A stretch of 50,507 nucleotides of DNA. Origin: Chloroflexota bacterium (GTDB taxonomy: Bacteria; Chloroflexota; Dormibacteria; Dormibacterales; Dormibacteraceae). Positions 1 to 50,507 of this stretch are shown here, piece by piece. The number at the start of each line of letters is the position of its first letter. The first letter of the stretch is position 1. The notes beneath the pieces were generated by a model, which saw only the letters and a list, made by a program, of their open reading frames with translations, had not been told where the DNA came from and did no database searches. The translations under genes were made by a program, and so were the position numbers. The stretch covers positions 1 to 50,507 of the forward strand of contig VBHA01000074.1 of the NCBI GenBank assembly GCA_005889495.1, read 5' to 3'.

Positions 1-1
1 C

Positions 2-1228
2 CGGTTCAAGCGATGGCTTCCTGTCAGTCTCCGCATGGTGTCGCCCGACGGGGCCGCGTACGCCTACGTGAAGCTGCTCCCCGCGGGGGCGAGCTACTCG
101 ACGTTCAGCTCCTCCGAGCTCCACGTCGTGGATATCGCATCGAACCGTGACCGCAAGCTCTGGAGCCGGACCGAGGGAATCGAGGTCATCGCGTGGCAGG
201 CGGCGGGCATCCTCGCCAGCACGGTCCCGAAGGAAGGTGGAATCCGACTCCTGTGGCTGGTCGACCCGGCGAGTGGAGCCCCCGCCCGCGCGCCAGAGTC
301 GGCCGACCCGGAGCGACTGCCGCTGACGGCCACCCGCAGCGGCGTGAACTACTCCTACATGGGCGGCGACGCCCAGGGCGCTGCGGTGTTCCGCATCGGT
401 TCGCGCGACAGAGGCGTGAAGTACAGCGTCATCCTCATGCAGGGCGGACAGTCGACCACGATCTACTCGGGCACCGCGGGCGACGCCAAGGACTTCGACC
501 CCGAGGGACTCTCGTTCGACGCTCACGGCGCGTGGTTCGGCAACTTCGACGGCAAGCTCGTGTGGCTGTGGTCCCGGTCATCGGGGCTTCAGGGCTTCCC
601 GGTGTCCGGCCTGCCCACCGTGCCGTCCGCCTACAACTACAGCGACTTCACGGTCCTGCCTGTGGGCCCATGTGTCCCGGGCACGTTCTCCGGGGTTGCG
701 GCCTCGCCAGTCCCGGCCCCGAGGACACCCTCGCCCTCCCCCGTGCCGTCGCCGGTCGCGTGGTCGAACCTGCTCTCGGCGCCGCTGCACCTGCCCGTGG
801 TCGGTGCGGGCGGCGCGTGCCCGGTCTCGTCCATGGTCAACAACCTTGCCGTCTCCACTCGTTCGGGCAAGGGCGGGCCAAACTACGGCTACGGCGACGG
901 CCCGTCTTACCTGAGCGGGCAGATCAACTGGTACTCGGCCGGCTCACAGGGCGTGCTGATCCTGACCGACCCTCGGTACCGCGGTCCGATCCTGGTCCGG
1001 ACCAAGCGCCTCGACGGGAGTGGCTCGTTGGGTCTCGGCGGCGCCAGCGTGGCGCTCGGTGCGGATGCGCTCGGCATCGACGTGACGTCCAACCCGCCTT
1101 ACTGGGGCGAATGGAACGGGACGATGGTGCCGACCGCGGCGGGGTGCTACGGGATCCAGATCGACGGGACGAGCTTCAGCACGGTGGTCGTAATCCAGGT
1201 CAAGAAAGGACCGCCGCCGCCGGGCTGA
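2..1228 (+). CDS. Secreted beta-propeller-like hypothetical protein, 5'-truncated
   Basis: The reading frame is open to the left edge (codons from base 2 read RFKRWLPVSLRMVSPDGAAY), so the ATG at 35 is probably internal and the true start lies outside the window. The phrase RMVSPDGAAYAYV and later repeats such as LWLVDPASG resemble WD40/TolB-like propeller blades; a Pro/Ser-rich linker (PVPAPRTPSPSPVPSP) near residue 235 separates a C-terminal domain rich in Gly, Tyr and Ser. It converges with the gene at 1250. Role unknown; an extracellular binding or sensing protein is my inference. The propeller at 18.5-19.6 kb has similar composition. Confidence 0.6.
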   Translation, partial: RFKRWLPVSLRMVSPDGAAYAYVKLLPAGASYSTFSSSELHVVDIASNRDRKLWSRTEGIEVIAWQAAGILASTVPKEGGIRLLWLVDPASGAPARAPESADPERLPLTATRSGVNYSYMGGDAQGAAVFRIGSRDRGVKYSVILMQGGQSTTIYSGTAGDAKDFDPEGLSFDAHGAWFGNFDGKLVWLWSRSSGLQGFPVSGLPTVPSAYNYSDFTVLPVGPCVPGTFSGVAASPVPAPRTPSPSPVPSPVAWSNLLSAPLHLPVVGAGGACPVSSMVNNLAVSTRSGKGGPNYGYGDGPSYLSGQINWYSAGSQGVLILTDPRYRGPILVRTKRLDGSGSLGLGGASVALGADALGIDVTSNPPYWGEWNGTMVPTAAGCYGIQIDGTSFSTVVVIQVKKGPPPPG

Positions 1229-1249
1229 TCCTGGCCGCGCCCATCGCTT

Positions 1250-2224
1250 CTAGGGGGTCAGGATGACGTTTCCGGTCTTCTGCTCGGTCTCGACGTAACG
1301 GGACGCCTCGATGACCTCCTCGAGCGGGTACGAGCGGTCGACGACCGGATGGAACCGCCCGGATTCGACCAGCTCCTTGAGGAAGAACACGTCCTGCCTG
1401 GTGTAGCGCGGCGGGAGCTTGAAGATCACCCGCTTGTCTCCGAACCGCGCCGTCCACATGCTGAGCACGAGGTTGTCCAGCCCGTCGGTGGCGAGGTAGC
1501 GGCCGCCGGGATTCAGGGAACCCTTGCACCGGCGAAAGGAGTGCTTGCCGACGGCGTCCATGATCACGTCATACGTGCGGCCGTTCCGGGTGAAGTCTTC
1601 CTTCATGTAGTCGATGACGGCGCCGGCTCCCAGCGTCCTCACCAGCTCCACGTTCTTGGTGCCGCAGACTGCTGTGACGTCGGCGCCGAAGTGCTTCGCC
1701 AGCTGGACGGCCGCGCTGCCGATCGCCCCCGACGCGCCGTAGACCAGGACCTTGCGCTCCTCGAGAGGCTGCGCGAGCCGCAGGCACCACAACGAGTTGA
1801 GGCCCCCGTCGGTGATGGCGGCCGCCTGCTCGAAGGTCAAACCGGCAGGCATGGGCGCGACCCGGGAGTCCCGCCTGACACATACGAACTCCGCGTGGGC
1901 GCCGAACCTGAAGCCGGTGGACCCGAAGACCCTGTCGCCGACGGCGAAGTCGTCCACGGCGGCGCCCAGCGCCTCGACCTCGCCGGCAAACTCGCTCCCG
2001 AGGATCGGCTGGCGCGGCCGGCGCACGCCGGAGACGAGCCGGCTGACGAGCGTGACGAGCGCGCCGCTTCGCCGGTTGGCATCGCGGGTGGCGCAGTCGC
2101 CGCGCGTCACGGCTGCGGCGCGGACCCTGACCCGGAGCTCGTCCTCTGTGGGTTCGGGCTTCGCGACGTCCTCGATGTGCAGTACGTCAGGCGGGCCGTA
2201 CCGGTCGTAGACGACCGCTTTCAC
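1250..2224 (-). CDS. NAD(P)-dependent alcohol dehydrogenase / quinone oxidoreductase (MDR family)
   Basis: A protein of about 324 residues in the medium-chain dehydrogenase/reductase superfamily, quinone-oxidoreductase branch. The start is the GTG at 2224 (VKAVVYDRYGPPDVL, the classic N-terminus), not the distant ORF start at 2698. GxxGxxG-type Rossmann residues (VYGASGAIGSAAVQLAKHFGA) lie near residue 150. Structural-zinc cysteines are not evident, so it is probably zinc-independent and reduces quinones or enones with NADPH. Its GTG overlaps the MarR stop (GTGA), so the two genes are translationally coupled and the reductase is probably in that regulator's regulon. Substrate unknown. Confidence 0.88.
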   Translation of the reverse strand: MKAVVYDRYGPPDVLHIEDVAKPEPTEDELRVRVRAAAVTRGDCATRDANRRSGALVTLVSRLVSGVRRPRQPILGSEFAGEVEALGAAVDDFAVGDRVFGSTGFRFGAHAEFVCVRRDSRVAPMPAGLTFEQAAAITDGGLNSLWCLRLAQPLEERKVLVYGASGAIGSAAVQLAKHFGADVTAVCGTKNVELVRTLGAGAVIDYMKEDFTRNGRTYDVIMDAVGKHSFRRCKGSLNPGGRYLATDGLDNLVLSMWTARFGDKRVIFKLPPRYTRQDVFFLKELVESGRFHPVVDRSYPLEEVIEASRYVETEQKTGNVILTP

Positions 2225-2658
2225 AAACCGACCTTCAGTGGAGGCTCGCCTTCGACAAGTGTCCGGCTCAAGACCCGGTACAACTCCTCCCGCTGCCGCT
2301 TCGTGAGCGGCGAGAACGAGGCCGCAAGCACCTGGTCGACGACGTCGTAGCCCTTGCGCAGAGTGGCCTCTCCTTTCGGGGTGAGCCGGTGCCGGATCGC
2401 GCGGCCCGACCCCGCTACGCGCTCGATCATTCCCAGGCGTACGAGGCGGCCGGCAAGGGCGCCGAATGACTGGTCGGTCTGAAAGGTCATCTCGGCCAGG
2501 GCGTGAGCGGACGAGTTGGGCCGCCGGGAGACGGCGCGCAGAGCGTCCCACTGCGGAAGCGACGTCCCGACTGCCCGCAGCCGGCGGTCCATCGTCCGGT
2601 GATGCCGATACTGGAGCTGCTTGATGGCGCGGCCGAGGTCCTGCAGAGCGACTGGCAC
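2221..2658 (-). CDS. MarR-family transcriptional regulator
   Basis: A 145-residue winged-helix regulator. The segment SAHALAEMTFQTDQSFGALAGRLVRLGMIERV is the recognition-helix region, and RAIRHRLTPKGEATL is the wing followed by the usual dimer helices. The GTG start at 2658 lies exactly six bases after TATCGT (2665-2670, minus strand), giving a leaderless start with no Shine-Dalgarno needed. It sits upstream of and overlaps the MDR gene and is divergent from the alpha/beta hydrolase; this is the usual MarR layout, in which the protein represses itself and both flanks until an aromatic ligand binds. Confidence 0.88.
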   Translation of the reverse strand: MPVALQDLGRAIKQLQYRHHRTMDRRLRAVGTSLPQWDALRAVSRRPNSSAHALAEMTFQTDQSFGALAGRLVRLGMIERVAGSGRAIRHRLTPKGEATLRKGYDVVDQVLAASFSPLTKRQREELYRVLSRTLVEGEPPLKVGL

Positions 2659-2721
2659 CCCGACACGATAGCTCAGGATCTAAGGTTGCGTATCTCAATA
2701 CTCTGATATAAGATGTCTGAG
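2659..2721. promoter_or_regulatory. Divergent promoter and candidate MarR operator
   Basis: This AT-rich gap separates the MarR gene from the hydrolase gene. On the minus strand TATCGT (2665-2670) is followed six bases later by the MarR GTG. On the plus strand TATAAG (2707-2712) places the transcript start near 2719, just before ATG 2722. ATCTCA (2692-2697) and TGAGAT (2719-2724) form an inverted repeat spanning the plus promoter, and TATC/GATA arms sit inside it. A repressor here would block both promoters. The operator assignment is inference. Confidence 0.5.
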
Positions 2722-3483
2722 ATGCCTGCGTCGAGCCAGGTCACATTCACCGACCGCGGTCAGGGTCGTCCTTTCCTGCTGCTGCACGGAGGTGGCGGCC
2801 CGCAGACGGTGGCCGCGTTCGCCGACCTCCTCGCCGCGGAGCGTTCCGCGCGCGTGATCACTCCGACCCATCCGGGGTTCGCGGGTAGGCCACGGCCGGA
2901 AGCGCTTCGCAGCGTCGCAGACCTCGCCACGCTCTACCACTCGCTCGTGGCCGAGCTCGACCTGAGCGATGTCATCGTGGTCGGAAACTCGATCGGGGGA
3001 TGGATCGCTGCCGAGATGGCGCTGCAGAACTCCTCGCGCGTCAGCGGCTTCGTCCTGGTCGACGCGGTGGGAATCGAGGTCCCAGGCCATCCGATCGCCG
3101 ATTTCTTCTCGCTTACTCCGCGGCAGCTCGCCGAGCTCAGCTACGACGACCCGGACAGGTTCGGGATCGATCCGACGAAGCTGCCGCCGGAAGCGCTGGC
3201 CGCGATGGCCGGCAATCGGGCTTCGATTGCCGTCTACGCCGGCACGGCGATGCTCGACCCATCGCTTCGCGAGCGCCTCGCGGGCGTCACCACGCCGACG
3301 CTGGTCGTCTGGGGCGAGAGCGACCGCATCGCCGATCCCGCCTACGGCCGCACATTCGCCGATGCCATCCCGGGCGCGCAGTTTCTTCTTCTCCCCAACA
3401 CGGGACACCTGCCCCAGATCGAGTCACCGGGACCGCTGCTCGACGCGGTCTGGACGTTCGCGGGGACGGCCGGCCGAACTTAA
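2722..3483 (+). CDS. Alpha/beta hydrolase
   Basis: An alpha/beta-hydrolase-fold protein of about 253 residues. Visible elements are the oxyanion motif LLLHGGGGP (residue 20 onward), the nucleophile elbow GNSIGG with Ser90, the acid in WGESDRI (Asp201) and the catalytic histidine in NTGHLPQ (His229). ATG 2722 is preferred over the ATG at 2713, because the only good -10 box (2707-2712) would start transcription downstream of 2713. The sequence looks like C-C bond hydrolases or esterases, but the substrate cannot be read. It is divergent from the MarR gene and directly upstream of the erythromycin-esterase homologue. Confidence 0.87.
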   Translation: MPASSQVTFTDRGQGRPFLLLHGGGGPQTVAAFADLLAAERSARVITPTHPGFAGRPRPEALRSVADLATLYHSLVAELDLSDVIVVGNSIGGWIAAEMALQNSSRVSGFVLVDAVGIEVPGHPIADFFSLTPRQLAELSYDDPDRFGIDPTKLPPEALAAMAGNRASIAVYAGTAMLDPSLRERLAGVTTPTLVVWGESDRIADPAYGRTFADAIPGAQFLLLPNTGHLPQIESPGPLLDAVWTFAGTAGRT

Positions 3484-3493
3484 ACTCAAAGAC

Positions 3494-4780
3494 CTGAGCC
3501 TCGACTCGTGGATCGCCCGGGACGCAATTCCTTTCGTCCTTCACGACGACGCGAGCTTCGATGCGGCGGTCGACAGGGTCATCGGCGTGCTCGGCGACTC
3601 GGTGCGGCTGCTCGGTCTCGCCGAGGCGCTCCACGGCAGCGAGGAGATCCTCGAGGCGCGGAATCGGCTCTTCCGGCGGCTGGTGGCGGCGCATGGCTAC
3701 AGTGCGGTGGCGATCGAGGTCAGCTCTCCCCAGGCGCGAGCAATGAACGACTACGTGCTTGGGCTGCGGAAACAAGACGATCCCATGGTCCAGGGATGGT
3801 TGGGCAGCGGGTTTGGACTCCTCGACGCCAACCGCGAGCTCGTCGAGTGGATGCGTGTGCACAACGCCGATCCGTCCACCTCGACGAAGCTCCACTTCTA
3901 CGGTTTCGACGTGCCGCTCGGCGAGGGAGGCCTCGCCAGCCCAGGTCTGGTTTTCGACATCGTCTTCGCCTACCTCCAGGGCATCGATCCCGACGCGACC
4001 CGCCGGCACCGCGAGCGGACGGCGGCGCTGGTCGGCGAAACCGCGGATTGGGAACGGCCGGCCGCCTTCTACGATCCCGCGCAGTCAATCGGTCTTTCTC
4101 CCGCCGCGACCGAGCTGCGCATCGCGACGGAGGACCTGGTCACCGAGCTTCGCATCCGCGGGCCGGAGCTCATCGCCAAAAGCGATCCACTCACCTACGC
4201 CGACGCGCTGCATCATTCGCAGCTCGCGCTCGAGCTGCTGGACGCACACGCCGCACTGGCGACGGCGGGCGCTTACGCTCGGATGCTCGGGATTCGGGAC
4301 CTGATCATGGCCGACAACCTCGCCCACATCGTTTCGCATGAAGGCGAGCGCGGCAAGGTCCTGGCTTTCGCCGCGAGTGGGCACCTGAAGCGGGGAATGA
4401 CCCAATGGCGCCTACCTCCCGGTGACGAGGTCAAGGAGTGGTGGCCTGCGGGCTCCCACCTCTCGGCATCTTTCGGTCCGAGATACGCCGTGGTCGGAAT
4501 GGGCGTCGGCGTCTCCGAAGAGAACGGCATCGGCGCGCCCGAACCGGGAACGCTTGAGGCCGAGCTGCTCGGGGTCGGCGGATCGCTGTTCATCTCCACT
4601 CACCGCGGGGCACGGGCGCCCGCTGTCAATCCCGTGACGCTGCCGGTCCGCTCCGGCAGCTCACGGAACCCGACCTACTCCCCTCTCACCGCAGACAGCT
4701 TCGACGACTTCGACTGCATCGTCTTCTTCGACTCGACGAGGTATCCACGTGGATCGCCGCCGCTGACCGACTGGACATAG
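3494..4780 (+). CDS. Erythromycin esterase family protein
   Basis: About 428 residues matching the EreA/EreC superfamily: GLAEALHGS near residue 38 corresponds to the family GEATHG motif, AIEV to the following strand, and AASGHLKRG around residue 300 to the NGHxxRG histidine motif. Known members hydrolyse the macrolide lactone; many homologues have other or unknown esterase roles. The start is a problem: no ATG, GTG or TTG lies near the conserved N-terminus. CTG 3494, ten bases after the hydrolase TAA, fits the family length; otherwise a +1 frameshift or an indel would join it to the hydrolase. Function is inferred from family only. Confidence 0.75.
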   Translation: MSLDSWIARDAIPFVLHDDASFDAAVDRVIGVLGDSVRLLGLAEALHGSEEILEARNRLFRRLVAAHGYSAVAIEVSSPQARAMNDYVLGLRKQDDPMVQGWLGSGFGLLDANRELVEWMRVHNADPSTSTKLHFYGFDVPLGEGGLASPGLVFDIVFAYLQGIDPDATRRHRERTAALVGETADWERPAAFYDPAQSIGLSPAATELRIATEDLVTELRIRGPELIAKSDPLTYADALHHSQLALELLDAHAALATAGAYARMLGIRDLIMADNLAHIVSHEGERGKVLAFAASGHLKRGMTQWRLPPGDEVKEWWPAGSHLSASFGPRYAVVGMGVGVSEENGIGAPEPGTLEAELLGVGGSLFISTHRGARAPAVNPVTLPVRSGSSRNPTYSPLTADSFDDFDCIVFFDSTRYPRGSPPLTDWT

Positions 4781-4816
4781 CGATGAGTCTGCGGCCCGTC
4801 CGCAGTCATCAATACC

Positions 4817-6163
4817 GTGACCAAGATCCGCGACTTCGCAGGCGAGCTCATCCAGCCAGGTGACGGCGGTTACGACCGGAGCCGGGCCGTCTGGAACGGC
4901 ATGGTCGATCGGCGACCGGCCGCCATCCTGCGGTGCAAGTCCGCGGAGGACGTTGTCGCTGCCGTGCGCTTCGCCCGTGAATCCGACCTCGAGATCGCCG
5001 TCAAATGCGGCGGTCACAGCGTGCTCGGCCTTTCGGTGCCGAACGGCGGAGTCATGATCGACCTGACCCCGATCAACGACGTCCGCGTCGACCCCGTGGC
5101 GCGCCGGGCATGGGTCGGCGGAGGCTCCCTCCTCCGCAACCTCGACGTGGCCGCCCAGGAGCACGGCCTCGCCACGACCGCGGGCAACGTCTCGCACACA
5201 GGAGTCGGCGGGCTTACCCTCGGCGGCGGGATGGGCTGGCTTGCCCGACGGGTCGGACTCGCCTGCGACAACGTCGAGGCGTTCACCGTCGTGACCGCCG
5301 AGGGCCGGATCGTGCGCGCGTCTGAATCTGATAACCCGGACCTGTTCTGGGGCCTGCGCGGGGGAGGTGGCAACTTCGGCATCGTGACCGAGTTCGAGTT
5401 TCGTCTCCACCCGGTCGGTGTCCAGGCACTCCTGGTGGACCTCGTCTTCGATCCGGCCGAGGCACGCGACGCGCTGCGCGGCTGGCGTGATCTGCTGGCG
5501 GACGCGCCCCGGGCGGCGACATTGACCGCAAGCGCGACGACGGCCGGCGGTCAGCCTGTGGTCAGCGTCGGGTACGTGTGGGTCGGCGACGTGGACGAAG
5601 GACGCCGGTATCTGTCCACCTTCCGCGAGCTAGGCACACCGGCGACCGAACGTGTCATGGAGATGACCTACGTGGAGCTCCAGGGAATGAGCGATGACCC
5701 GAACGGCCATGGCCGCCGCCGCTATTCCAAGGGGCATTACCTGACGGAGCTGAGCGACGCTGCGATCGACGTGTTTGTGGGGCGCGGCCTCCCGGCGAAC
5801 GCGACCGATCCCGACTGGTCCCGACTCCCGAACGGCGGCTTCCAGGCGTACGGCGGCGCGATCGAGGACGTCGGGGACGACGACGCCGCGTTCAGTCACC
5901 GCGGCACGCTGGTCGAGTTTGGGTGCGGGACGACCTGGATGGATCCGGAGGAGGATGGCGGACGCGTCTCCGCCGCCCGAGCGTACGGCGCGGCCGTCGA
6001 GCCTTTCGCGAGCGGCGTGTATGTCAACGCACTGGGCGACGAAGGCCAGGACGGTGTCCGCCGGGCCTATCCCGCGGGCAAGCTCGCGAGGCTGGTCGAG
6101 CTCAAGCGCCGCTACGATCCCGACAACGCGTTCCACCTGAACCAGAACATCCGACCCGCGTAA
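4817..6163 (+). CDS. FAD-binding oxidoreductase, berberine-bridge (BBE) type
   Basis: A 448-residue flavoprotein starting at GTG 4817. It has a PCMH/FAD_binding_4 domain (about residues 35-200) with KCGGHSVLG, whose His67 is the expected 8-alpha-histidyl FAD attachment site. The second cysteine of bicovalent BBE enzymes is replaced (GNVSHTGVGG), so a single covalent link is predicted. It ends in a BBE domain (RRYDPDNAFHLNQNIRP). Such enzymes oxidise alcohols, sugars or alkaloid-like substrates with O2. It follows the esterase by 36 bases and is probably co-transcribed in the same detoxification-like block. Confidence 0.88.
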   Translation: MTKIRDFAGELIQPGDGGYDRSRAVWNGMVDRRPAAILRCKSAEDVVAAVRFARESDLEIAVKCGGHSVLGLSVPNGGVMIDLTPINDVRVDPVARRAWVGGGSLLRNLDVAAQEHGLATTAGNVSHTGVGGLTLGGGMGWLARRVGLACDNVEAFTVVTAEGRIVRASESDNPDLFWGLRGGGGNFGIVTEFEFRLHPVGVQALLVDLVFDPAEARDALRGWRDLLADAPRAATLTASATTAGGQPVVSVGYVWVGDVDEGRRYLSTFRELGTPATERVMEMTYVELQGMSDDPNGHGRRRYSKGHYLTELSDAAIDVFVGRGLPANATDPDWSRLPNGGFQAYGGAIEDVGDDDAAFSHRGTLVEFGCGTTWMDPEEDGGRVSAARAYGAAVEPFASGVYVNALGDEGQDGVRRAYPAGKLARLVELKRRYDPDNAFHLNQNIRPA

Positions 6164-6219
6164 GACGCCGCCACGGCGCGGACGAGATCCAGGCCCGCTT
6201 GAAAACATCTAGGCGGCTC

Positions 6220-7053
6220 TTACCGGGAAGCCGACCGCTTCCGGAGCTCGATCACTTTCAGCATCGTGGCGTTGGCACCCGCGAGTTGATTCATGGCCGG
6301 ACCCATCGAAGGAAAGAGGTCCATGAGTGCCTTCATAAGGCGGCCCGGGCCTGGCAAGACCACGATCTCGGCGCGATCCTTCTCGATCGCGGCGACCACG
6401 GCCTTGCCCACGGCGTTCGCGGGCGAGGTCCCCATCCCCGGCATCTTTATGCCGACCTCATCGGCGGTACGCTGACCCTGGCCCGCGTCGCGGATGGCGC
6501 CAAGCACGACCACCGAAGCGCTCACGCCGCGGCCCCTGTAGTCGTTGCGGAGCACCCGCGAGAAACCAATGAGGCCGTCCTTGGCGGCGGCGTAAGCCTC
6601 CGTGTATGGGAAGCCGACCCGCCCGGCGATGGACGAGATGTTCACGATATGACCTCGCCCACGCTTGAGCATTCCGGGCAGGAGCAAATGGGTCAGGCGC
6701 ATCGGTGCGATCAGATTGAGCTGCAAGATCGCCTCGTTCTCGGCCCATGTCATGGCATCGAACTCGCGCTGCGGGTCGCCGCCGGCGTTGTTTACGAGCA
6801 CGTCGATGCGACCGAATTCGCGTTCAGCGGTTGGGGCCAGGGCATCGATGCTTTCCGCTACGGTCAGGTCCGCCGGCAAAGCAACGACGTTTGCGCCCCT
6901 CACCTCTAGGTGGCGCGCTGCCGCCTTGAGCTCTGAGGTTGAGCGGCCGGTCAGAACCAGGGAATAACCGTGTTCGGCCAGGGACTGAGAGATGAATAGG
7001 CCGATGCCTCTCGAGGCACCGGTGACGAGAGCGACGCCGGCTGTCTTTGCCAC
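6220..7053 (-). CDS. SDR-family NAD(P)-dependent oxidoreductase
   Basis: About 277 residues. The GTG start at 7053 is chosen because GGAG (7063-7066, minus strand) lies nine bases upstream and the protein then begins directly with the Rossmann strand VAKTAGVALVTGASRGIG; the ORF-track start at 7092 adds an unsupported leader. TGASRGIG (residues 11-18), NNAGG, the catalytic Ser in NISSIAG and YAAAK identify a classical short-chain dehydrogenase. The C-terminus carries hydrophobic segments (LMDLFPSMGPAMNQL). It is divergent from a MarR gene, which probably controls it. Substrate unknown. Confidence 0.87.
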   Translation of the reverse strand: MAKTAGVALVTGASRGIGLFISQSLAEHGYSLVLTGRSTSELKAAARHLEVRGANVVALPADLTVAESIDALAPTAEREFGRIDVLVNNAGGDPQREFDAMTWAENEAILQLNLIAPMRLTHLLLPGMLKRGRGHIVNISSIAGRVGFPYTEAYAAAKDGLIGFSRVLRNDYRGRGVSASVVVLGAIRDAGQGQRTADEVGIKMPGMGTSPANAVGKAVVAAIEKDRAEIVVLPGPGRLMKALMDLFPSMGPAMNQLAGANATMLKVIELRKRSASR

Positions 7054-7148
7054 TAGTTTCGACTCCTGCAATCGAGCGCCCCACACGCTCACTCCTGAAA
7101 ATAATAAGCTCTCTCAATGATTTATTGCATCTATTATTAGCGGAGACT
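7054..7148. promoter_or_regulatory. Divergent SDR/MarR promoter with nested inverted repeats
   Basis: This 95-bp gap is strikingly AT-rich for the window. AATAATA (7100-7106) and TATTATT (7132-7138) form an outer inverted repeat, and CAAT (7115-7118) with ATTG (7124-7127) an inner one with nearly the same centre. TATTAT at 7132-7137 can serve as the -10 box of the rightward MarR gene. A dimeric MarR binding here would close both promoters; this is inference from layout. Confidence 0.5.
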
Positions 7149-7655
7149 ATGATCCTCCGAGTGGCGGATGAATACCCGGAGGATCTGGCAGCAAGGATTG
7201 GTTTCCTGCTCGCCCGCGCCCACCTGGTCGCGCGAGAGAAGGCGGACCGAGCTCTGGGTGGGTTCGGCCTTACAGCGAAGGGCTATGCGGCGCTGGCGAC
7301 CGTGGTGAGCGAGGCACCAATCTCTCAGCAGAAGCTGAGCCGGCGCCTACGCATGGACCCGGCGACCATGGTGGACGTGATCGACGAACTCGATCGGTCT
7401 GGCTACGTCGTGCGTCGCCGCAACCCACACGACCGCCGGGAGTACGCGCTAAGCACAACGAGTAGCGGGCGTGCCCTCTTCTCTCGAGCCAGGAGAGCGC
7501 TGAACGCAGCCGAGCGGGAAACGACCAGCGATCTCGACACGGATGAAACCAGAACACTGCGCGAGCTGCTCGGGCGTATCGCCCGTAAGCCGGGGAGCCT
7601 GACCACGTCCGAGATGGAGAAGAACGCCCTGGGGCGGTCACGACGAGACATCTGA
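7149..7655 (+). CDS. MarR-family transcriptional regulator
   Basis: About 168 residues from ATG 7149 (the ORF-track start at 7047 would run through the divergent promoter). FGLTAKGYAALATVV, ISQQKLSRRLRMDPATMVDVIDELDRSGYVVRRRNPHDRRE is the textbook MarR winged helix-turn-helix with the DxR wing, followed by a C-terminal dimerisation helix. A GGAG lies only three bases from the ATG, too close for a normal Shine-Dalgarno, so a short-leader transcript from the TATTAT box is more likely. Divergent partner: the SDR at 6220-7053, its probable target. Confidence 0.87.
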   Translation: MILRVADEYPEDLAARIGFLLARAHLVAREKADRALGGFGLTAKGYAALATVVSEAPISQQKLSRRLRMDPATMVDVIDELDRSGYVVRRRNPHDRREYALSTTSSGRALFSRARRALNAAERETTSDLDTDETRTLRELLGRIARKPGSLTTSEMEKNALGRSRRDI

Positions 7656-7669
7656 GAGATAGGCGAGAG

Positions 7670-7703
7670 CAAAATCGGAATGTCGGTGCCCGAACCGATT
7701 TTG
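7670..7703. terminator. Bidirectional hairpin terminator between MarR gene and tRNA-Tyr
   Basis: CAAAATCGG (7670-7678) pairs with CCGATTTTG (7695-7703) as a perfect 9-bp stem, with TCGG/CCGA able to pair inside it. Both strands end in a short T run. It lies just past the MarR stop and just past the 3' end of the converging tRNA-Tyr, so it can end both transcripts. Confidence 0.6.
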
Positions 7704-7708
7704 GGGAG

Positions 7709-7788
7709 TGGGCCGGGAGGGATTTGAACCCCCACAGCTTTCGCGGGTGGTTTACAGCCACTTGAGCTCGCCAATGCCCAGCCGACCC
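7709..7788 (-). tRNA. tRNA-Tyr (GTA)
   Basis: On the minus strand the acceptor GGGTCGG (7788-7782) pairs with CCGGCCC, followed by discriminator A at 7709. The D stem GGGC/GCTC, anticodon loop CTGTAAA (anticodon GTA), a long variable arm typical of tRNA-Tyr and the T arm with loop TTCAAAT are all present. The 3' CCA is not encoded, so it must be added by a nucleotidyltransferase. Confidence 0.93.
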
Positions 7789-7838
7789 ACGGAGGCGCAC
7801 CGAGAGCCGGCGCGCGAGGCATTAGTTTAGGCCAACCT

Positions 7839-7844
7839 CATAAT
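7839..7844 (+). promoter_or_regulatory. -10 box of leaderless MFS transcript
   Basis: CATAAT ends seven bases before GTG 7852; no Shine-Dalgarno precedes the GTG. It fits the leaderless pattern seen at many other starts in this window. Confidence 0.5.
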
Positions 7845-7851
7845 TCCACCC

Positions 7852-9159
7852 GTGGCCAGAGGCTACGCGCGGTATGTGCTCGGCCTCATGGTCGCGATCA
7901 ACCTCCTCAACTACATGGACCGCTGGGTCGCCGCCAGCGCGGGCCCCAGCATCGAGAAGGACCTCGGCATCTCGGACCCTCAGTTCGGCCTCCTGGGCAC
8001 CGCCTTCCTCCTGGTCTATGCGATCGCCGCGCTTCCCTTCGGCTACTGGGCTGACCGCGGGACGAGGAAGCACGTCATCGCCGTCGGCGTGGCGATCTGG
8101 AGCGTCGCCACCCTCTTCACCGGCTTTGCACGCACGTTCGCCCAGCTCTTCATCAGCCGCGCCGTGGTCGGCGTCGGAGAGGCCGGCTACTACCCCGCCG
8201 GGACGAGCCTGCTCAGCGACTACTTCCCGAAGGAGCAGCGCAGCCGCGTGGCCGCGATCTGGGGCGCCGGCAGCACCGTCGGGATCGCGATCGGGTTTGC
8301 CGGGGGCGGCTTCATCGCCGAGAAGTACGGCTGGCCCAAAGCGTTTTTCGTCGCGGCCATCCCAGGCTTGATCCTTGCCGCCCTGGCGTTCCAGCTGAGG
8401 GAGCCGCTTCGAGGAGCGGTCGAGCACACCGGGCCTGCGGTGGTCAAAACCGCCGAGGCGAGCCTCAAGCAGTTCGCCCTGCTCATGCGCATCCCCACGC
8501 TGCGGGCGACGATCATCTCGCAAACGCTCCTCTTCTTCGTCCTCGCCTCCAACGCGTTCTGGCTTCCGACGCTGCTGCAAAGGAGGTTCGACTTGAAACC
8601 GGGCGGCGCGGGGCTGCTGGCCGGCGCGGTGATCGTCGTCGGCGGCCTGATCGGCACGCTCGCGGGCGGCTGGATCGCGGACCGGCGCGCGAGGACGACC
8701 CCGACCGCGCACCTCGAGGTGGGCATCGCCGGGTTCCTCGCCGGGGCCGTCCTGGTCACACTCGCGATCCTCAGCCCGCTCAACATCGGGCCGATCCCGG
8801 TCTTCGTGCCGGTCTTCCTGCTGGCGGTGATCTCCCTGTACCTGTACGCGGGTCCGTTTACCGCCCTCAGCCAGAACGTGGTCTCGCCCGGACTCCGCGC
8901 CAGCGCTGTGACCACCCTGCTTCTGGTGTCGCACATATTCGGCGACTCCCACTCGACCTACGACGTCGGTCAGATCTCAGACTGGCTCGGAGGCAACCTG
9001 CAGGCCGCGCTTCTCATCACCAGCCCGACCCTGCTGGTCCTCGCCGCAGTCGCCGCCGCGACGGGGCTGAGGACGGTCAAAGGCGACATCGAAAAGATGG
9101 AGCTGGAGTGGGCCACCAAGCAGGCCGAGCAGGCCGAGCCGTCGCCGGCGGCGGTCTAG
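7852..9159 (+). CDS. MFS transporter (spinster-like)
   Basis: A 435-residue carrier with about twelve hydrophobic segments. NYMDRWVAASAGPSIEKDLGIS and the motif-A loop YWADRGTRK between helices 2 and 3 resemble bacterial spinster/Spns-like and related organic-anion MFS proteins; VGVGEAGYYPAGTSLLSDYF is the conserved helix 4-5 region. The GTG start at 7852 lies seven bases after CATAAT (7839-7844), consistent with a leaderless transcript. Transported compound unknown. Its stop overlaps the converging LysM/CHAP gene by a few bases. Confidence 0.86.
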   Translation: MARGYARYVLGLMVAINLLNYMDRWVAASAGPSIEKDLGISDPQFGLLGTAFLLVYAIAALPFGYWADRGTRKHVIAVGVAIWSVATLFTGFARTFAQLFISRAVVGVGEAGYYPAGTSLLSDYFPKEQRSRVAAIWGAGSTVGIAIGFAGGGFIAEKYGWPKAFFVAAIPGLILAALAFQLREPLRGAVEHTGPAVVKTAEASLKQFALLMRIPTLRATIISQTLLFFVLASNAFWLPTLLQRRFDLKPGGAGLLAGAVIVVGGLIGTLAGGWIADRRARTTPTAHLEVGIAGFLAGAVLVTLAILSPLNIGPIPVFVPVFLLAVISLYLYAGPFTALSQNVVSPGLRASAVTTLLLVSHIFGDSHSTYDVGQISDWLGGNLQAALLITSPTLLVLAAVAAATGLRTVKGDIEKMELEWATKQAEQAEPSPAAV

Positions 9160-10044
9160 TAGATGAAGCCGACCAGCTTGGTACCGAGCTGTCCCGGCTT
9201 GATCGTCCGCTCGTCGATCACGTCGAAGGCGACCCAGTTCATCTCCGAGACGACCCACGACCCGTCCGGGTTCACCGCCTCGACGTAGGCCACGTGGCCC
9301 GCCCACGACTCCCAGGTCACCATGATCGCCCCCACCTTGGGCGTCGGCCCGACCGGGTAGCCCTGATAAGAGGCGTTCTGGTACCAGTAGCCCGCGTCGC
9401 CCGTCCAGGTGACGTTGCGCTTGGTGGCCACGTAGTAGGTGCACCACCCGGCCGGGAACTTGTTGTTCACGTAAGGGCCGAGGCAGCAGCCCAGCACCTT
9501 GACCGGGAACGCAGTCTGGGTCGAGCCGTGGAGGATCTGGTACAGCGCCGGCGGCGGCGGGAAGGCGCCACCCTGGCCACCCGGCACGACGAGGGTCGTC
9601 CCGGCCGTCAGCGAGGTGGTGCGCAGCCGGTTGAAGTCGACGATCAGAGGGATTCGACCAGCGGATCTCCTTGACGGTCACGTGGTACTTCGTTGCGATC
9701 CTGTCCAGGTTCTCGCCCGCCGCCACCGTGTAGATGAACGGCTTGTGGCTGATCGGCGCCGAGGTCGGGATCGAGACGGGCTTGATGATCGTGCTGTAGC
9801 GGCCCATCGAGACGTCGCCGTAGTCGCCCCCCTCGCCGACCACGACCGCCTCGGCGTTGACCGGCCCCAGCCGGGCCGTCAGCGTGGTCGGAAAGTGACG
9901 ATCCATTGCCGCGTAGCTGGACATCGCTACCGCTATTCCGAGCACGACGGCATGGGTCAGGTAACGGTTAACTCGCAGTTGCCTACCCCTAGAGTTTTGT
10001 GAATCCGCCCTGGCGGCGGGAGGATCCCCAGAAGACCTAGGCAC
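9156..10044 (-). pseudogene. Secreted LysM-CHAP cell-wall hydrolase, disrupted by a +1 frameshift
   Basis: The upstream frame (GTG at 10044) encodes an N-terminal membrane/signal segment (YLTHAVVLGIAVAMSSYAAM) and a LysM repeat (YTVAAGENLDRIATKYHVTVKEI). The downstream frame encodes a CHAP amidase/endopeptidase domain with Cys in WCTYYVATKRN and His in WAGHVAYVEAV. One extra base at about 9650 (minus-strand AATCCCTCTGATC) separates them; without it the protein would read WSNPLIVDFNRLRTTSLT as a normal LysM tail. As written it would yield a LysM fragment plus an uninitiated CHAP domain. Sequencing error and true decay cannot be told apart here. Confidence 0.75.
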
Positions 10045-10262
10045 CCTAGCAGACCCTCGAAGGGCCAGTCAACCCCAAATGGCTACTTATTGGAAGCCTG
10101 ATCGCCACCGGCAGGCCGTCGTGCCCGAATTCGATTCGAACTTGCGGACTGGGACGCCAGAGGCCGCGCCGTCGAACAGCAGTTCGCCTGCCGATTCGCT
10201 GCCTGACCTGCCCAAGTAGCCGGCGCATAAAGACGTTCAACGAACGCGTCCCCGGGTACTTG
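10045..10262. other. Intergenic region, no confident gene
   Basis: Lies between the LysM/CHAP gene and the SDR, both leftward. An 85-codon minus-strand ORF (10046-10303) crosses it and contains the protein-like stretch VRIEFGHDGLPVAIRLP, but it overlaps the end of the SDR and has no start signal. No tRNA, riboswitch or terminator that I can defend was found. It probably carries the promoter and leader of the LysM/CHAP gene. Confidence 0.4.
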
Positions 10263-11000
10263 CTAGGGGCCTCCGCGGACGTAGATCGTCTGGCCCGAGA
10301 CAAAGCTCGACTCGTCGCTGCACAGGAAGGCGATCACGCTCGCGATGTCCTCCGGCTGTCCGATCCGGCCGAGCGGGATCTGAAGCGCCGCACCCTGCTT
10401 GAAAGTCTCGAAATCGATCCCCATCCGCTCCGCCGTCGCGCGCGTCATCCGAGTCTCGACAAATCCGGGCGCGACGGTGTTGACGTTGACGTTGAACGGC
10501 CCCAGCTCGATCGCCAGGGTGCGCGCCATGCCCTGAAGTCCCGCCTTCGCCGTCGAGTAGTTCGCCTGGCCGCGGTTGCCCAGCGCCGACGTCGAGGACA
10601 GGAACACCATCTTTCCGTACTTCCGCTCGACCATAGTTTTCTGCGCCGCGCGGGCGCACAGGAAAGTTCCCTTGAGGTGCGTGTCGATGACGAGGTCCCA
10701 ATCCTCGTCGGTCATCTTGAACAGCAGGTTGTCGCGGATGACGCCCGCGCAGCACACCAGCACGTCGAGCCGGCCGAACTCGCTAAGGGCACGCTCGACC
10801 ATCGCCTCGACCTGGTCGCGCGAGGTGACGTCGCATGCGACCGCCAGGCCGCCGATCGGTCCCGCCACCTCCTGCGCCGGGGCCACATCCATGTCGGAGA
10901 CGATCACCTTCGCGCCCTCGCGCGCCAACAGCTGGGCCGTCGCCGCGCCGATCCCTCGCCCGCCCCCGGTGATCAGCGCGACTCGGTCGGAGAACCTCAT
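10263..11000 (-). CDS. SDR-family oxidoreductase (FabG-like)
   Basis: A 245-residue short-chain dehydrogenase beginning MRFSDRVALITGGGRGIGAATA, with the NADP-type TGGGRGIG loop, catalytic Ser in FLSSTSA, YSTAK and a C-terminal IASVIAFLCSDESSFVSGQTIYVRGG typical of 3-oxoacyl-ACP-reductase-like SDRs. The cofactor loop reads CCAGVIRD rather than NNAG. Its ATG overlaps the stop of the gamma-glutamyltransferase gene upstream (ATGA), so the two are coupled. A housekeeping FabG role is not supported by the context; a catabolic hydroxyacyl or alcohol substrate is more likely. Confidence 0.86.
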   Translation of the reverse strand: MRFSDRVALITGGGRGIGAATAQLLAREGAKVIVSDMDVAPAQEVAGPIGGLAVACDVTSRDQVEAMVERALSEFGRLDVLVCCAGVIRDNLLFKMTDEDWDLVIDTHLKGTFLCARAAQKTMVERKYGKMVFLSSTSALGNRGQANYSTAKAGLQGMARTLAIELGPFNVNVNTVAPGFVETRMTRATAERMGIDFETFKQGAALQIPLGRIGQPEDIASVIAFLCSDESSFVSGQTIYVRGGP

Positions 11001-12570
11001 CTCGTCTCCGTCTCCAGGGCGGTGCCGCCGTCCTTGCGCGGGTCCGACGCGCCGGAGAGAAAGCCGTCCGGCTCGGCGACGATCACCTGAGGCCGCGAGA
11101 AGTACGAGTCGTAGTTGAGCGTCCGGCGGTTGACGCGGTAGCCCAACCGCTCCAACCCTTCGCTCACGGCGCGCGGGATCCGCCCCTCGACCTGGACGAC
11201 GTCGCCTTGAAAGTCCACGCGCGGCGCGCTCACCGCCTCGACCGCCGACATGTCGTGGTCGAGCACGTTCAGCAGCACCTGCAGCACGCCCGTCACGATC
11301 TTCGTCCCCCCAGCGCCCCGACGCAGACGCGCAGCTTGTGGCCGTCGAAGACCATCGTCGGGGTCATCATCGTCACCCGGGTCTTGCCGGGCCGGACCGA
11401 GTTGGGCCGGCCGGGCCGAGGGTCGAAGCAGTTCATGTAGTCGTTGTAGCCAAAGCCGAGCCCAGGCGTGACCACGCCGCTGGCCGAGCCTAGCGTGTGG
11501 GTCAGGGACACGGCGTTGCCGCCGTCGTCGACAACGCAGATGTGCGTGGTGTCGGAGCGGTCCGCGATCACCTCGCGCGCCTTGGCGGCGTATTGCTTGT
11601 CGGCGAGCGCGCCGACCGGGATGTCGACGAAGCGGGGGTCGGCGATGTGCATCTCCCGGTCGGCTACCGCCCACGCCATCGCCTCGACCAGGAGCCGTGC
11701 CGCTTCGGTGCTAGGCCAACCCGCGGCGCCGATGTCGTAGCCCTCGAGGAAGTTCAGCATCTGCAGCAGCGTCAGCCCGCCCGCGGGTGGTCCGGCCGCC
11801 GTCACCTGCAGGTCTCGATAGGTCCCGCGAATCGGCTCGGTGACGTTGACCCGATACGTTTCCAGGTCTTCCCTCGTGATGAACCCTCCGTTGGCGGCGA
11901 AGTCGGCGGCGATCGAGTCAGCGATCTCGCCCTGATAGAAGACGTCGGGGCCCTCGCTTGCAAGCCTCTCCAGCGTGTGCGCGAGCTCGGCCTGCACCAA
12001 GCGCTCGCCGATCGCGTACAGCGCGCCGGCGCGGGTATAGATCGCCCTGGCGGCGGGAGTGGCCTGGATGCGCTGCAGGTTCGGCACGACGTCGGGGCCA
12101 TAGTCCGTCGTCCAGTAGCCGTGCACGTAGCCCGTGACCGGAAACCCTTCGCGCGCGATCGGGATCGCGGGCTCGATCGCTTCTTCCCACGAGATGGTGC
12201 CGAAGCGTTTCAGCGCCTCGTGCAGGCCGGCCACCGTCCCCGGGACGCAGACGGACTGATAACCGACGTCGTTGACCCAGCCTTCCAGGACATATCCGTA
12301 ACGATCCGCAGCTTCGCGGATGAAGATCGACTCCCACTGGTCCTCACGCACCCGCGAGCCGGCGGTGCCGTAGAACTCGAGCAGGGTGTCGCCCGCCTGC
12401 GGGCTGTGCACGAGCATCACCCCGCATCCGCCGATGCCGCACATCTGGGGATCGATGACGCCCTGCACGAATGCGCAGGTGACCGCCGCATCGACGGCGT
12501 TGCCGCCCCGCCGCATCACGTCCAGGCCGATCTCCGCCGCGGTCGGTTGCGGGCAGACGATGATCGCCAC
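10997..12570 (-). pseudogene. Gamma-glutamyltransferase-family protein, frameshifted at a G homopolymer
   Basis: Two overlapping frames (11293-12570 and the distal part of 10997-11674) together give one complete GGT-family Ntn hydrolase of about 525 residues. The N-terminal frame has MRRGGNAVDAAVTCAF and the autoprocessing region SDTTHICVVDDGGNAVSLTHT, whose Thr would become the nucleophile of the small subunit. The distal frame continues GGTKIVTGVLQVLLNVLDHD. The break lies in GGGGGG (plus-strand C run 11306-11311), where one more G restores the frame. No signal peptide is seen, so a cytosolic enzyme. The GTG start at 12570 is six bases behind TAACTT. A real enzyme with a consensus error is the simplest reading. 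Confidence 0.78.
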
Positions 12571-12576
12571 GCCTGT

Positions 12577-12582
12577 AAGTTA
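12577..12582 (-). promoter_or_regulatory. -10 box of leaderless gamma-glutamyltransferase transcript
   Basis: TAACTT on the minus strand, exactly six bases before GTG 12570, the spacing expected when transcription starts on the start codon itself. The rest of the gap to the rightward TadE gene holds a GC-rich hairpin (ACGCGCG/CGCGCGT near 12610). Confidence 0.55.
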
Positions 12583-12673
12583 GTCGATCGAATTCGACGG
12601 TGAAAGCAGACGCGCGCTCGCGCGTTTCCAAGCCCTGCAAGAGGCCCCTCGGGCAATCCGTTTTACCCCACAC

Positions 12674-13213
12674 GTGAGAGGAAGTTCAAGGGGCCAGTCC
12701 CTCGTCGAGGCGGCCATCACTCTGCCGATAGTGCTGCTCCTCGCACTCGGTGTGACGGACCTGGGCAGGTCCTTCTACTACCGGGAGGCGGTCACGAACT
12801 CGGTGCGCCAGGCGCTGCGCATCGCGGTGTCCTCGTACCAGCACGGCACCGCGGACAGCGTGTGCGCGTCGACGAGCGGCGGCCCGATCGCGGTCTCGGT
12901 GTCGTCGCCGCTGCCGCCGTCGGGTGGAACGATCGGCACGATCGCCAACCAGGCGGCGCTGGAGAGCTCGAAGGACGGGACCGCCGCCGGGTCGGTGCTG
13001 GCGGGCGGGACGTTGACCGTCACTTTCCACTGCCTCAACGGCGCGGCGATCACCAACGCCTCGGGCAATGGGGGCCCGCCGACGAGTCCCGGCTCGGACT
13101 CGATCACCGCGAGCATCGCGCGGCCGATGCCGGTGATCACGCCCGTGCTGTGGCCGCTGTTCGGGACGTCCTTTCCGATGCAGGTGACATCTTCGCAGCG
13201 GGTGGAGTACTGA
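12674..13213 (+). CDS. TadE-like pilus/secretion-associated membrane protein
   Basis: A 179-residue protein from GTG 12674. A short basic head (RGSSRGQSLVEAAITLPIVLLLALGVTDLGR) matches the TadE-like motif RGQ-x-LVE followed by a single membrane helix, then a Ser/Gly-rich exported domain with two Cys (VCAST, FHCLN) that may pair. TadE/TadF pseudopilins act with Tad (Flp) secretion machines, but no tadA, tadB, tadC or prepilin peptidase is in the window. Its stop overlaps the next ATG (TGATG). Confidence 0.8.
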   Translation: MRGSSRGQSLVEAAITLPIVLLLALGVTDLGRSFYYREAVTNSVRQALRIAVSSYQHGTADSVCASTSGGPIAVSVSSPLPPSGGTIGTIANQAALESSKDGTAAGSVLAGGTLTVTFHCLNGAAITNASGNGGPPTSPGSDSITASIARPMPVITPVLWPLFGTSFPMQVTSSQRVEY

Positions 13214-13881
13214 TGCGAAGGAAAAGCCCCATCCCCCGCCGGCGGCCGGCACTTCCCGGTAAACGGGGAAGCCGAGGCCAGGCGCTCGTCGAGTTCGCGC
13301 TGGTGTTTCCGCTCCTGTTCTTCCTGCTCGCCATCTCGATCGACCTGTTTCGCGTCGACTGGGTCACCTCGACCGTCGCGGAGGCGGCTCGGCAGGCCGC
13401 GCGCCAGGCGGTCCCCAACCAGGTGCCCAGCGACAACGGTTTTGGCGGAGCATCGGGGAGCTGCTCGGGTCTCGCGCTGACACCGTCGGCCAACGGCTCG
13501 GGATGCCTGACGGACGCCCGCATCAACGAGACGGTGAAGGCCGTCATGGGCTCATACAGCCGCAGCTCGGCCATGACCGAGGCTCCGCCGTCGGGGTGTC
13601 CTACACCTCCGGCCGGCACGACGCAGGTGTGCATCTGGCCGGCTGAGCAAGGCGCGCCCGGCGGCTACGCAAGCTGCTCGGCCGCGCGCAGCGCGCTCGG
13701 GCGCGACCCGATGCCCGGCGACCTCGGGGCGCGCGCCGCGGAGTTCGCGAACCCGCAGTACAAGGGCTGCTTCCAGGTCGTGGTGACGGTGATCTACCGC
13801 TACGACAGCCTGGTGCCATTCCTCGGCGCCGCCGCGCCCAACCTCCTGCGCCTGGCGTCGTCCACCACCATGCTCCCGCAG
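13213..13881 (+). CDS. TadE-like protein, 3' end apparently lost
   Basis: ATG 13213 begins a second TadE-like protein: GSRGQALVEFALVFPLLFFLLAISIDLFRVDW is the RGQALVEFALV motif plus membrane helix, followed by an exported domain with several Cys. After LASSTTMLPQ, where such proteins normally end, no stop follows; the frame reads on for almost 1 kb as low-quality shadow. The next gene's frame begins abruptly at this same point without its own start and membrane anchor. I read this as a deletion joining the end of this gene to the middle of the next, real or an assembly fault. Confidence 0.72.
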
Positions 13882-13882
13882 A

Positions 13883-15136
13883 AACCTGCAGGCCTACGCC
13901 GACGCCTCAGCCCTGGCAGGCTCGCGCTCGTACGGACCCGGCGGCAGCAACGCGCACTGGGTGGCCATGGAGTACCTCGGCTCATCGCTCGGCTTCGGCC
14001 TGCCCGTCGGTGCCTGCTCGAGCGCCGCGAGCTGCCCGGCCGGCACCTATTCGGTCACCGGCTACAGCATCACCCTCGCGGACTCGTGGCGGGTGAACGG
14101 GATCTTCAACTACCCGAGCGTGCTCGATGTCGTCATCACGCACCAGCAGCCGAGCATCTTCGCGCGAATGCTCGGATTCTCGACGCTGACCTCCGCCGCA
14201 TCCGCGCGAGCGACCATCCCCGGCCCGCAGTTCAACGGCGCGGCGTACGCCGTGGCCGCGGTGGGCGGCGACGCGATGATCAACGGCGGAGGCGCCGCCT
14301 TCCAGACGGTGACCGGCCCGGTCTACGCTTATGGATCGTTCGGCGCCAACAACGCCCCCCACTCCACGGGCGTGCCTTCGCAGCAGACCAACTACGACGG
14401 CACGACCTGTCCGGGCAACATTCCCAACCGCCTCGACAATGGCGGCGGCGGCAACAGCCTCGATTACCACACCACGGACAGCAACGGGATGCCGCAGAAC
14501 ACCAACATCGCGCCGCCGAACAATTACGACAACGCGAGCCCCGTCGCGCCAAACGTCACCTTCACATCGGCCGCCATGGCCAAGGACGGCCAGGGCCGCT
14601 GGATGCCGGGCATCTACAACGGGTTCGCGCCCAGCGGCGGGGTGATGAACGGCGGCGTGTACAAGATCATCAACGCATCGAGCGTGGCGCTCGGCAACGT
14701 CACCAACACCGTGCACATGCCCTCTGGCGTCTCGGACCCGGCAGGCGCGGTCGCGATCGTCCTCGACGGGACCGACGGCGGCCTGGACATCAGCCAGGCA
14801 GTGCTCAACGGGCTCGACGACCTGAACCCGCCGAGCTATAGCGGTCCTCGCGACCCTATGGGCACGCACAACTTCGTGATCTGGGGATCGGGATCGAACC
14901 CCTTCACAGCGGGCGTGACCATCGGCCCGCACGCCGGGACCGACATGAGCGGGATCATCTACCTGCCGAAGAGCCCGTACGTGAGCGACGGCAACTCCAG
15001 CCCGCAGTTCACCGGTTCGGTGTTCGTGCAGAGCATGACCGTGCGTGGCGGCGGCAATGGCCAGCAGGTCTTCAAGTGGGTGTGCGGGCTGAACGCGGTG
15101 GCGGGACAGCCCTACGACGGGGGCTTGATCCGCTAG
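13883..15136 (+). CDS. TadG-like secreted protein, N-terminus missing
   Basis: From about 13883 the frame reads RRNLQAYADASALAGSRSYG, the segment that follows the membrane anchor in TadG/Flp-assembly proteins (ADAAALAGA), but the preceding start and helix are absent. The first in-frame ATG is 13961. The remaining 390 or so residues form an Asn/Gly/Thr-rich exported domain with beta-helix-like composition, ending in a segment with WVCGL. It was presumably anchored and exported with the two TadE-like proteins upstream. As assembled it would not be exported. Confidence 0.65.
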   Translation, partial: NLQAYADASALAGSRSYGPGGSNAHWVAMEYLGSSLGFGLPVGACSSAASCPAGTYSVTGYSITLADSWRVNGIFNYPSVLDVVITHQQPSIFARMLGFSTLTSAASARATIPGPQFNGAAYAVAAVGGDAMINGGGAAFQTVTGPVYAYGSFGANNAPHSTGVPSQQTNYDGTTCPGNIPNRLDNGGGGNSLDYHTTDSNGMPQNTNIAPPNNYDNASPVAPNVTFTSAAMAKDGQGRWMPGIYNGFAPSGGVMNGGVYKIINASSVALGNVTNTVHMPSGVSDPAGAVAIVLDGTDGGLDISQAVLNGLDDLNPPSYSGPRDPMGTHNFVIWGSGSNPFTAGVTIGPHAGTDMSGIIYLPKSPYVSDGNSSPQFTGSVFVQSMTVRGGGNGQQVFKWVCGLNAVAGQPYDGGLIR

Positions 15137-15146
15137 CCCAACCGGC

Positions 15147-15192
15147 CCTGCCCCTCCGGCCTTGCAGGCCACCTCCCCATGAAATGGGGAGG
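15147..15192. repeat. Dispersed palindromic repeat, copy 1 (inverted)
   Basis: On the minus strand this reads CCTCCCCATTTCATGGGG, then AGGTGGCCTGCAAGGCC and GGAGGGGCAG: two hairpins (CCTCCCC/GGGGAGG and GGCC/GGCC) plus a G-rich tail. It matches 18387-18431 over about 45 bases with one inserted T. It lies between two convergent genes and can act as a terminator hairpin. Confidence 0.85.
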
Positions 15193-15214
15193 AAGAGGCC
15201 CACGATGAATGGGA

Positions 15215-16472
15215 TTAACCCGGCAGCTCGATCGTGAACGTGCTGCCCGCGCCGCGAGTGGTCTTGACCTTGATCGTGCCCCCGTGGCGCTCGACCACGC
15301 GGCGCGCGATCGCCAGGCCCAGCCCGCTGCCGGAGCTCCACGCTGAGCGTGACCTGCGCACCCCGCGGGCTCACCCGCACGGCGTTGTCGACCAGGTTTG
15401 CGACCGCCTCTCGAAGCAGGTCCTTGTCGGCATTGATGCGCGTGGGCGCGCCGACATCCGCGACGAGGTCCACGCCCGACGTTGCGGCCTGGGCCGTGTA
15501 CGCGCGCACGACGTCGGCCGTCAGCTCCGCCAGGTCGACCAGCTCTCGGCGAAGGGGCACGTCTTCATCCGCGTGGGCGAGCGAGCGCAGGCGCGCCAGC
15601 ATCCGCTTCATCCGCTCCGCCTCGGCAACGCTGTCCGCGACTGCATCCTCCGTCGGTCCGCCCCGGTTGGCTCTCCGGAGGATGGAAAGGTTGGTCATGA
15701 TCGTCGCGAGCGGCGTCGCCACCTGGTGAGACACGTCGGTCAGGAACCGGCGCTGCGAAGCGAGCACGGCCTGGAGCTGATCGTTGGCCGTCGCCTGCGC
15801 CTCGATGGCGCGGTTCATGCGGTAGATCATCGGCAACACGACGAGCGGCAGCGGCGCGGCGATCGGCGCTTCCACGAACAGGACCGCCATCACGACGGCG
15901 CACGCCGCCAACGTCAGAGAGGCCGGCCAGGTGGCGGCGGCGGCGGATCGTAGAAGCACCGGGTATGGACGCCCGGTCAGGAGCGAGGGCGGAACCACCG
16001 CCAGGCCGAGGTTGGCGACCACGTAGAGGAACGCGCCGGCCGTCGCGCGAACGTCACCGGTCACGTCCGTGGCTGCCCCGATCGCGCCGGCCATCGACGC
16101 CAGAGCGCCCGCGGCCAGCACGTTGCCCGCGTTGTACGCGCTCTCCTTCCAGCTGCGGCGGATGAAACGGTTGGCCGCGAGCACGCTGAGTCCAGCGGTC
16201 GCCGGCCCGAGGCCAGGCGGGAGGAGCAGCACCGCGACCAGGCACGGGAGCGCCCCGAAGTTGATCTTCTGCTGTGGGCCGATCTTGACCGGGAATCTTT
16301 CCGCCAGCGCGACCGCGGCGAAGCAGGCGGGGACCAGCAGGAGACGCCAGCGGTCCGCCACGGTGAAACCGCCGGTGACGGCGGCGATGGCGGCCAGCGC
16401 CACTCCCAGCGCGGGCACGCCGCCGAGGGCGACCCTCAGCGGCCGGGTCAGAGGCGGAGAAGCGGCGACCAT
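15215..16472 (-). pseudogene. Sensor histidine kinase with a lost ATP-binding segment
   Basis: The N-terminal half holds about six to eight membrane helices (residues 10-210). A HisKA domain follows with H-box DVSHQVATPLATIMTNLSIL, then the N box [19 protein letters not shown]. After VTLSVE at about 15340 the frame shifts, and the next recognisable motif, [19 protein letters not shown] (G2 box), is in another frame ending at TAA 15215. The G1 box (DxGxG) and F box, normally some 25 residues between them, are gone, so this is a deletion plus frameshift. As written the kinase cannot bind ATP normally. Third gene of a leftward operon after the response regulator and the small secreted protein. 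Confidence 0.75.
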
Positions 16473-16477
16473 GGGCC

Positions 16478-16861
16478 TCAGGTGGTGGGCACGTCCAGGT
16501 ACAGGGTGGTCGAGCCGCCGCCGGGTACTGTCGCCGACGCGGTGGCCTTGTACTTCTTGACCGTCACGGACACGTTCGCGGTCGAGATCGTCGACGGCAC
16601 CGCGACATCGACCGTGATCAGCGTTCCGCCGCTCCCGTCGGGAGCTGTGATCGCCTGCACGTCTACGTCATTTATGTATTTGGCCTGGAATTGAGGCACC
16701 GCAACCATGACGTTGACCGTCAGGTTGGAGCCAGTAGGAGTCTGCACCTGGACCGGCGGATCACCCCAGCACCACGCCAGGTTCGCGGAGGCCGGGCCCG
16801 CGCCTCCGACCGCCATCGCACCCGCCACCAGCACGCCGGCCACCACGCTCCTCGCCTTCAT
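16478..16861 (-). CDS. Small secreted protein encoded between response regulator and histidine kinase
   Basis: 127 residues with a clear signal peptide (MKARSVVAGVLVAGAMAVGGAGPASA) and a mature part beginning NLAWCWGDPPVQVQTPTG, then a beta-rich domain of alternating Val/Thr/Ser strands. I do not recognise the family. It is 15 bases downstream of the response regulator gene and 5 bases upstream of the kinase ATG, so all three are one operon. A secreted product in this position could be a ligand, periplasmic modulator or main output of the two-component system; this is inference from position. Confidence 0.8.
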   Translation of the reverse strand: MKARSVVAGVLVAGAMAVGGAGPASANLAWCWGDPPVQVQTPTGSNLTVNVMVAVPQFQAKYINDVDVQAITAPDGSGGTLITVDVAVPSTISTANVSVTVKKYKATASATVPGGGSTTLYLDVPTT

Positions 16862-16876
16862 GACCTGTCGAGCCCC

Positions 16877-17557
16877 CTATTCCGGACTGAATCTGTAACC
16901 GAGACCGCGAACCGTATGGATCAACCTCGAGGCACCGTCCAGCTCCAGCTTCTGACGGATCCGCGAGACGTGCACCTCGAGCGAGTTCGACTCGGGGCCG
17001 GTGGTCACCGCCCACACCGCCTCTCCCAGCTGCGCGTACGTGACCAGCTGGCCGGCGTTGCGCATCAACCCCGCCAGGATCCGGAACTCGATGCCGGTCA
17101 GTCCGAGCTGCCGGCCGCCTCGCGTCGCGCGGCCGTCGCTGAGGTCCACTACGACATCGCCAGAGACGAGCCTCGAGCCGCCCTTGCCCCGGTGCCGGCG
17201 GATCACGGCTTCGACGCGAGCCATCAGCTCCTCGAGCGCAAACGGCTTGGAGATGTAGTCGTCGGCGCCGAGCTTGAGGCCCGCGATCCGGTCGCTGACC
17301 GAGGAGCGGGCGCTGATGCCCACGAGCGCGGCGTCGGTCTCCGCCCTGAAGCTCTCGAAGAGGTCGGGGCCGTCGTTGTCGGGCAGCATCAGGTCCAGGA
17401 GCACGACGTCCGGATTCCATTCCCGGACCAGCTCCAGGCCCCGCCCGGCGGACTCCACCGAACGGACCGTGTAGCCCTCCTCGCCGAGGCCGGTGGCGAC
17501 CGCCCTCGCCAGGCGCCGGTCATCCTCCACGAGGGCGACCTTCCACTTGATCGGCAT
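16877..17557 (-). CDS. OmpR/PhoB-family response regulator
   Basis: About 226 residues from ATG 17557 (MPIKWKVALVEDD); GTG 17572 is an alternative. The receiver domain has the acidic pair EDD near residue 12, the phospho-acceptor in VVLLDLMLP (Asp55) and the conserved SKPF lysine. The C-terminal winged helix shows ESNSLEVHVSRIRQKL and IHTVRGLGYRF, the PhoB DNA-binding signature. GAGAAT seven bases before the ATG can serve as a leaderless -10 box. It is the first gene of the regulator / secreted protein / kinase operon and divergent from the GT51 gene. Confidence 0.92.
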   Translation of the reverse strand: MPIKWKVALVEDDRRLARAVATGLGEEGYTVRSVESAGRGLELVREWNPDVVLLDLMLPDNDGPDLFESFRAETDAALVGISARSSVSDRIAGLKLGADDYISKPFALEELMARVEAVIRRHRGKGGSRLVSGDVVVDLSDGRATRGGRQLGLTGIEFRILAGLMRNAGQLVTYAQLGEAVWAVTTGPESNSLEVHVSRIRQKLELDGASRLIHTVRGLGYRFSPE

Positions 17558-17615
17558 GTGCGCAATTCTCACACGGAATCGCGGGTTTTAACCCTCCCCC
17601 GCCGTAACGGCCGAA

Positions 17616-18350
17616 TTGAGCCTGACGTTCAGTACGAGCGTGTACGGACGGCGGCTCGCGGTGGCTGTGGCCATCGCCGCCGCGCTCAGCGGACCCAGCA
17701 TGGCCACGCTGTGGGTGTGGACCCCGGGCGGAGCCGATGTGCAGGCTCGCGTCGAAGCCCTCGCCCGGTCGCACAGCTCGCGAGTGCTCGGCCAGGACGA
17801 GGTGCCGGCGCAGCTCGCCGAGGCGGTGGTCGCGATCGAGGACGAGCGCTTCTACCAGCACCACGGCATCGACTCCGTCGGTCTCGGCCGCGCGGTGCTC
17901 TACGACGCGACGAACCTGTGCCTGTGCCAGGGCGGCTCGACGGTCACAGAGCAGCTGGTCAAGGACGTTTTCCTCGGCGGCTCTGACCGCGGCTACAACA
18001 AGCTGCAGGACATGGTGCTTGCGCTCAAGGTCGAGCGCGTCCTGACGAAGAAGCAGATCATGGCCGACTACCTGAGCGAGATCACGACCGGCTTCGGGCG
18101 CTACGGCGTGACCGCGGCAGCGTGCGCCTACTTTCAGGCGCCGCTACCGGAGCTGACGCTTGGCCAGTACGCGCTCCTGGCCGGCGTGACCCAGGCCCCG
18201 TCGGTCTACGATCCGACGATCAATCCTGGGGCCGCCCGGCAAAGGCGTTCCCAGGTTCTCGCGCAGATGGTCGCCGAGCACTATGTGAGCGCGACGCAGG
18301 CGGCCGCCGCCAACGCGGAGCCGGTGCTGACGAACGGCCCGGGCTGCTAA
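17616..18350 (+). CDS. Monofunctional peptidoglycan glycosyltransferase-like protein (GT51)
   Basis: 244 residues from TTG 17616 (a GTG at 17640 is possible). One N-terminal membrane helix is followed by a transglycosylase domain: EDERFYQHHGID carries the catalytic Glu, QGGSTVTEQLVKD the second conserved motif, and KVERVLTKKQIMADYL the third. No transpeptidase domain follows, so it is like MtgA, polymerising lipid II on the outer face of the membrane. FQAPLPELTLGQYALLAGVTQAPSVYDP matches the end of GT51 domains. It diverges from the response regulator gene, suggesting cell-wall stress control. Confidence 0.88.
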   Translation: MSLTFSTSVYGRRLAVAVAIAAALSGPSMATLWVWTPGGADVQARVEALARSHSSRVLGQDEVPAQLAEAVVAIEDERFYQHHGIDSVGLGRAVLYDATNLCLCQGGSTVTEQLVKDVFLGGSDRGYNKLQDMVLALKVERVLTKKQIMADYLSEITTGFGRYGVTAAACAYFQAPLPELTLGQYALLAGVTQAPSVYDPTINPGAARQRRSQVLAQMVAEHYVSATQAAAANAEPVLTNGPGC

Positions 18351-18351
18351 G

Positions 18352-18385
18352 CCTCCTCCCCATTCATGGGAGGGCGGAGGGGCTG
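18352..18385. repeat. Partial copy of the palindromic repeat
   Basis: CCTCCTCCCCATTCATGGGA followed by GGGCGGAGGGGCTGG: it keeps the first hairpin and the G-rich tail but lacks the GGCCTGCAAGGCC hairpin found in the full copy next to it, as if the middle module had been deleted. Confidence 0.75.
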
Positions 18386-18386
18386 G

Positions 18387-18431
18387 TCCTCCCCATTCAT
18401 GGGGAGGTGGCCTGCAAGGCCGGAGGGGCAG
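18387..18431. repeat. Dispersed palindromic repeat, copy 2
   Basis: TCCTCCCCATTCATGGGGAG followed by GTGGCCTGCAAGGCC and GGAGGGGCAG; near-identical to the inverse of 15147-15192. Both copies lie between convergent genes, and together they bracket the kinase-regulator and GT51 genes in opposite orientation. A further GCCGGAGGGGCCGG follows directly. Confidence 0.85.
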
Positions 18432-18452
18432 CGCCGGAGGGGCCGGCTGCCG

Positions 18453-19580
18453 CTACCCGCTCCACGCCAACGGCGAGGTCGCGTCGAAGCCGTTGTTGGT
18501 CGTGACCTGGACCGGTCTCACCACCACTGCGGTCGCCGGCGACGGCGCCGGCACCGGCCCGTTGTGCGGCCCGCCTGGTGTCGGCGTCGGCGCCGGACTC
18601 GGAATCGGCGCGTAGGCGGCGCGCGGCAGCCACCAGAGCTGGAACGGCCCCGCCCCCGCGCCCGGCGCGAGGTAGGCGATGCCCGAGCCGTCGGGCGCCC
18701 AGGTCGGCTGGGCGACGAGCTGGTTGCTGATGATCGTCTTGCGCGGCCCCAGCGTCGAGCCGTTCCAGGACGCGATCGTCAGGTACGACTCCTGCTTCTG
18801 GTAGGTGCAGATCATGGCGACCTGGGTCCCGTCCGGCGAGACCGCGGGGTTGCGGCAGTCTTCGCTCGGGCTCGTGAGCTCCCGTCCGACCGAGAAGGCG
18901 CGGTTGGTGAGCCAGAGCATGCCGACGAGCCTGTCCGGCTGGTTGGCTGCGTAGCGCGAGGCAAAGTCGTACTTGGTGTACATGAGGCCGCCCTTCACCG
19001 GGAGCGGCTGCACGTCACCGCCCGTGTAGTCGGCGGCGTTGGTCCACACGCGGCCCTGAACGATCGTGCCCGTCGCCGGCATGGCCCAGATCGACAGCAC
19101 GACGTCGTACTGGAACTTCGGCTTGTCGTAGGCCAGCCACATGGTCTTGCCGTCTGCGCTGAGGCGGGGGTAGAACGCCCAGTGGTTCAGGCCGGGATCG
19201 GAGTTCTTGTTCGGCGCCGAGTTGTTGGTCACGCGCCTGACGACGGAGCCGAAGCGGTTCAGGACATAGATGTCGGAGTAGAACGGCGCCTGCTTGACGG
19301 CCACGATGTTTCCGTCCGGCGTCATCGACGGCTGCGTCCACCCCGCCTCGGGCGTGAGCTGGTGGAAGCGCCCCACGCTCAGGCTGTACAGGGCTCCGTC
19401 CTGTGACATGTACAGGGTGCCAGGCAGGGTCAGGGCTTGCGCACGCGGCGTCGCCGACGTCGGCTTCTCCGGCGGAACCGCCACCCTGGAGGTGCGCGAG
19501 CCCAGAGCGATGAAGGTCGCGGTCCCCGAAAGGACCATGACCGCCGCGAGCACCGCCGCCAGAGCGAAGCGGGAGATCAT
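18453..19580 (-). CDS. Exported TolB/WD40-like beta-propeller protein
   Basis: 375 residues with an N-terminal signal-anchor (FALAAVLAAVMVLSGTATFIALG) and repeated blades such as GWTQPSMTPDGNIVAV, FYPRLSADGKTMWLAY, NPAVSPDGTQVAMI and QPTWAPDGSGIAYL, the PDG/DGxxIA signature of TolB-like propellers. The tail is a Pro-rich linker plus a short beta segment. Its ATG overlaps the LCP stop (ATGA), so it is the second gene of that operon. It resembles the 5'-truncated gene at the left edge in composition. Probably binds a wall or surface component; the ligand is unknown. Confidence 0.8.
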   Translation of the reverse strand: MISRFALAAVLAAVMVLSGTATFIALGSRTSRVAVPPEKPTSATPRAQALTLPGTLYMSQDGALYSLSVGRFHQLTPEAGWTQPSMTPDGNIVAVKQAPFYSDIYVLNRFGSVVRRVTNNSAPNKNSDPGLNHWAFYPRLSADGKTMWLAYDKPKFQYDVVLSIWAMPATGTIVQGRVWTNAADYTGGDVQPLPVKGGLMYTKYDFASRYAANQPDRLVGMLWLTNRAFSVGRELTSPSEDCRNPAVSPDGTQVAMICTYQKQESYLTIASWNGSTLGPRKTIISNQLVAQPTWAPDGSGIAYLAPGAGAGPFQLWWLPRAAYAPIPSPAPTPTPGGPHNGPVPAPSPATAVVVRPVQVTTNNGFDATSPLAWSG

Positions 19581-20596
19581 GGGAAGTACTGGTGCACCAG
19601 GGGCAGGATTGCGCCCCAGTCCGCCGTGACGCTTCCGCCGGGCCCGCCGCCATGGGTGTAAGGAGGGAGCAAGAACAGCTGGGTGATCTGGTTGGGGTTG
19701 TCGAAGCTCGCGGCGAGCGGAAGCATCTGCGCCACTCGCGAAACCCCGATGCTCGTCTTGAGCTCGCCGCCAAGGGCCCCGGAGAGCGAGGGCAGGTCTT
19801 CTGGCGAGAGCTCCTTGGCCTTGAGACGAATCGCCGTCAGCACCTCCTGCTGCCGCTGCGAGCGGCCGAAGTCGCTCTGCAGGTCGCCGTGGCGCGAGCG
19901 GACGTACTGCATTGCGTGCAAGCCGTCGAGATGCTGCGGACCGCCGAGCACGGCGACGCGCTGGTAGCTGTACGGAAAGCGGCTGTAGATGTCCGCCGGG
20001 TAGTAGTCGTCGAGCACGGGATGGCTGGTCACCACGTCGATGCCACCGATCGCGTCGATCAGCTTCACCAGGCCGAGCAGGCCGATCCATATGTAGTCGT
20101 CGACATGGACGCCGAAGTCCTGCTCGACCGTCGCGATGGCCGCGCCCGCACCCCCGTAGGAGTAGGCACCGTCGATCTTCCCGTAGCCGCCCGGCGAGAG
20201 GTGCACGTAGAGGTCGCGCGGGATCGACAGCATCGTCACCTTCTTGGTCGCGGGCACGACCCGGACCAGGATCATCGACTGGGTCAGGACGTGGTCGGCG
20301 CTGAACTTCGAGTCGTCGTCCGAGCCGAGCAGCAGCACGGTGAAAGCGCCGGTGACAGGGCTCGGTGACGGCGAAGGCGTCGGCGAAGCGAGCAGGGCAG
20401 TCGGCGAGGGTGTCGGCAGGCTGATCACCTGGCCTGTGGAGTCGAGCGCGAGCTGCGCGGCGGGCATGAAATAGGCAAGCCCGCCTGCCACCGCGGACAG
20501 CACGATGGCAAGCACGACGAGGAAGCTGGTGCGGAGTGGGCTAAGCCGCCGGCGAGATGCTCTCATGCGGCGCCCCGGTCTCAGGCCGAGGAGCAC
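19577..20596 (-). CDS. LytR-CpsA-Psr (LCP) family cell-wall glycopolymer ligase
   Basis: About 339 residues. One membrane helix (SFLVVLAIVLSAVAGGLAYFM) and a Ser/Pro linker precede the LCP domain: LLLGSDDD, SMILVRVVPATKKVTMLSIPRDLYV (Arg/Asp polyprenyl-phosphate site), KIDGAYSYGGA, and GLHAMQYVRSRHGDLQSDFGRSQRQQEVL with the conserved arginines. LCP proteins transfer teichoic acid, arabinogalactan or capsule from undecaprenyl phosphate to peptidoglycan outside the membrane. GTG 20596 is preceded by TACAAT (20605-20610) with eight bases between; ATG 20566 is an alternative start. It leads the operon with the propeller gene. Confidence 0.9.
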   Translation of the reverse strand: MLLGLRPGRRMRASRRRLSPLRTSFLVVLAIVLSAVAGGLAYFMPAAQLALDSTGQVISLPTPSPTALLASPTPSPSPSPVTGAFTVLLLGSDDDSKFSADHVLTQSMILVRVVPATKKVTMLSIPRDLYVHLSPGGYGKIDGAYSYGGAGAAIATVEQDFGVHVDDYIWIGLLGLVKLIDAIGGIDVVTSHPVLDDYYPADIYSRFPYSYQRVAVLGGPQHLDGLHAMQYVRSRHGDLQSDFGRSQRQQEVLTAIRLKAKELSPEDLPSLSGALGGELKTSIGVSRVAQMLPLAASFDNPNQITQLFLLPPYTHGGGPGGSVTADWGAILPLVHQYFP

Positions 20597-20604
20597 AGGG
20601 GAGG

Positions 20605-20610
20605 ATTGTA
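20605..20610 (-). promoter_or_regulatory. -10 box of LCP operon
   Basis: TACAAT on the minus strand places the expected transcript start about two bases before GTG 20596, so the mRNA is essentially leaderless. Confidence 0.5.
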
Positions 20611-20673
20611 GACCCCGGGGCGGTATGCCTTTGTAAGCGCCCTGTTAACGGCTTTGAAGTTCTGGCGGCGGCC

Positions 20674-22234
20674 TCAGTGCTGCACCGCGATTTGCACGGC
20701 CTTGACGGCGAGCAGGACGATCGAGAGCACGAGGTAGGTGCTCAGGGCAGCGAGTGCGGCCCGCCGCGGGAGCGACCATATGGGACGTTCGAGCAGTGCC
20801 AGGGCCGGCATTCGCCAGCTCTCGCGTTCCTCGCGCGACATCTCGAGTTCGCGCGGCCGGCCCCTCGCGGAGACTGAGCTCCACACGCCGCCCACCACGA
20901 GCACGCACGAGCATCGCGGCCACGATCACGCCCGCGACGGCGTTGAGCCACGGCTTGTTGACCCATGGTCCAAGCACCTGGCGGTCGTTGCACAGAAGCA
21001 CCGCGAACACGGTCGCGCTGGGAAGCATGATCCCGGCCAGGGCCTGGACGGCCGTCGTGATCAGGCCGAGCGGCGCATGGGGGATGAGCACGATCGCCGC
21101 CGCGATCACGACCATGCCGGTGTACGTCGAATAGAAGAGCTTGGCCTCGCGGATGCCGCGATGGAGCGAGTGGCGCAGGCCGAAGATGTCGCCGAACGCA
21201 TAGGACGTGGCGAGCGTGACCGCCGAAGCGCCGACGATCGACGCATCGAAGAGGAGCAGCGCGAAGATCGCGCCCGCGGCGGGCGAGATGTTGACGTGCA
21301 GGCCCTGCGCGACGCGCAGCGCATCCTGGTAGTGGCCGAACTGCGATGTGCCCGTGAACGCAGACGCGGTGGCCATCATGATCGCGGCCGCGCCGACCAC
21401 CACCACGAAGGCGCCCAGCACCGTGTCCGCCTTCTCGTATTCGAGCCAGCGCGGCGTGATCCGCTTGTCGATCACGTTCGACTGCTGGAAGAACAGCTGC
21501 CACGGCGCCACGGTCGTGCCCACCACGGCGACGATCAGCAGCGCGGAGTTCGAGGTCAGGCCGCCGGCCACTCCGGGGATGACGAAACCCTTGAGCGCAG
21601 CCCCAGGATCGGGATGGCTGAGCACGACCAGCGGCAGGACAAGCAGGCTGGCAAACAGGAAGACGAACATCGCGCGCTCCCAGCGACGGAAGTTGCCGCT
21701 GATCGTGATCACGATCAGGATCGCCGCCGCCGCCGGTACGACGATCGCCGGATGCAGGCCGAAGTACTGGCCCGCGAGGCTCACTCCCATGAACTCGGTG
21801 CTGATGGTCAGGAAGTTGAGGAGGAAGATGCCGCCGACCGAGAACAAGCCCCAGAAGCGGCCGAACCGCTCACTGATCAGCCTCGCGTAGCCGACTCCGG
21901 TGACCGCGCCGAGGCGCACGACCATCTCCTGGTTGACGATCAGCACCGGGATGAGCAGGACCAGGGTCCACAGCAGCGTGTACCCGAAGTCCTGGCCGGC
22001 CTGCGCGTAGGTCGACACCCCGCCGGCGTCGTTGTCGCCGACCATGACGATCAGGCCCGGGCCGACGATCGCCGCGAGGGTGAGGAGCCGGCGGCGCCAG
22101 GTGCGGCGCGGCGCTGCGTCGCTGACCCGGATGGTGCCGAATGCGCCGTGGATGTCACCCTGGCCCAGGTCGTCGAGGAGGGAGGAGCTTGATCTCAAAC
22201 GCGAGTCCTTGCGGTTTGGCTCGCGCTCAGACAC
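20674..22234 (-). pseudogene. NRAMP-family divalent metal transporter, frameshifted near its C-terminus
   Basis: About 440 residues in the first frame from GTG 22234. IVGPGLIVMVGDNDAGGVSTYAQAG matches the NRAMP helix-1 region (canonical DPGN replaced by DNDAGG), and the chain has about eleven helices. Near 20908 the frame breaks at the tandem GCTCGTGCGTGCTCGTG; the original frame then becomes nonsense (GGRRVELSLREGPAARTRD), while the adjacent frame continues with an amphipathic stretch (RPRELEMSREERESWRMPAL) and a last helix ending AVQIAVQH at 20674. It follows the MgtE-like gene by seven bases. Core transport residues precede the break. Lack of the canonical metal-site sequence suggests Mg2+ or another ion (NRMT-like); inference. 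Confidence 0.8.
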
Positions 22235-22241
22235 CGTCGGT

Positions 22242-23534
22242 CTATACCCCGGAGGACGCTTCGGCGCGGTCGCGCCACTGGTCCGGGACGAGCTCCTCGA
22301 TCACGTCATCGAAGGAGATCGCGCCGATCAGGTTGCCGGCGGCGTCGACCACGCCGAGCGCCGTGAGGTTGTAGTCGGCCATCGTCAGGGCCACGTCGGC
22401 GAAGTCCGCGCTGCCGAGCACCGAGACGCGCGTCAGCTCGAGGTCTTCGACCTTGTGCGAGCGCTCACCGCGGAGCAGCTCCACGATCCCGACGCTGCCG
22501 ATAAAGGTGCCGTCCGGCTCGGCGACGAAGACCGTCGTCAAAAGCTGGTGAGGCGCCTTGTCGTCGGTGCGCGCCGCCTCGAGCGCCATGTCGACCGTGG
22601 AGCCCCGCAGGACCCAGACGTAGTCGGGGCTCATCATTCCTCCGGCGGTCGTCGGGTGGTACTGGAGGAGCTTGCGCAGCTTGAGCTGCTGGCCAGTCGA
22701 CATCATCTCGAAGATCGGCTTGCGGCGCTCCTGGTCCAGCTCGCCCAGCAGGTCCGCGGCGTCGTCTGGCGCCATCCGCTCGAGGATGCGCGCCGCCTCG
22801 TCGTTTGACTTCGACCTGAGGAACTCGACCTGGTGCTCGGCATCCAGCTCTTCGAAGATGTCGGCGGTCAGCGCGGGGTCGCTCTCGACCGCCTCGATGA
22901 TCTCCTGGCCTTCTTCGTGCGAGGCGCCCTCGATGATGTCGGCGATCTGCGCCGGGTGCAGGCGGCGCAGGCGCTGAAGCGGCATCAGCAGCTTGGCGGT
23001 CGGCACCTGGCCCACGAAAGGCTGGATGTCCTTCCAGTCGAGGATGACGTGGCGGCGGAGGTCCGGGCGCCCGCGGCGCGGCAGGAGGCGGCGGAGCATC
23101 GCCTGCGGGCTGCGGTCGATGCCCGCCAGGTTCCAGCCGTCGTCGCCGGGCGCGAGGACGAGGACGTGTGCCTGGACGATCCTTCCTTTGACCACGTCGA
23201 CGAGATGCCTGCCCAGCACGTCCGCCGCCAGAAGCACCTCGCCCGCGCGACGCTGGAAGGCCTCGGTGCGGATGGTGTGTGTGTTGAGGCGCACGCCGCC
23301 TGGTTCCAGGGCCTCGATCAGGTCCTTGCCGATGAAGACGTCCTGCGCGCCCACGCGGACCTTCAACCCGGTGACCGGTGGATACGCACCGTCGGAGAGC
23401 TTGACGATGAAGTCTTCGACGCGGCCCACCTCGGTACCGGCCGGGTTGAGCACGGGACTGCGCAGCAGTTGCGTCACCATCAAGCGGCGCCTGTCGCGGA
23501 TGTGCCTCGGTTCGTCCACGCTCCCGTCGCTCAC
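22242..23534 (-). CDS. PRC-barrel / MgtE-N / CBS-pair cytoplasmic regulator of ion transport
   Basis: About 430 residues with no membrane helices. Order: a PRC-barrel-like module (LLRSPVLNPAGTEVGRVEDFIV, then a second similar segment), an MgtE intracellular N domain (RLRRLHPAQIADIIEGASHEEG, MAPDDAADLLGELD, PTTAGGMMSPDYV) and two CBS motifs (VAEPDGTFIGSVGIVELL, VVDAAGNLIGAISFDDVIEELV). In full-length MgtE these domains sense Mg2+ and gate the channel; here the channel is missing and an NRAMP carrier follows in the same operon, so it probably gates that carrier. GTG 23534 sits exactly six bases after AATAAT. Confidence 0.85.
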   Translation of the reverse strand: MSDGSVDEPRHIRDRRRLMVTQLLRSPVLNPAGTEVGRVEDFIVKLSDGAYPPVTGLKVRVGAQDVFIGKDLIEALEPGGVRLNTHTIRTEAFQRRAGEVLLAADVLGRHLVDVVKGRIVQAHVLVLAPGDDGWNLAGIDRSPQAMLRRLLPRRGRPDLRRHVILDWKDIQPFVGQVPTAKLLMPLQRLRRLHPAQIADIIEGASHEEGQEIIEAVESDPALTADIFEELDAEHQVEFLRSKSNDEAARILERMAPDDAADLLGELDQERRKPIFEMMSTGQQLKLRKLLQYHPTTAGGMMSPDYVWVLRGSTVDMALEAARTDDKAPHQLLTTVFVAEPDGTFIGSVGIVELLRGERSHKVEDLELTRVSVLGSADFADVALTMADYNLTALGVVDAAGNLIGAISFDDVIEELVPDQWRDRAEASSGV

Positions 23535-23540
23535 CCGGCC

Positions 23541-23546
23541 ATTATT
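23541..23546 (-). promoter_or_regulatory. -10 box of leaderless MgtE-like/NRAMP operon
   Basis: AATAAT on the minus strand, six bases before GTG 23534; no -35 element is evident. A GGAGG further upstream (14 bases from the GTG) is too far to be a good ribosome site for this start. Confidence 0.5.
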
Positions 23547-23610
23547 CACCTCCCCGCGGAGCCTCACGGCCTGCGACACCACCGCGGGGTTGGCTAGGAT
23601 CGCACCCGAA

Positions 23611-24348
23611 ATGGCCCTCCGCGCCGAGAGGTATCGAACCGAGCTCAGGGATCTGGAGGAGTGGGAGCCTTACCTCAAGAAGCACTCCGGGCTGCCGGGT
23701 CCGCGGGCCAACCTCGAGCTCGTGGCCGCGGTCGCCGAGGAGGCGGACCCTGACAGGCTGTGGCGTTTCTCGGCATCGAACGACGAGTTTCTGGCCCTGT
23801 GCGGCACCGCGGGTCTGGGCCGTGTCGCGCTGCTCGAGCCCGATACCGTCATGACCTGGCTGCGCGAGCTCGCGTCCGACCCGCGCTGGCGAGTGCGCGA
23901 GGGCGTCGCCCTTGCGCTGCAGCGATTGGGCCGGGAGAGCATGGCCAGGCTCCTCGAGGAGATGAAAGTGTGGGCGCGCGGGGACGTGTACGTGCAGCGC
24001 GCGGTCGTCGCGGGCCTGTGCGAGCCTGCCCTGCTCGAGAGCAACGCTGACGCAGTGGAGGTGCTTGCGATCCTCGACCAGGTCACACGGTCGATGGCCG
24101 CGACGGCCGACCGCGGCGGTGAAGGCTTCCGTGTGCTCCGCCAGGCGCTCGGCTACGGATGGAGCGTGGCGGCGGCCGCCGCGCCGTCAAACGCGAAGCC
24201 GTACCTGGAGAAGTGGCTGCGCTCGACGGACAGGGATGTCGTGTGGGTGATGAGATCGAACCTGGGCAAAGCGCGGATGGCCGGCCTGCGCGAGCGGTTG
24301 GCGGTCAGACCCGTTCCAGGACGACGATCGGGATCTCGCGCGAAGTAA
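23611..24348 (+). CDS. HEAT-repeat protein
   Basis: About 245 residues from ATG 23611, made of paired amphipathic helices such as VMTWLRELASDPRWRVREGVALALQRLG and KPYLEKWLRSTDRDVVWVMRSNLGKARM. This is the HEAT/AlkD-like solenoid pattern, but DNA-alkylation-repair catalytic residues cannot be assigned. TAGGAT (23595-23600) lies ten bases before the ATG. Its last 44 bases overlap the convergent nitroreductase gene on the other strand, so the C-terminal RPVPGRRSGSRAK is probably a dispensable tail. Function not recognised; a binding scaffold is likely. Confidence 0.72.
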   Translation: MALRAERYRTELRDLEEWEPYLKKHSGLPGPRANLELVAAVAEEADPDRLWRFSASNDEFLALCGTAGLGRVALLEPDTVMTWLRELASDPRWRVREGVALALQRLGRESMARLLEEMKVWARGDVYVQRAVVAGLCEPALLESNADAVEVLAILDQVTRSMAATADRGGEGFRVLRQALGYGWSVAAAAAPSNAKPYLEKWLRSTDRDVVWVMRSNLGKARMAGLRERLAVRPVPGRRSGSRAK

Positions 24349-24736
24349 GAGCCTGCTGCCGTTCCAGGTAGTCGATCAACTTGGCGACCTCCGCCCGTTC
24401 TGCCGCCTCTGCCACCCTCGCCTTGGCCTGGAACTTGTCGGGCCCGACCTCGACGGTCGCCACGGGGTTCGCCTGAAGGTTCGCGAACCAGTACGGGGAG
24501 CGCGGCGCCCCGTTGTTGGAGGCGATGATCGCGTAGCGGTCGCCATACGGCCTGTAGCCCACGACCACGGTGCGTTGGGCGTACGACTTCGCCCCGGTCG
24601 TGGTGAGCAGGAGGAGCCGGCTGCCCTCCATCGGCCCGCTGAGCCTGCCGCCGCTCGCGCGGTACTCCTGGACGAGCTTCTCGTTGAAGGCCTTCATGTC
24701 CTGTGGGATCTGCGGCCGCTGGGCGTCGCTCGACAT
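24305..24736 (-). CDS. Nitroreductase-family deazaflavin (F420)-dependent oxidoreductase
   Basis: 143 residues with the split-barrel signature of the Ddn family: LLLLTTTGAKSYAQRTVVVGYRPYGDRYAIIASNNGAPRSPYWFANLQANP, the phosphate- and deazaflavin-binding stretch. Members use reduced F420 (some bind FMN) to reduce quinones, nitro compounds or other enones. A second member is encoded at 35475-35969, which argues that the organism makes or imports F420. Its 3' end overlaps the HEAT gene on the other strand. Confidence 0.87.
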   Translation of the reverse strand: MSSDAQRPQIPQDMKAFNEKLVQEYRASGGRLSGPMEGSRLLLLTTTGAKSYAQRTVVVGYRPYGDRYAIIASNNGAPRSPYWFANLQANPVATVEVGPDKFQAKARVAEAAERAEVAKLIDYLERQQALTSREIPIVVLERV

Positions 24737-24808
24737 GTCTTTACAACGCTAACTCCCCGCGAGTATGCCCTGTCGCCGTCCCGTTTTCCTCTCATAGGAG
24801 GTTTGTGA

Positions 24809-25237
24809 ATGAGTCAAAGCACTCTGCTTGTGCTGGTGATCGGCATCGTGGTCGTTTTGATCGTGATCGGGCTGATCGCCGCGATGACCGGCCGGCGCGG
24901 AATGCGACTCCGTTCCCTGCCCGACGAATCGCGAGATCGCTATGCGCGCTCGTGGCAGGCGATCGAGAGCCGCTTCATCGAAGAACCGCGGGCCGCGGTC
25001 CAGGAGGCGGACAGGGTCGTGGTCATGATCCTGAGCGAGCGAGGCGCCACCCTCGAGGGGCATAAGCGAATGCCGGACGAGCTGCGCCGGGCCAGAGACG
25101 CGGCCGCGAGCGATGAGGGACGGCAGGGAACCGAGGGAATGCGCCGCGCGATGGTGCATTACAAGCACATGGTCGACGACGCCGTCGGCACGGCGCGCAT
25201 GAAGCGGGACGACTACCGCAGGGAGGTCGCGTCATGA
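24809..25237 (+). CDS. Membrane-anchored hypothetical protein
   Basis: 142 residues. A single N-terminal helix (LLVLVIGIVVVLIVIGLIAAM) is followed by a charged, helical cytoplasmic domain. AGGAGG eight bases before ATG 24809 is one of the strongest Shine-Dalgarno sites in the window. The segment RFIEEPRAAVQEADRVVVMIL recurs in altered form in the next gene (EFIDDPKAAVKKAERLMEEAV), so the two are divergent paralogues in one operon, joined by an ATGA overlap. Family not recognised. Confidence 0.75.
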   Translation: MSQSTLLVLVIGIVVVLIVIGLIAAMTGRRGMRLRSLPDESRDRYARSWQAIESRFIEEPRAAVQEADRVVVMILSERGATLEGHKRMPDELRRARDAAASDEGRQGTEGMRRAMVHYKHMVDDAVGTARMKRDDYRREVAS

Positions 25238-25635
25238 GCGACACGCGTGACATGGATCGGCCGATGGACCACCCGCATACGACCACCGAGCCGATGCGGA
25301 CGAACCCCGAGGCCACGGCGGAAGCCCGCGCTGCAGGGGACAAGCAGCAAAATCGTGCGACCGGCCAGGTGGAGATGTGGCCGGACATGGGCGAGTTTCA
25401 CGAGCGGTTCGAGCACATCCAGTCCGAGTTCATCGATGACCCGAAGGCCGCGGTGAAGAAGGCAGAGCGCCTGATGGAAGAAGCCGTCGAGCGCATCACC
25501 AAGTCCATGCGCGAGCGCATGCAGACGATGCATCGCGACATCGACGGCAAGGACGGCGACACCGAGACGCTGCGACAGGCGATGCGCGGCTACCGGACGT
25601 GGATCGAATCGATGTGGGGTCGCCGGGCGGCCTGA
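25234..25635 (+). CDS. Soluble hypothetical protein, paralogue of the upstream gene
   Basis: 133 residues, very polar and helical, with a Met/His/Thr-rich head (MDRPMDHPHTTTEPM) and no membrane segment. FEHIQSEFIDDPKAAVKKAERLMEEAVERI aligns with the helical domain of the upstream protein. The ATG overlaps the previous stop (ATGA). A membrane-bound plus soluble pair of the same fold suggests they form a complex; stress response is a guess. Family not recognised. Confidence 0.72.
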   Translation: MSDTRDMDRPMDHPHTTTEPMRTNPEATAEARAAGDKQQNRATGQVEMWPDMGEFHERFEHIQSEFIDDPKAAVKKAERLMEEAVERITKSMRERMQTMHRDIDGKDGDTETLRQAMRGYRTWIESMWGRRAA

Positions 25636-25669
25636 GCGGCGACACGTAGCGGGCGCTAGGATCGGCGGC

Positions 25670-26515
25670 CTGAACCAATTTCTCTCTCCGGCCGCCGCCC
25701 TCGGCGCCGCCGCGACTCTCGGAGTGGCCGACTTCACCGGCGGCCTCGCGGCCCGGCGCATGCCCCCGCCGAGCGTCGCCATCGGTGTCGAGGCTGTAGG
25801 CCTCGTTGCGGTCCCGTTCGCGATCTGGATCATGCCCACGCAGTGGAACCTGGAGGCGATGGCGCTGACCTTCGCGGGCGGAGCGATCGGAGGTTTCGGC
25901 CTGATCCTTTTCTATCGCGCCATGTCGCTCGACCTGATCGGCGTGGTGGCGCCGATCACGGCGGTCATCGCCGCGGCGCTGCCGACGGCGGTGGGCGTGC
26001 TCGTGGCCGGCGAGAAGCTCCACCTGGGGCAGGGCGCGGGCATCGTCGCCGGTCTGGTCGCGATCGCCATGATCAACGGCGCCGGCGGCCGCGACGCCCG
26101 GCTGGGAGCGGGACGCGCGTTGGGATTGGCGATCGTCGCCGGCGTGGGATTCGGCCTCTTCTTCATCCTCTACCACGCAGGCAGCTCAGCCGGGGTCACG
26201 GCGTTCGTGAGCGGCCGGGCCGGCTCGGCTGTCGTTGCGCTGACCTACGCGTTGGTCACACGCGTGCCGATCATGCCGCAGGCAAGCGGGCTGCGGCTGA
26301 TCGCGATCGGCGGCGCGCTCGACGGCTTCGGCGTGGTGCTCTACATGTTCGCGACGGTCCACGGCCTCCTGTCGATCAGCGCGCTGCTGACGTCGTTCTA
26401 CCCGGCGTTCACCATCGTGTGCGCGCGACTGCTGCTGAAAGAGCGGCTCAACACGATGCAGGCCTCAGGCGCGGTCCTGGCCGTGGTTGCGATCGCGCTG
26501 ATCGCGGCGGCCTAG
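25670..26515 (+). CDS. EamA/DMT-superfamily transporter, probable CTG start
   Basis: About 281 residues with ten helices in two EamA halves (LGVADFTGGLAARRMPPPSVAIGVEAV; SALLTSFYPAFTIVCARLLLKERL), typical of drug/metabolite exporters. The ORF track starts at GTG 25724, but that cuts off the first half-helix. Reading back in frame to CTG 25670 gives MNQFLSPAAALGAAATLGVADF, a complete first helix, and TAGGAT (25657-25662) ends seven bases before this CTG, matching the leaderless spacing elsewhere. I therefore propose CTG as start; 25724 is the conservative choice. Confidence 0.82.
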   Translation: MNQFLSPAAALGAAATLGVADFTGGLAARRMPPPSVAIGVEAVGLVAVPFAIWIMPTQWNLEAMALTFAGGAIGGFGLILFYRAMSLDLIGVVAPITAVIAAALPTAVGVLVAGEKLHLGQGAGIVAGLVAIAMINGAGGRDARLGAGRALGLAIVAGVGFGLFFILYHAGSSAGVTAFVSGRAGSAVVALTYALVTRVPIMPQASGLRLIAIGGALDGFGVVLYMFATVHGLLSISALLTSFYPAFTIVCARLLLKERLNTMQASGAVLAVVAIALIAAA

Positions 26516-26690
26516 TAGCCGCCGATCACGGACCCGCTGCGCCGGTTGAGCATGGTGCGCCGGTGCACCAGGCGCCGGAGCCGCGCCCGGCGCTCGCCGG
26601 CGCTTCTATAGCACGTATAAACACGGCATTCCCACCCGGTTGAAAGTTCACAGGTGAACCCGCGGGTGCCGCGGGGAATCCCGCAAAGAG
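26516..26690. other. Intergenic region with hairpins downstream of tRNA-Arg
   Basis: No gene seen. Several GC-rich inverted repeats are present. GTTCAC/GTGAAC (26646-26659) followed on the minus strand by TTTC is the best candidate for a tRNA-Arg terminator, with CCGCGG/CCGCGG just before it. The left half (26540-26600) is GGCGCCGG-rich and may hold the terminator of the EamA gene. Confidence 0.4.
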
Positions 26691-26763
26691 TGCCCCGCTG
26701 AGGATTCGAACCTCAGACCCTCTGTTTAGAAGACAGATGCTCTATCCACTGAGCTAGCGGGGC
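26691..26763 (-). tRNA. tRNA-Arg (TCT)
   Basis: On the minus strand the acceptor GCCCCGC (26763-26757) pairs with GCGGGGC, discriminator A at 26691. D arm GCTCAGTGGATAGAGC, anticodon stem TCTGT/ACAGA with loop CTTCTAA (anticodon TCT, reading AGA) and T loop TTCGAAT are all canonical. CCA is not encoded. Confidence 0.95.
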
Positions 26764-26795
26764 GGCACGGCTATTCGGGAGAATACCCGCAGGGG

Positions 26796-28328
26796 GTGGC
26801 GGGCAACACGAGCGACAAGCTCCAGCAGCTGAGGCAGATCCTGGCCGAGGTCACCGACCTCAACCGGGCCGCGTTGGTGCTCGAATGGGACCAGGAGACG
26901 TACATGCCGCCCGGCGGTGTGCAGGGCCGCGCCGAGCAGCTGGCGACGTTGCTCAGGCTCTCCCACGTCATGTTCACCGGGGCCGACGTCGGCCGGCTGC
27001 TCGACGGCCTCGAGGACGAGCTGTCCAGTGCCCCCTTCGACTCCGACGAGGCGAGCATCGTGCGCGTCACGCGCCGCGACTACGACCAGGCAAGAAAGCT
27101 TCCCCCCGACCTCGTTGCCGAGATCGCTCGAGCGGGGTCGGTTGCCCGACCTGTTTGGGAGAAGGCCCGGCGGGACGAGGACTTCAACCTGTTCGCCCCC
27201 TACCTCGCGAAGAACGTCGAGCTCAACCGACGCATCGCCGACGCGCTCGGTTACAGAGACCGGCCCTACGACGCGCTCATCGACCGCAGCGAGCCGGGCA
27301 TGACCACCAAGCAGCTGACCGCGATCTTCGCCGAGCTGAAGGAGGCCATCGTGCCCCTGGTCGCCGGCATCGCACGAAACGCAGACGCGGTCGACGACAG
27401 CGTGCTGTATCGCGGTTTCGACCCCGACCTCCAGGTGTCGTACGCGCTTGATGTCGTCAAGCGGCTCGGCTACGACCTCGAGCGCGGCCGCCAGGACATC
27501 TCCACGCATCCTTTTTCGACAGGCTTCGGGCCGGGCGACGTCCGCATCACGACCAGGGTCTCGCGCGACTTCTTCAACGAATGCCTCTTCGGCTCGATCC
27601 ACGAATCCGGACATGCCATGTACAACCAGGGCATGAGCGCCGAGATCGACCGCACGCCGCTGTGGGACGGCGCGTCGCCCGGCGTCCACGAGTCCCAATC
27701 GCGCCTCTGGGAGAACCTGGTCGGCCGGAGCCTCCCCTTCTGGCGGCATTTCTATCCGAGCCTGCGCAAGGCGTTCCCGGAGCCGCTGACCGGGGTCGAC
27801 GAGGAAGCGTTCTACCGGGCGGTCAACAGGTCTCATCCGTCATTCATTCGCGTCGAGGCGGACGAGGTCACCTACAACCTGCACGTCCTCCTGCGCTTCG
27901 AGCTGGAGAACGAGCTGCTCGAGGGCAAGCTCGAGGTGAAGGACGTGCCCGAAGCGTGGAACGCGCGCTTCAAGTCGTACGTCGGGCTCGACGTGCCCAA
28001 CGACCGCGAAGGCGCGCTCCAGGACATCCACTGGTCGTTCGTGAGCTTCGGCATCTTTCCCGGCTACACGATCGGCAACCTGGTGAGCGCGCAGCTGATG
28101 GAAAAGATCCGAGCCGACATCCCCGACCTCGACGCCCAGGTCGAGAAGGGTCAGTTCGCGGCCCTGCTCGGCTGGCTGCGCAAGAACGTGCACCGTCACG
28201 GCCGCAAGTTCACGCCGGACGAGCTGCTGGAGAGAGCGACCGGAAAGCCGCTCACCGCGGCGCCCTGGATCGCTTACGTGCGGAAGAAGTTCGGAGCGCT
28301 GTACGGCCTGCAGGCCGTCCGGAGCTAG
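26796..28328 (+). CDS. Carboxypeptidase M32 (Taq-type metallocarboxypeptidase)
   Basis: 510 residues, the usual M32 length, starting at GTG 26796. LEWDQETYMPPGG near residue 30 is the family N-terminal signature, and FGSIHESGHAMYNQG near residue 268 carries the HExxH zinc motif with the third ligand Glu in VHESQSRLWENLVGRS. HPFSTGFGPGDVRITTR and GYTIGNLVSAQL are further family blocks. The cytoplasmic enzyme removes C-terminal residues from peptides, broadly except Pro. The gene stands alone between tRNA-Arg and the convergent HMG-CoA lyase, with which it overlaps by four bases. Confidence 0.94.
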   Translation: MAGNTSDKLQQLRQILAEVTDLNRAALVLEWDQETYMPPGGVQGRAEQLATLLRLSHVMFTGADVGRLLDGLEDELSSAPFDSDEASIVRVTRRDYDQARKLPPDLVAEIARAGSVARPVWEKARRDEDFNLFAPYLAKNVELNRRIADALGYRDRPYDALIDRSEPGMTTKQLTAIFAELKEAIVPLVAGIARNADAVDDSVLYRGFDPDLQVSYALDVVKRLGYDLERGRQDISTHPFSTGFGPGDVRITTRVSRDFFNECLFGSIHESGHAMYNQGMSAEIDRTPLWDGASPGVHESQSRLWENLVGRSLPFWRHFYPSLRKAFPEPLTGVDEEAFYRAVNRSHPSFIRVEADEVTYNLHVLLRFELENELLEGKLEVKDVPEAWNARFKSYVGLDVPNDREGALQDIHWSFVSFGIFPGYTIGNLVSAQLMEKIRADIPDLDAQVEKGQFAALLGWLRKNVHRHGRKFTPDELLERATGKPLTAAPWIAYVRKKFGALYGLQAVRS

Positions 28329-29212
28329 GCCCTGGGGTAGTCGCCGGCCTTCGCCAGCATCCCCGGCAAGGCCTTGCCCAGGCGCTCCCCGAGCCAGCGC
28401 GAAGTCTCGATCAGTGCGTCCAGATCGATCCCGGTGTCGACGCCCATGCCGCGCAGGAGGTAGACCAGGTCCTCGGTGGCGATGTTCCCGGTCGCGTTGG
28501 GGGCGAACGGGCAGCCGCCAGCGCCGCCGACCGAAGCGTCCAGCGACACGACGCCCTCGTCCAGCGCGGCCGCCGCATTGGCGTACCCGGTGTTGCGGGT
28601 GTTGTGGAAGTGAGCGCCGACCGACGCGCCGAGAGCACGCGCCCCGCGCACCAGCTCATGCACCTGCGTGGGGACGCCGACCCCGATCGTGTCCGCGAGG
28701 CACACCTCGTCCGGAGGCACCGCCATCAGGTGCTCCACGATCTCGAGCACCCGTGCCGGGGGCACCGGGCCCTCGAAGGGGCAGCCAAACGCGACGCTGA
28801 TGGTGACCGTGACGGGCACGCGGTCGCTCCGCGCCCTAGCGACCAGCGCCAGCGCCGTCTTCAAGCCCTCCGTCGTGGTGGCGTTCTGGTTGCGCCGCCC
28901 GAACTCATCGGTCGCCGCAAATGCGTAATGGATCTCGTCGACGCCCGCGGCGATCGCTCGGTCGTAACCCTTCTCGTTCAAGACCAGGCCGGCGTAGACC
29001 ACGCTCGGCCGGCGGTGGAGAGCGGCCATGACCTCCTCCGCACCCGCCATCTGCGGCACGAGCGTGGGGTTGACGAAGCTTGCCGCCTCGATGCGCTTCA
29101 ACCCAGCCGCCGCGAGCCGGTCGCACAGGCCCGCCCGCGTGGACGGATCGAGCGTCTTCGCCTCGTTCTGGAGCCCGTCGCGCGGGCCCACGTCGCAGAC
29201 GACCAGGGTCAC
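28325..29212 (-). CDS. Hydroxymethylglutaryl-CoA lyase
   Basis: About 295 residues from GTG 29212. The N-terminus VTLVVCDVGPRDGLQNEAKTL holds the HMG-CoA lyase DGLQNE motif, ASFVNPTLVPQMAGAEEV the substrate loop, AHFHNTRNTGYANAAAAL the metal-binding histidines, and GGCPFAPNATGNIATEDLVYLL the conserved glycine-rich Cys loop. It splits HMG-CoA to acetyl-CoA and acetoacetate in leucine catabolism; other leucine genes are absent here. The start GTG overlaps the phosphoesterase stop (ATGTGA) and also lies exactly six bases after TACCTT, so both coupled and independent leaderless translation are possible. Confidence 0.92.
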   Translation of the reverse strand: MTLVVCDVGPRDGLQNEAKTLDPSTRAGLCDRLAAAGLKRIEAASFVNPTLVPQMAGAEEVMAALHRRPSVVYAGLVLNEKGYDRAIAAGVDEIHYAFAATDEFGRRNQNATTTEGLKTALALVARARSDRVPVTVTISVAFGCPFEGPVPPARVLEIVEHLMAVPPDEVCLADTIGVGVPTQVHELVRGARALGASVGAHFHNTRNTGYANAAAALDEGVVSLDASVGGAGGCPFAPNATGNIATEDLVYLLRGMGVDTGIDLDALIETSRWLGERLGKALPGMLAKAGDYPRA

Positions 29213-30042
29213 ATAGATAAGGTAGAGGGCAGCAGGTCGGTCATCGGACTCGCGTTGGCCGACTCGCCCAGGCGCTTGACCCCAAGCAGGTCCTCGACCG
29301 TGGCCAGCAGCGAGTAGTGCGTGTACTCTCGCGAGCTCGACCGGTGGTTCATCTGCGGCGCGACGACCAGCGTCAGGACCTGGTTGTCGCCGCCCGTGTT
29401 GTCGTCTTCGTCCCAGGTGATGAACAGGACGGAGCTTGAGTTCCAGGCTTTTGATCCGGTGATCTGCGCAACCTGCTGGCGGAGCCACTCGTCACCGACC
29501 GAGACCTCGCAGTCATGCGTGTCGTGGCAGCGGTCGGGCGTGATCCAGGAGAAGCGCGGCGTGTTGCCCGCGAGGTCGGCGCTCAGGTCGCTGATCGGGA
29601 CCACGTTGCCAGGACACTTGCCGCCATAGAACGCAAAGGGGTTGTGGCCTGGGTCGTATGGCGTCGGGCTGTCGAGGCAGCCGGCCCCGGTCAGGCCGTC
29701 CATGTAGGCCCGCCAGCTCACACCGGCGCGCGTCAGCTCGCTACCGATGTCCTGGCGAGGCAGCACTCGATAGCTGTCGTCCTGCACCCCCCAGGTCGAG
29801 CCGGAGGTGAGGGCGAGGTAGTTGGGCACACTCGGGTGGGCCACCGCGTGGTAGTTGTTAGCCACCCCGTACTTCGCCGCGAGCGAGGCGATGAACTGTC
29901 CGCTCAGCGCCTGCTCCGCGGAGTGGTTCTCCATCACGATCAGGAACACGTGGCGCTGCTGTGGCGGCGATGACCCGATACCGGCGTTCGTGCAGGCGGC
30001 CGTCAGCACGACGAGCAGGGCCATCAAGGCGCAGCGCCTCAT
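29209..30042 (-). CDS. Phosphoesterase-family lipoprotein (acid phosphatase / phospholipase C-like)
   Basis: 277 residues. The head MRRCALMALLVVLTAACTNAG ends in a lipobox (LTAAC), so it is exported and lipid-anchored. HVFLIVMENHSAEQAL and AHPSVPNYLALTSGSTWG are the metal and substrate motifs of the PF04185 phosphoesterase family, with FSWITPDRCHDTHDC and FITWDEDDNTGGDNQV contributing further metal ligands. It would hydrolyse phosphate esters outside the membrane. TAACCT lies eight bases before the ATG. It overlaps HMG-CoA lyase by four bases, but no metabolic link is evident. Confidence 0.88.
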   Translation of the reverse strand: MRRCALMALLVVLTAACTNAGIGSSPPQQRHVFLIVMENHSAEQALSGQFIASLAAKYGVANNYHAVAHPSVPNYLALTSGSTWGVQDDSYRVLPRQDIGSELTRAGVSWRAYMDGLTGAGCLDSPTPYDPGHNPFAFYGGKCPGNVVPISDLSADLAGNTPRFSWITPDRCHDTHDCEVSVGDEWLRQQVAQITGSKAWNSSSVLFITWDEDDNTGGDNQVLTLVVAPQMNHRSSSREYTHYSLLATVEDLLGVKRLGESANASPMTDLLPSTLSM

Positions 30043-30091
30043 CCACCCCGAGGTTACGCCGGAGCCTTCTGAGCTTCTTTTAAGGATTCCC

Positions 30092-31057
30092 CTAGCCGTG
30101 GCCGGGGTTGGTCGCGACCGCTGTGACCACCGCCGCGTTGACCGGCGTAGCGGTGATCGTGCACGACACGGCCGTCGTCGCGTTGAAGCCGACGTCCGGC
30201 TGGACGGTGGCGGCGCACGTGCCGAGGGTCTTGCCCGAGACGGGGTCGGTCATGCTGAAAGTCACGGTCGACGGCGCAATCGCGCCCGTCGGGCCGCCGA
30301 GGTTTTTCAGCGTCGCCGAGATCACGCAGGGCGAGCCGCAGCGAGAGGTGTCCACGGTCTGCACCGTGTAGATCGGCGGCAGCGTCGACACGTTGCTGAA
30401 GTCGATGACGGACGTGGGCTCCGCGATCCCGAAGTCGGCGTTGATGTGGCTGAAAACGAAGTCCGCATTGGCGATGCCGTCGACCGTCACGCCGTCTTTG
30501 AGCCGCACGCGGAGCAGCGGATACGGCGCGGCGGAGCCGATGAACACGTCGGCCCGGGCGCCCGACAGCTCCACCGCGTCGACGCCGTCGACCGACTGGT
30601 TGTCTGTGCGTTTGGTCACAGCGGGCCCGAGGAAGGCGGAACGGAAAGCGGCTCCGCCGGTCAGGTCGGGAAGGTTCGGCAGCGAGACCGCGATCCCGCG
30701 CCACCAGGCATTCCCCGCCGCCTTCACAACGGCCTGCGAGCGCGCGTCTGTCACGTGGCTCGCGAGGAACTGCTGACCGCGGAAGAAGGCGTTGGGGCCG
30801 ACGACGATGGCCTCGACCGTCTGCCCACCACTGCTGACAACCAGTCGCTGGGCGTCGGGCCTGGCGACCTGAAGGACGACGGTCCAGTCCGCGCCCGCGG
30901 CCTGGTAACGCCCGGCGATCTGAAAGCTGGAGGCCGTCGTGAGCATGTTCGCGGCGCCCGTTTCGAGGGCGCGGGTTGACGGCAATCCGAACGGGTTGCA
31001 CGCGGCGAGGGCGGCCGCGAGCGCGAAGACCAAGACCGCTTTCCACTGGGCTCTCAT
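30092..31057 (-). CDS. Lipoprotein, LppX/LprG-like with C-terminal immunoglobulin-like domain
   Basis: 321 residues with a lipobox (VFALAAALAACNPFG). The first 200 residues (MLTTASSFQIAGRYQAAGADWTVVLQV, FFRGQQFLASHV) resemble the LppX/LprAFG or outer-membrane-carrier-like half-barrel that binds lipids in some actinobacteria. The last 100 residues (SRCGSPCVISATLKNLGGPTGAIAPSTVTFSM, one Cys pair) look like an extracellular Ig-like or CARDB domain. It is divergent from the RnfD-like gene across an inverted repeat. Lipid transport is inference; the fold match is by eye only. Confidence 0.65.
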   Translation of the reverse strand: MRAQWKAVLVFALAAALAACNPFGLPSTRALETGAANMLTTASSFQIAGRYQAAGADWTVVLQVARPDAQRLVVSSGGQTVEAIVVGPNAFFRGQQFLASHVTDARSQAVVKAAGNAWWRGIAVSLPNLPDLTGGAAFRSAFLGPAVTKRTDNQSVDGVDAVELSGARADVFIGSAAPYPLLRVRLKDGVTVDGIANADFVFSHINADFGIAEPTSVIDFSNVSTLPPIYTVQTVDTSRCGSPCVISATLKNLGGPTGAIAPSTVTFSMTDPVSGKTLGTCAATVQPDVGFNATTAVSCTITATPVNAAVVTAVATNPGHG

Positions 31058-31104
31058 GGTGCTAGACGGAGTAACGCGTCGAGTTCAAACTGCGTTACCT
31101 GACC
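31058..31104. promoter_or_regulatory. Divergent promoter with a 7-bp inverted repeat
   Basis: GTAACGC (31071-31077) and GCGTTAC (31092-31098) form a perfect inverted repeat in the 47-bp gap between the lipoprotein and RnfD-like genes. It is centred where one dimeric regulator could act on both promoters, and the outer halves overlap possible -10 boxes. Confidence 0.5.
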
Positions 31105-32784
31105 ATGGCGCCGAAACCACGCAAGGTGACCATCCGCGGGCGCGAGTATCGGGTGCTTCTTCCAAGCATCCGCGACCCACGTCTTCATGTCGCGGCCGTA
31201 CTGCTCACGCTCCAGGTCCTCGGCCAGACGGTACTCGATTTTCGGCTCTCCATCGCCCAGATCGTCATCTGCCTGGCGGCCGGCGCCTTCATCGAGTTCG
31301 GCTACGAGCTCTTCAAGAACACGACGATCATGTGGCCGGCGAGCGGGCTGCTGACAGGCAACAGCACCGCCTTCATCCTGCGCGTGCCGGGGACCTTCCA
31401 CGGCCAGTGGTGGAGCACGCGGGGATGGTGGATCTTCGTGGGCGTGGTCGTCGTGTCGATGGCCTCGAAGTACCTCATCCGCTGGCGCGGACGGCATATC
31501 TTCAACCCCTCGAACCTCGGTCTGGTGCTCGCCTTCGTCGCACTGGGTCCGCAGTACACCGAACCGCAGGACCTGTGGTGGATCCCGATGGGGCAGTGGA
31601 TGATCGTGACTTACGCCATCCTGATCGGTGGCGGCCTGTTCATCGCCTGGGAGCTCAAGCTGCTCGGCCTGGAGCTGGGCTACATGGCCGCGTTTGCCGC
31701 GTTCACGGCGCTCGCGCTGCTCCCGGTGCCGGACCACTGCATGATCGCGAGCTGGTACCCGACGCCGATGTGCGGACAGCAGCTGTGGCAGGTCCTGGTC
31801 ACCTCGCCGGAGGTGTTGATCTTCGCCTTCTTCATGATCCCCGATCCGCGGACGGTGCCCGACGGCCAGGTGGGCCGGTTCGTCTTCGGCGTCATCGTCG
31901 CCTTTCTCTCCGTGGTCCTCCTGGGCCCGACCACGCTCGAGTTCTGGACCAAGACGGCCATCCTCGCGAGCCTCGTCTTCGCCTGTGGCGGCCGTTTCGC
32001 TCTGGTCCGCCTTCTGGCGCCTCTCGAGGAGGCGGGCGGCGTCCTTCGAGCCGTGCGAGCGCTCGGGTGGAGCGCCCCCGCGGCGCTGGGCATCACCGCG
32101 CTGCTCGTCACATCGCTGCCGCTTTCGGCGGAGCTGTCGCTGCACAGCGTCATCCCGGCGCCAGAGCTTCCTGACGGCACGCGGCCGACGCTAGCCCTGA
32201 CCATCGGGTCCAACGGCCAGGACGTCGGCTCCTGGACTTTCAGGTCGGCGGGCCAGGCGCTGCCACCCGCGAGTGGCACGGCGCCGGCGACGGCCTCGGC
32301 GAGGGTCTGGTTCGTGCCCCCGCTTCCGGGCGTCACGGTCTCCGAGCTCGCGTCCGCATTCGGCTCCAGCCAGGCCGATGCAAACCAGCAGGCGCACGAC
32401 GTCGTCCTCGACCTGATCATCGAGTCAGAGGCTCGGCGGACCCACGACGTGAAGCTCGCGCCGCTGGGGGCTGAAGGCGACGCGCTGACCGAGTTCACGG
32501 ACGTGATCAAGCAGGACGTCGCCGCCGGCAAGAGCGTGCAGAAAACCTATTCGTTCAACCGGATCCAGCTCAACCTCTTCCTGCCCAAGTTCAGCACGCA
32601 GGCCAGCCGGCTCGTCGGCGTGACCCTGTCCGGCACCACGACGCTGACCACACGCGATGCGTCGGGAAAGGTCCTGTCCCAGCAGACACAGCCCTACTCG
32701 AAGAGCTGGGGCCTCGGCTCGCCGAGCGCCGACGGCACCTACCAGCTGATCCAGAACGACTACACGGACCTGAAGCTGGCTTAG
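31105..32784 (+). CDS. RnfD/NqrB-family membrane protein with a C-terminal exported domain
   Basis: 559 residues. The first 330 hold about nine helices resembling RnfD/NqrB (RHIFNPSNLGLVLAFVALGPQY is the NPAALG-like block; MIPDPRTVPDGQVGRFVFGVIVA the late block). Rnf/Nqr subunits carry flavin and move electrons across the membrane coupled to Na+ or H+ flux. No other Rnf/Nqr subunit is nearby, so this is an orphan. From about residue 345 a 210-residue Ser/Thr/Ala-rich exported domain follows that I do not recognise. An orphan electron conduit to an extracytoplasmic partner is possible; inference. Confidence 0.75.
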   Translation: MAPKPRKVTIRGREYRVLLPSIRDPRLHVAAVLLTLQVLGQTVLDFRLSIAQIVICLAAGAFIEFGYELFKNTTIMWPASGLLTGNSTAFILRVPGTFHGQWWSTRGWWIFVGVVVVSMASKYLIRWRGRHIFNPSNLGLVLAFVALGPQYTEPQDLWWIPMGQWMIVTYAILIGGGLFIAWELKLLGLELGYMAAFAAFTALALLPVPDHCMIASWYPTPMCGQQLWQVLVTSPEVLIFAFFMIPDPRTVPDGQVGRFVFGVIVAFLSVVLLGPTTLEFWTKTAILASLVFACGGRFALVRLLAPLEEAGGVLRAVRALGWSAPAALGITALLVTSLPLSAELSLHSVIPAPELPDGTRPTLALTIGSNGQDVGSWTFRSAGQALPPASGTAPATASARVWFVPPLPGVTVSELASAFGSSQADANQQAHDVVLDLIIESEARRTHDVKLAPLGAEGDALTEFTDVIKQDVAAGKSVQKTYSFNRIQLNLFLPKFSTQASRLVGVTLSGTTTLTTRDASGKVLSQQTQPYSKSWGLGSPSADGTYQLIQNDYTDLKLA

Positions 32785-33359
32785 AGAACCGCCGGCGGGA
32801 TCCCGTTCGGCTCGTACGCGGGGGGCGGTTCGATGCCGAAAGTGTCGGCCAGGCGGACGAAGAGGTTGAACAGAGCCGCGTCGTACGCGGCCTCGGCGAT
32901 CTGCTCGTCGGTCCAACCGGCCTCGCGGAGGTCCTGCACCTGCGCGTCCGTCACGCGATACGCGTGTCGGGTGATGGTGGCGACGAACTCGAGCAGGAGC
33001 CGGTGTGGCCGGTCGAGCCCGGCGGCGTCAAGATCCCCCGCGCGCAGCGCTTCCGCGACCTGCCCGTACGTCTCGCCCTGCAACTGCAGGAACCAGCTGT
33101 GCGAGCTGAGTCAATACCTGCACTTGTTGAGCGCCGAGACGTAGGAGGCGATCATCTCGTGCTGCGCCCGGTTCAGCGCGCCGTCGGTGAAATGCAGTCC
33201 CGAGGCGGCGTTGATCGCGGCGAGGAAGTCGGGGCGCAGGCTCATCGTGCGCAGGATGTCGGGCACGACTCCGGCCACGCTGCGTGCCTTGCTGGCGGCG
33301 TAGAGCTCGGCCAGCGGACCTTCGGCCCCGGCCTCGTCGACCATCTTGATCCGGGCCAT
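32781..33359 (-). CDS. AhpD-like/carboxymuconolactone decarboxylase-family protein with in-frame TGA (probable selenoprotein)
   Basis: The two ORF-track pieces 33111-33359 and 32781-33083 are in the same frame, split only by TGA at 33111-33113. Read through, they give a normal 192-residue AhpD/peroxidase-related protein (RTMSLRPDFLAAINAASGL, MIASYVSALNKCRY-U-LSSHSWFLQLQGETYG). The AhpD redox motif is CxxCxxxH; here Cys80 and His87 are present and the TGA (codon 83) falls exactly on the second cysteine, giving CxxUxxxH. A hairpin with a GU-starting loop follows, as in bacterial SECIS elements. AhpD-like selenoproteins are a known class. It follows a truncated globin gene, pointing to peroxide or nitrosative stress. 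A sense-codon error (TGC/TGT) is the alternative. Confidence 0.78.
33072..33110 (-). promoter_or_regulatory. Candidate bacterial SECIS element
   Basis: Directly 3' of the TGA on the minus strand, CTCGC (33105-33101) pairs with GCGAG (33076-33072), and CAGCTG (33099-33094) pairs with CAGTTG (33086-33081), leaving apical loop GTTCCTG whose first base is 18 nt after the TGA. A stacked alternative is CCTGC-AGTT-GCAGG. Both have G within the first two loop positions and fall in the usual 16-37 nt distance window for SelB recognition. Confidence 0.6.
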
Positions 33360-33395
33360 TCTTCGCTGGCGGTAACGCCCGGCCGACGGGATGGG

Positions 33396-33851
33396 TTACG
33401 CCCTGACCAGGCCCTCCCACGACCAGCGCGGCATCGGCTGGCCGGGCGCGACGTGCGTCCCCGCGGGGGCGTACGCGTTGACCTCGCGCGTCGCCCAGTG
33501 GATGTAGTCGCGCATCGCCTTTCGGAACTCGCGGTCTTCGGGCAACCTGGCATCGTCCATCGCCTGGACGAAGCACGCCTCGAACCGGTCGCCCATCTCT
33601 TCGGGCGCGCCCTCGCCGGCGTGGATCGACAGCATTCCGGAGTGGCCGCCCAGGTTGCTCGAGTAACGGGAGGGGCCACCGAACACCTCCGCCCAGTAGG
33701 CCGCGAGATTTTCGGTGTGTCTCGGGCTGACGTGGTGCGAGAAGGGATGGTTGAGCTCAGGATCGGCCAGGCAGCGCTCGTGTGTCGCCGCCGCCAGGGC
33801 GAGGAACGCCTGCTCCCCACCCGCGAACTCGTACATGGAAGCCCGGGCCAT
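33396..33851 (-). CDS. Truncated hemoglobin (group II-like globin)
   Basis: 151 residues: MYEFAGGEQAFLALAAATHERCLADPELNHPFSHHVSPRHTENLAAYWAEVFGGPSRY followed by GGHSGMLSIHAGEGAPEEMGDRFEACF, the 2/2-globin pattern with aromatic-rich heme pocket and a proximal histidine in the HSGMLSIH segment. Such globins bind O2 or NO and detoxify NO or peroxide. The ATG at 33851 lies eight bases after AATAAT on the minus strand. The AhpD-like gene follows after 36 bases, so the two are probably one redox-defence operon. It shares a 23-bp divergent promoter with the small gene at 33875. Confidence 0.87.
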   Translation of the reverse strand: MARASMYEFAGGEQAFLALAAATHERCLADPELNHPFSHHVSPRHTENLAAYWAEVFGGPSRYSSNLGGHSGMLSIHAGEGAPEEMGDRFEACFVQAMDDARLPEDREFRKAMRDYIHWATREVNAYAPAGTHVAPGQPMPRWSWEGLVRA

Positions 33852-33874
33852 GGAATCAGATTATTGTTCGATAG
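33852..33874. promoter_or_regulatory. 23-bp bidirectional promoter with overlapping -10 boxes
   Basis: AATAAT for the leftward globin (33865-33860 on the minus strand) overlaps TATTGT for the rightward small gene (33862-33867). Spacing to the respective start codons is eight and seven bases. One short AT-rich patch can thus start two leaderless mRNAs in opposite directions, but hardly both at once. Confidence 0.55.
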
Positions 33875-34081
33875 ATGAGCGAAGACGAGGTCGTACGCCT
33901 TCGGGCCGAGAACGCGGAGCTGAAACGCCTGCTTCTGAAGCACCAGTGGTCGGGCCTGACGCCGGTCGGCTCGAGCGGTGCCTGCCCCGAGTGCGCCGGC
34001 ACGGCGCCCCCGGTCGGCACCGGCCATCGCCCTGGTTGCGCTCTCTCCGCCGCGCTGCAGGCGCGAAACGTGCGCGCTTAG
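33875..34081 (+). CDS. Small protein with coiled-coil and Cys/His cluster
   Basis: 68 residues. MSEDEVVRLRAENAELKRLLLKH is a short leucine-zipper-like helix. It is followed by ACPECAGTAPPVGTGHRPGCALSAAL, where C-x2-C, His and a last Cys could bind one zinc. The leaderless start behind TATTGT supports expression. Family not recognised; a small DNA-binding or redox-sensing partner of the divergent globin operon is possible but unproven. Confidence 0.6.
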   Translation: MSEDEVVRLRAENAELKRLLLKHQWSGLTPVGSSGACPECAGTAPPVGTGHRPGCALSAALQARNVRA

Positions 34082-34087
34082 CCGAGA

Positions 34088-34093
34088 TATACT
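34088..34093 (+). promoter_or_regulatory. -10 box of MFS leader transcript
   Basis: TATACT predicts a transcript starting near 34100, two or three bases before the ATG of the leader peptide at 34103. The MFS gene itself begins 135 bases further on. Confidence 0.55.
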
Positions 34094-34102
34094 TCGGGCG
34101 CA

Positions 34103-34162
34103 ATGTCATCCATCGCCTCTCGTCCTGTGACGCGCGCGGTGGACGGCGTGCGCATCAGCTAG
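34103..34162 (+). CDS. 19-residue leader peptide upstream of the MFS pump
   Basis: ATG 34103 to TAG 34160-34162 encodes MSSIASRPVTRAVDGVRIS. It begins almost at the predicted transcript start, so it would be translated as a leaderless ORF. The coding sequence ends inside hairpin GTGCGC/GCGCAC (34148-34153, 34162-34167). It resembles leader peptides that let a stalled ribosome control drug-resistance genes, and it contains Arg-Pro followed by a Val/Arg-rich stretch. No homologue is known to me; expression is inferred from layout. Confidence 0.5.
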   Translation: MSSIASRPVTRAVDGVRIS

Positions 34163-34230
34163 CGCACAGCACCAGCCGCTCTCCGCGCAACCACCTCGTT
34201 TGTACGCGCCCGCGCGGGCGCTGGAGAGCG
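34148..34230 (+). promoter_or_regulatory. Translation attenuator masking the MFS Shine-Dalgarno
   Basis: CGCTCTCCGCGC (34177-34188) is complementary to GCGCTGGAGAGCG (34218-34230) over twelve pairs with one bulged T, burying GGAGAG, the Shine-Dalgarno nine bases before ATG 34238. The perfect palindrome GCGCCCGCGCGGGCGC (34206-34221) forms a nested hairpin. A separate hairpin (34148-34167) covers the end of the leader peptide. A ribosome paused at the leader stop would sit against the anti-Shine-Dalgarno strand. Mechanism inferred; complementarity is directly visible. Confidence 0.6.
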
Positions 34231-34237
34231 CGACGAC

Positions 34238-35491
34238 ATGCACCGACTCAGTCCGAAAGCTACCTACGTGACCATCCTCGGCGCCGAGGGCTTCGCCCGC
34301 GGCCTGCTCTTTGTCGCCCTTGTCTCGTACTGGGTCGTGCAGGCGCGCCTGAATCCGCTGCAGCTGGTCCTGCTCGGCACCGCGCTCGAAGGGACGCTGT
34401 TTCTGCTCCAGGTCCCGACCGGGGCGTTTGCCGACGCCATCGGCCGCCGGCCCGCGACCGTCATCGGCTACGCCTTGCTCGGCGCGGGCCTTGGCCTGCA
34501 GGCGTTCACGCGTGACTTCGGATCGCTGCTCGTTTTGCAGGCGATCTCCGGCGGGGCCTGGGCTTTCCTGATCGGCTCCATCGAAGCCTGGATCGCCCAG
34601 CAGGCGGGCACCGACGGCCTCGAACGTGTATTTCTGCGCGGCGGTCAGGCCGGCATGGCGGGTTTGATGGTCGGGCTCTGCATGACCGTGCTGGCCGGGC
34701 AGGTCGACCCACGGCTTCCGATCTTCGCCGGTGGAGCGCTGCTGGTGGTCGTCAGCGCCATGGCCGCGGTGCTGATGACCGAGGAGCCGATCTCTCGTTC
34801 GCCGGTGTCGAAGTCGCGGTGGCGCGAGATCGTCCTGGCTGGCGCGACGGGTGCAAGGCGGATCGGCGCCAACCGGACGCTTTTCGTCCTCGTGCTCGTC
34901 GCCCTCGCGCTCGGGATCTCGAGCGAGGGCTGGGACCGCCTGTACACCGCCCATCTAATGCGCGACCTGCGCCTGGCGTCGGTCGGCCACCTGGCCCCGG
35001 TGGGATGGCTGGCGCTGGTCGGGCTCGCCGAGGGCTGTCTCGGCCTGGTCGCATTCCAGCTGGCGATGCCCCGCGTCGCCGGCAGAGAGCCAGGCGCCTT
35101 GCTTTCAGCGCTCTACGTCTCGAGGGCCGCTCTCATGGTCTGCTTTGCGCTCATCCCGTGGCTGCCTGCGGCGCTGGCGGCCTTCCTCGGCGCCGAGACG
35201 GTCCGGCGCCTCGCCGAGCCGTTGATCGACGCATGGATCGCGCGGGAGACGCCGCAGGAGGTTCGGGCAACTGTGCTCTCCGTCGTGGGGCAGGCGGACT
35301 CGTTGGGACAGATCGCAGCGGGCCCCCTCGTCGGGCTGCTCGGGAGCGTGGCGTCGGTCGCGGCGGCGCTGACTGCGTCCGCGGGCCTGATGCTGCCGGC
35401 CGGGTTGCTGGCCCTGCGGGCCGGGAAGGATGCCGCGCCGGTGTCCGTATCGCCAGACCCGGCGCGGGCTGACCTCAGCCCGCCGGCGTGA
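34238..35491 (+). CDS. MFS efflux transporter
   Basis: 417 residues with twelve predicted helices. TGAFADAIGRRPATVIGYALLGAG is the motif-A loop after helix 2, as in drug efflux DHA-type carriers. The N-terminus MHRLSPKATYVTILGAEGFARGLLFVAL matches a class often annotated as multidrug or tetracycline-like exporters. GGAGAG nine bases before ATG 34238 is the ribosome site and is masked by a hairpin, and a leader peptide precedes it, suggesting drug-inducible translation. Its last 17 bases overlap the convergent nitroreductase gene. Confidence 0.86.
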   Translation: MHRLSPKATYVTILGAEGFARGLLFVALVSYWVVQARLNPLQLVLLGTALEGTLFLLQVPTGAFADAIGRRPATVIGYALLGAGLGLQAFTRDFGSLLVLQAISGGAWAFLIGSIEAWIAQQAGTDGLERVFLRGGQAGMAGLMVGLCMTVLAGQVDPRLPIFAGGALLVVVSAMAAVLMTEEPISRSPVSKSRWREIVLAGATGARRIGANRTLFVLVLVALALGISSEGWDRLYTAHLMRDLRLASVGHLAPVGWLALVGLAEGCLGLVAFQLAMPRVAGREPGALLSALYVSRAALMVCFALIPWLPAALAAFLGAETVRRLAEPLIDAWIARETPQEVRATVLSVVGQADSLGQIAAGPLVGLLGSVASVAAALTASAGLMLPAGLLALRAGKDAAPVSVSPDPARADLSPPA

Positions 35492-35969
35492 TGCGCAGGA
35501 CCGGGATCTCGCGGTCGGTCTTCTTCGGATAGCCGGCGTAGCTCGGCGCCGCCTTGGCCACCTTTGCGTAGGCGTCCTCACGATCGGTGCCGCGAAGGGA
35601 TTCCACGTGCGCCTTGAATTTGCGGTTGCCAATCTGGAACCAGACCTTGTCGGGGTTCTGGGCGATGTTGTGGAACCACGCGGGATGCGAGGCGGAGCCG
35701 CTCTTCGACGCGACGATCAGCCAGGTGTCCGGCCCATCCTGAAACGCCCCCAGGGGTAGGCTGCGCTCCTTGCCGGTCTTGGCCCCCACGGTGGTCAGCA
35801 CGCCGACGGGAAATCCCATGAACTTCTCCGGCTCGGGACCGCTCGCTTTCTGGTACCGCCGGACCACCCGCGACATGAACGGCCGGCCGAGCCGCATGAA
35901 AACGTCCATCATCCGAGCGCCGCGCGTGCCTTTCGGAGGAACGTGGATCTTCGTGCTGTCGTCGCTCAT
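35475..35969 (-). CDS. Nitroreductase-family deazaflavin (F420)-dependent oxidoreductase
   Basis: 164 residues. FPVGVLTTVGAKTGKERSLPLGAFQDGPDTWLIVASKSGSASHPAWFHNIAQNP is the Ddn-family F420 site (TxGAKTG, then ASKSGxxxHPxWxxNL). GGAGG five bases before ATG 35969 is a good ribosome site. Compared with the gene at 24305 this one has a longer basic amphipathic head (MMDVFMRLGRPFMSRVVRRYQKASG), which in some relatives contacts the membrane where menaquinone is reduced. The pair of palindromes at 36049-36118 lies upstream. Confidence 0.88.
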   Translation of the reverse strand: MSDDSTKIHVPPKGTRGARMMDVFMRLGRPFMSRVVRRYQKASGPEPEKFMGFPVGVLTTVGAKTGKERSLPLGAFQDGPDTWLIVASKSGSASHPAWFHNIAQNPDKVWFQIGNRKFKAHVESLRGTDREDAYAKVAKAAPSYAGYPKKTDREIPVLRITPAG

Positions 35970-36048
35970 CGCTACCTCCGAGGACTTGACGATGACGGGG
36001 GAACCACGGCCGCCAATCTAGCCCATCGCCGCATCCGCTGCTCCCCGA

Positions 36049-36118
36049 GGCGCGAGTGCCGGCACTGGCGGGAAATTCCTGCACTTCAAAGGCGCGACTG
36101 CCGGCACTCGCGGGAAAT
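36049..36118. repeat. Palindrome doublet A, 42-bp period
   Basis: GGCGCGAGTGCCGGCACT... and GGCGCGACTGCCGGCACT... are 28-bp direct repeats (36049-36076, 36091-36118) with two mismatches. Each is centred on a nearly perfect 20-bp palindrome, centres 36060.5 and 36102.5, exactly 42 bp apart. They lie between the nitroreductase start and the 3' end of tRNA-His, so they could be regulatory sites or tRNA terminators. Confidence 0.75.
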
Positions 36119-36130
36119 CGAGCGGGAAAG

Positions 36131-36204
36131 GGTGGCTAGCGGGACTTGAACCCGCGACACCCAGATCCACAATCTGGTGCTCTACCAAGCTGAGCTATAG
36201 CCAC
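36131..36204 (-). tRNA. tRNA-His (GTG)
   Basis: On the minus strand GTGGCTA (36204-36198) pairs with TAGCCAC; discriminator C at 36131; a G at 36205 can supply the extra 5' G-1 of tRNA-His. D arm AGCTCAGCTTGGTAGAGC, anticodon stem CCAGA/TCTGG with loop TTGTGGA (anticodon GTG) and T loop TTCAAGT are canonical. CCA is not encoded. Confidence 0.95.
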
Positions 36205-36277
36205 CACGGCGCGGCAGGAACGGGCTGCCTGGGGAAGACCACGATTCTACCGCCCGGCTTGTTGGAGAATTGATCTC

Positions 36278-37222
36278 ATGCCGAGCTCAGCCGAATTCGA
36301 CCAGATGATCAAGTCTGGCGAGCTCATCGAGTCCACCAGCGAGATGACCCCCGAGTATCTGCGGGAGCTCAAGCACACCCTCGTCGTCTCCGGCGACACC
36401 GAGCTCATCTCCGCCCCCGCCTACTACCTCGCGGCCAAGCGGGCGCCCAGCATCAACGCCTTCATGACCGGCATCGCGATCATCCAGGACGAGCTCGCCC
36501 ACGCCCACATCGCGTACCACATCCTCGAGGAGCTGGGCGAAGACCAGGAGAACCTCATCTTCAGCCGCGACCCCAAGAGCTTCCGCTACCCCTACGCCTT
36601 CGACGTCCCGCTCGAAACCTGGACCGAGCTCGTGGTCGCCAACGGCTTTTATGACCAGGCCGGTTTCTGCTTGCTCGGCGACATCCACGACAAGTGCTCG
36701 TACGGCCCCTGGAAACGGGGCCTGAACAAGGTCATGCTCGAGGAGAACTTTCACCTCCGCAACGGCCGCACGTGGATGAAGCGGATCAGCGCCTCCGGAG
36801 GTGCTGCCAAGGACGAGCTGCAGCGCGCGGTGGACTGGATGTTCCCACTCAGCGTCGAGTGGTTCGGACTTCCGGACGACAAGAAGATGCATTCGACCCA
36901 GCTCGAGTACCGGCTCAAGGGCCTGACCAACGATCAGCTGCGCCAGTGGTGGCTCTCGACGGTCGTCCCTTACTGCGAGCAGATCGGCGTCAAAGTGCCG
37001 GCGCACAAGGAGACCCGCGACGGCAAGGACGTCTGGGAGCTCGACTATCCGTTCCCCTGCGAGTTCGACGCGGAGCACAAGCGCTGGGACTTCGAGCACC
37101 CGAGCACGTGGGACGACGTGCTCGCGCGCTGGCGCGCACGCGGGCCGCGCAACGCCGAGATGGTCGCGATGTTCCAGGAAGAGTTCCACAACTTCCGCAA
37201 GGCGCACCACCAAGAGTCATGA
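36278..37222 (+). CDS. paaA: Phenylacetyl-CoA epoxidase catalytic subunit PaaA
   Basis: 314 residues. The diiron motifs are visible: DELAHAHIAYHILEELGED near residue 70 and EENFHLRNGRTWMKRI near residue 155, with WMFPLSVEWFGLPDD between later helices and QLEYRLKGLTNDQLRQWW matching PaaA. The PaaABC(D)E complex epoxidises the aromatic ring of phenylacetyl-CoA in the cytoplasm. GAGAAT seven bases before ATG 36278 fits a leaderless start. First gene of a tightly overlapping operon (paaA, paaD-like, paaB, paaC); the PaaE reductase is not in the window. Confidence 0.94.
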   Translation: MPSSAEFDQMIKSGELIESTSEMTPEYLRELKHTLVVSGDTELISAPAYYLAAKRAPSINAFMTGIAIIQDELAHAHIAYHILEELGEDQENLIFSRDPKSFRYPYAFDVPLETWTELVVANGFYDQAGFCLLGDIHDKCSYGPWKRGLNKVMLEENFHLRNGRTWMKRISASGGAAKDELQRAVDWMFPLSVEWFGLPDDKKMHSTQLEYRLKGLTNDQLRQWWLSTVVPYCEQIGVKVPAHKETRDGKDVWELDYPFPCEFDAEHKRWDFEHPSTWDDVLARWRARGPRNAEMVAMFQEEFHNFRKAHHQES

Positions 37223-37527
37223 CCCAGCGCTACTGGGATGCGCTCAGGGAGGTCGAGGACCCCGAGATGCCGGTGAACCTCGTCGACCTGGGCGTCATCT
37301 ACGGGATCAGCGAAAGCGCGGGGGGCGTGGTCGAGGTCGACCTCACGTTCACGGCCATGGGATGTCCCGCGTCGGAGTTCATCCTCGAGGACGTGCGCGA
37401 GCGCCTTCTTCGCGAGCCAGGGGTCAACGAGGTCCGGATCAACGTCGTCTGGGACCCCCCGTGGACAGCCGGCCGTATCACCGAGGCCGGCCGCGACGCC
37501 CTCGAAGCCTGGGGCCTGGCCGTTTGA
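37219..37527 (+). CDS. paaD: PaaD-like DUF59/MIP18 iron-sulfur assembly protein, lacking its zinc ribbon
   Basis: 102 residues (MTQRYWDALREVEDPEMPVNLVDLGVIYGI; DLTFTAMGCPASEFILEDVRERL), the DUF59/MIP18 domain with its conserved GCP cysteine. In PaaD this domain is followed by a C-terminal four-cysteine segment. Here the protein stops at GLAV, and a matching cysteine segment is instead found downstream of paaC at about 38485-38603. PaaD is needed for an active epoxidase, probably for metal or cluster insertion. The ATG overlaps the paaA stop (ATGA). Confidence 0.86.
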   Translation: MTQRYWDALREVEDPEMPVNLVDLGVIYGISESAGGVVEVDLTFTAMGCPASEFILEDVRERLLREPGVNEVRINVVWDPPWTAGRITEAGRDALEAWGLAV

Positions 37528-37751
37528 GCGGCAGCACCTACAAGCGCGTCAGCGGCGAGGCCGTCGAGTACGAGGTGTTCGCGCGCAAGGCGCGAATCGA
37601 CCCCTTGCACCTGGTCGGCAGCGTGGTCGCGCCGGACGCCGACCTGGCGATGGCGTACGCGCGCGCGACGTACGACGAGGAGCGTTGGTGCGAGATGGCG
37701 ATCGTGCGCAAGGACGACGTGATCCGCCTGTGGGCGCCGGGGGAGGCTTGA
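37524..37751 (+). CDS. paaB: Phenylacetyl-CoA epoxidase subunit PaaB
   Basis: 75 residues from TTG 37524, which overlaps the previous stop (TTGA). EVFARKARIDPLHLVGSVVAPDADLAMAYARATYDEERWCEMAIVRKDDVI is the PaaB sequence pattern (EVF-x-xx-xxG-xH-HVGSV-A-D-EMAL-NARD-YTRR in typical members), though shorter than the roughly 95 residues of E. coli PaaB and ending LWAPGEA. PaaB bridges PaaA and PaaC dimers. Its position between paaD and paaC is unusual compared with the common A-B-C-D-E order. Confidence 0.87.
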   Translation: MSGSTYKRVSGEAVEYEVFARKARIDPLHLVGSVVAPDADLAMAYARATYDEERWCEMAIVRKDDVIRLWAPGEA

Positions 37752-38476
37752 GCCTTTCCGACCTCGTCCTGTCGATCGCCGACAACAAGCAGATGCTCGG
37801 CCTGCGCTACGCCGAGTGGGCCACACGGGCGCCTTCGCTCGAGGCCGACATAGCGGCCGCAGCGATGGGTCTCGACGACCTCGGCCACAGCCGCGTCCTC
37901 TACGGCTGCCTCGAACCGCTCGGCGCCGACCCGCGAGGCCCCGAGCGCGAATCTGACGCGGCCAGCCTGCGCAACCTTGCCTACTTCGACGAGCCATGGA
38001 CCGAGTGGAGCCAGTTCGTGGCGGCCAACGCAGTCCTCGACTCCGCGTTCACGGCGATGATCGACGCTTGCGTCGGCGGGTCGGTCGAGGTCTTGCAGCA
38101 CCGCTTGCGCAAGATGCTGATGGAGGAGCGCTACCACTTCTTACATGGCCGGAGCTGGCTGCGCTCAGGCATCGAGTCTGGGCCGTTGGATCGCGCCTGG
38201 CGGGAGGCGATCGAGTGGTTCGGTCCGCCCGACGGCGAAACCGAGGCCCTGCACCGCGAGGGCAAGCTCAGCATGGGACCCACCGAGCTCCGATTCCACC
38301 TTGAAGAGCAGCTCGAGATGAAGCCCTCACACGTGAGCATCGACTGGAACAAATGGGACCCCATCCGCCGGCGCGGTGGGCCGGGCGCGGTCGACCATCA
38401 CACGTTCGGCATGCTGCGGGGTCTGGAGGAGAAGAAGTACGCGCCGCCGAGCGCCGCAAAACAAACCGCGAGCTGA
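37748..38476 (+). CDS. paaC: Phenylacetyl-CoA epoxidase structural subunit PaaC
   Basis: 242 residues from TTG 37748 (TTGA overlap with paaB). LVLSIADNKQMLGLRYAEWATRAPSLEADIAAAAMGLDDLGHSRVLY and KMLMEERYHFLHGRSWL match the ferritin-like PaaC, which has lost most iron ligands and holds PaaA in shape. Ends FGMLRGLEEKKYAPPSAAKQTAS. The zinc-ribbon sequence that follows is in the +1 frame and overlaps the end, raising the possibility of a fusion by frameshift. Confidence 0.9.
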   Translation: MSLSDLVLSIADNKQMLGLRYAEWATRAPSLEADIAAAAMGLDDLGHSRVLYGCLEPLGADPRGPERESDAASLRNLAYFDEPWTEWSQFVAANAVLDSAFTAMIDACVGGSVEVLQHRLRKMLMEERYHFLHGRSWLRSGIESGPLDRAWREAIEWFGPPDGETEALHREGKLSMGPTELRFHLEEQLEMKPSHVSIDWNKWDPIRRRGGPGAVDHHTFGMLRGLEEKKYAPPSAAKQTAS

Positions 38477-38603
38477 GCCCCGCTGCCCTCATTGCAAGGC
38501 GACGGATGCGGAGGTGATCTCGCTGTTCGGTACCCAGGCCATGACGCTTCAGTACCGCTGCCGCAAGTGCGGCACAGTGTTCGAAGCGATCAAGTACGAC
38601 TAG
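38376..38603 (+). CDS. PaaD-type C-terminal zinc-ribbon fragment, start uncertain
   Basis: Only the last 40 residues look real: PRCPHCKATDAEVISLFGTQAM then LQYRCRKCGTVFEAIKYD, a CxxC...CxxC segment very like the tail of PaaD proteins. The only standard start in frame is GTG 38376, deep inside paaC, and the residues from there to KPRAE look like shadow. Either a non-standard start, a +1 frameshift from the end of paaC, or a one-base error explains it. It completes the PaaD domain missing at 37527. Its stop overlaps the convergent gene by four bases. Confidence 0.6.
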   Translation: MGRARSTITRSACCGVWRRRSTRRRAPQNKPRAEPRCPHCKATDAEVISLFGTQAMTLQYRCRKCGTVFEAIKYD

Positions 38604-39295
38604 CGGCGGCGCCTCATCACGGCCAGCGGCAGGCCCGCCAGGACCACCACGACGATCAGCGCCGCCACCACGATGGGAAGAATCTGGCCCCCGCCGACCT
38701 GGATCGAGCCGGTTGGCGGCGAGCTGGACGGGTAGCCCGCGCCGAAGTAGCCGAACGTCGTCGTCCGGGTCTCGATCGTGTACGGCTGGCCTGGCTGGGA
38801 CGTGAGCGGCGCCCAGGCGCCGTTCGGATCGGACGCCTGGTAGACCTTCGACGGATCGGGCTCGAGGTTCGAATAGCGCAGGACGAGGTTGGCCGGCTTG
38901 TCCGGGTTCAGCGGCGCGCTCGCGGTGACCTGGTAGATGTTGGTGACGAACCTGATCCCCGAGGGCTGCGGACAGGTCTCCAGGGGCGTGATGTCGACCG
39001 CGATCGTCGTCTTGCCGTCGACCACGAACGCCCCCGGTAGAAAGCCGATCACGAGCTGGCCGTCCTCGGTGAACGCCGAGTTTGCGTCGCTCACACCACC
39101 GATGACCTTGATGTCGAGGTGGCCCGAGGTGGGCTTGTTGTTGGCCCCGGCCTGAGGCGGCGGACAGGTGAAGTTGTAAGCCTGCGGGGGCCCAAAGCCG
39201 TCGTAAAAGCCGGGAGCGACCGTCCACGCGGCGACCGCGTACAGCACGGCCGCGAGGGCGAGGAGGGCGGCAGGCCTTGTCCTCGTTCTGGTCAC
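38600..39295 (-). CDS. Exported protein with N- and C-terminal membrane segments
   Basis: 231 residues from GTG 39295. An N-terminal helix (PAALLALAAVLYAVAAWTVAPGFYDGFGPPQAYNF) is followed by a beta-rich domain of about 160 residues with two Cys (FTCPPP, LETCPQPSG) and a C-terminal anchor (ILPIVVAALIVVVVLAGLPLAVMRRRR). The GTG overlaps the CPBP gene stop (GTGA). I do not recognise the family; the layout suits a surface-exposed domain held at both ends. In many relatives of this lineage such proteins are annotated hypothetical. Confidence 0.75.
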   Translation of the reverse strand: MTRTRTRPAALLALAAVLYAVAAWTVAPGFYDGFGPPQAYNFTCPPPQAGANNKPTSGHLDIKVIGGVSDANSAFTEDGQLVIGFLPGAFVVDGKTTIAVDITPLETCPQPSGIRFVTNIYQVTASAPLNPDKPANLVLRYSNLEPDPSKVYQASDPNGAWAPLTSQPGQPYTIETRTTTFGYFGAGYPSSSPPTGSIQVGGGQILPIVVAALIVVVVLAGLPLAVMRRRR

Positions 39296-39852
39296 AGGGC
39301 CAGGTCCGCGATCACATGGCCGATGACCGGGGCGACGAGGTCTCTGCAAGCCCACCGCCACAGAGCCAGCAGCAGGCCCGCCGCGGCGACAGCGCCAAGG
39401 AATTCGGGCGGATGCGACAGGGCGTGGGCCAGCGTCCATACCAAGGTGGTTCCGCCGATCGCAAGGGGAGCGCCGCCTGACTCTTCGAGCGCCGCGTAAA
39501 GGACGCCGCGAAAGGCCAACTCCTCGCCGATCGAGACCACGACTGCGGCGATCGCGAGACTGGCGGGCAGCAAGGGCGCGGCCCCGGGGCGCACCGCCGC
39601 CGGCAGGAGCAGCACGCCCCCGAGCGCCAGCCCGCCGAGAATCCTCAGTCCAAACCTCGAGGTGCCGAGGCCGAGGCGTTCCACGGGCCAGCCGACCGCC
39701 ATCGCGGCCAGCGCGCACCCGCCGAGCACGAGGGCGGCCACGGTCAGGCCGGGCTGCTGGGCGACGAGGGCACGCGACCATTCGACCAGCAGGACGGCGA
39801 TCGCGACCAGGCCGGCGCGGAGCGCGGGCCGAGAACGGACGGCTGAGATCAA
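39292..39852 (-). CDS. CPBP-family intramembrane metalloprotease
   Basis: 186 residues, mostly membrane helices. SIGEELAFRGVLYAALE is the EExxxR motif, TTLVWTLAHALSHPPEFLG the FxxxH-type motif and APVIGHVIADL the final HxxxD/N motif of the CPBP (Abi/CAAX-like) family. Starts at TTG 39852, overlapping the fdhD stop (TTGA). Members cleave membrane-embedded or prenylated substrates, or act in peptide self-immunity; no target is evident here. Confidence 0.87.
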   Translation of the reverse strand: MISAVRSRPALRAGLVAIAVLLVEWSRALVAQQPGLTVAALVLGGCALAAMAVGWPVERLGLGTSRFGLRILGGLALGGVLLLPAAVRPGAAPLLPASLAIAAVVVSIGEELAFRGVLYAALEESGGAPLAIGGTTLVWTLAHALSHPPEFLGAVAAAGLLLALWRWACRDLVAPVIGHVIADLAL

Positions 39853-40685
39853 GCAGCCAGCCGCGCGGGCGCGGCGTACACGTTGAAGCGCTCACCCCGC
39901 AGAAAGCCGACCAGCGTCTGGTTGAACTCGCGCGACAGGCTGACGGCCAGGCTCGACGGAGCGCCCACGGCGGCGACGACCGGGATCCCCGCCGTGATCG
40001 CCTTCTGCACGATCTCGTAGCCGGCGCGGCCGCTCACGACCAGGATCGAGTCGCGCGCCGGCAGGCGCCCGCCCAGCATGAGGCGCCCCACGACCTTGTC
40101 GACCGCGTTGTGCCGCCCGACGTCCTCGCGCATGCAGACGGCCTCGCCCGAGGGCGTGAAAAGGCCCGCGGCGTGTAGCCCGCCCGTGCGCTCGAAAACG
40201 CCCTGCCCCGACCGCAGGCGCTCGACCAGCGCGGGCAGCAAGCGCGGGTCGACCGAAGGTCCGTCCGCAAGCACCGACAGGTCGCGCCGCAGGTCCTCGA
40301 TCATGACCGCGCCGCACACGCCGCACGCGGCGCTGGACAGCATCGAGCGCTCAGGCTTCCGGCGCGCCGCGTGCGCGAGGTGGATGTCGACCTGGTTGGA
40401 CTCCATGATCGATGCGTCGACGGCGATGTGTGCGTCGCTCTCGCCGGACTCGGCGCTGATCCGCAGCGAGGCAATGTCGGCGACCGACCGCGCGATACCC
40501 TCGGCGAAGAACAATCCGAGCGCGAGCTCGATGTCCTGGCCCGGCGTGCGCATCACCACCGAGAGGGGGTCGCCGTCGAGCAGCAGCTGCAGGGGCTCCT
40601 CGGTGACCACCGCATCAGGCGAGTCGGCCCACCGTCCCGCGTCCCACTTGCGGACGCGCAGCCCGGGCGCCGCGGGTTTGGCCAC
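39849..40685 (-). CDS. fdhD: Formate dehydrogenase accessory sulfurtransferase FdhD
   Basis: 278 residues from GTG 40685, whose G is also the last base of the upstream TAG. TEEPLQLLLDGDPLSVVMRTPGQDIELALGLFFAEGI, SSAACGVCGAVMIEDL (Cys121 and Cys124 persulfide loop) and GLFTPSGEAVCMREDVGRHNAVDKVVG are FdhD signatures. FdhD passes sulfur from a cysteine desulfurase to the molybdenum cofactor of formate dehydrogenases, so such an enzyme should be encoded elsewhere. Formate dehydrogenases are often selenoproteins, which fits the Sec candidate at 32781-33359 without proving it. Confidence 0.93.
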   Translation of the reverse strand: MAKPAAPGLRVRKWDAGRWADSPDAVVTEEPLQLLLDGDPLSVVMRTPGQDIELALGLFFAEGIARSVADIASLRISAESGESDAHIAVDASIMESNQVDIHLAHAARRKPERSMLSSAACGVCGAVMIEDLRRDLSVLADGPSVDPRLLPALVERLRSGQGVFERTGGLHAAGLFTPSGEAVCMREDVGRHNAVDKVVGRLMLGGRLPARDSILVVSGRAGYEIVQKAITAGIPVVAAVGAPSSLAVSLSREFNQTLVGFLRGERFNVYAAPARLAA

Positions 40686-41569
40686 TACCCCTCCGCGACT
40701 CGCAGCTGGCGCGCGGAACGAGGCGCGGCGGTCGTGATGGCAAACCCACGCCACGACGTGACACGCTCGACCTTCAGGTCCATGACCGGAGGGACTTCCC
40801 GCTGGGCGATGCCGTAACGCTCCGCGATCGCCGCGCCGTCGCTGGAGGGGGCGAAGTTTCCCCGGACGCACGCGCCGACCATCATCGACGGACGGAAGCG
40901 GTGGTGAGATTCGACCACGAGAGCGCCCGGACCGCCAGGCCGAGGCCGTCCGCTCGTCGGCGCCACCGTGACCTGGCCGCGGTCGACCTCCCAGAAGGCC
41001 GGCCGGACGACGGGCTGCCCGCCCTCGATCCAGCACGCGTATCCGCGCGACACGCCGGCGAGCCTGCGGCTGACCTCCGCGGGCACAGCGGGGACGCGCG
41101 CCGCCTGCGCGGCCGGAAACGGCGCTCCCTCCACGATGTCTGCGTCGCTCAACTTCATCCGCAGCACGACCCGGTTGTACGGCATCCATTCGCGCGGCAG
41201 TCGCGTGAGATCGAGCGCGTAGCCGGCGATGAAGGGTGCGTTGCGCAGCGCGTAACCGGCCATGCCCATGAGGAAGGACGGACCCTCGAGCAGGGCGCGG
41301 ATGTCGTTCGAGGCGTTCAGCGGATCGAAGACCTCGAGCGCGCCCCGGAGCAGCACCGCCTTGTCACCGCCGTCGACCAGGAACGCGGCCCGAGGGTCGC
41401 GCCTGGCGATGATGGTCTTGGCCGCGTAGCGAGAGGTGGTCATCCACAGCGAGCCGCCGGCGAAGCTGAATACGGCGGGGTTGACGAGCGGAAGCCGTCC
41501 CGAGCGGAGCGCGAGCATGCCGATCGAGGCCCGGCCGAGGATTGCGCTCGCGTCCTTCGTCAACTTCAT
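40685..41569 (-). CDS. Pyridoxamine 5'-phosphate oxidase-like (FMN/F420 split-barrel) protein
   Basis: 294 residues. SAILGRASIGMLALRSGRLPLVNPAVFSFAGGSLWMTTSRYAAKTIIARRDPRAAFLVDGGDKAVLLRG is the split beta-barrel fold that binds FMN, F420 or heme. A second half of similar size (VPAVPAEVSRRLAGVSRGYACWIEGGQPVVRPAFWEVD) suggests an internal duplication of the barrel. TAAAGT lies eight bases before ATG 41569. It precedes fdhD with a one-base overlap. Exact cofactor and reaction are not readable. Confidence 0.8.
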   Translation of the reverse strand: MKLTKDASAILGRASIGMLALRSGRLPLVNPAVFSFAGGSLWMTTSRYAAKTIIARRDPRAAFLVDGGDKAVLLRGALEVFDPLNASNDIRALLEGPSFLMGMAGYALRNAPFIAGYALDLTRLPREWMPYNRVVLRMKLSDADIVEGAPFPAAQAARVPAVPAEVSRRLAGVSRGYACWIEGGQPVVRPAFWEVDRGQVTVAPTSGRPRPGGPGALVVESHHRFRPSMMVGACVRGNFAPSSDGAAIAERYGIAQREVPPVMDLKVERVTSWRGFAITTAAPRSARQLRVAEG

Positions 41570-41580
41570 CGCTAAAGACT

Positions 41581-42024
41581 TTAGGACTCGAGGGCGTCTC
41601 GGATTCGCCCCATGGCGCGTTCGAGGCGGCCTCGCACCATGCCGTCGAACCGGCGGGCCACCGCCGCTCCGATGATCGAGCCCGGCGGCTCATAGGCGAT
41701 GCGAAGCTCGATCCGCACACCGTCCTTCGTGGCGATGAACCGAAAGCCTCCCTCCTGCTTGACCAGCCCCGACTCGGACACCCACTCGATCGCCTCGGGC
41801 CGGCGCCAGGTGCTCAGGCGCAGGACGTTCTTCAGGGGCACGCCGAGGGTCACCATCTCGACGTCGTAGCGGGCACCCACGCCGCGACGTCTCGCGCCGA
41901 TCGGCTCCCAGCGGCTTACGCCTTCGAGCACCCTGGCCACGTGCCGGTGGTCGGCGAAGTAGTCGAAAGCGCGCTCGGGCGTCGTCCTGACGTCGACCGA
42001 CGACGAGAACTCCAGGCGCGCCAT
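41581..42024 (-). CDS. SRPBCC-family protein
   Basis: 147 residues: MARLEFSSSVDVRTTPERAFDYFADHRHVARVLEGVSRWEPIG, then WVSESGLVKQEGGFRFIATKDGVRIELRIAYEPPGSIIGAAVARRFDGMVRGRLERAMGRIRDAL, the polyketide-cyclase/coenzyme-Q-binding (START-like) pattern with a long C-terminal helix over a hydrophobic cavity. It probably binds a lipid or small hydrophobic molecule. ATG 42024 lies exactly six bases after TATCTT (42031-42036, minus strand), a leaderless start. Divergent from the RDD gene with only 11 bases between the two start codons. Confidence 0.83.
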   Translation of the reverse strand: MARLEFSSSVDVRTTPERAFDYFADHRHVARVLEGVSRWEPIGARRRGVGARYDVEMVTLGVPLKNVLRLSTWRRPEAIEWVSESGLVKQEGGFRFIATKDGVRIELRIAYEPPGSIIGAAVARRFDGMVRGRLERAMGRIRDALES

Positions 42025-42030
42025 GCCACC

Positions 42031-42036
42031 AAGATA
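42031..42036 (-). promoter_or_regulatory. -10 box of leaderless SRPBCC transcript
   Basis: TATCTT on the minus strand, six bases before ATG 42024. It overlaps the first base of the divergent RDD gene's ATG (42036), so the two transcription units physically interlock. Confidence 0.5.
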
Positions 42037-42773
42037 TGGAGGTGGTCACCTGGGACGGCGGCAGGGTCGCGACGCGTGACTCTGTCGCGATCGCCAGGCC
42101 AACGTCTGGGGCGCGGCTGCGCGACAGCTACGTCGAGTCCATCTCCGCCCTGACGTTCGGTCTCATCCGCTTTCGCGGTGACACGCTGGTGCTGGGCCCG
42201 ATCGAATTGCTGCGCTTCGGCCGCCCCTCGGTGACCCGCACCGCGGTGGACTGGCGGATCGAGGGCGGCCTTCTGTCTCGCAAGCCCGGGGGACATTGGC
42301 GGATCCAGTCCTCGGGTGGCCGCGTGGAGGCGAGCGTGACGGGCTATGTCCCGCGCCTTCCGCGAAGCATCTACATGGTCAGCCACCTGCATGTCCATCT
42401 CCTGTTCACACGCCTGTATCTGCTCCGGCTACGCGGGCGCGAGCTAGCGCCGGCGGTCGTCGCCGCCCCACCCGATCGGTTTCGCGCAGCGACCGTGGAC
42501 GTTGCGTTCTGTCTCACGCTCACCCGGTTCACGGGGAGGCGGAGCTGGATGCGTGTGCTCGCCGTCGCGGCGATCTATCACATCGTGTGCTGGAGCACAT
42601 CTGGCCGGACGCTCGGTGGCCTCGTGCTGCGTCAGCGAGTCGTTGCGGTCGATGGGTCGCGACTCACAACGGCGCAAGCGATACTGCGTTTCGCGCTGCT
42701 GCCACTGTCGTGGGTCGCGATGCGACCCGTCCACGACGAGATCGCGCAGACAGAGGTCATCAACTCCGACTGA
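42036..42773 (+). CDS. RDD-domain membrane protein
   Basis: 245 residues. The C-terminal part holds the RDD signature: DRFRAATVDVAFCLTLTRF (Arg and first Asp), GRTLGGLVLRQRVVAVDGSRLTTAQAILRFALLPL and a final AMRPVHDEIAQTEVINSD. The first 110 residues (WDGGRVATRDSVAIARPTSGARLRDSYVESISALTFGLIRF) form a separate beta-rich cytosolic domain I do not recognise. RDD proteins are membrane proteins of mixed or unknown role, some acting in ion exchange. The start could also be GTG 42042. Confidence 0.75.
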   Translation: MEVVTWDGGRVATRDSVAIARPTSGARLRDSYVESISALTFGLIRFRGDTLVLGPIELLRFGRPSVTRTAVDWRIEGGLLSRKPGGHWRIQSSGGRVEASVTGYVPRLPRSIYMVSHLHVHLLFTRLYLLRLRGRELAPAVVAAPPDRFRAATVDVAFCLTLTRFTGRRSWMRVLAVAAIYHIVCWSTSGRTLGGLVLRQRVVAVDGSRLTTAQAILRFALLPLSWVAMRPVHDEIAQTEVINSD

Positions 42774-42804
42774 AAAAAAAGGGGGGCCGGCACCTGCCGG
42801 CCCC
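42773..42804 (-). terminator. Rho-independent terminator of the gene at 42830
   Basis: On the minus strand GGGGCCGGC (42804-42796) pairs with GCCGGCCCC (42791-42783) around loop AGGT, followed by CC and eight Ts (plus-strand A run 42773-42780). It is the most canonical intrinsic terminator in the window. It directly abuts the stop of the opposing RDD gene. Confidence 0.92.
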
Positions 42805-42829
42805 TTGCCGCAACGAAAGGTCAGAAGAC

Positions 42830-43237
42830 TTAGGCGCGCGCTCCCGACGTGGTCCCGCCCTGCATCCACAGAGCCGGCTTGTTCGGGTAGAGCACCAGGA
42901 CCAGCACCGCGACGAGGATGCCGATGATGAACCCGACGATGTCAAAGGTTCCGATCGCGACCTGGGTGAAGATGTTGTAGACGACTTCGAGGATTGCGTA
43001 GACGACGACCGCGCGGACCCAGCTGATGTTGGCGATCGGGTCGAAACCGGCGATCATGATGCCGGCGCCGAACGCGATGCCCGCCACAGGCGCGGTCGCG
43101 GCACCCGCGATACCGGTGTTGGTCGGGATGATCGAGACGCCAACGAAGCTCGCCGCCGAGCTCACCACGAGCAGGACTCCCACGACCCACAACAGGATCT
43201 TGAGCGCCAGGGGATTCCACTTTGCCATTGATGCCAC
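42830..43237 (-). CDS. Small four-helix membrane protein
   Basis: 135 residues, mostly four membrane helices (LALKILLWVVGVLLVVSSAASFVGVSII; AGIAFGAGIMIAGFDPIANISWVRAVVVYAILEVVYNIF; FDIVGFIIGILVAVLVLVLYP) with a short tail QGGTTSGARA. GTG 43237 has GGAGG ten bases upstream; ATG 43228 is the alternative. It is a complete single-gene unit with a strong promoter upstream and a canonical terminator downstream, which suggests high or constitutive expression. Family not recognised. Confidence 0.8.
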   Translation of the reverse strand: MASMAKWNPLALKILLWVVGVLLVVSSAASFVGVSIIPTNTGIAGAATAPVAGIAFGAGIMIAGFDPIANISWVRAVVVYAILEVVYNIFTQVAIGTFDIVGFIIGILVAVLVLVLYPNKPALWMQGGTTSGARA

Positions 43238-43308
43238 TACTTGCCTTCCTCCATTTTCGACCGCGGTGGATTCGTTACTTGCGCTGGGCGGCGGCCGTTC
43301 AGGTGCAA

Positions 43309-43337
43309 CTTATAGACGGAGTGCACGCATTTAGCAA
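43309..43337 (-). promoter_or_regulatory. Sigma-70-type promoter of the small membrane protein gene
   Basis: On the minus strand TTGCTA (43337-43332), a 17-bp spacer and TATAAG (43314-43309) form a near-consensus promoter, giving a leader of about 65 bases with a GGAGGAAGG ribosome site. It is the only clear -35/-10 pair found; most other starts in the window look leaderless with just a -10 box. Confidence 0.75.
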
Positions 43338-43341
43338 CCTT

Positions 43342-44538
43342 TTATGACGCAAAAACTTGCGCACCTCTCAGCCAGACGATGCGCGGTTTGAGACCGTAGG
43401 CCCAGGCGAAGGCCCCCTCGTGCTCGGCCTCCCACAGGACGAGGTCCGCGAGCTTGTGGGGGGCCACGACGCCACGGTCGGAGCGGGAGATCGAGAAGGC
43501 GCCGCCGAGCGTGGCCGCGAGCAGGGCGCGCTCGACCGACATCTTGAATACGGCCACCGCCAGCGCCACCACCACGCTCATGCTGGTGATCCCGCTCGTG
43601 CCGGGGTTGTGGTCGGTCCCGAGCGCGATCACCGCCCCGGCGTCGAGCAGCTCCTTGACGGGCGGCAGCTTGCCGATCGCCAGCGCGGTTCCTGGCGCGA
43701 GGGTGGCCACGACCCCGGCCCCGGCGAGCGCGACGGCGTCGCCGCGGTTTGCCCGCAGGAGGTGGTCAGCCGAGACCGCGTGCAGCTCGGCAGCCAGGCG
43801 CGAGCCACCCGTGCGCTCGAGCTCGTCAGCGTGGATGCGCGGGATCAGCTTGGCCTGGATCGCGGCCTTGAGGATGCTCCGGGACTGCGGAACGCTGAAA
43901 TAGCCCTTGTCGCAGAACACGTCGCAGAAGCGCGCCCCGGCCTGGTACGCGTCCTCGCACCACTCCGCGACCTGTTTGGCGTAAGTGGACGTCCGAGCCC
44001 ACCGGTCGGGCGGCAGCGCGTGCGCGGCGAGGAACGTCACCTCGATGCGAGGCAGGTCCTTCCTCGTGCCCAGCCGCGAGAGGAGGCTCGTGGCCTCCAG
44101 CTCACCCTCACGCTGCAGGTGGTAACCGGTCTTCGCCTCGACCGTGGTCGCCCCGCCCTCGAGCCACGACCACAGCCGGTGAGCCGTGGCCTGCTCGAGC
44201 GCACCCATTTCCTCGGCGCGCGTCGCCGCCACCGTTGCGCGAATGCCACCTCCCGCTTTTGCGACTTCGGCGTAGGAGGCGCCCGCCGAACGCATCGCGA
44301 CCTCGGCCATGCGGTCGCCCGCGTAGACGGGGTGCGTGTGCGCATCGATGAGGCCGGCGGTGACGAGGCCCCCCTCGCAGTCGTGCTCTTCGGTCACGGC
44401 CTCCATCAGGCCGCGAGGCTCGTCGCCATGCTTGCCGCACCACGCGATCTCGTCGCCGTCGCAGATGACCGCGGCGTCCTCGATCACACCCGCGGGCGTG
44501 CCGGTGAACAGCCGCCCTATGTCGCGCAGCCGCCTCAT
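43342..44538 (-). CDS. hutI: Imidazolonepropionase HutI
   Basis: 398 residues of the amidohydrolase superfamily. GGLVTAGLIDAHTHPVYAGDR carries the HxH metal site near residue 66, GGGIRATVAATR the substrate loop, AHALPPDRW and IHADELERTGG (zinc/iron ligand His), and ALGTDHNPGTSGITSM the catalytic Asp. It hydrolyses imidazolonepropionate to N-formimino-glutamate, the third step of histidine degradation. Starts seven bases after hutF on the same strand and is the last gene of the operon. Confidence 0.94.
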   Translation of the reverse strand: MRRLRDIGRLFTGTPAGVIEDAAVICDGDEIAWCGKHGDEPRGLMEAVTEEHDCEGGLVTAGLIDAHTHPVYAGDRMAEVAMRSAGASYAEVAKAGGGIRATVAATRAEEMGALEQATAHRLWSWLEGGATTVEAKTGYHLQREGELEATSLLSRLGTRKDLPRIEVTFLAAHALPPDRWARTSTYAKQVAEWCEDAYQAGARFCDVFCDKGYFSVPQSRSILKAAIQAKLIPRIHADELERTGGSRLAAELHAVSADHLLRANRGDAVALAGAGVVATLAPGTALAIGKLPPVKELLDAGAVIALGTDHNPGTSGITSMSVVVALAVAVFKMSVERALLAATLGGAFSISRSDRGVVAPHKLADLVLWEAEHEGAFAWAYGLKPRIVWLRGAQVFAS

Positions 44539-44545
44539 CGCCGGG

Positions 44546-45775
44546 TCACCGCTGCACCACCGTCTGGCCGCCGACGACGACGTTCTTCACGTCGCGCCCG
44601 GAAAGGCCGTAGACGACATAGGCCGGCGTCATCTCCCGCCAGAGCGCGCTGGGCGGGTCGAGCGTGATGAAGTCGGCGAGCATCCCCGCTTTCAGCTCCC
44701 CTGCCTCCCAGCCCAGCGCGCGCATCCCGTTTACGGTCGCGGCCTCGAAGAGCTCCAGCGGTTGGTGGAGCACACGGCGACCGAGCGCGCGCCGCTGGTC
44801 GAGATCGATGCCTCGCGCCTCCTCCAGGATGTCGACCACTGCGTTGGAATCGCTTCCGGCCGTAAGCCGGCATCCCGCCCGGCTCAAGACCTGCAGTGGT
44901 CCGACCTCGTCGCCGAGGTTGCGCTCGGTCGTCGTGCACGCGCAGACCGAAACCTGGTTCTGGCCCAGCAGCGCGACGTCGTGCTCGGTGAGGTGGATCG
45001 CGTGCACCGTGGTCAGGTCCGGCCCCAGGATGCCCTCGCGCTCCAGCAGCTCGGCGGGGGTGCAGCCCTCGACCTGGACGCACTCGTCCACCTCCGCGGG
45101 CTGCTCGGCGAGGTGGATGTGCAGCGGCACCTTGCGCTCGCGGGCGTAGGTGGCGACGATGCGCATGGATTCGGCGTCGACCGCGCGGACGCTGTGGATC
45201 CCGGCCGCGATGCGCACGCCGTCGCTCTCGACCAGGTCGTCGACCCGCCGCGCCCACGCGTCTGCGTCGCCGTCGCTGAACAACATCTGCTCGGGCTCGA
45301 GCGGTCTTCCGTCGAGTCCACCGCGCAAATAGCAGGCGTCGATCAGCGTGATCCGGATGCCCTCTTCGCCGGCCGCGTCGATCAGCGCCTCGCCCAGCTC
45401 GTTGCCGTGACCGTGGAGGTAATGGAACTCGCCGACCGCGGTGATCCCCGCCTCGAGCATCTCGCGAAAAACGAGCTGCGCATGCTTGAAGTAGTCGGCC
45501 GGATCCCACTGGGTGTAGCGATACATGCGCTCGCGCCACTCCCAGAAATCGCCGCCTCCCGACTCGATCTCCCCGCGCAGCAGACGCTGAAAGGCGTGGC
45601 TGTGCACGTTGGCGAGCCCCGGCATGGTCCAGCCTTTCAGGATCACGGCGTCGTGCGGCGCAAACGTGTCCTCCTCGATCGAGCTGATGCGGCCGGCCTC
45701 GACCTCGATCAGGACGTTCTCGGCGCGGTGGCCGAGCCAGGCCTGCTCGGCGTGCCACTTGCCCGAACCGTTCAA
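44546..45775 (-). CDS. hutF: Formimidoylglutamate deiminase HutF
   Basis: 409 residues from TTG 45775. An amidohydrolase: LKGWTMPGLANVHSHAFQRLLRGEIESGGGDFWEWRERMY (HxH metal site plus the family RGE/DFW stretch), GEFHYLHG, LHIHLAEQPAEVDEC and GSDSNAVVDILEEARGIDLDQR. It deaminates formiminoglutamate to formylglutamate plus NH3, which marks the five-step histidine route that would end in an N-formylglutamate deformylase (HutG), not present here. Two palindromes lie just upstream, between hutU and hutF. Confidence 0.93.
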   Translation of the reverse strand: MNGSGKWHAEQAWLGHRAENVLIEVEAGRISSIEEDTFAPHDAVILKGWTMPGLANVHSHAFQRLLRGEIESGGGDFWEWRERMYRYTQWDPADYFKHAQLVFREMLEAGITAVGEFHYLHGHGNELGEALIDAAGEEGIRITLIDACYLRGGLDGRPLEPEQMLFSDGDADAWARRVDDLVESDGVRIAAGIHSVRAVDAESMRIVATYARERKVPLHIHLAEQPAEVDECVQVEGCTPAELLEREGILGPDLTTVHAIHLTEHDVALLGQNQVSVCACTTTERNLGDEVGPLQVLSRAGCRLTAGSDSNAVVDILEEARGIDLDQRRALGRRVLHQPLELFEAATVNGMRALGWEAGELKAGMLADFITLDPPSALWREMTPAYVVYGLSGRDVKNVVVGGQTVVQR

Positions 45776-45785
45776 TCGGAAACCC

Positions 45786-45849
45786 CCGGATAGTCGCGAC
45801 TAACCGGCCTTTTGGTGGGCGGAAACGTCGGATAGTCGCGACTATCCGG
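45786..45849. repeat. Palindrome doublet B between hutU and hutF, 42-bp period
   Basis: CGGATAGTCGCGACTATCCG (45829-45848) is a perfect 20-bp palindrome; CCGGATAGTCGCGACTAACCGG (45786-45807) is the same sequence with one mismatch. The centres are exactly 42 bp apart. The second site ends 11 bases before the hutF start. They may be paired operators for a hut regulator or hairpins in the mRNA between the two genes. Confidence 0.8.
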
Positions 45850-45853
45850 CATG

Positions 45854-47496
<1,643 letters not shown>

Positions 47497-47500
<4 letters not shown>

Positions 47501-49029
47501 CTCAACCTCCCCACGACTGCCTCCGCGGCCTCGACCACGGCGCCGGTGCGCACCAGCTCTTCGGCGGCGGCAAGCTCCGGCGCGACCACCCGGTCCGGGC
47601 CCACGCCCTTGACATGCTTGCGCAGTAGCGACCTCACCGCAGCCGTGGCGGGCGCGGCCTCGAGTGGCTTGCGCAGCTCCTGGGCGCGGGCCGCGGCCAC
47701 CAGCTCGACGGCGAGGATGCTGGTCAGGTTGTCGAGCACGGTGCGCAACTTCAGCGCCGCGCCCCAACCCATCGACACGTGGTCCTCCTGCATCCCCGAC
47801 GTCGGCACCGAGTCGACGCTCGCCGGCGCGGCCAGCCTCCGGTTCTCCGCGACCAGTGCCGCCGCGGTGTACTGGGCGACCATCAGCCCGGAGTTGACCC
47901 CAGGCTCCTCGGCGAGGAAAGGCGGCAAGCCCTGCGACCGGTGCGGGTCGAGCATCCGGTCGACGCGACGCTCCGCGATCGACCCGACCTCGGCCGCCGC
48001 GATGGCCAGGAAGTCCGCCGCGAAGGCCAGCGGCTCGCCGTGGAAGTTTCCGTTGGACTCGACGTCCCCGTTCTCGAGCACGATGGGGTTGTCGATCGTC
48101 GAAGAGAGCTCGACCTCGGCGATACGGCGCGCGAAGTCGAGCGTGTCGCGCGCGGCGCCGGCCACCTGCGGGCTGCAGCGCACGGAGTAGGAATCCTGGA
48201 CGGCGTGCTGCGAGTGGCGGTGGGAGGAAACGATCTGCGAGCCGCTCATCAGCCGCGCGAGGTTGGCTGCGCTGGCGGCCTGGCCGGCGTGCGGCCGCAC
48301 CTCGTGCATGCGCGCCTGAAACGCCCGGTCGGTGCCCAGCAGAGCCTCGGCGGACATCGCCGCGGTGACGTCGGCGGTGCGGAATAGGCGCTCGGCGTCA
48401 GCGCACGCCAGCAGCAGCATGCCCAGCATGCCGTCGGTGCCATTGATGAGCGACAGCCCTTCCTTGGTCTCGAGCTTGACCGGCTTGAGCTTCGCGGACT
48501 TCAGCGTCGGGGCCGCCTGCTTGAGCGCGCCGCCGGCGTCGATGACCTCGCCCTCGCCGACGAGCGCCAGGCCGATGTGGGCCAGCGGAGCCAGGTCGCC
48601 GCTGCAGCCGACCGAGCCATAGCGCGGCACCACGGGGGTGATGCCTTCGTTGAGCATCGCGAGCAGTGCCTCAGCCAGCAGCGGCCGCACGCCGGACATG
48701 CCCATCGCCAGCGTGCGCGCTCGCAGCAGCATCGTCGCCCGCACCACCTCGGCGTCCACCGGGGGGCCGACCCCCGCCGCGTGGGAGCGGATCAGCGCGA
48801 GCTGCAGCTCGGGCTGGCGCAGGGGTGCGATGCGCGTGCCGGCCAGGGCGCCGAAGCCGGTCGACACACCGTAGACGGGTTCGCGCGAGCCGGCCGCACG
48901 CTCGACCCGGGCGCGGCTGCGCTCCATCCGCGTCCGCGCCGCCGGTGCGAGGGCGACCTTCTCCCGGTGACGGGCGACGGCGACGACCTGGTCCTCGGTC
49001 AGGCCATGGCCTCGCAGCGTCACGGTCAT
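47497..49029 (-). CDS. hutH: Histidine ammonia-lyase HutH
   Basis: 510 residues from ATG 49029, preceded by TAGCCT eight bases upstream. [13 protein letters not shown] (catalytic Tyr loop) and [16 protein letters not shown] hold the MIO cofactor site. The tripeptide is Cys142-Ser143-Gly144 instead of the usual Ala-Ser-Gly; Ser143, which becomes the dehydroalanine, is kept. [12 protein letters not shown] and [20 protein letters not shown] are further family blocks. It removes ammonia from histidine to give urocanate and leads the hutH-U-F-I operon. No HutC-type regulator or transporter is in the window. Confidence 0.94.
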
Positions 49030-49087
49030 CTCGTCAAAGGCTAACCGATGTTTTTGGGGGCTTCCCGGCGGCTGGGTAACCAGGCTG

Positions 49088-49152
49088 CGCCCACGTTTTT
49101 CCGGAAAATTGGCTCGGCAGGCGGGGTTGTGCCCACGTTTTTCCGGAAAATT
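49088..49152. repeat. Palindrome doublet C upstream of hutH, 42-bp period
   Basis: GCCCACGTTTTTCCGGAAAATT occurs twice (49089-49110 and 49131-49152; the first copy differs at its first base). Each copy is centred on palindrome TTTTCCGGAAAA, centres 49102.5 and 49144.5, exactly 42 bp apart. It lies 60-120 bases upstream of the hutH start and downstream of the sixA stop. The rest of the 180-bp gap holds nothing recognisable. Confidence 0.8.
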
Positions 49153-49209
49153 CAGGGTCAGGCCTTTCGGGGTTGGCGGCGGCCGCCATCTCGCGGCGCA
49201 GCCTGTCGA

Positions 49210-49671
49210 TCACGGCGCCGGCAGGTACCGCGCCTTCACCGGCACTCCGTCCTGGACCCGCAGCACCCAGGTCGAGCCCTTGTCGAAACCGCCGTCGCCT
49301 GCCCTGATGACGTGGCGCGCGACGAGGTACTCGACCAGCTCCCACACGATGTCGCCGTGCGTGCTCAGCACCGCCTGGTCCAGCTTCGAGCTGCCCAGGA
49401 ACTCGTTGAGACCGTCGAGCCCGTGTCCTTCGGCGAGCTCGATCGACGACTTGACCGGCAAGCGCCGGGCTCGGCTGAGCGACTCGACTGTCTGCATGCA
49501 GCGGAGATAGGGGCTGGTGAAGATCGACTTGATCGGGAACGGCTCGAACGCCGCCACCAGGTCCTCGGCCTGCTTCTGTCCCTTCTTGCTCAGTGGCCGC
49601 AGGCGGTCGTCGCCGGTCCAGTGTCCGCGGCTGCCGGCCTTCGCGTGCCGGATTACGTAAAACGTGCGCAC
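49210..49671 (-). CDS. SixA-like histidine phosphatase
   Basis: 153 residues: MRTFYVIRHAKAGSRGHWTGDDRLRPLSKKGQKQAEDLVAAF has the RHG catalytic motif (RHAKAG), IFTSPYLRCMQTVE the second Arg, and LSTHGDIVWELVEYL the second His. SixA-type enzymes remove phosphate from histidine residues of phosphorelay or PTS proteins; some act on small phosphoesters. GTG 49671 lies one base after the stop of the CHAD gene, so the two form an operon. CHAD plus SixA pairs are common and tied to polyphosphate or phosphate metabolism. Confidence 0.88.
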   Translation of the reverse strand: MRTFYVIRHAKAGSRGHWTGDDRLRPLSKKGQKQAEDLVAAFEPFPIKSIFTSPYLRCMQTVESLSRARRLPVKSSIELAEGHGLDGLNEFLGSSKLDQAVLSTHGDIVWELVEYLVARHVIRAGDGGFDKGSTWVLRVQDGVPVKARYLPAP

Positions 49672-49672
49672 A

Positions 49673-50507
49673 TCACGACATCCAGTCGCGCAGCCGCTTG
49701 CGGTCCAGCGAGTCCCAGACCTTCGGCCACTGGGCGCGCGCCTGGCCGGCCGCGATTCCCTCCAGCGCGATCAGCTCGCCGGCCACGAACGCGCGCCGCC
49801 CGCTGACCTTTGCGGCCCGAAGCCAGGCCTGCGCCGTGACGCTGTCCTGGTGCTCGCCGAGCACCGTCTGCAGCCTGGCCGCGGCGCGGCCGAACGCGGT
49901 GGCGTCCGCTCCCGCGACCGGCGCCACGGCCTCGGCCGCGTATCGCGCTCGCTTGGCGAGGATGCGGATTCGGTGGAGCTCGGGGTCGGTGGGCGATTCC
50001 GGCAGCTGGCGCACGGCGGAACGAAGGCGCCGCCACGGCGTCGTCGCGAGCGCGGGCAACAGCCCGCTCGCCGGCTGGTCCGCGTCGGGAAGCGTGACCG
50101 GATTGTGCGCGCCGGTCACCAGCCGCTCCAGCAGCTCGATGTAGCGGTCGGAATCCAGGTCCTCGCCGAGCTTGTGGCGCAGGGCGTCGATCTCGACCTC
50201 GAGCAGGTGCAGGAGCGCGGCCGCCGACCGCGTGTCGCTTGCCGGCAGCGACCTGGACCTCTCGCGCAACCTCTCCAGCAGCACTTCGCGGTCGCGCACA
50301 GCACCCAGGCTGAGCGCGAGCCAGCCCAGCTCGGAGCGCAGCGGCTCGGTCCACTCGGGGTCGAGGAGGGGACCGAACGTGCGCAGGTTGGAGCGGAGCT
50401 TGCGCGTCGCGACTCGCGCCTGGTGCACCGCCTCGGGGTCGCGGCCGGTCCGGACGAGCGGGTCGTGATAGAGGAGGTTCGCGATCGATTCCGAAAGCGC
50501 GTTCTTG
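49673..50507 (-). CDS. CHAD-domain protein, 5' end outside the window
   Basis: The frame stays open to the right edge (KNALSESIANLLYHDPLVRTGRDPEAVHQARVATRKLRSNLRTF), so the ORF-track start at 50428 is internal. Conserved histidines and basic residues of the CHAD fold (AVHQARVATRKLRS, ELHRIRILAKRARYAAEA, LQTVLGEHQDSVTAQAWL) line up in two helical repeats. CHAD domains bind polyphosphate and often sit with CYTH triphosphatase domains, which could lie in the missing N-terminus. Coupled to the SixA-like phosphatase. Confidence 0.88.
   Translation of the reverse strand, partial: KNALSESIANLLYHDPLVRTGRDPEAVHQARVATRKLRSNLRTFGPLLDPEWTEPLRSELGWLALSLGAVRDREVLLERLRERSRSLPASDTRSAAALLHLLEVEIDALRHKLGEDLDSDRYIELLERLVTGAHNPVTLPDADQPASGLLPALATTPWRRLRSAVRQLPESPTDPELHRIRILAKRARYAAEAVAPVAGADATAFGRAAARLQTVLGEHQDSVTAQAWLRAAKVSGRRAFVAGELIALEGIAAGQARAQWPKVWDSLDRKRLRDWMS

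Follow-up and report, generated by a model that had tools for sequence, protein, structure and literature searches.

Attenuators of the erm/cat type combine a short leader ORF, a hairpin at the end of that ORF and a further hairpin over the Shine-Dalgarno (SD) sequence of a resistance-type gene. In the tet(L)-type leader of Bacillus, a tetracycline-type exporter of the MFS lies behind a leader ORF of ~20 codons, and the leader has an SD. In high-GC bacteria, the uORF of the antibiotic-response gene whiB7/wblC is equipped with an SD and a U-tailed terminator (PMC4128351). Leaderless variants are also known, as polycysteine leaderless short ORFs act as attenuators in mycobacteria (Canestrari et al., 2020, cited via PMC9031893), where leaderless short-ORF candidates have been described (Shell et al., 2015; PMC4633059).

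Here we analyzed the leader of a pump gene of a soil-dwelling Chloroflexota bacterium (class Dormibacteria) within a window of 50,507 nt (contig VBHA01000074.1), which is contig 157 of a 2.73-Mb MAG. The leader resembles the erm/cat type in its short ORF, its hairpin at the ORF end and its hairpin over the SD of a resistance-type gene, whereas its ORF has neither a visible SD nor a partner strand that would capture the mask, and a simulation of stalling, described below, fails. The pump belongs to an MFS subfamily different from that of tet(L). The likeness to whiB7/wblC lies in a uORF before such a gene; the SD and U-tailed terminator of that system were not seen in the window leader, where a search for a transcription terminator found none. 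As in the mycobacterial leaderless attenuators, a short ORF would open a leaderless message and precede the gene under control. In contrast to their polycysteine ORF, that of the window has no Cys run, precedes an efflux pump and leaves the masking of the SD to a separate stem. The features of the locus, all on the + strand, are as follows.

33875-34081, +: 68-aa gene with Cys motifs, outside the block; 86% identical in the same-genus genome G006, 60-78% in most others
34087-35474, +: block with promoter-like box, leader and pump, inserted here or deleted elsewhere (comparison with G006)
34088-34093, +: candidate -10 box TATACT, 9 nt 5′ of the leader ATG (sequence)
34103-34162, +: candidate (near-)leaderless leader ORF of 19 codons, ATGTCATCC...ATCAGCTAG, peptide MSSIASRPVTRAVDGVRIS and stop
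34111-34141, +: hairpin within the leader ORF, outer arms CATCGC/GCGGTG (folding)
34148-34167, +: stop-codon hairpin GTGCGC-ATCAGCTA-GCGCAC, arms 34148-34153 and 34162-34167 (folding)
34177-34184, +: mask strand CGCTCTCC, the 5′ strand of P1; perfect 8-bp inverted repeat that folds onto the SD
34206-34221, +: inner hairpin P3, GCGCCC-GCGC-GGGCGC, immediately 5′ of the SD
34223-34230, +: 3′ strand of P1, GGAGAGCG, containing the SD GGAGAG (34223-34228)
34238-35491, +: intact TetA(P)/Tet(40)-like MFS efflux pump of 417 aa (Pfam MFS_1, 3.5e-13; NCBIfam TetA(P), 1.9e-61)

The TATACT box, the ORF, the stop-codon hairpin and the pairing of mask and SD, to which the preliminary description had drawn attention, are all present at these positions by sequence and folding. 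The mask strand begins 15 nt downstream of the leader stop, and 9 nt separate the pump SD from the pump ATG at 34238. No SD is seen before the leader ORF, and MSSIASRPVTRAVDGVRIS contains no run of codons for one amino acid and no other codon bias. An Rfam search returned no meaningful match at the window leader. In folding, the pump SD has an unpaired probability of 0.008-0.015; the ribosome site is indeed hidden, as had been claimed, and strongly paired even at 0.015. In the MFE structure of 34100-34290, the partner of the SD is not CGCTCTCC but a CCTCTC inside the leader, so that two masks compete.

A leaderless start of the leader ORF is plausible in this genome, where starts of that type are common. 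A TANNNT motif lies 5-8 nt upstream of the start in 9 of the 35 window genes, against 0.15 expected, the commonest spacing being 8 nt. The motif is nearly absent from the rest of the 40 upstream bases of these genes and has a density of 0.0007 per base in the window. The spacing of the leader itself, TATACT-N9-ATG, is 1 nt above the 5-8 nt range of the other leaderless-type genes of the window. The earlier remark that a leaderless ORF would be an unusual sensor is fair, yet such a sensor is not unprecedented, because leaderless short-ORF attenuators are known in mycobacteria (PMC9031893).

When the upstream regions of ~97 distinct pump homologues were scanned, a conserved leader emerged at four other Dormibacteria pumps, and a search of 110 genomes with R1, a covariance model of this leader, added a fifth locus, in G007, where the leader is intact and the pump gene has decayed. 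Strong R1 matches in the 110 genomes occur only before these pump genes, at the five loci L003, L004, L005, L008 and L147 (in G026, G035, G014, G061 and G007, respectively). At each, a TAnnnT box (TAGGAT, TACGAT or TAACAT) stands 7-8 nt before the ATG of a 14-codon ORF with the C-terminus AGDL, a hairpin surrounds the stop codon of this ORF, the SD follows inside the outer stem of the fold, and the pump start codon is TTG. The four relatives that were folded separately form a three-way junction with the SD in its outer stem, and the unpaired probability of the SD in the relatives is 0.001-0.04. The five hardly differ in the stop-codon repeat GGGAG-N9-CTCCC. Within the ORF, a second hairpin forms in competition with the one at the stop codon and shows a single A-U to G-C change. 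In the relatives' alignment, which was fitted to the model and is biased towards the structure, 96.6% of structure cells pair. Changes on both sides occur at three pairs; with slid partners the count is 0-1, in shuffles it is 1.4, and three is reached by 33 of 500 shuffles. In L005, TTT/AAA of the masking stem is swapped for GGA/TCC, an exchange obscured by a 4-nt gap in the MAFFT alignment. Variable sites of the relatives' ORF are spread evenly over the codon positions (5, 5 and 4), suggesting that the RNA is conserved and the peptide not clearly so. No curated RNA family of Rfam was meaningfully matched by the related loci.

Related Dormibacteria pumps therefore do carry a conserved leader, which shares the layout of the window leader and not its sequence. 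Element order and spacing are the same, the ORF extending from -137 to -83 in the conserved leader and from -135 to -76 in the window, and the window leader folds into the same shape with its own sequence, a likeness to be read with the caveat that GC-rich DNA forms hairpins easily. The stop-codon hairpin occupies the place of the relatives' GGGAG-N9-CTCCC, an inner hairpin is found in the relatives at the position of P3, and hairpin 34111-34141 is a counterpart of their H0 by analogy of position only. In contrast, R1 did not match the window leader up to E=5, sequence alignment to the relatives brings the mask strands into only loose agreement, and the five loci belong to a pump clade other than that of the window pump. 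Conservation and compensatory changes, which the preliminary description had named as a check, are thus found, the latter in small number, at five other Dormibacteria loci, whereas the window leader has no sequence relative. Since the window pump also has a different position in the tree, the agreement in layout may be a coincidence.

Other homologues were inspected as well. Rubrobacter pumps (L088, L094, L113, L105 and L100) have a conserved TTGACG-N18-TACGAT promoter ~180-235 nt upstream, followed after ~7 nt by micro-ORFs (VLIPL, MIIPS and MLIL, each ending at a stop codon) whose start switches between GTG and ATG at a fixed distance. The pumps of Anaerolineae and Ktedonobacteria are also preceded by short conserved ORFs, but these were rejected because they resemble the ends of the genes further upstream.

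The gene behind the leader had been described as an MFS efflux pump, and its sequence indeed places it among the relatives of tetracycline exporters. The TetA(P) and Tet(40) models cover almost its whole length, but the scores of 208 bits (curated cut-off, 750) and 180 bits (cut-off, 800) fall far below the thresholds, so we class this predicted exporter as TetA(P)-like. Its identity to the TetA(P) proteins of clostridia is ~30%. No homologue above 41% identity, the best value obtained, was found in the class, the phylum, the family of the best hit, plasmids or the genome collection. In the tree, the pump groups apart from other Dormibacteria pumps, on a long branch whose exact placement is unsure.

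Comparison with the same-genus genome G006 (locus L010) defines the boundaries of the pump block. DNA homology ends at 34086 and resumes at 35475, and in G006 the 68-aa gene is followed by ~24 nt and a convergent F420-related gene, with no pump block between them. The corresponding site of G014 lacks the 68-aa gene as well. Promoter, leader and pump thus make up a single block, which was either acquired here or lost in other genomes. A boundary at 34087 also argues for a promoter of the pump's own and counts against co-transcription from the upstream 68-aa gene, which is nevertheless possible. When the window leader DNA was sought in the 110 genomes of the class, only short matches of ~20-55 nt were found elsewhere. 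The 68-aa protein itself, with an acidic, Leu-rich N-terminus and CPEC and GHRPGC motifs, has no Pfam or NCBIfam match; its gene occurs in varied contexts across many Dormibacteria, and its site in the window has the look of a place of nested insertions. Further upstream in the window, an AhpD/peroxidase-related protein is encoded on the minus strand (32781-33359) with an in-frame TGA (33111-33113) exactly in the redox motif NKC-R-Y-U, and is likely a selenoprotein. In G006 the ORF is likewise broken at NKCRY, and SelB and tRNA-Sec models score over their cut-offs in most members of the genus; in G000, SelB matches are only partial and no tRNA-Sec match exceeds the cut-off.

We read 34088-34237, with about even confidence, as the 5′ leader of the TetA(P)-like pump gene, comprising a near-leaderless ORF and a fold that hides the SD, and having arrived together with its own promoter as one block. 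Quite possible, and second in likelihood to a cis-acting leader, is a structured 5′ UTR of the ordinary kind: the promoter would serve the pump, the short ORF would be there by accident, and the hairpins would be no more than 70% GC leads one to expect. The fold energy of the whole leader region is unremarkable (z -1.14), the opening energy of the SD is matched in 11.7% of shuffles (8-19% across set-ups), and equal hiding of the SD arises in 4.7% of shuffled leaders, so that masking departs only mildly from what shuffles give. The opening energy exceeds that of 31 of 33 other window genes, with a shuffle p of only 0.19 in that set-up, and the remaining two are more masked than the pump. There is no family-wide excess of SD masking (p ≤ 0.1 in 14.6% of 96 homologues), and no homologue shares the leader sequence. 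An accidental origin fits less well with the ORF, since an ATG ORF starting 5-9 nt after TATACT arises in 1.8% of shuffles (4.4% with GTG allowed), or with the exact 8-bp upstream complement to the SD, which 1.1% of shuffles contain. Taken singly, these elements go modestly beyond chance, and all of these chance figures are post hoc. The retention of the same layout before related pumps also speaks against an ordinary UTR.

Classical attenuation of the erm type, in which a ribosome stalled by a drug on the leader would change the RNA fold and make the pump SD accessible, had been the mechanism first proposed, and the resemblance of the pump to a drug exporter is in its favor. We placed a ribosome footprint on each leader codon and recomputed the pairing of the SD, using thermodynamic folding only. 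With the ribosome on codons 1-6, an alternative pairing of 34133-34145 with 34176-34188 partly frees the SD, to 0.43 at most and varying with transcript end and footprint; 85% of shuffled leaders release the SD at least as much. On codons 7-20 it leaves the mask closed (SD unpaired at 0.1 or less), and none of the stall positions in the four relatives scanned releases the SD (all ≤0.05). A counterpart of the 2:3 strand, by which an erm-type leader would capture the mask, is missing from the window leader, and the mask, 15 nt beyond the leader stop, is at or past the reach of a terminating ribosome. Given these negative scans, thermodynamic folding does not support an erm-like step from stalled ribosome to open SD, and we consider this mechanism improbable. 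Simple stalling would not, in this model, explain how the SD is freed; kinetic folding, re-initiation, a trans factor or a ligand may release it. Even less probable, indeed very unlikely, is a reading of the inverted repeats as operators in the DNA, bound by a regulator protein, and not as elements of the RNA. The near invariance of the stop-codon repeat in the five relatives would suit an operator, but the masking stems still pair despite changes on both sides, the window arms differ in sequence as those of a shared operator should not, and a family search of the tested neighbors of the window pump found no regulator.

The region is probably a cis-regulatory leader that keeps translation of the pump low. 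Under this reading, the pump gene would have arrived as one block carrying its own promoter, and transcription would most likely start at the leader ATG or 1-2 nt before it, so that the short ORF would be translated from an (almost) leaderless message. The three-way-junction fold would hide the pump SD and keep default translation of the pump low in the cell, and the relieving signal may be translation of the leader or an inhibitor of translation. It is also conceivable, although rather doubtful, that TetA(P)-like pumps of high-GC soil lineages repeatedly and independently gained leaderless leader ORFs, which would couple expression to leaderless (70S) initiation, with the SD held in a three-way junction that opens otherwise than by stalling and refolding. 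These ORFs have 19 codons in the window, 14 at the five other Dormibacteria loci and 4-5 in Rubrobacter.

If real, the element would be a control device of a drug pump in a poorly cultivated lineage, with a sensor ORF that lacks any leader. The five loci would likewise represent a conserved RNA element that is not in Rfam and is directly testable. Such an arrangement would suggest that this genome, in which leaderless initiation is common, uses it for regulation as well as for default expression.
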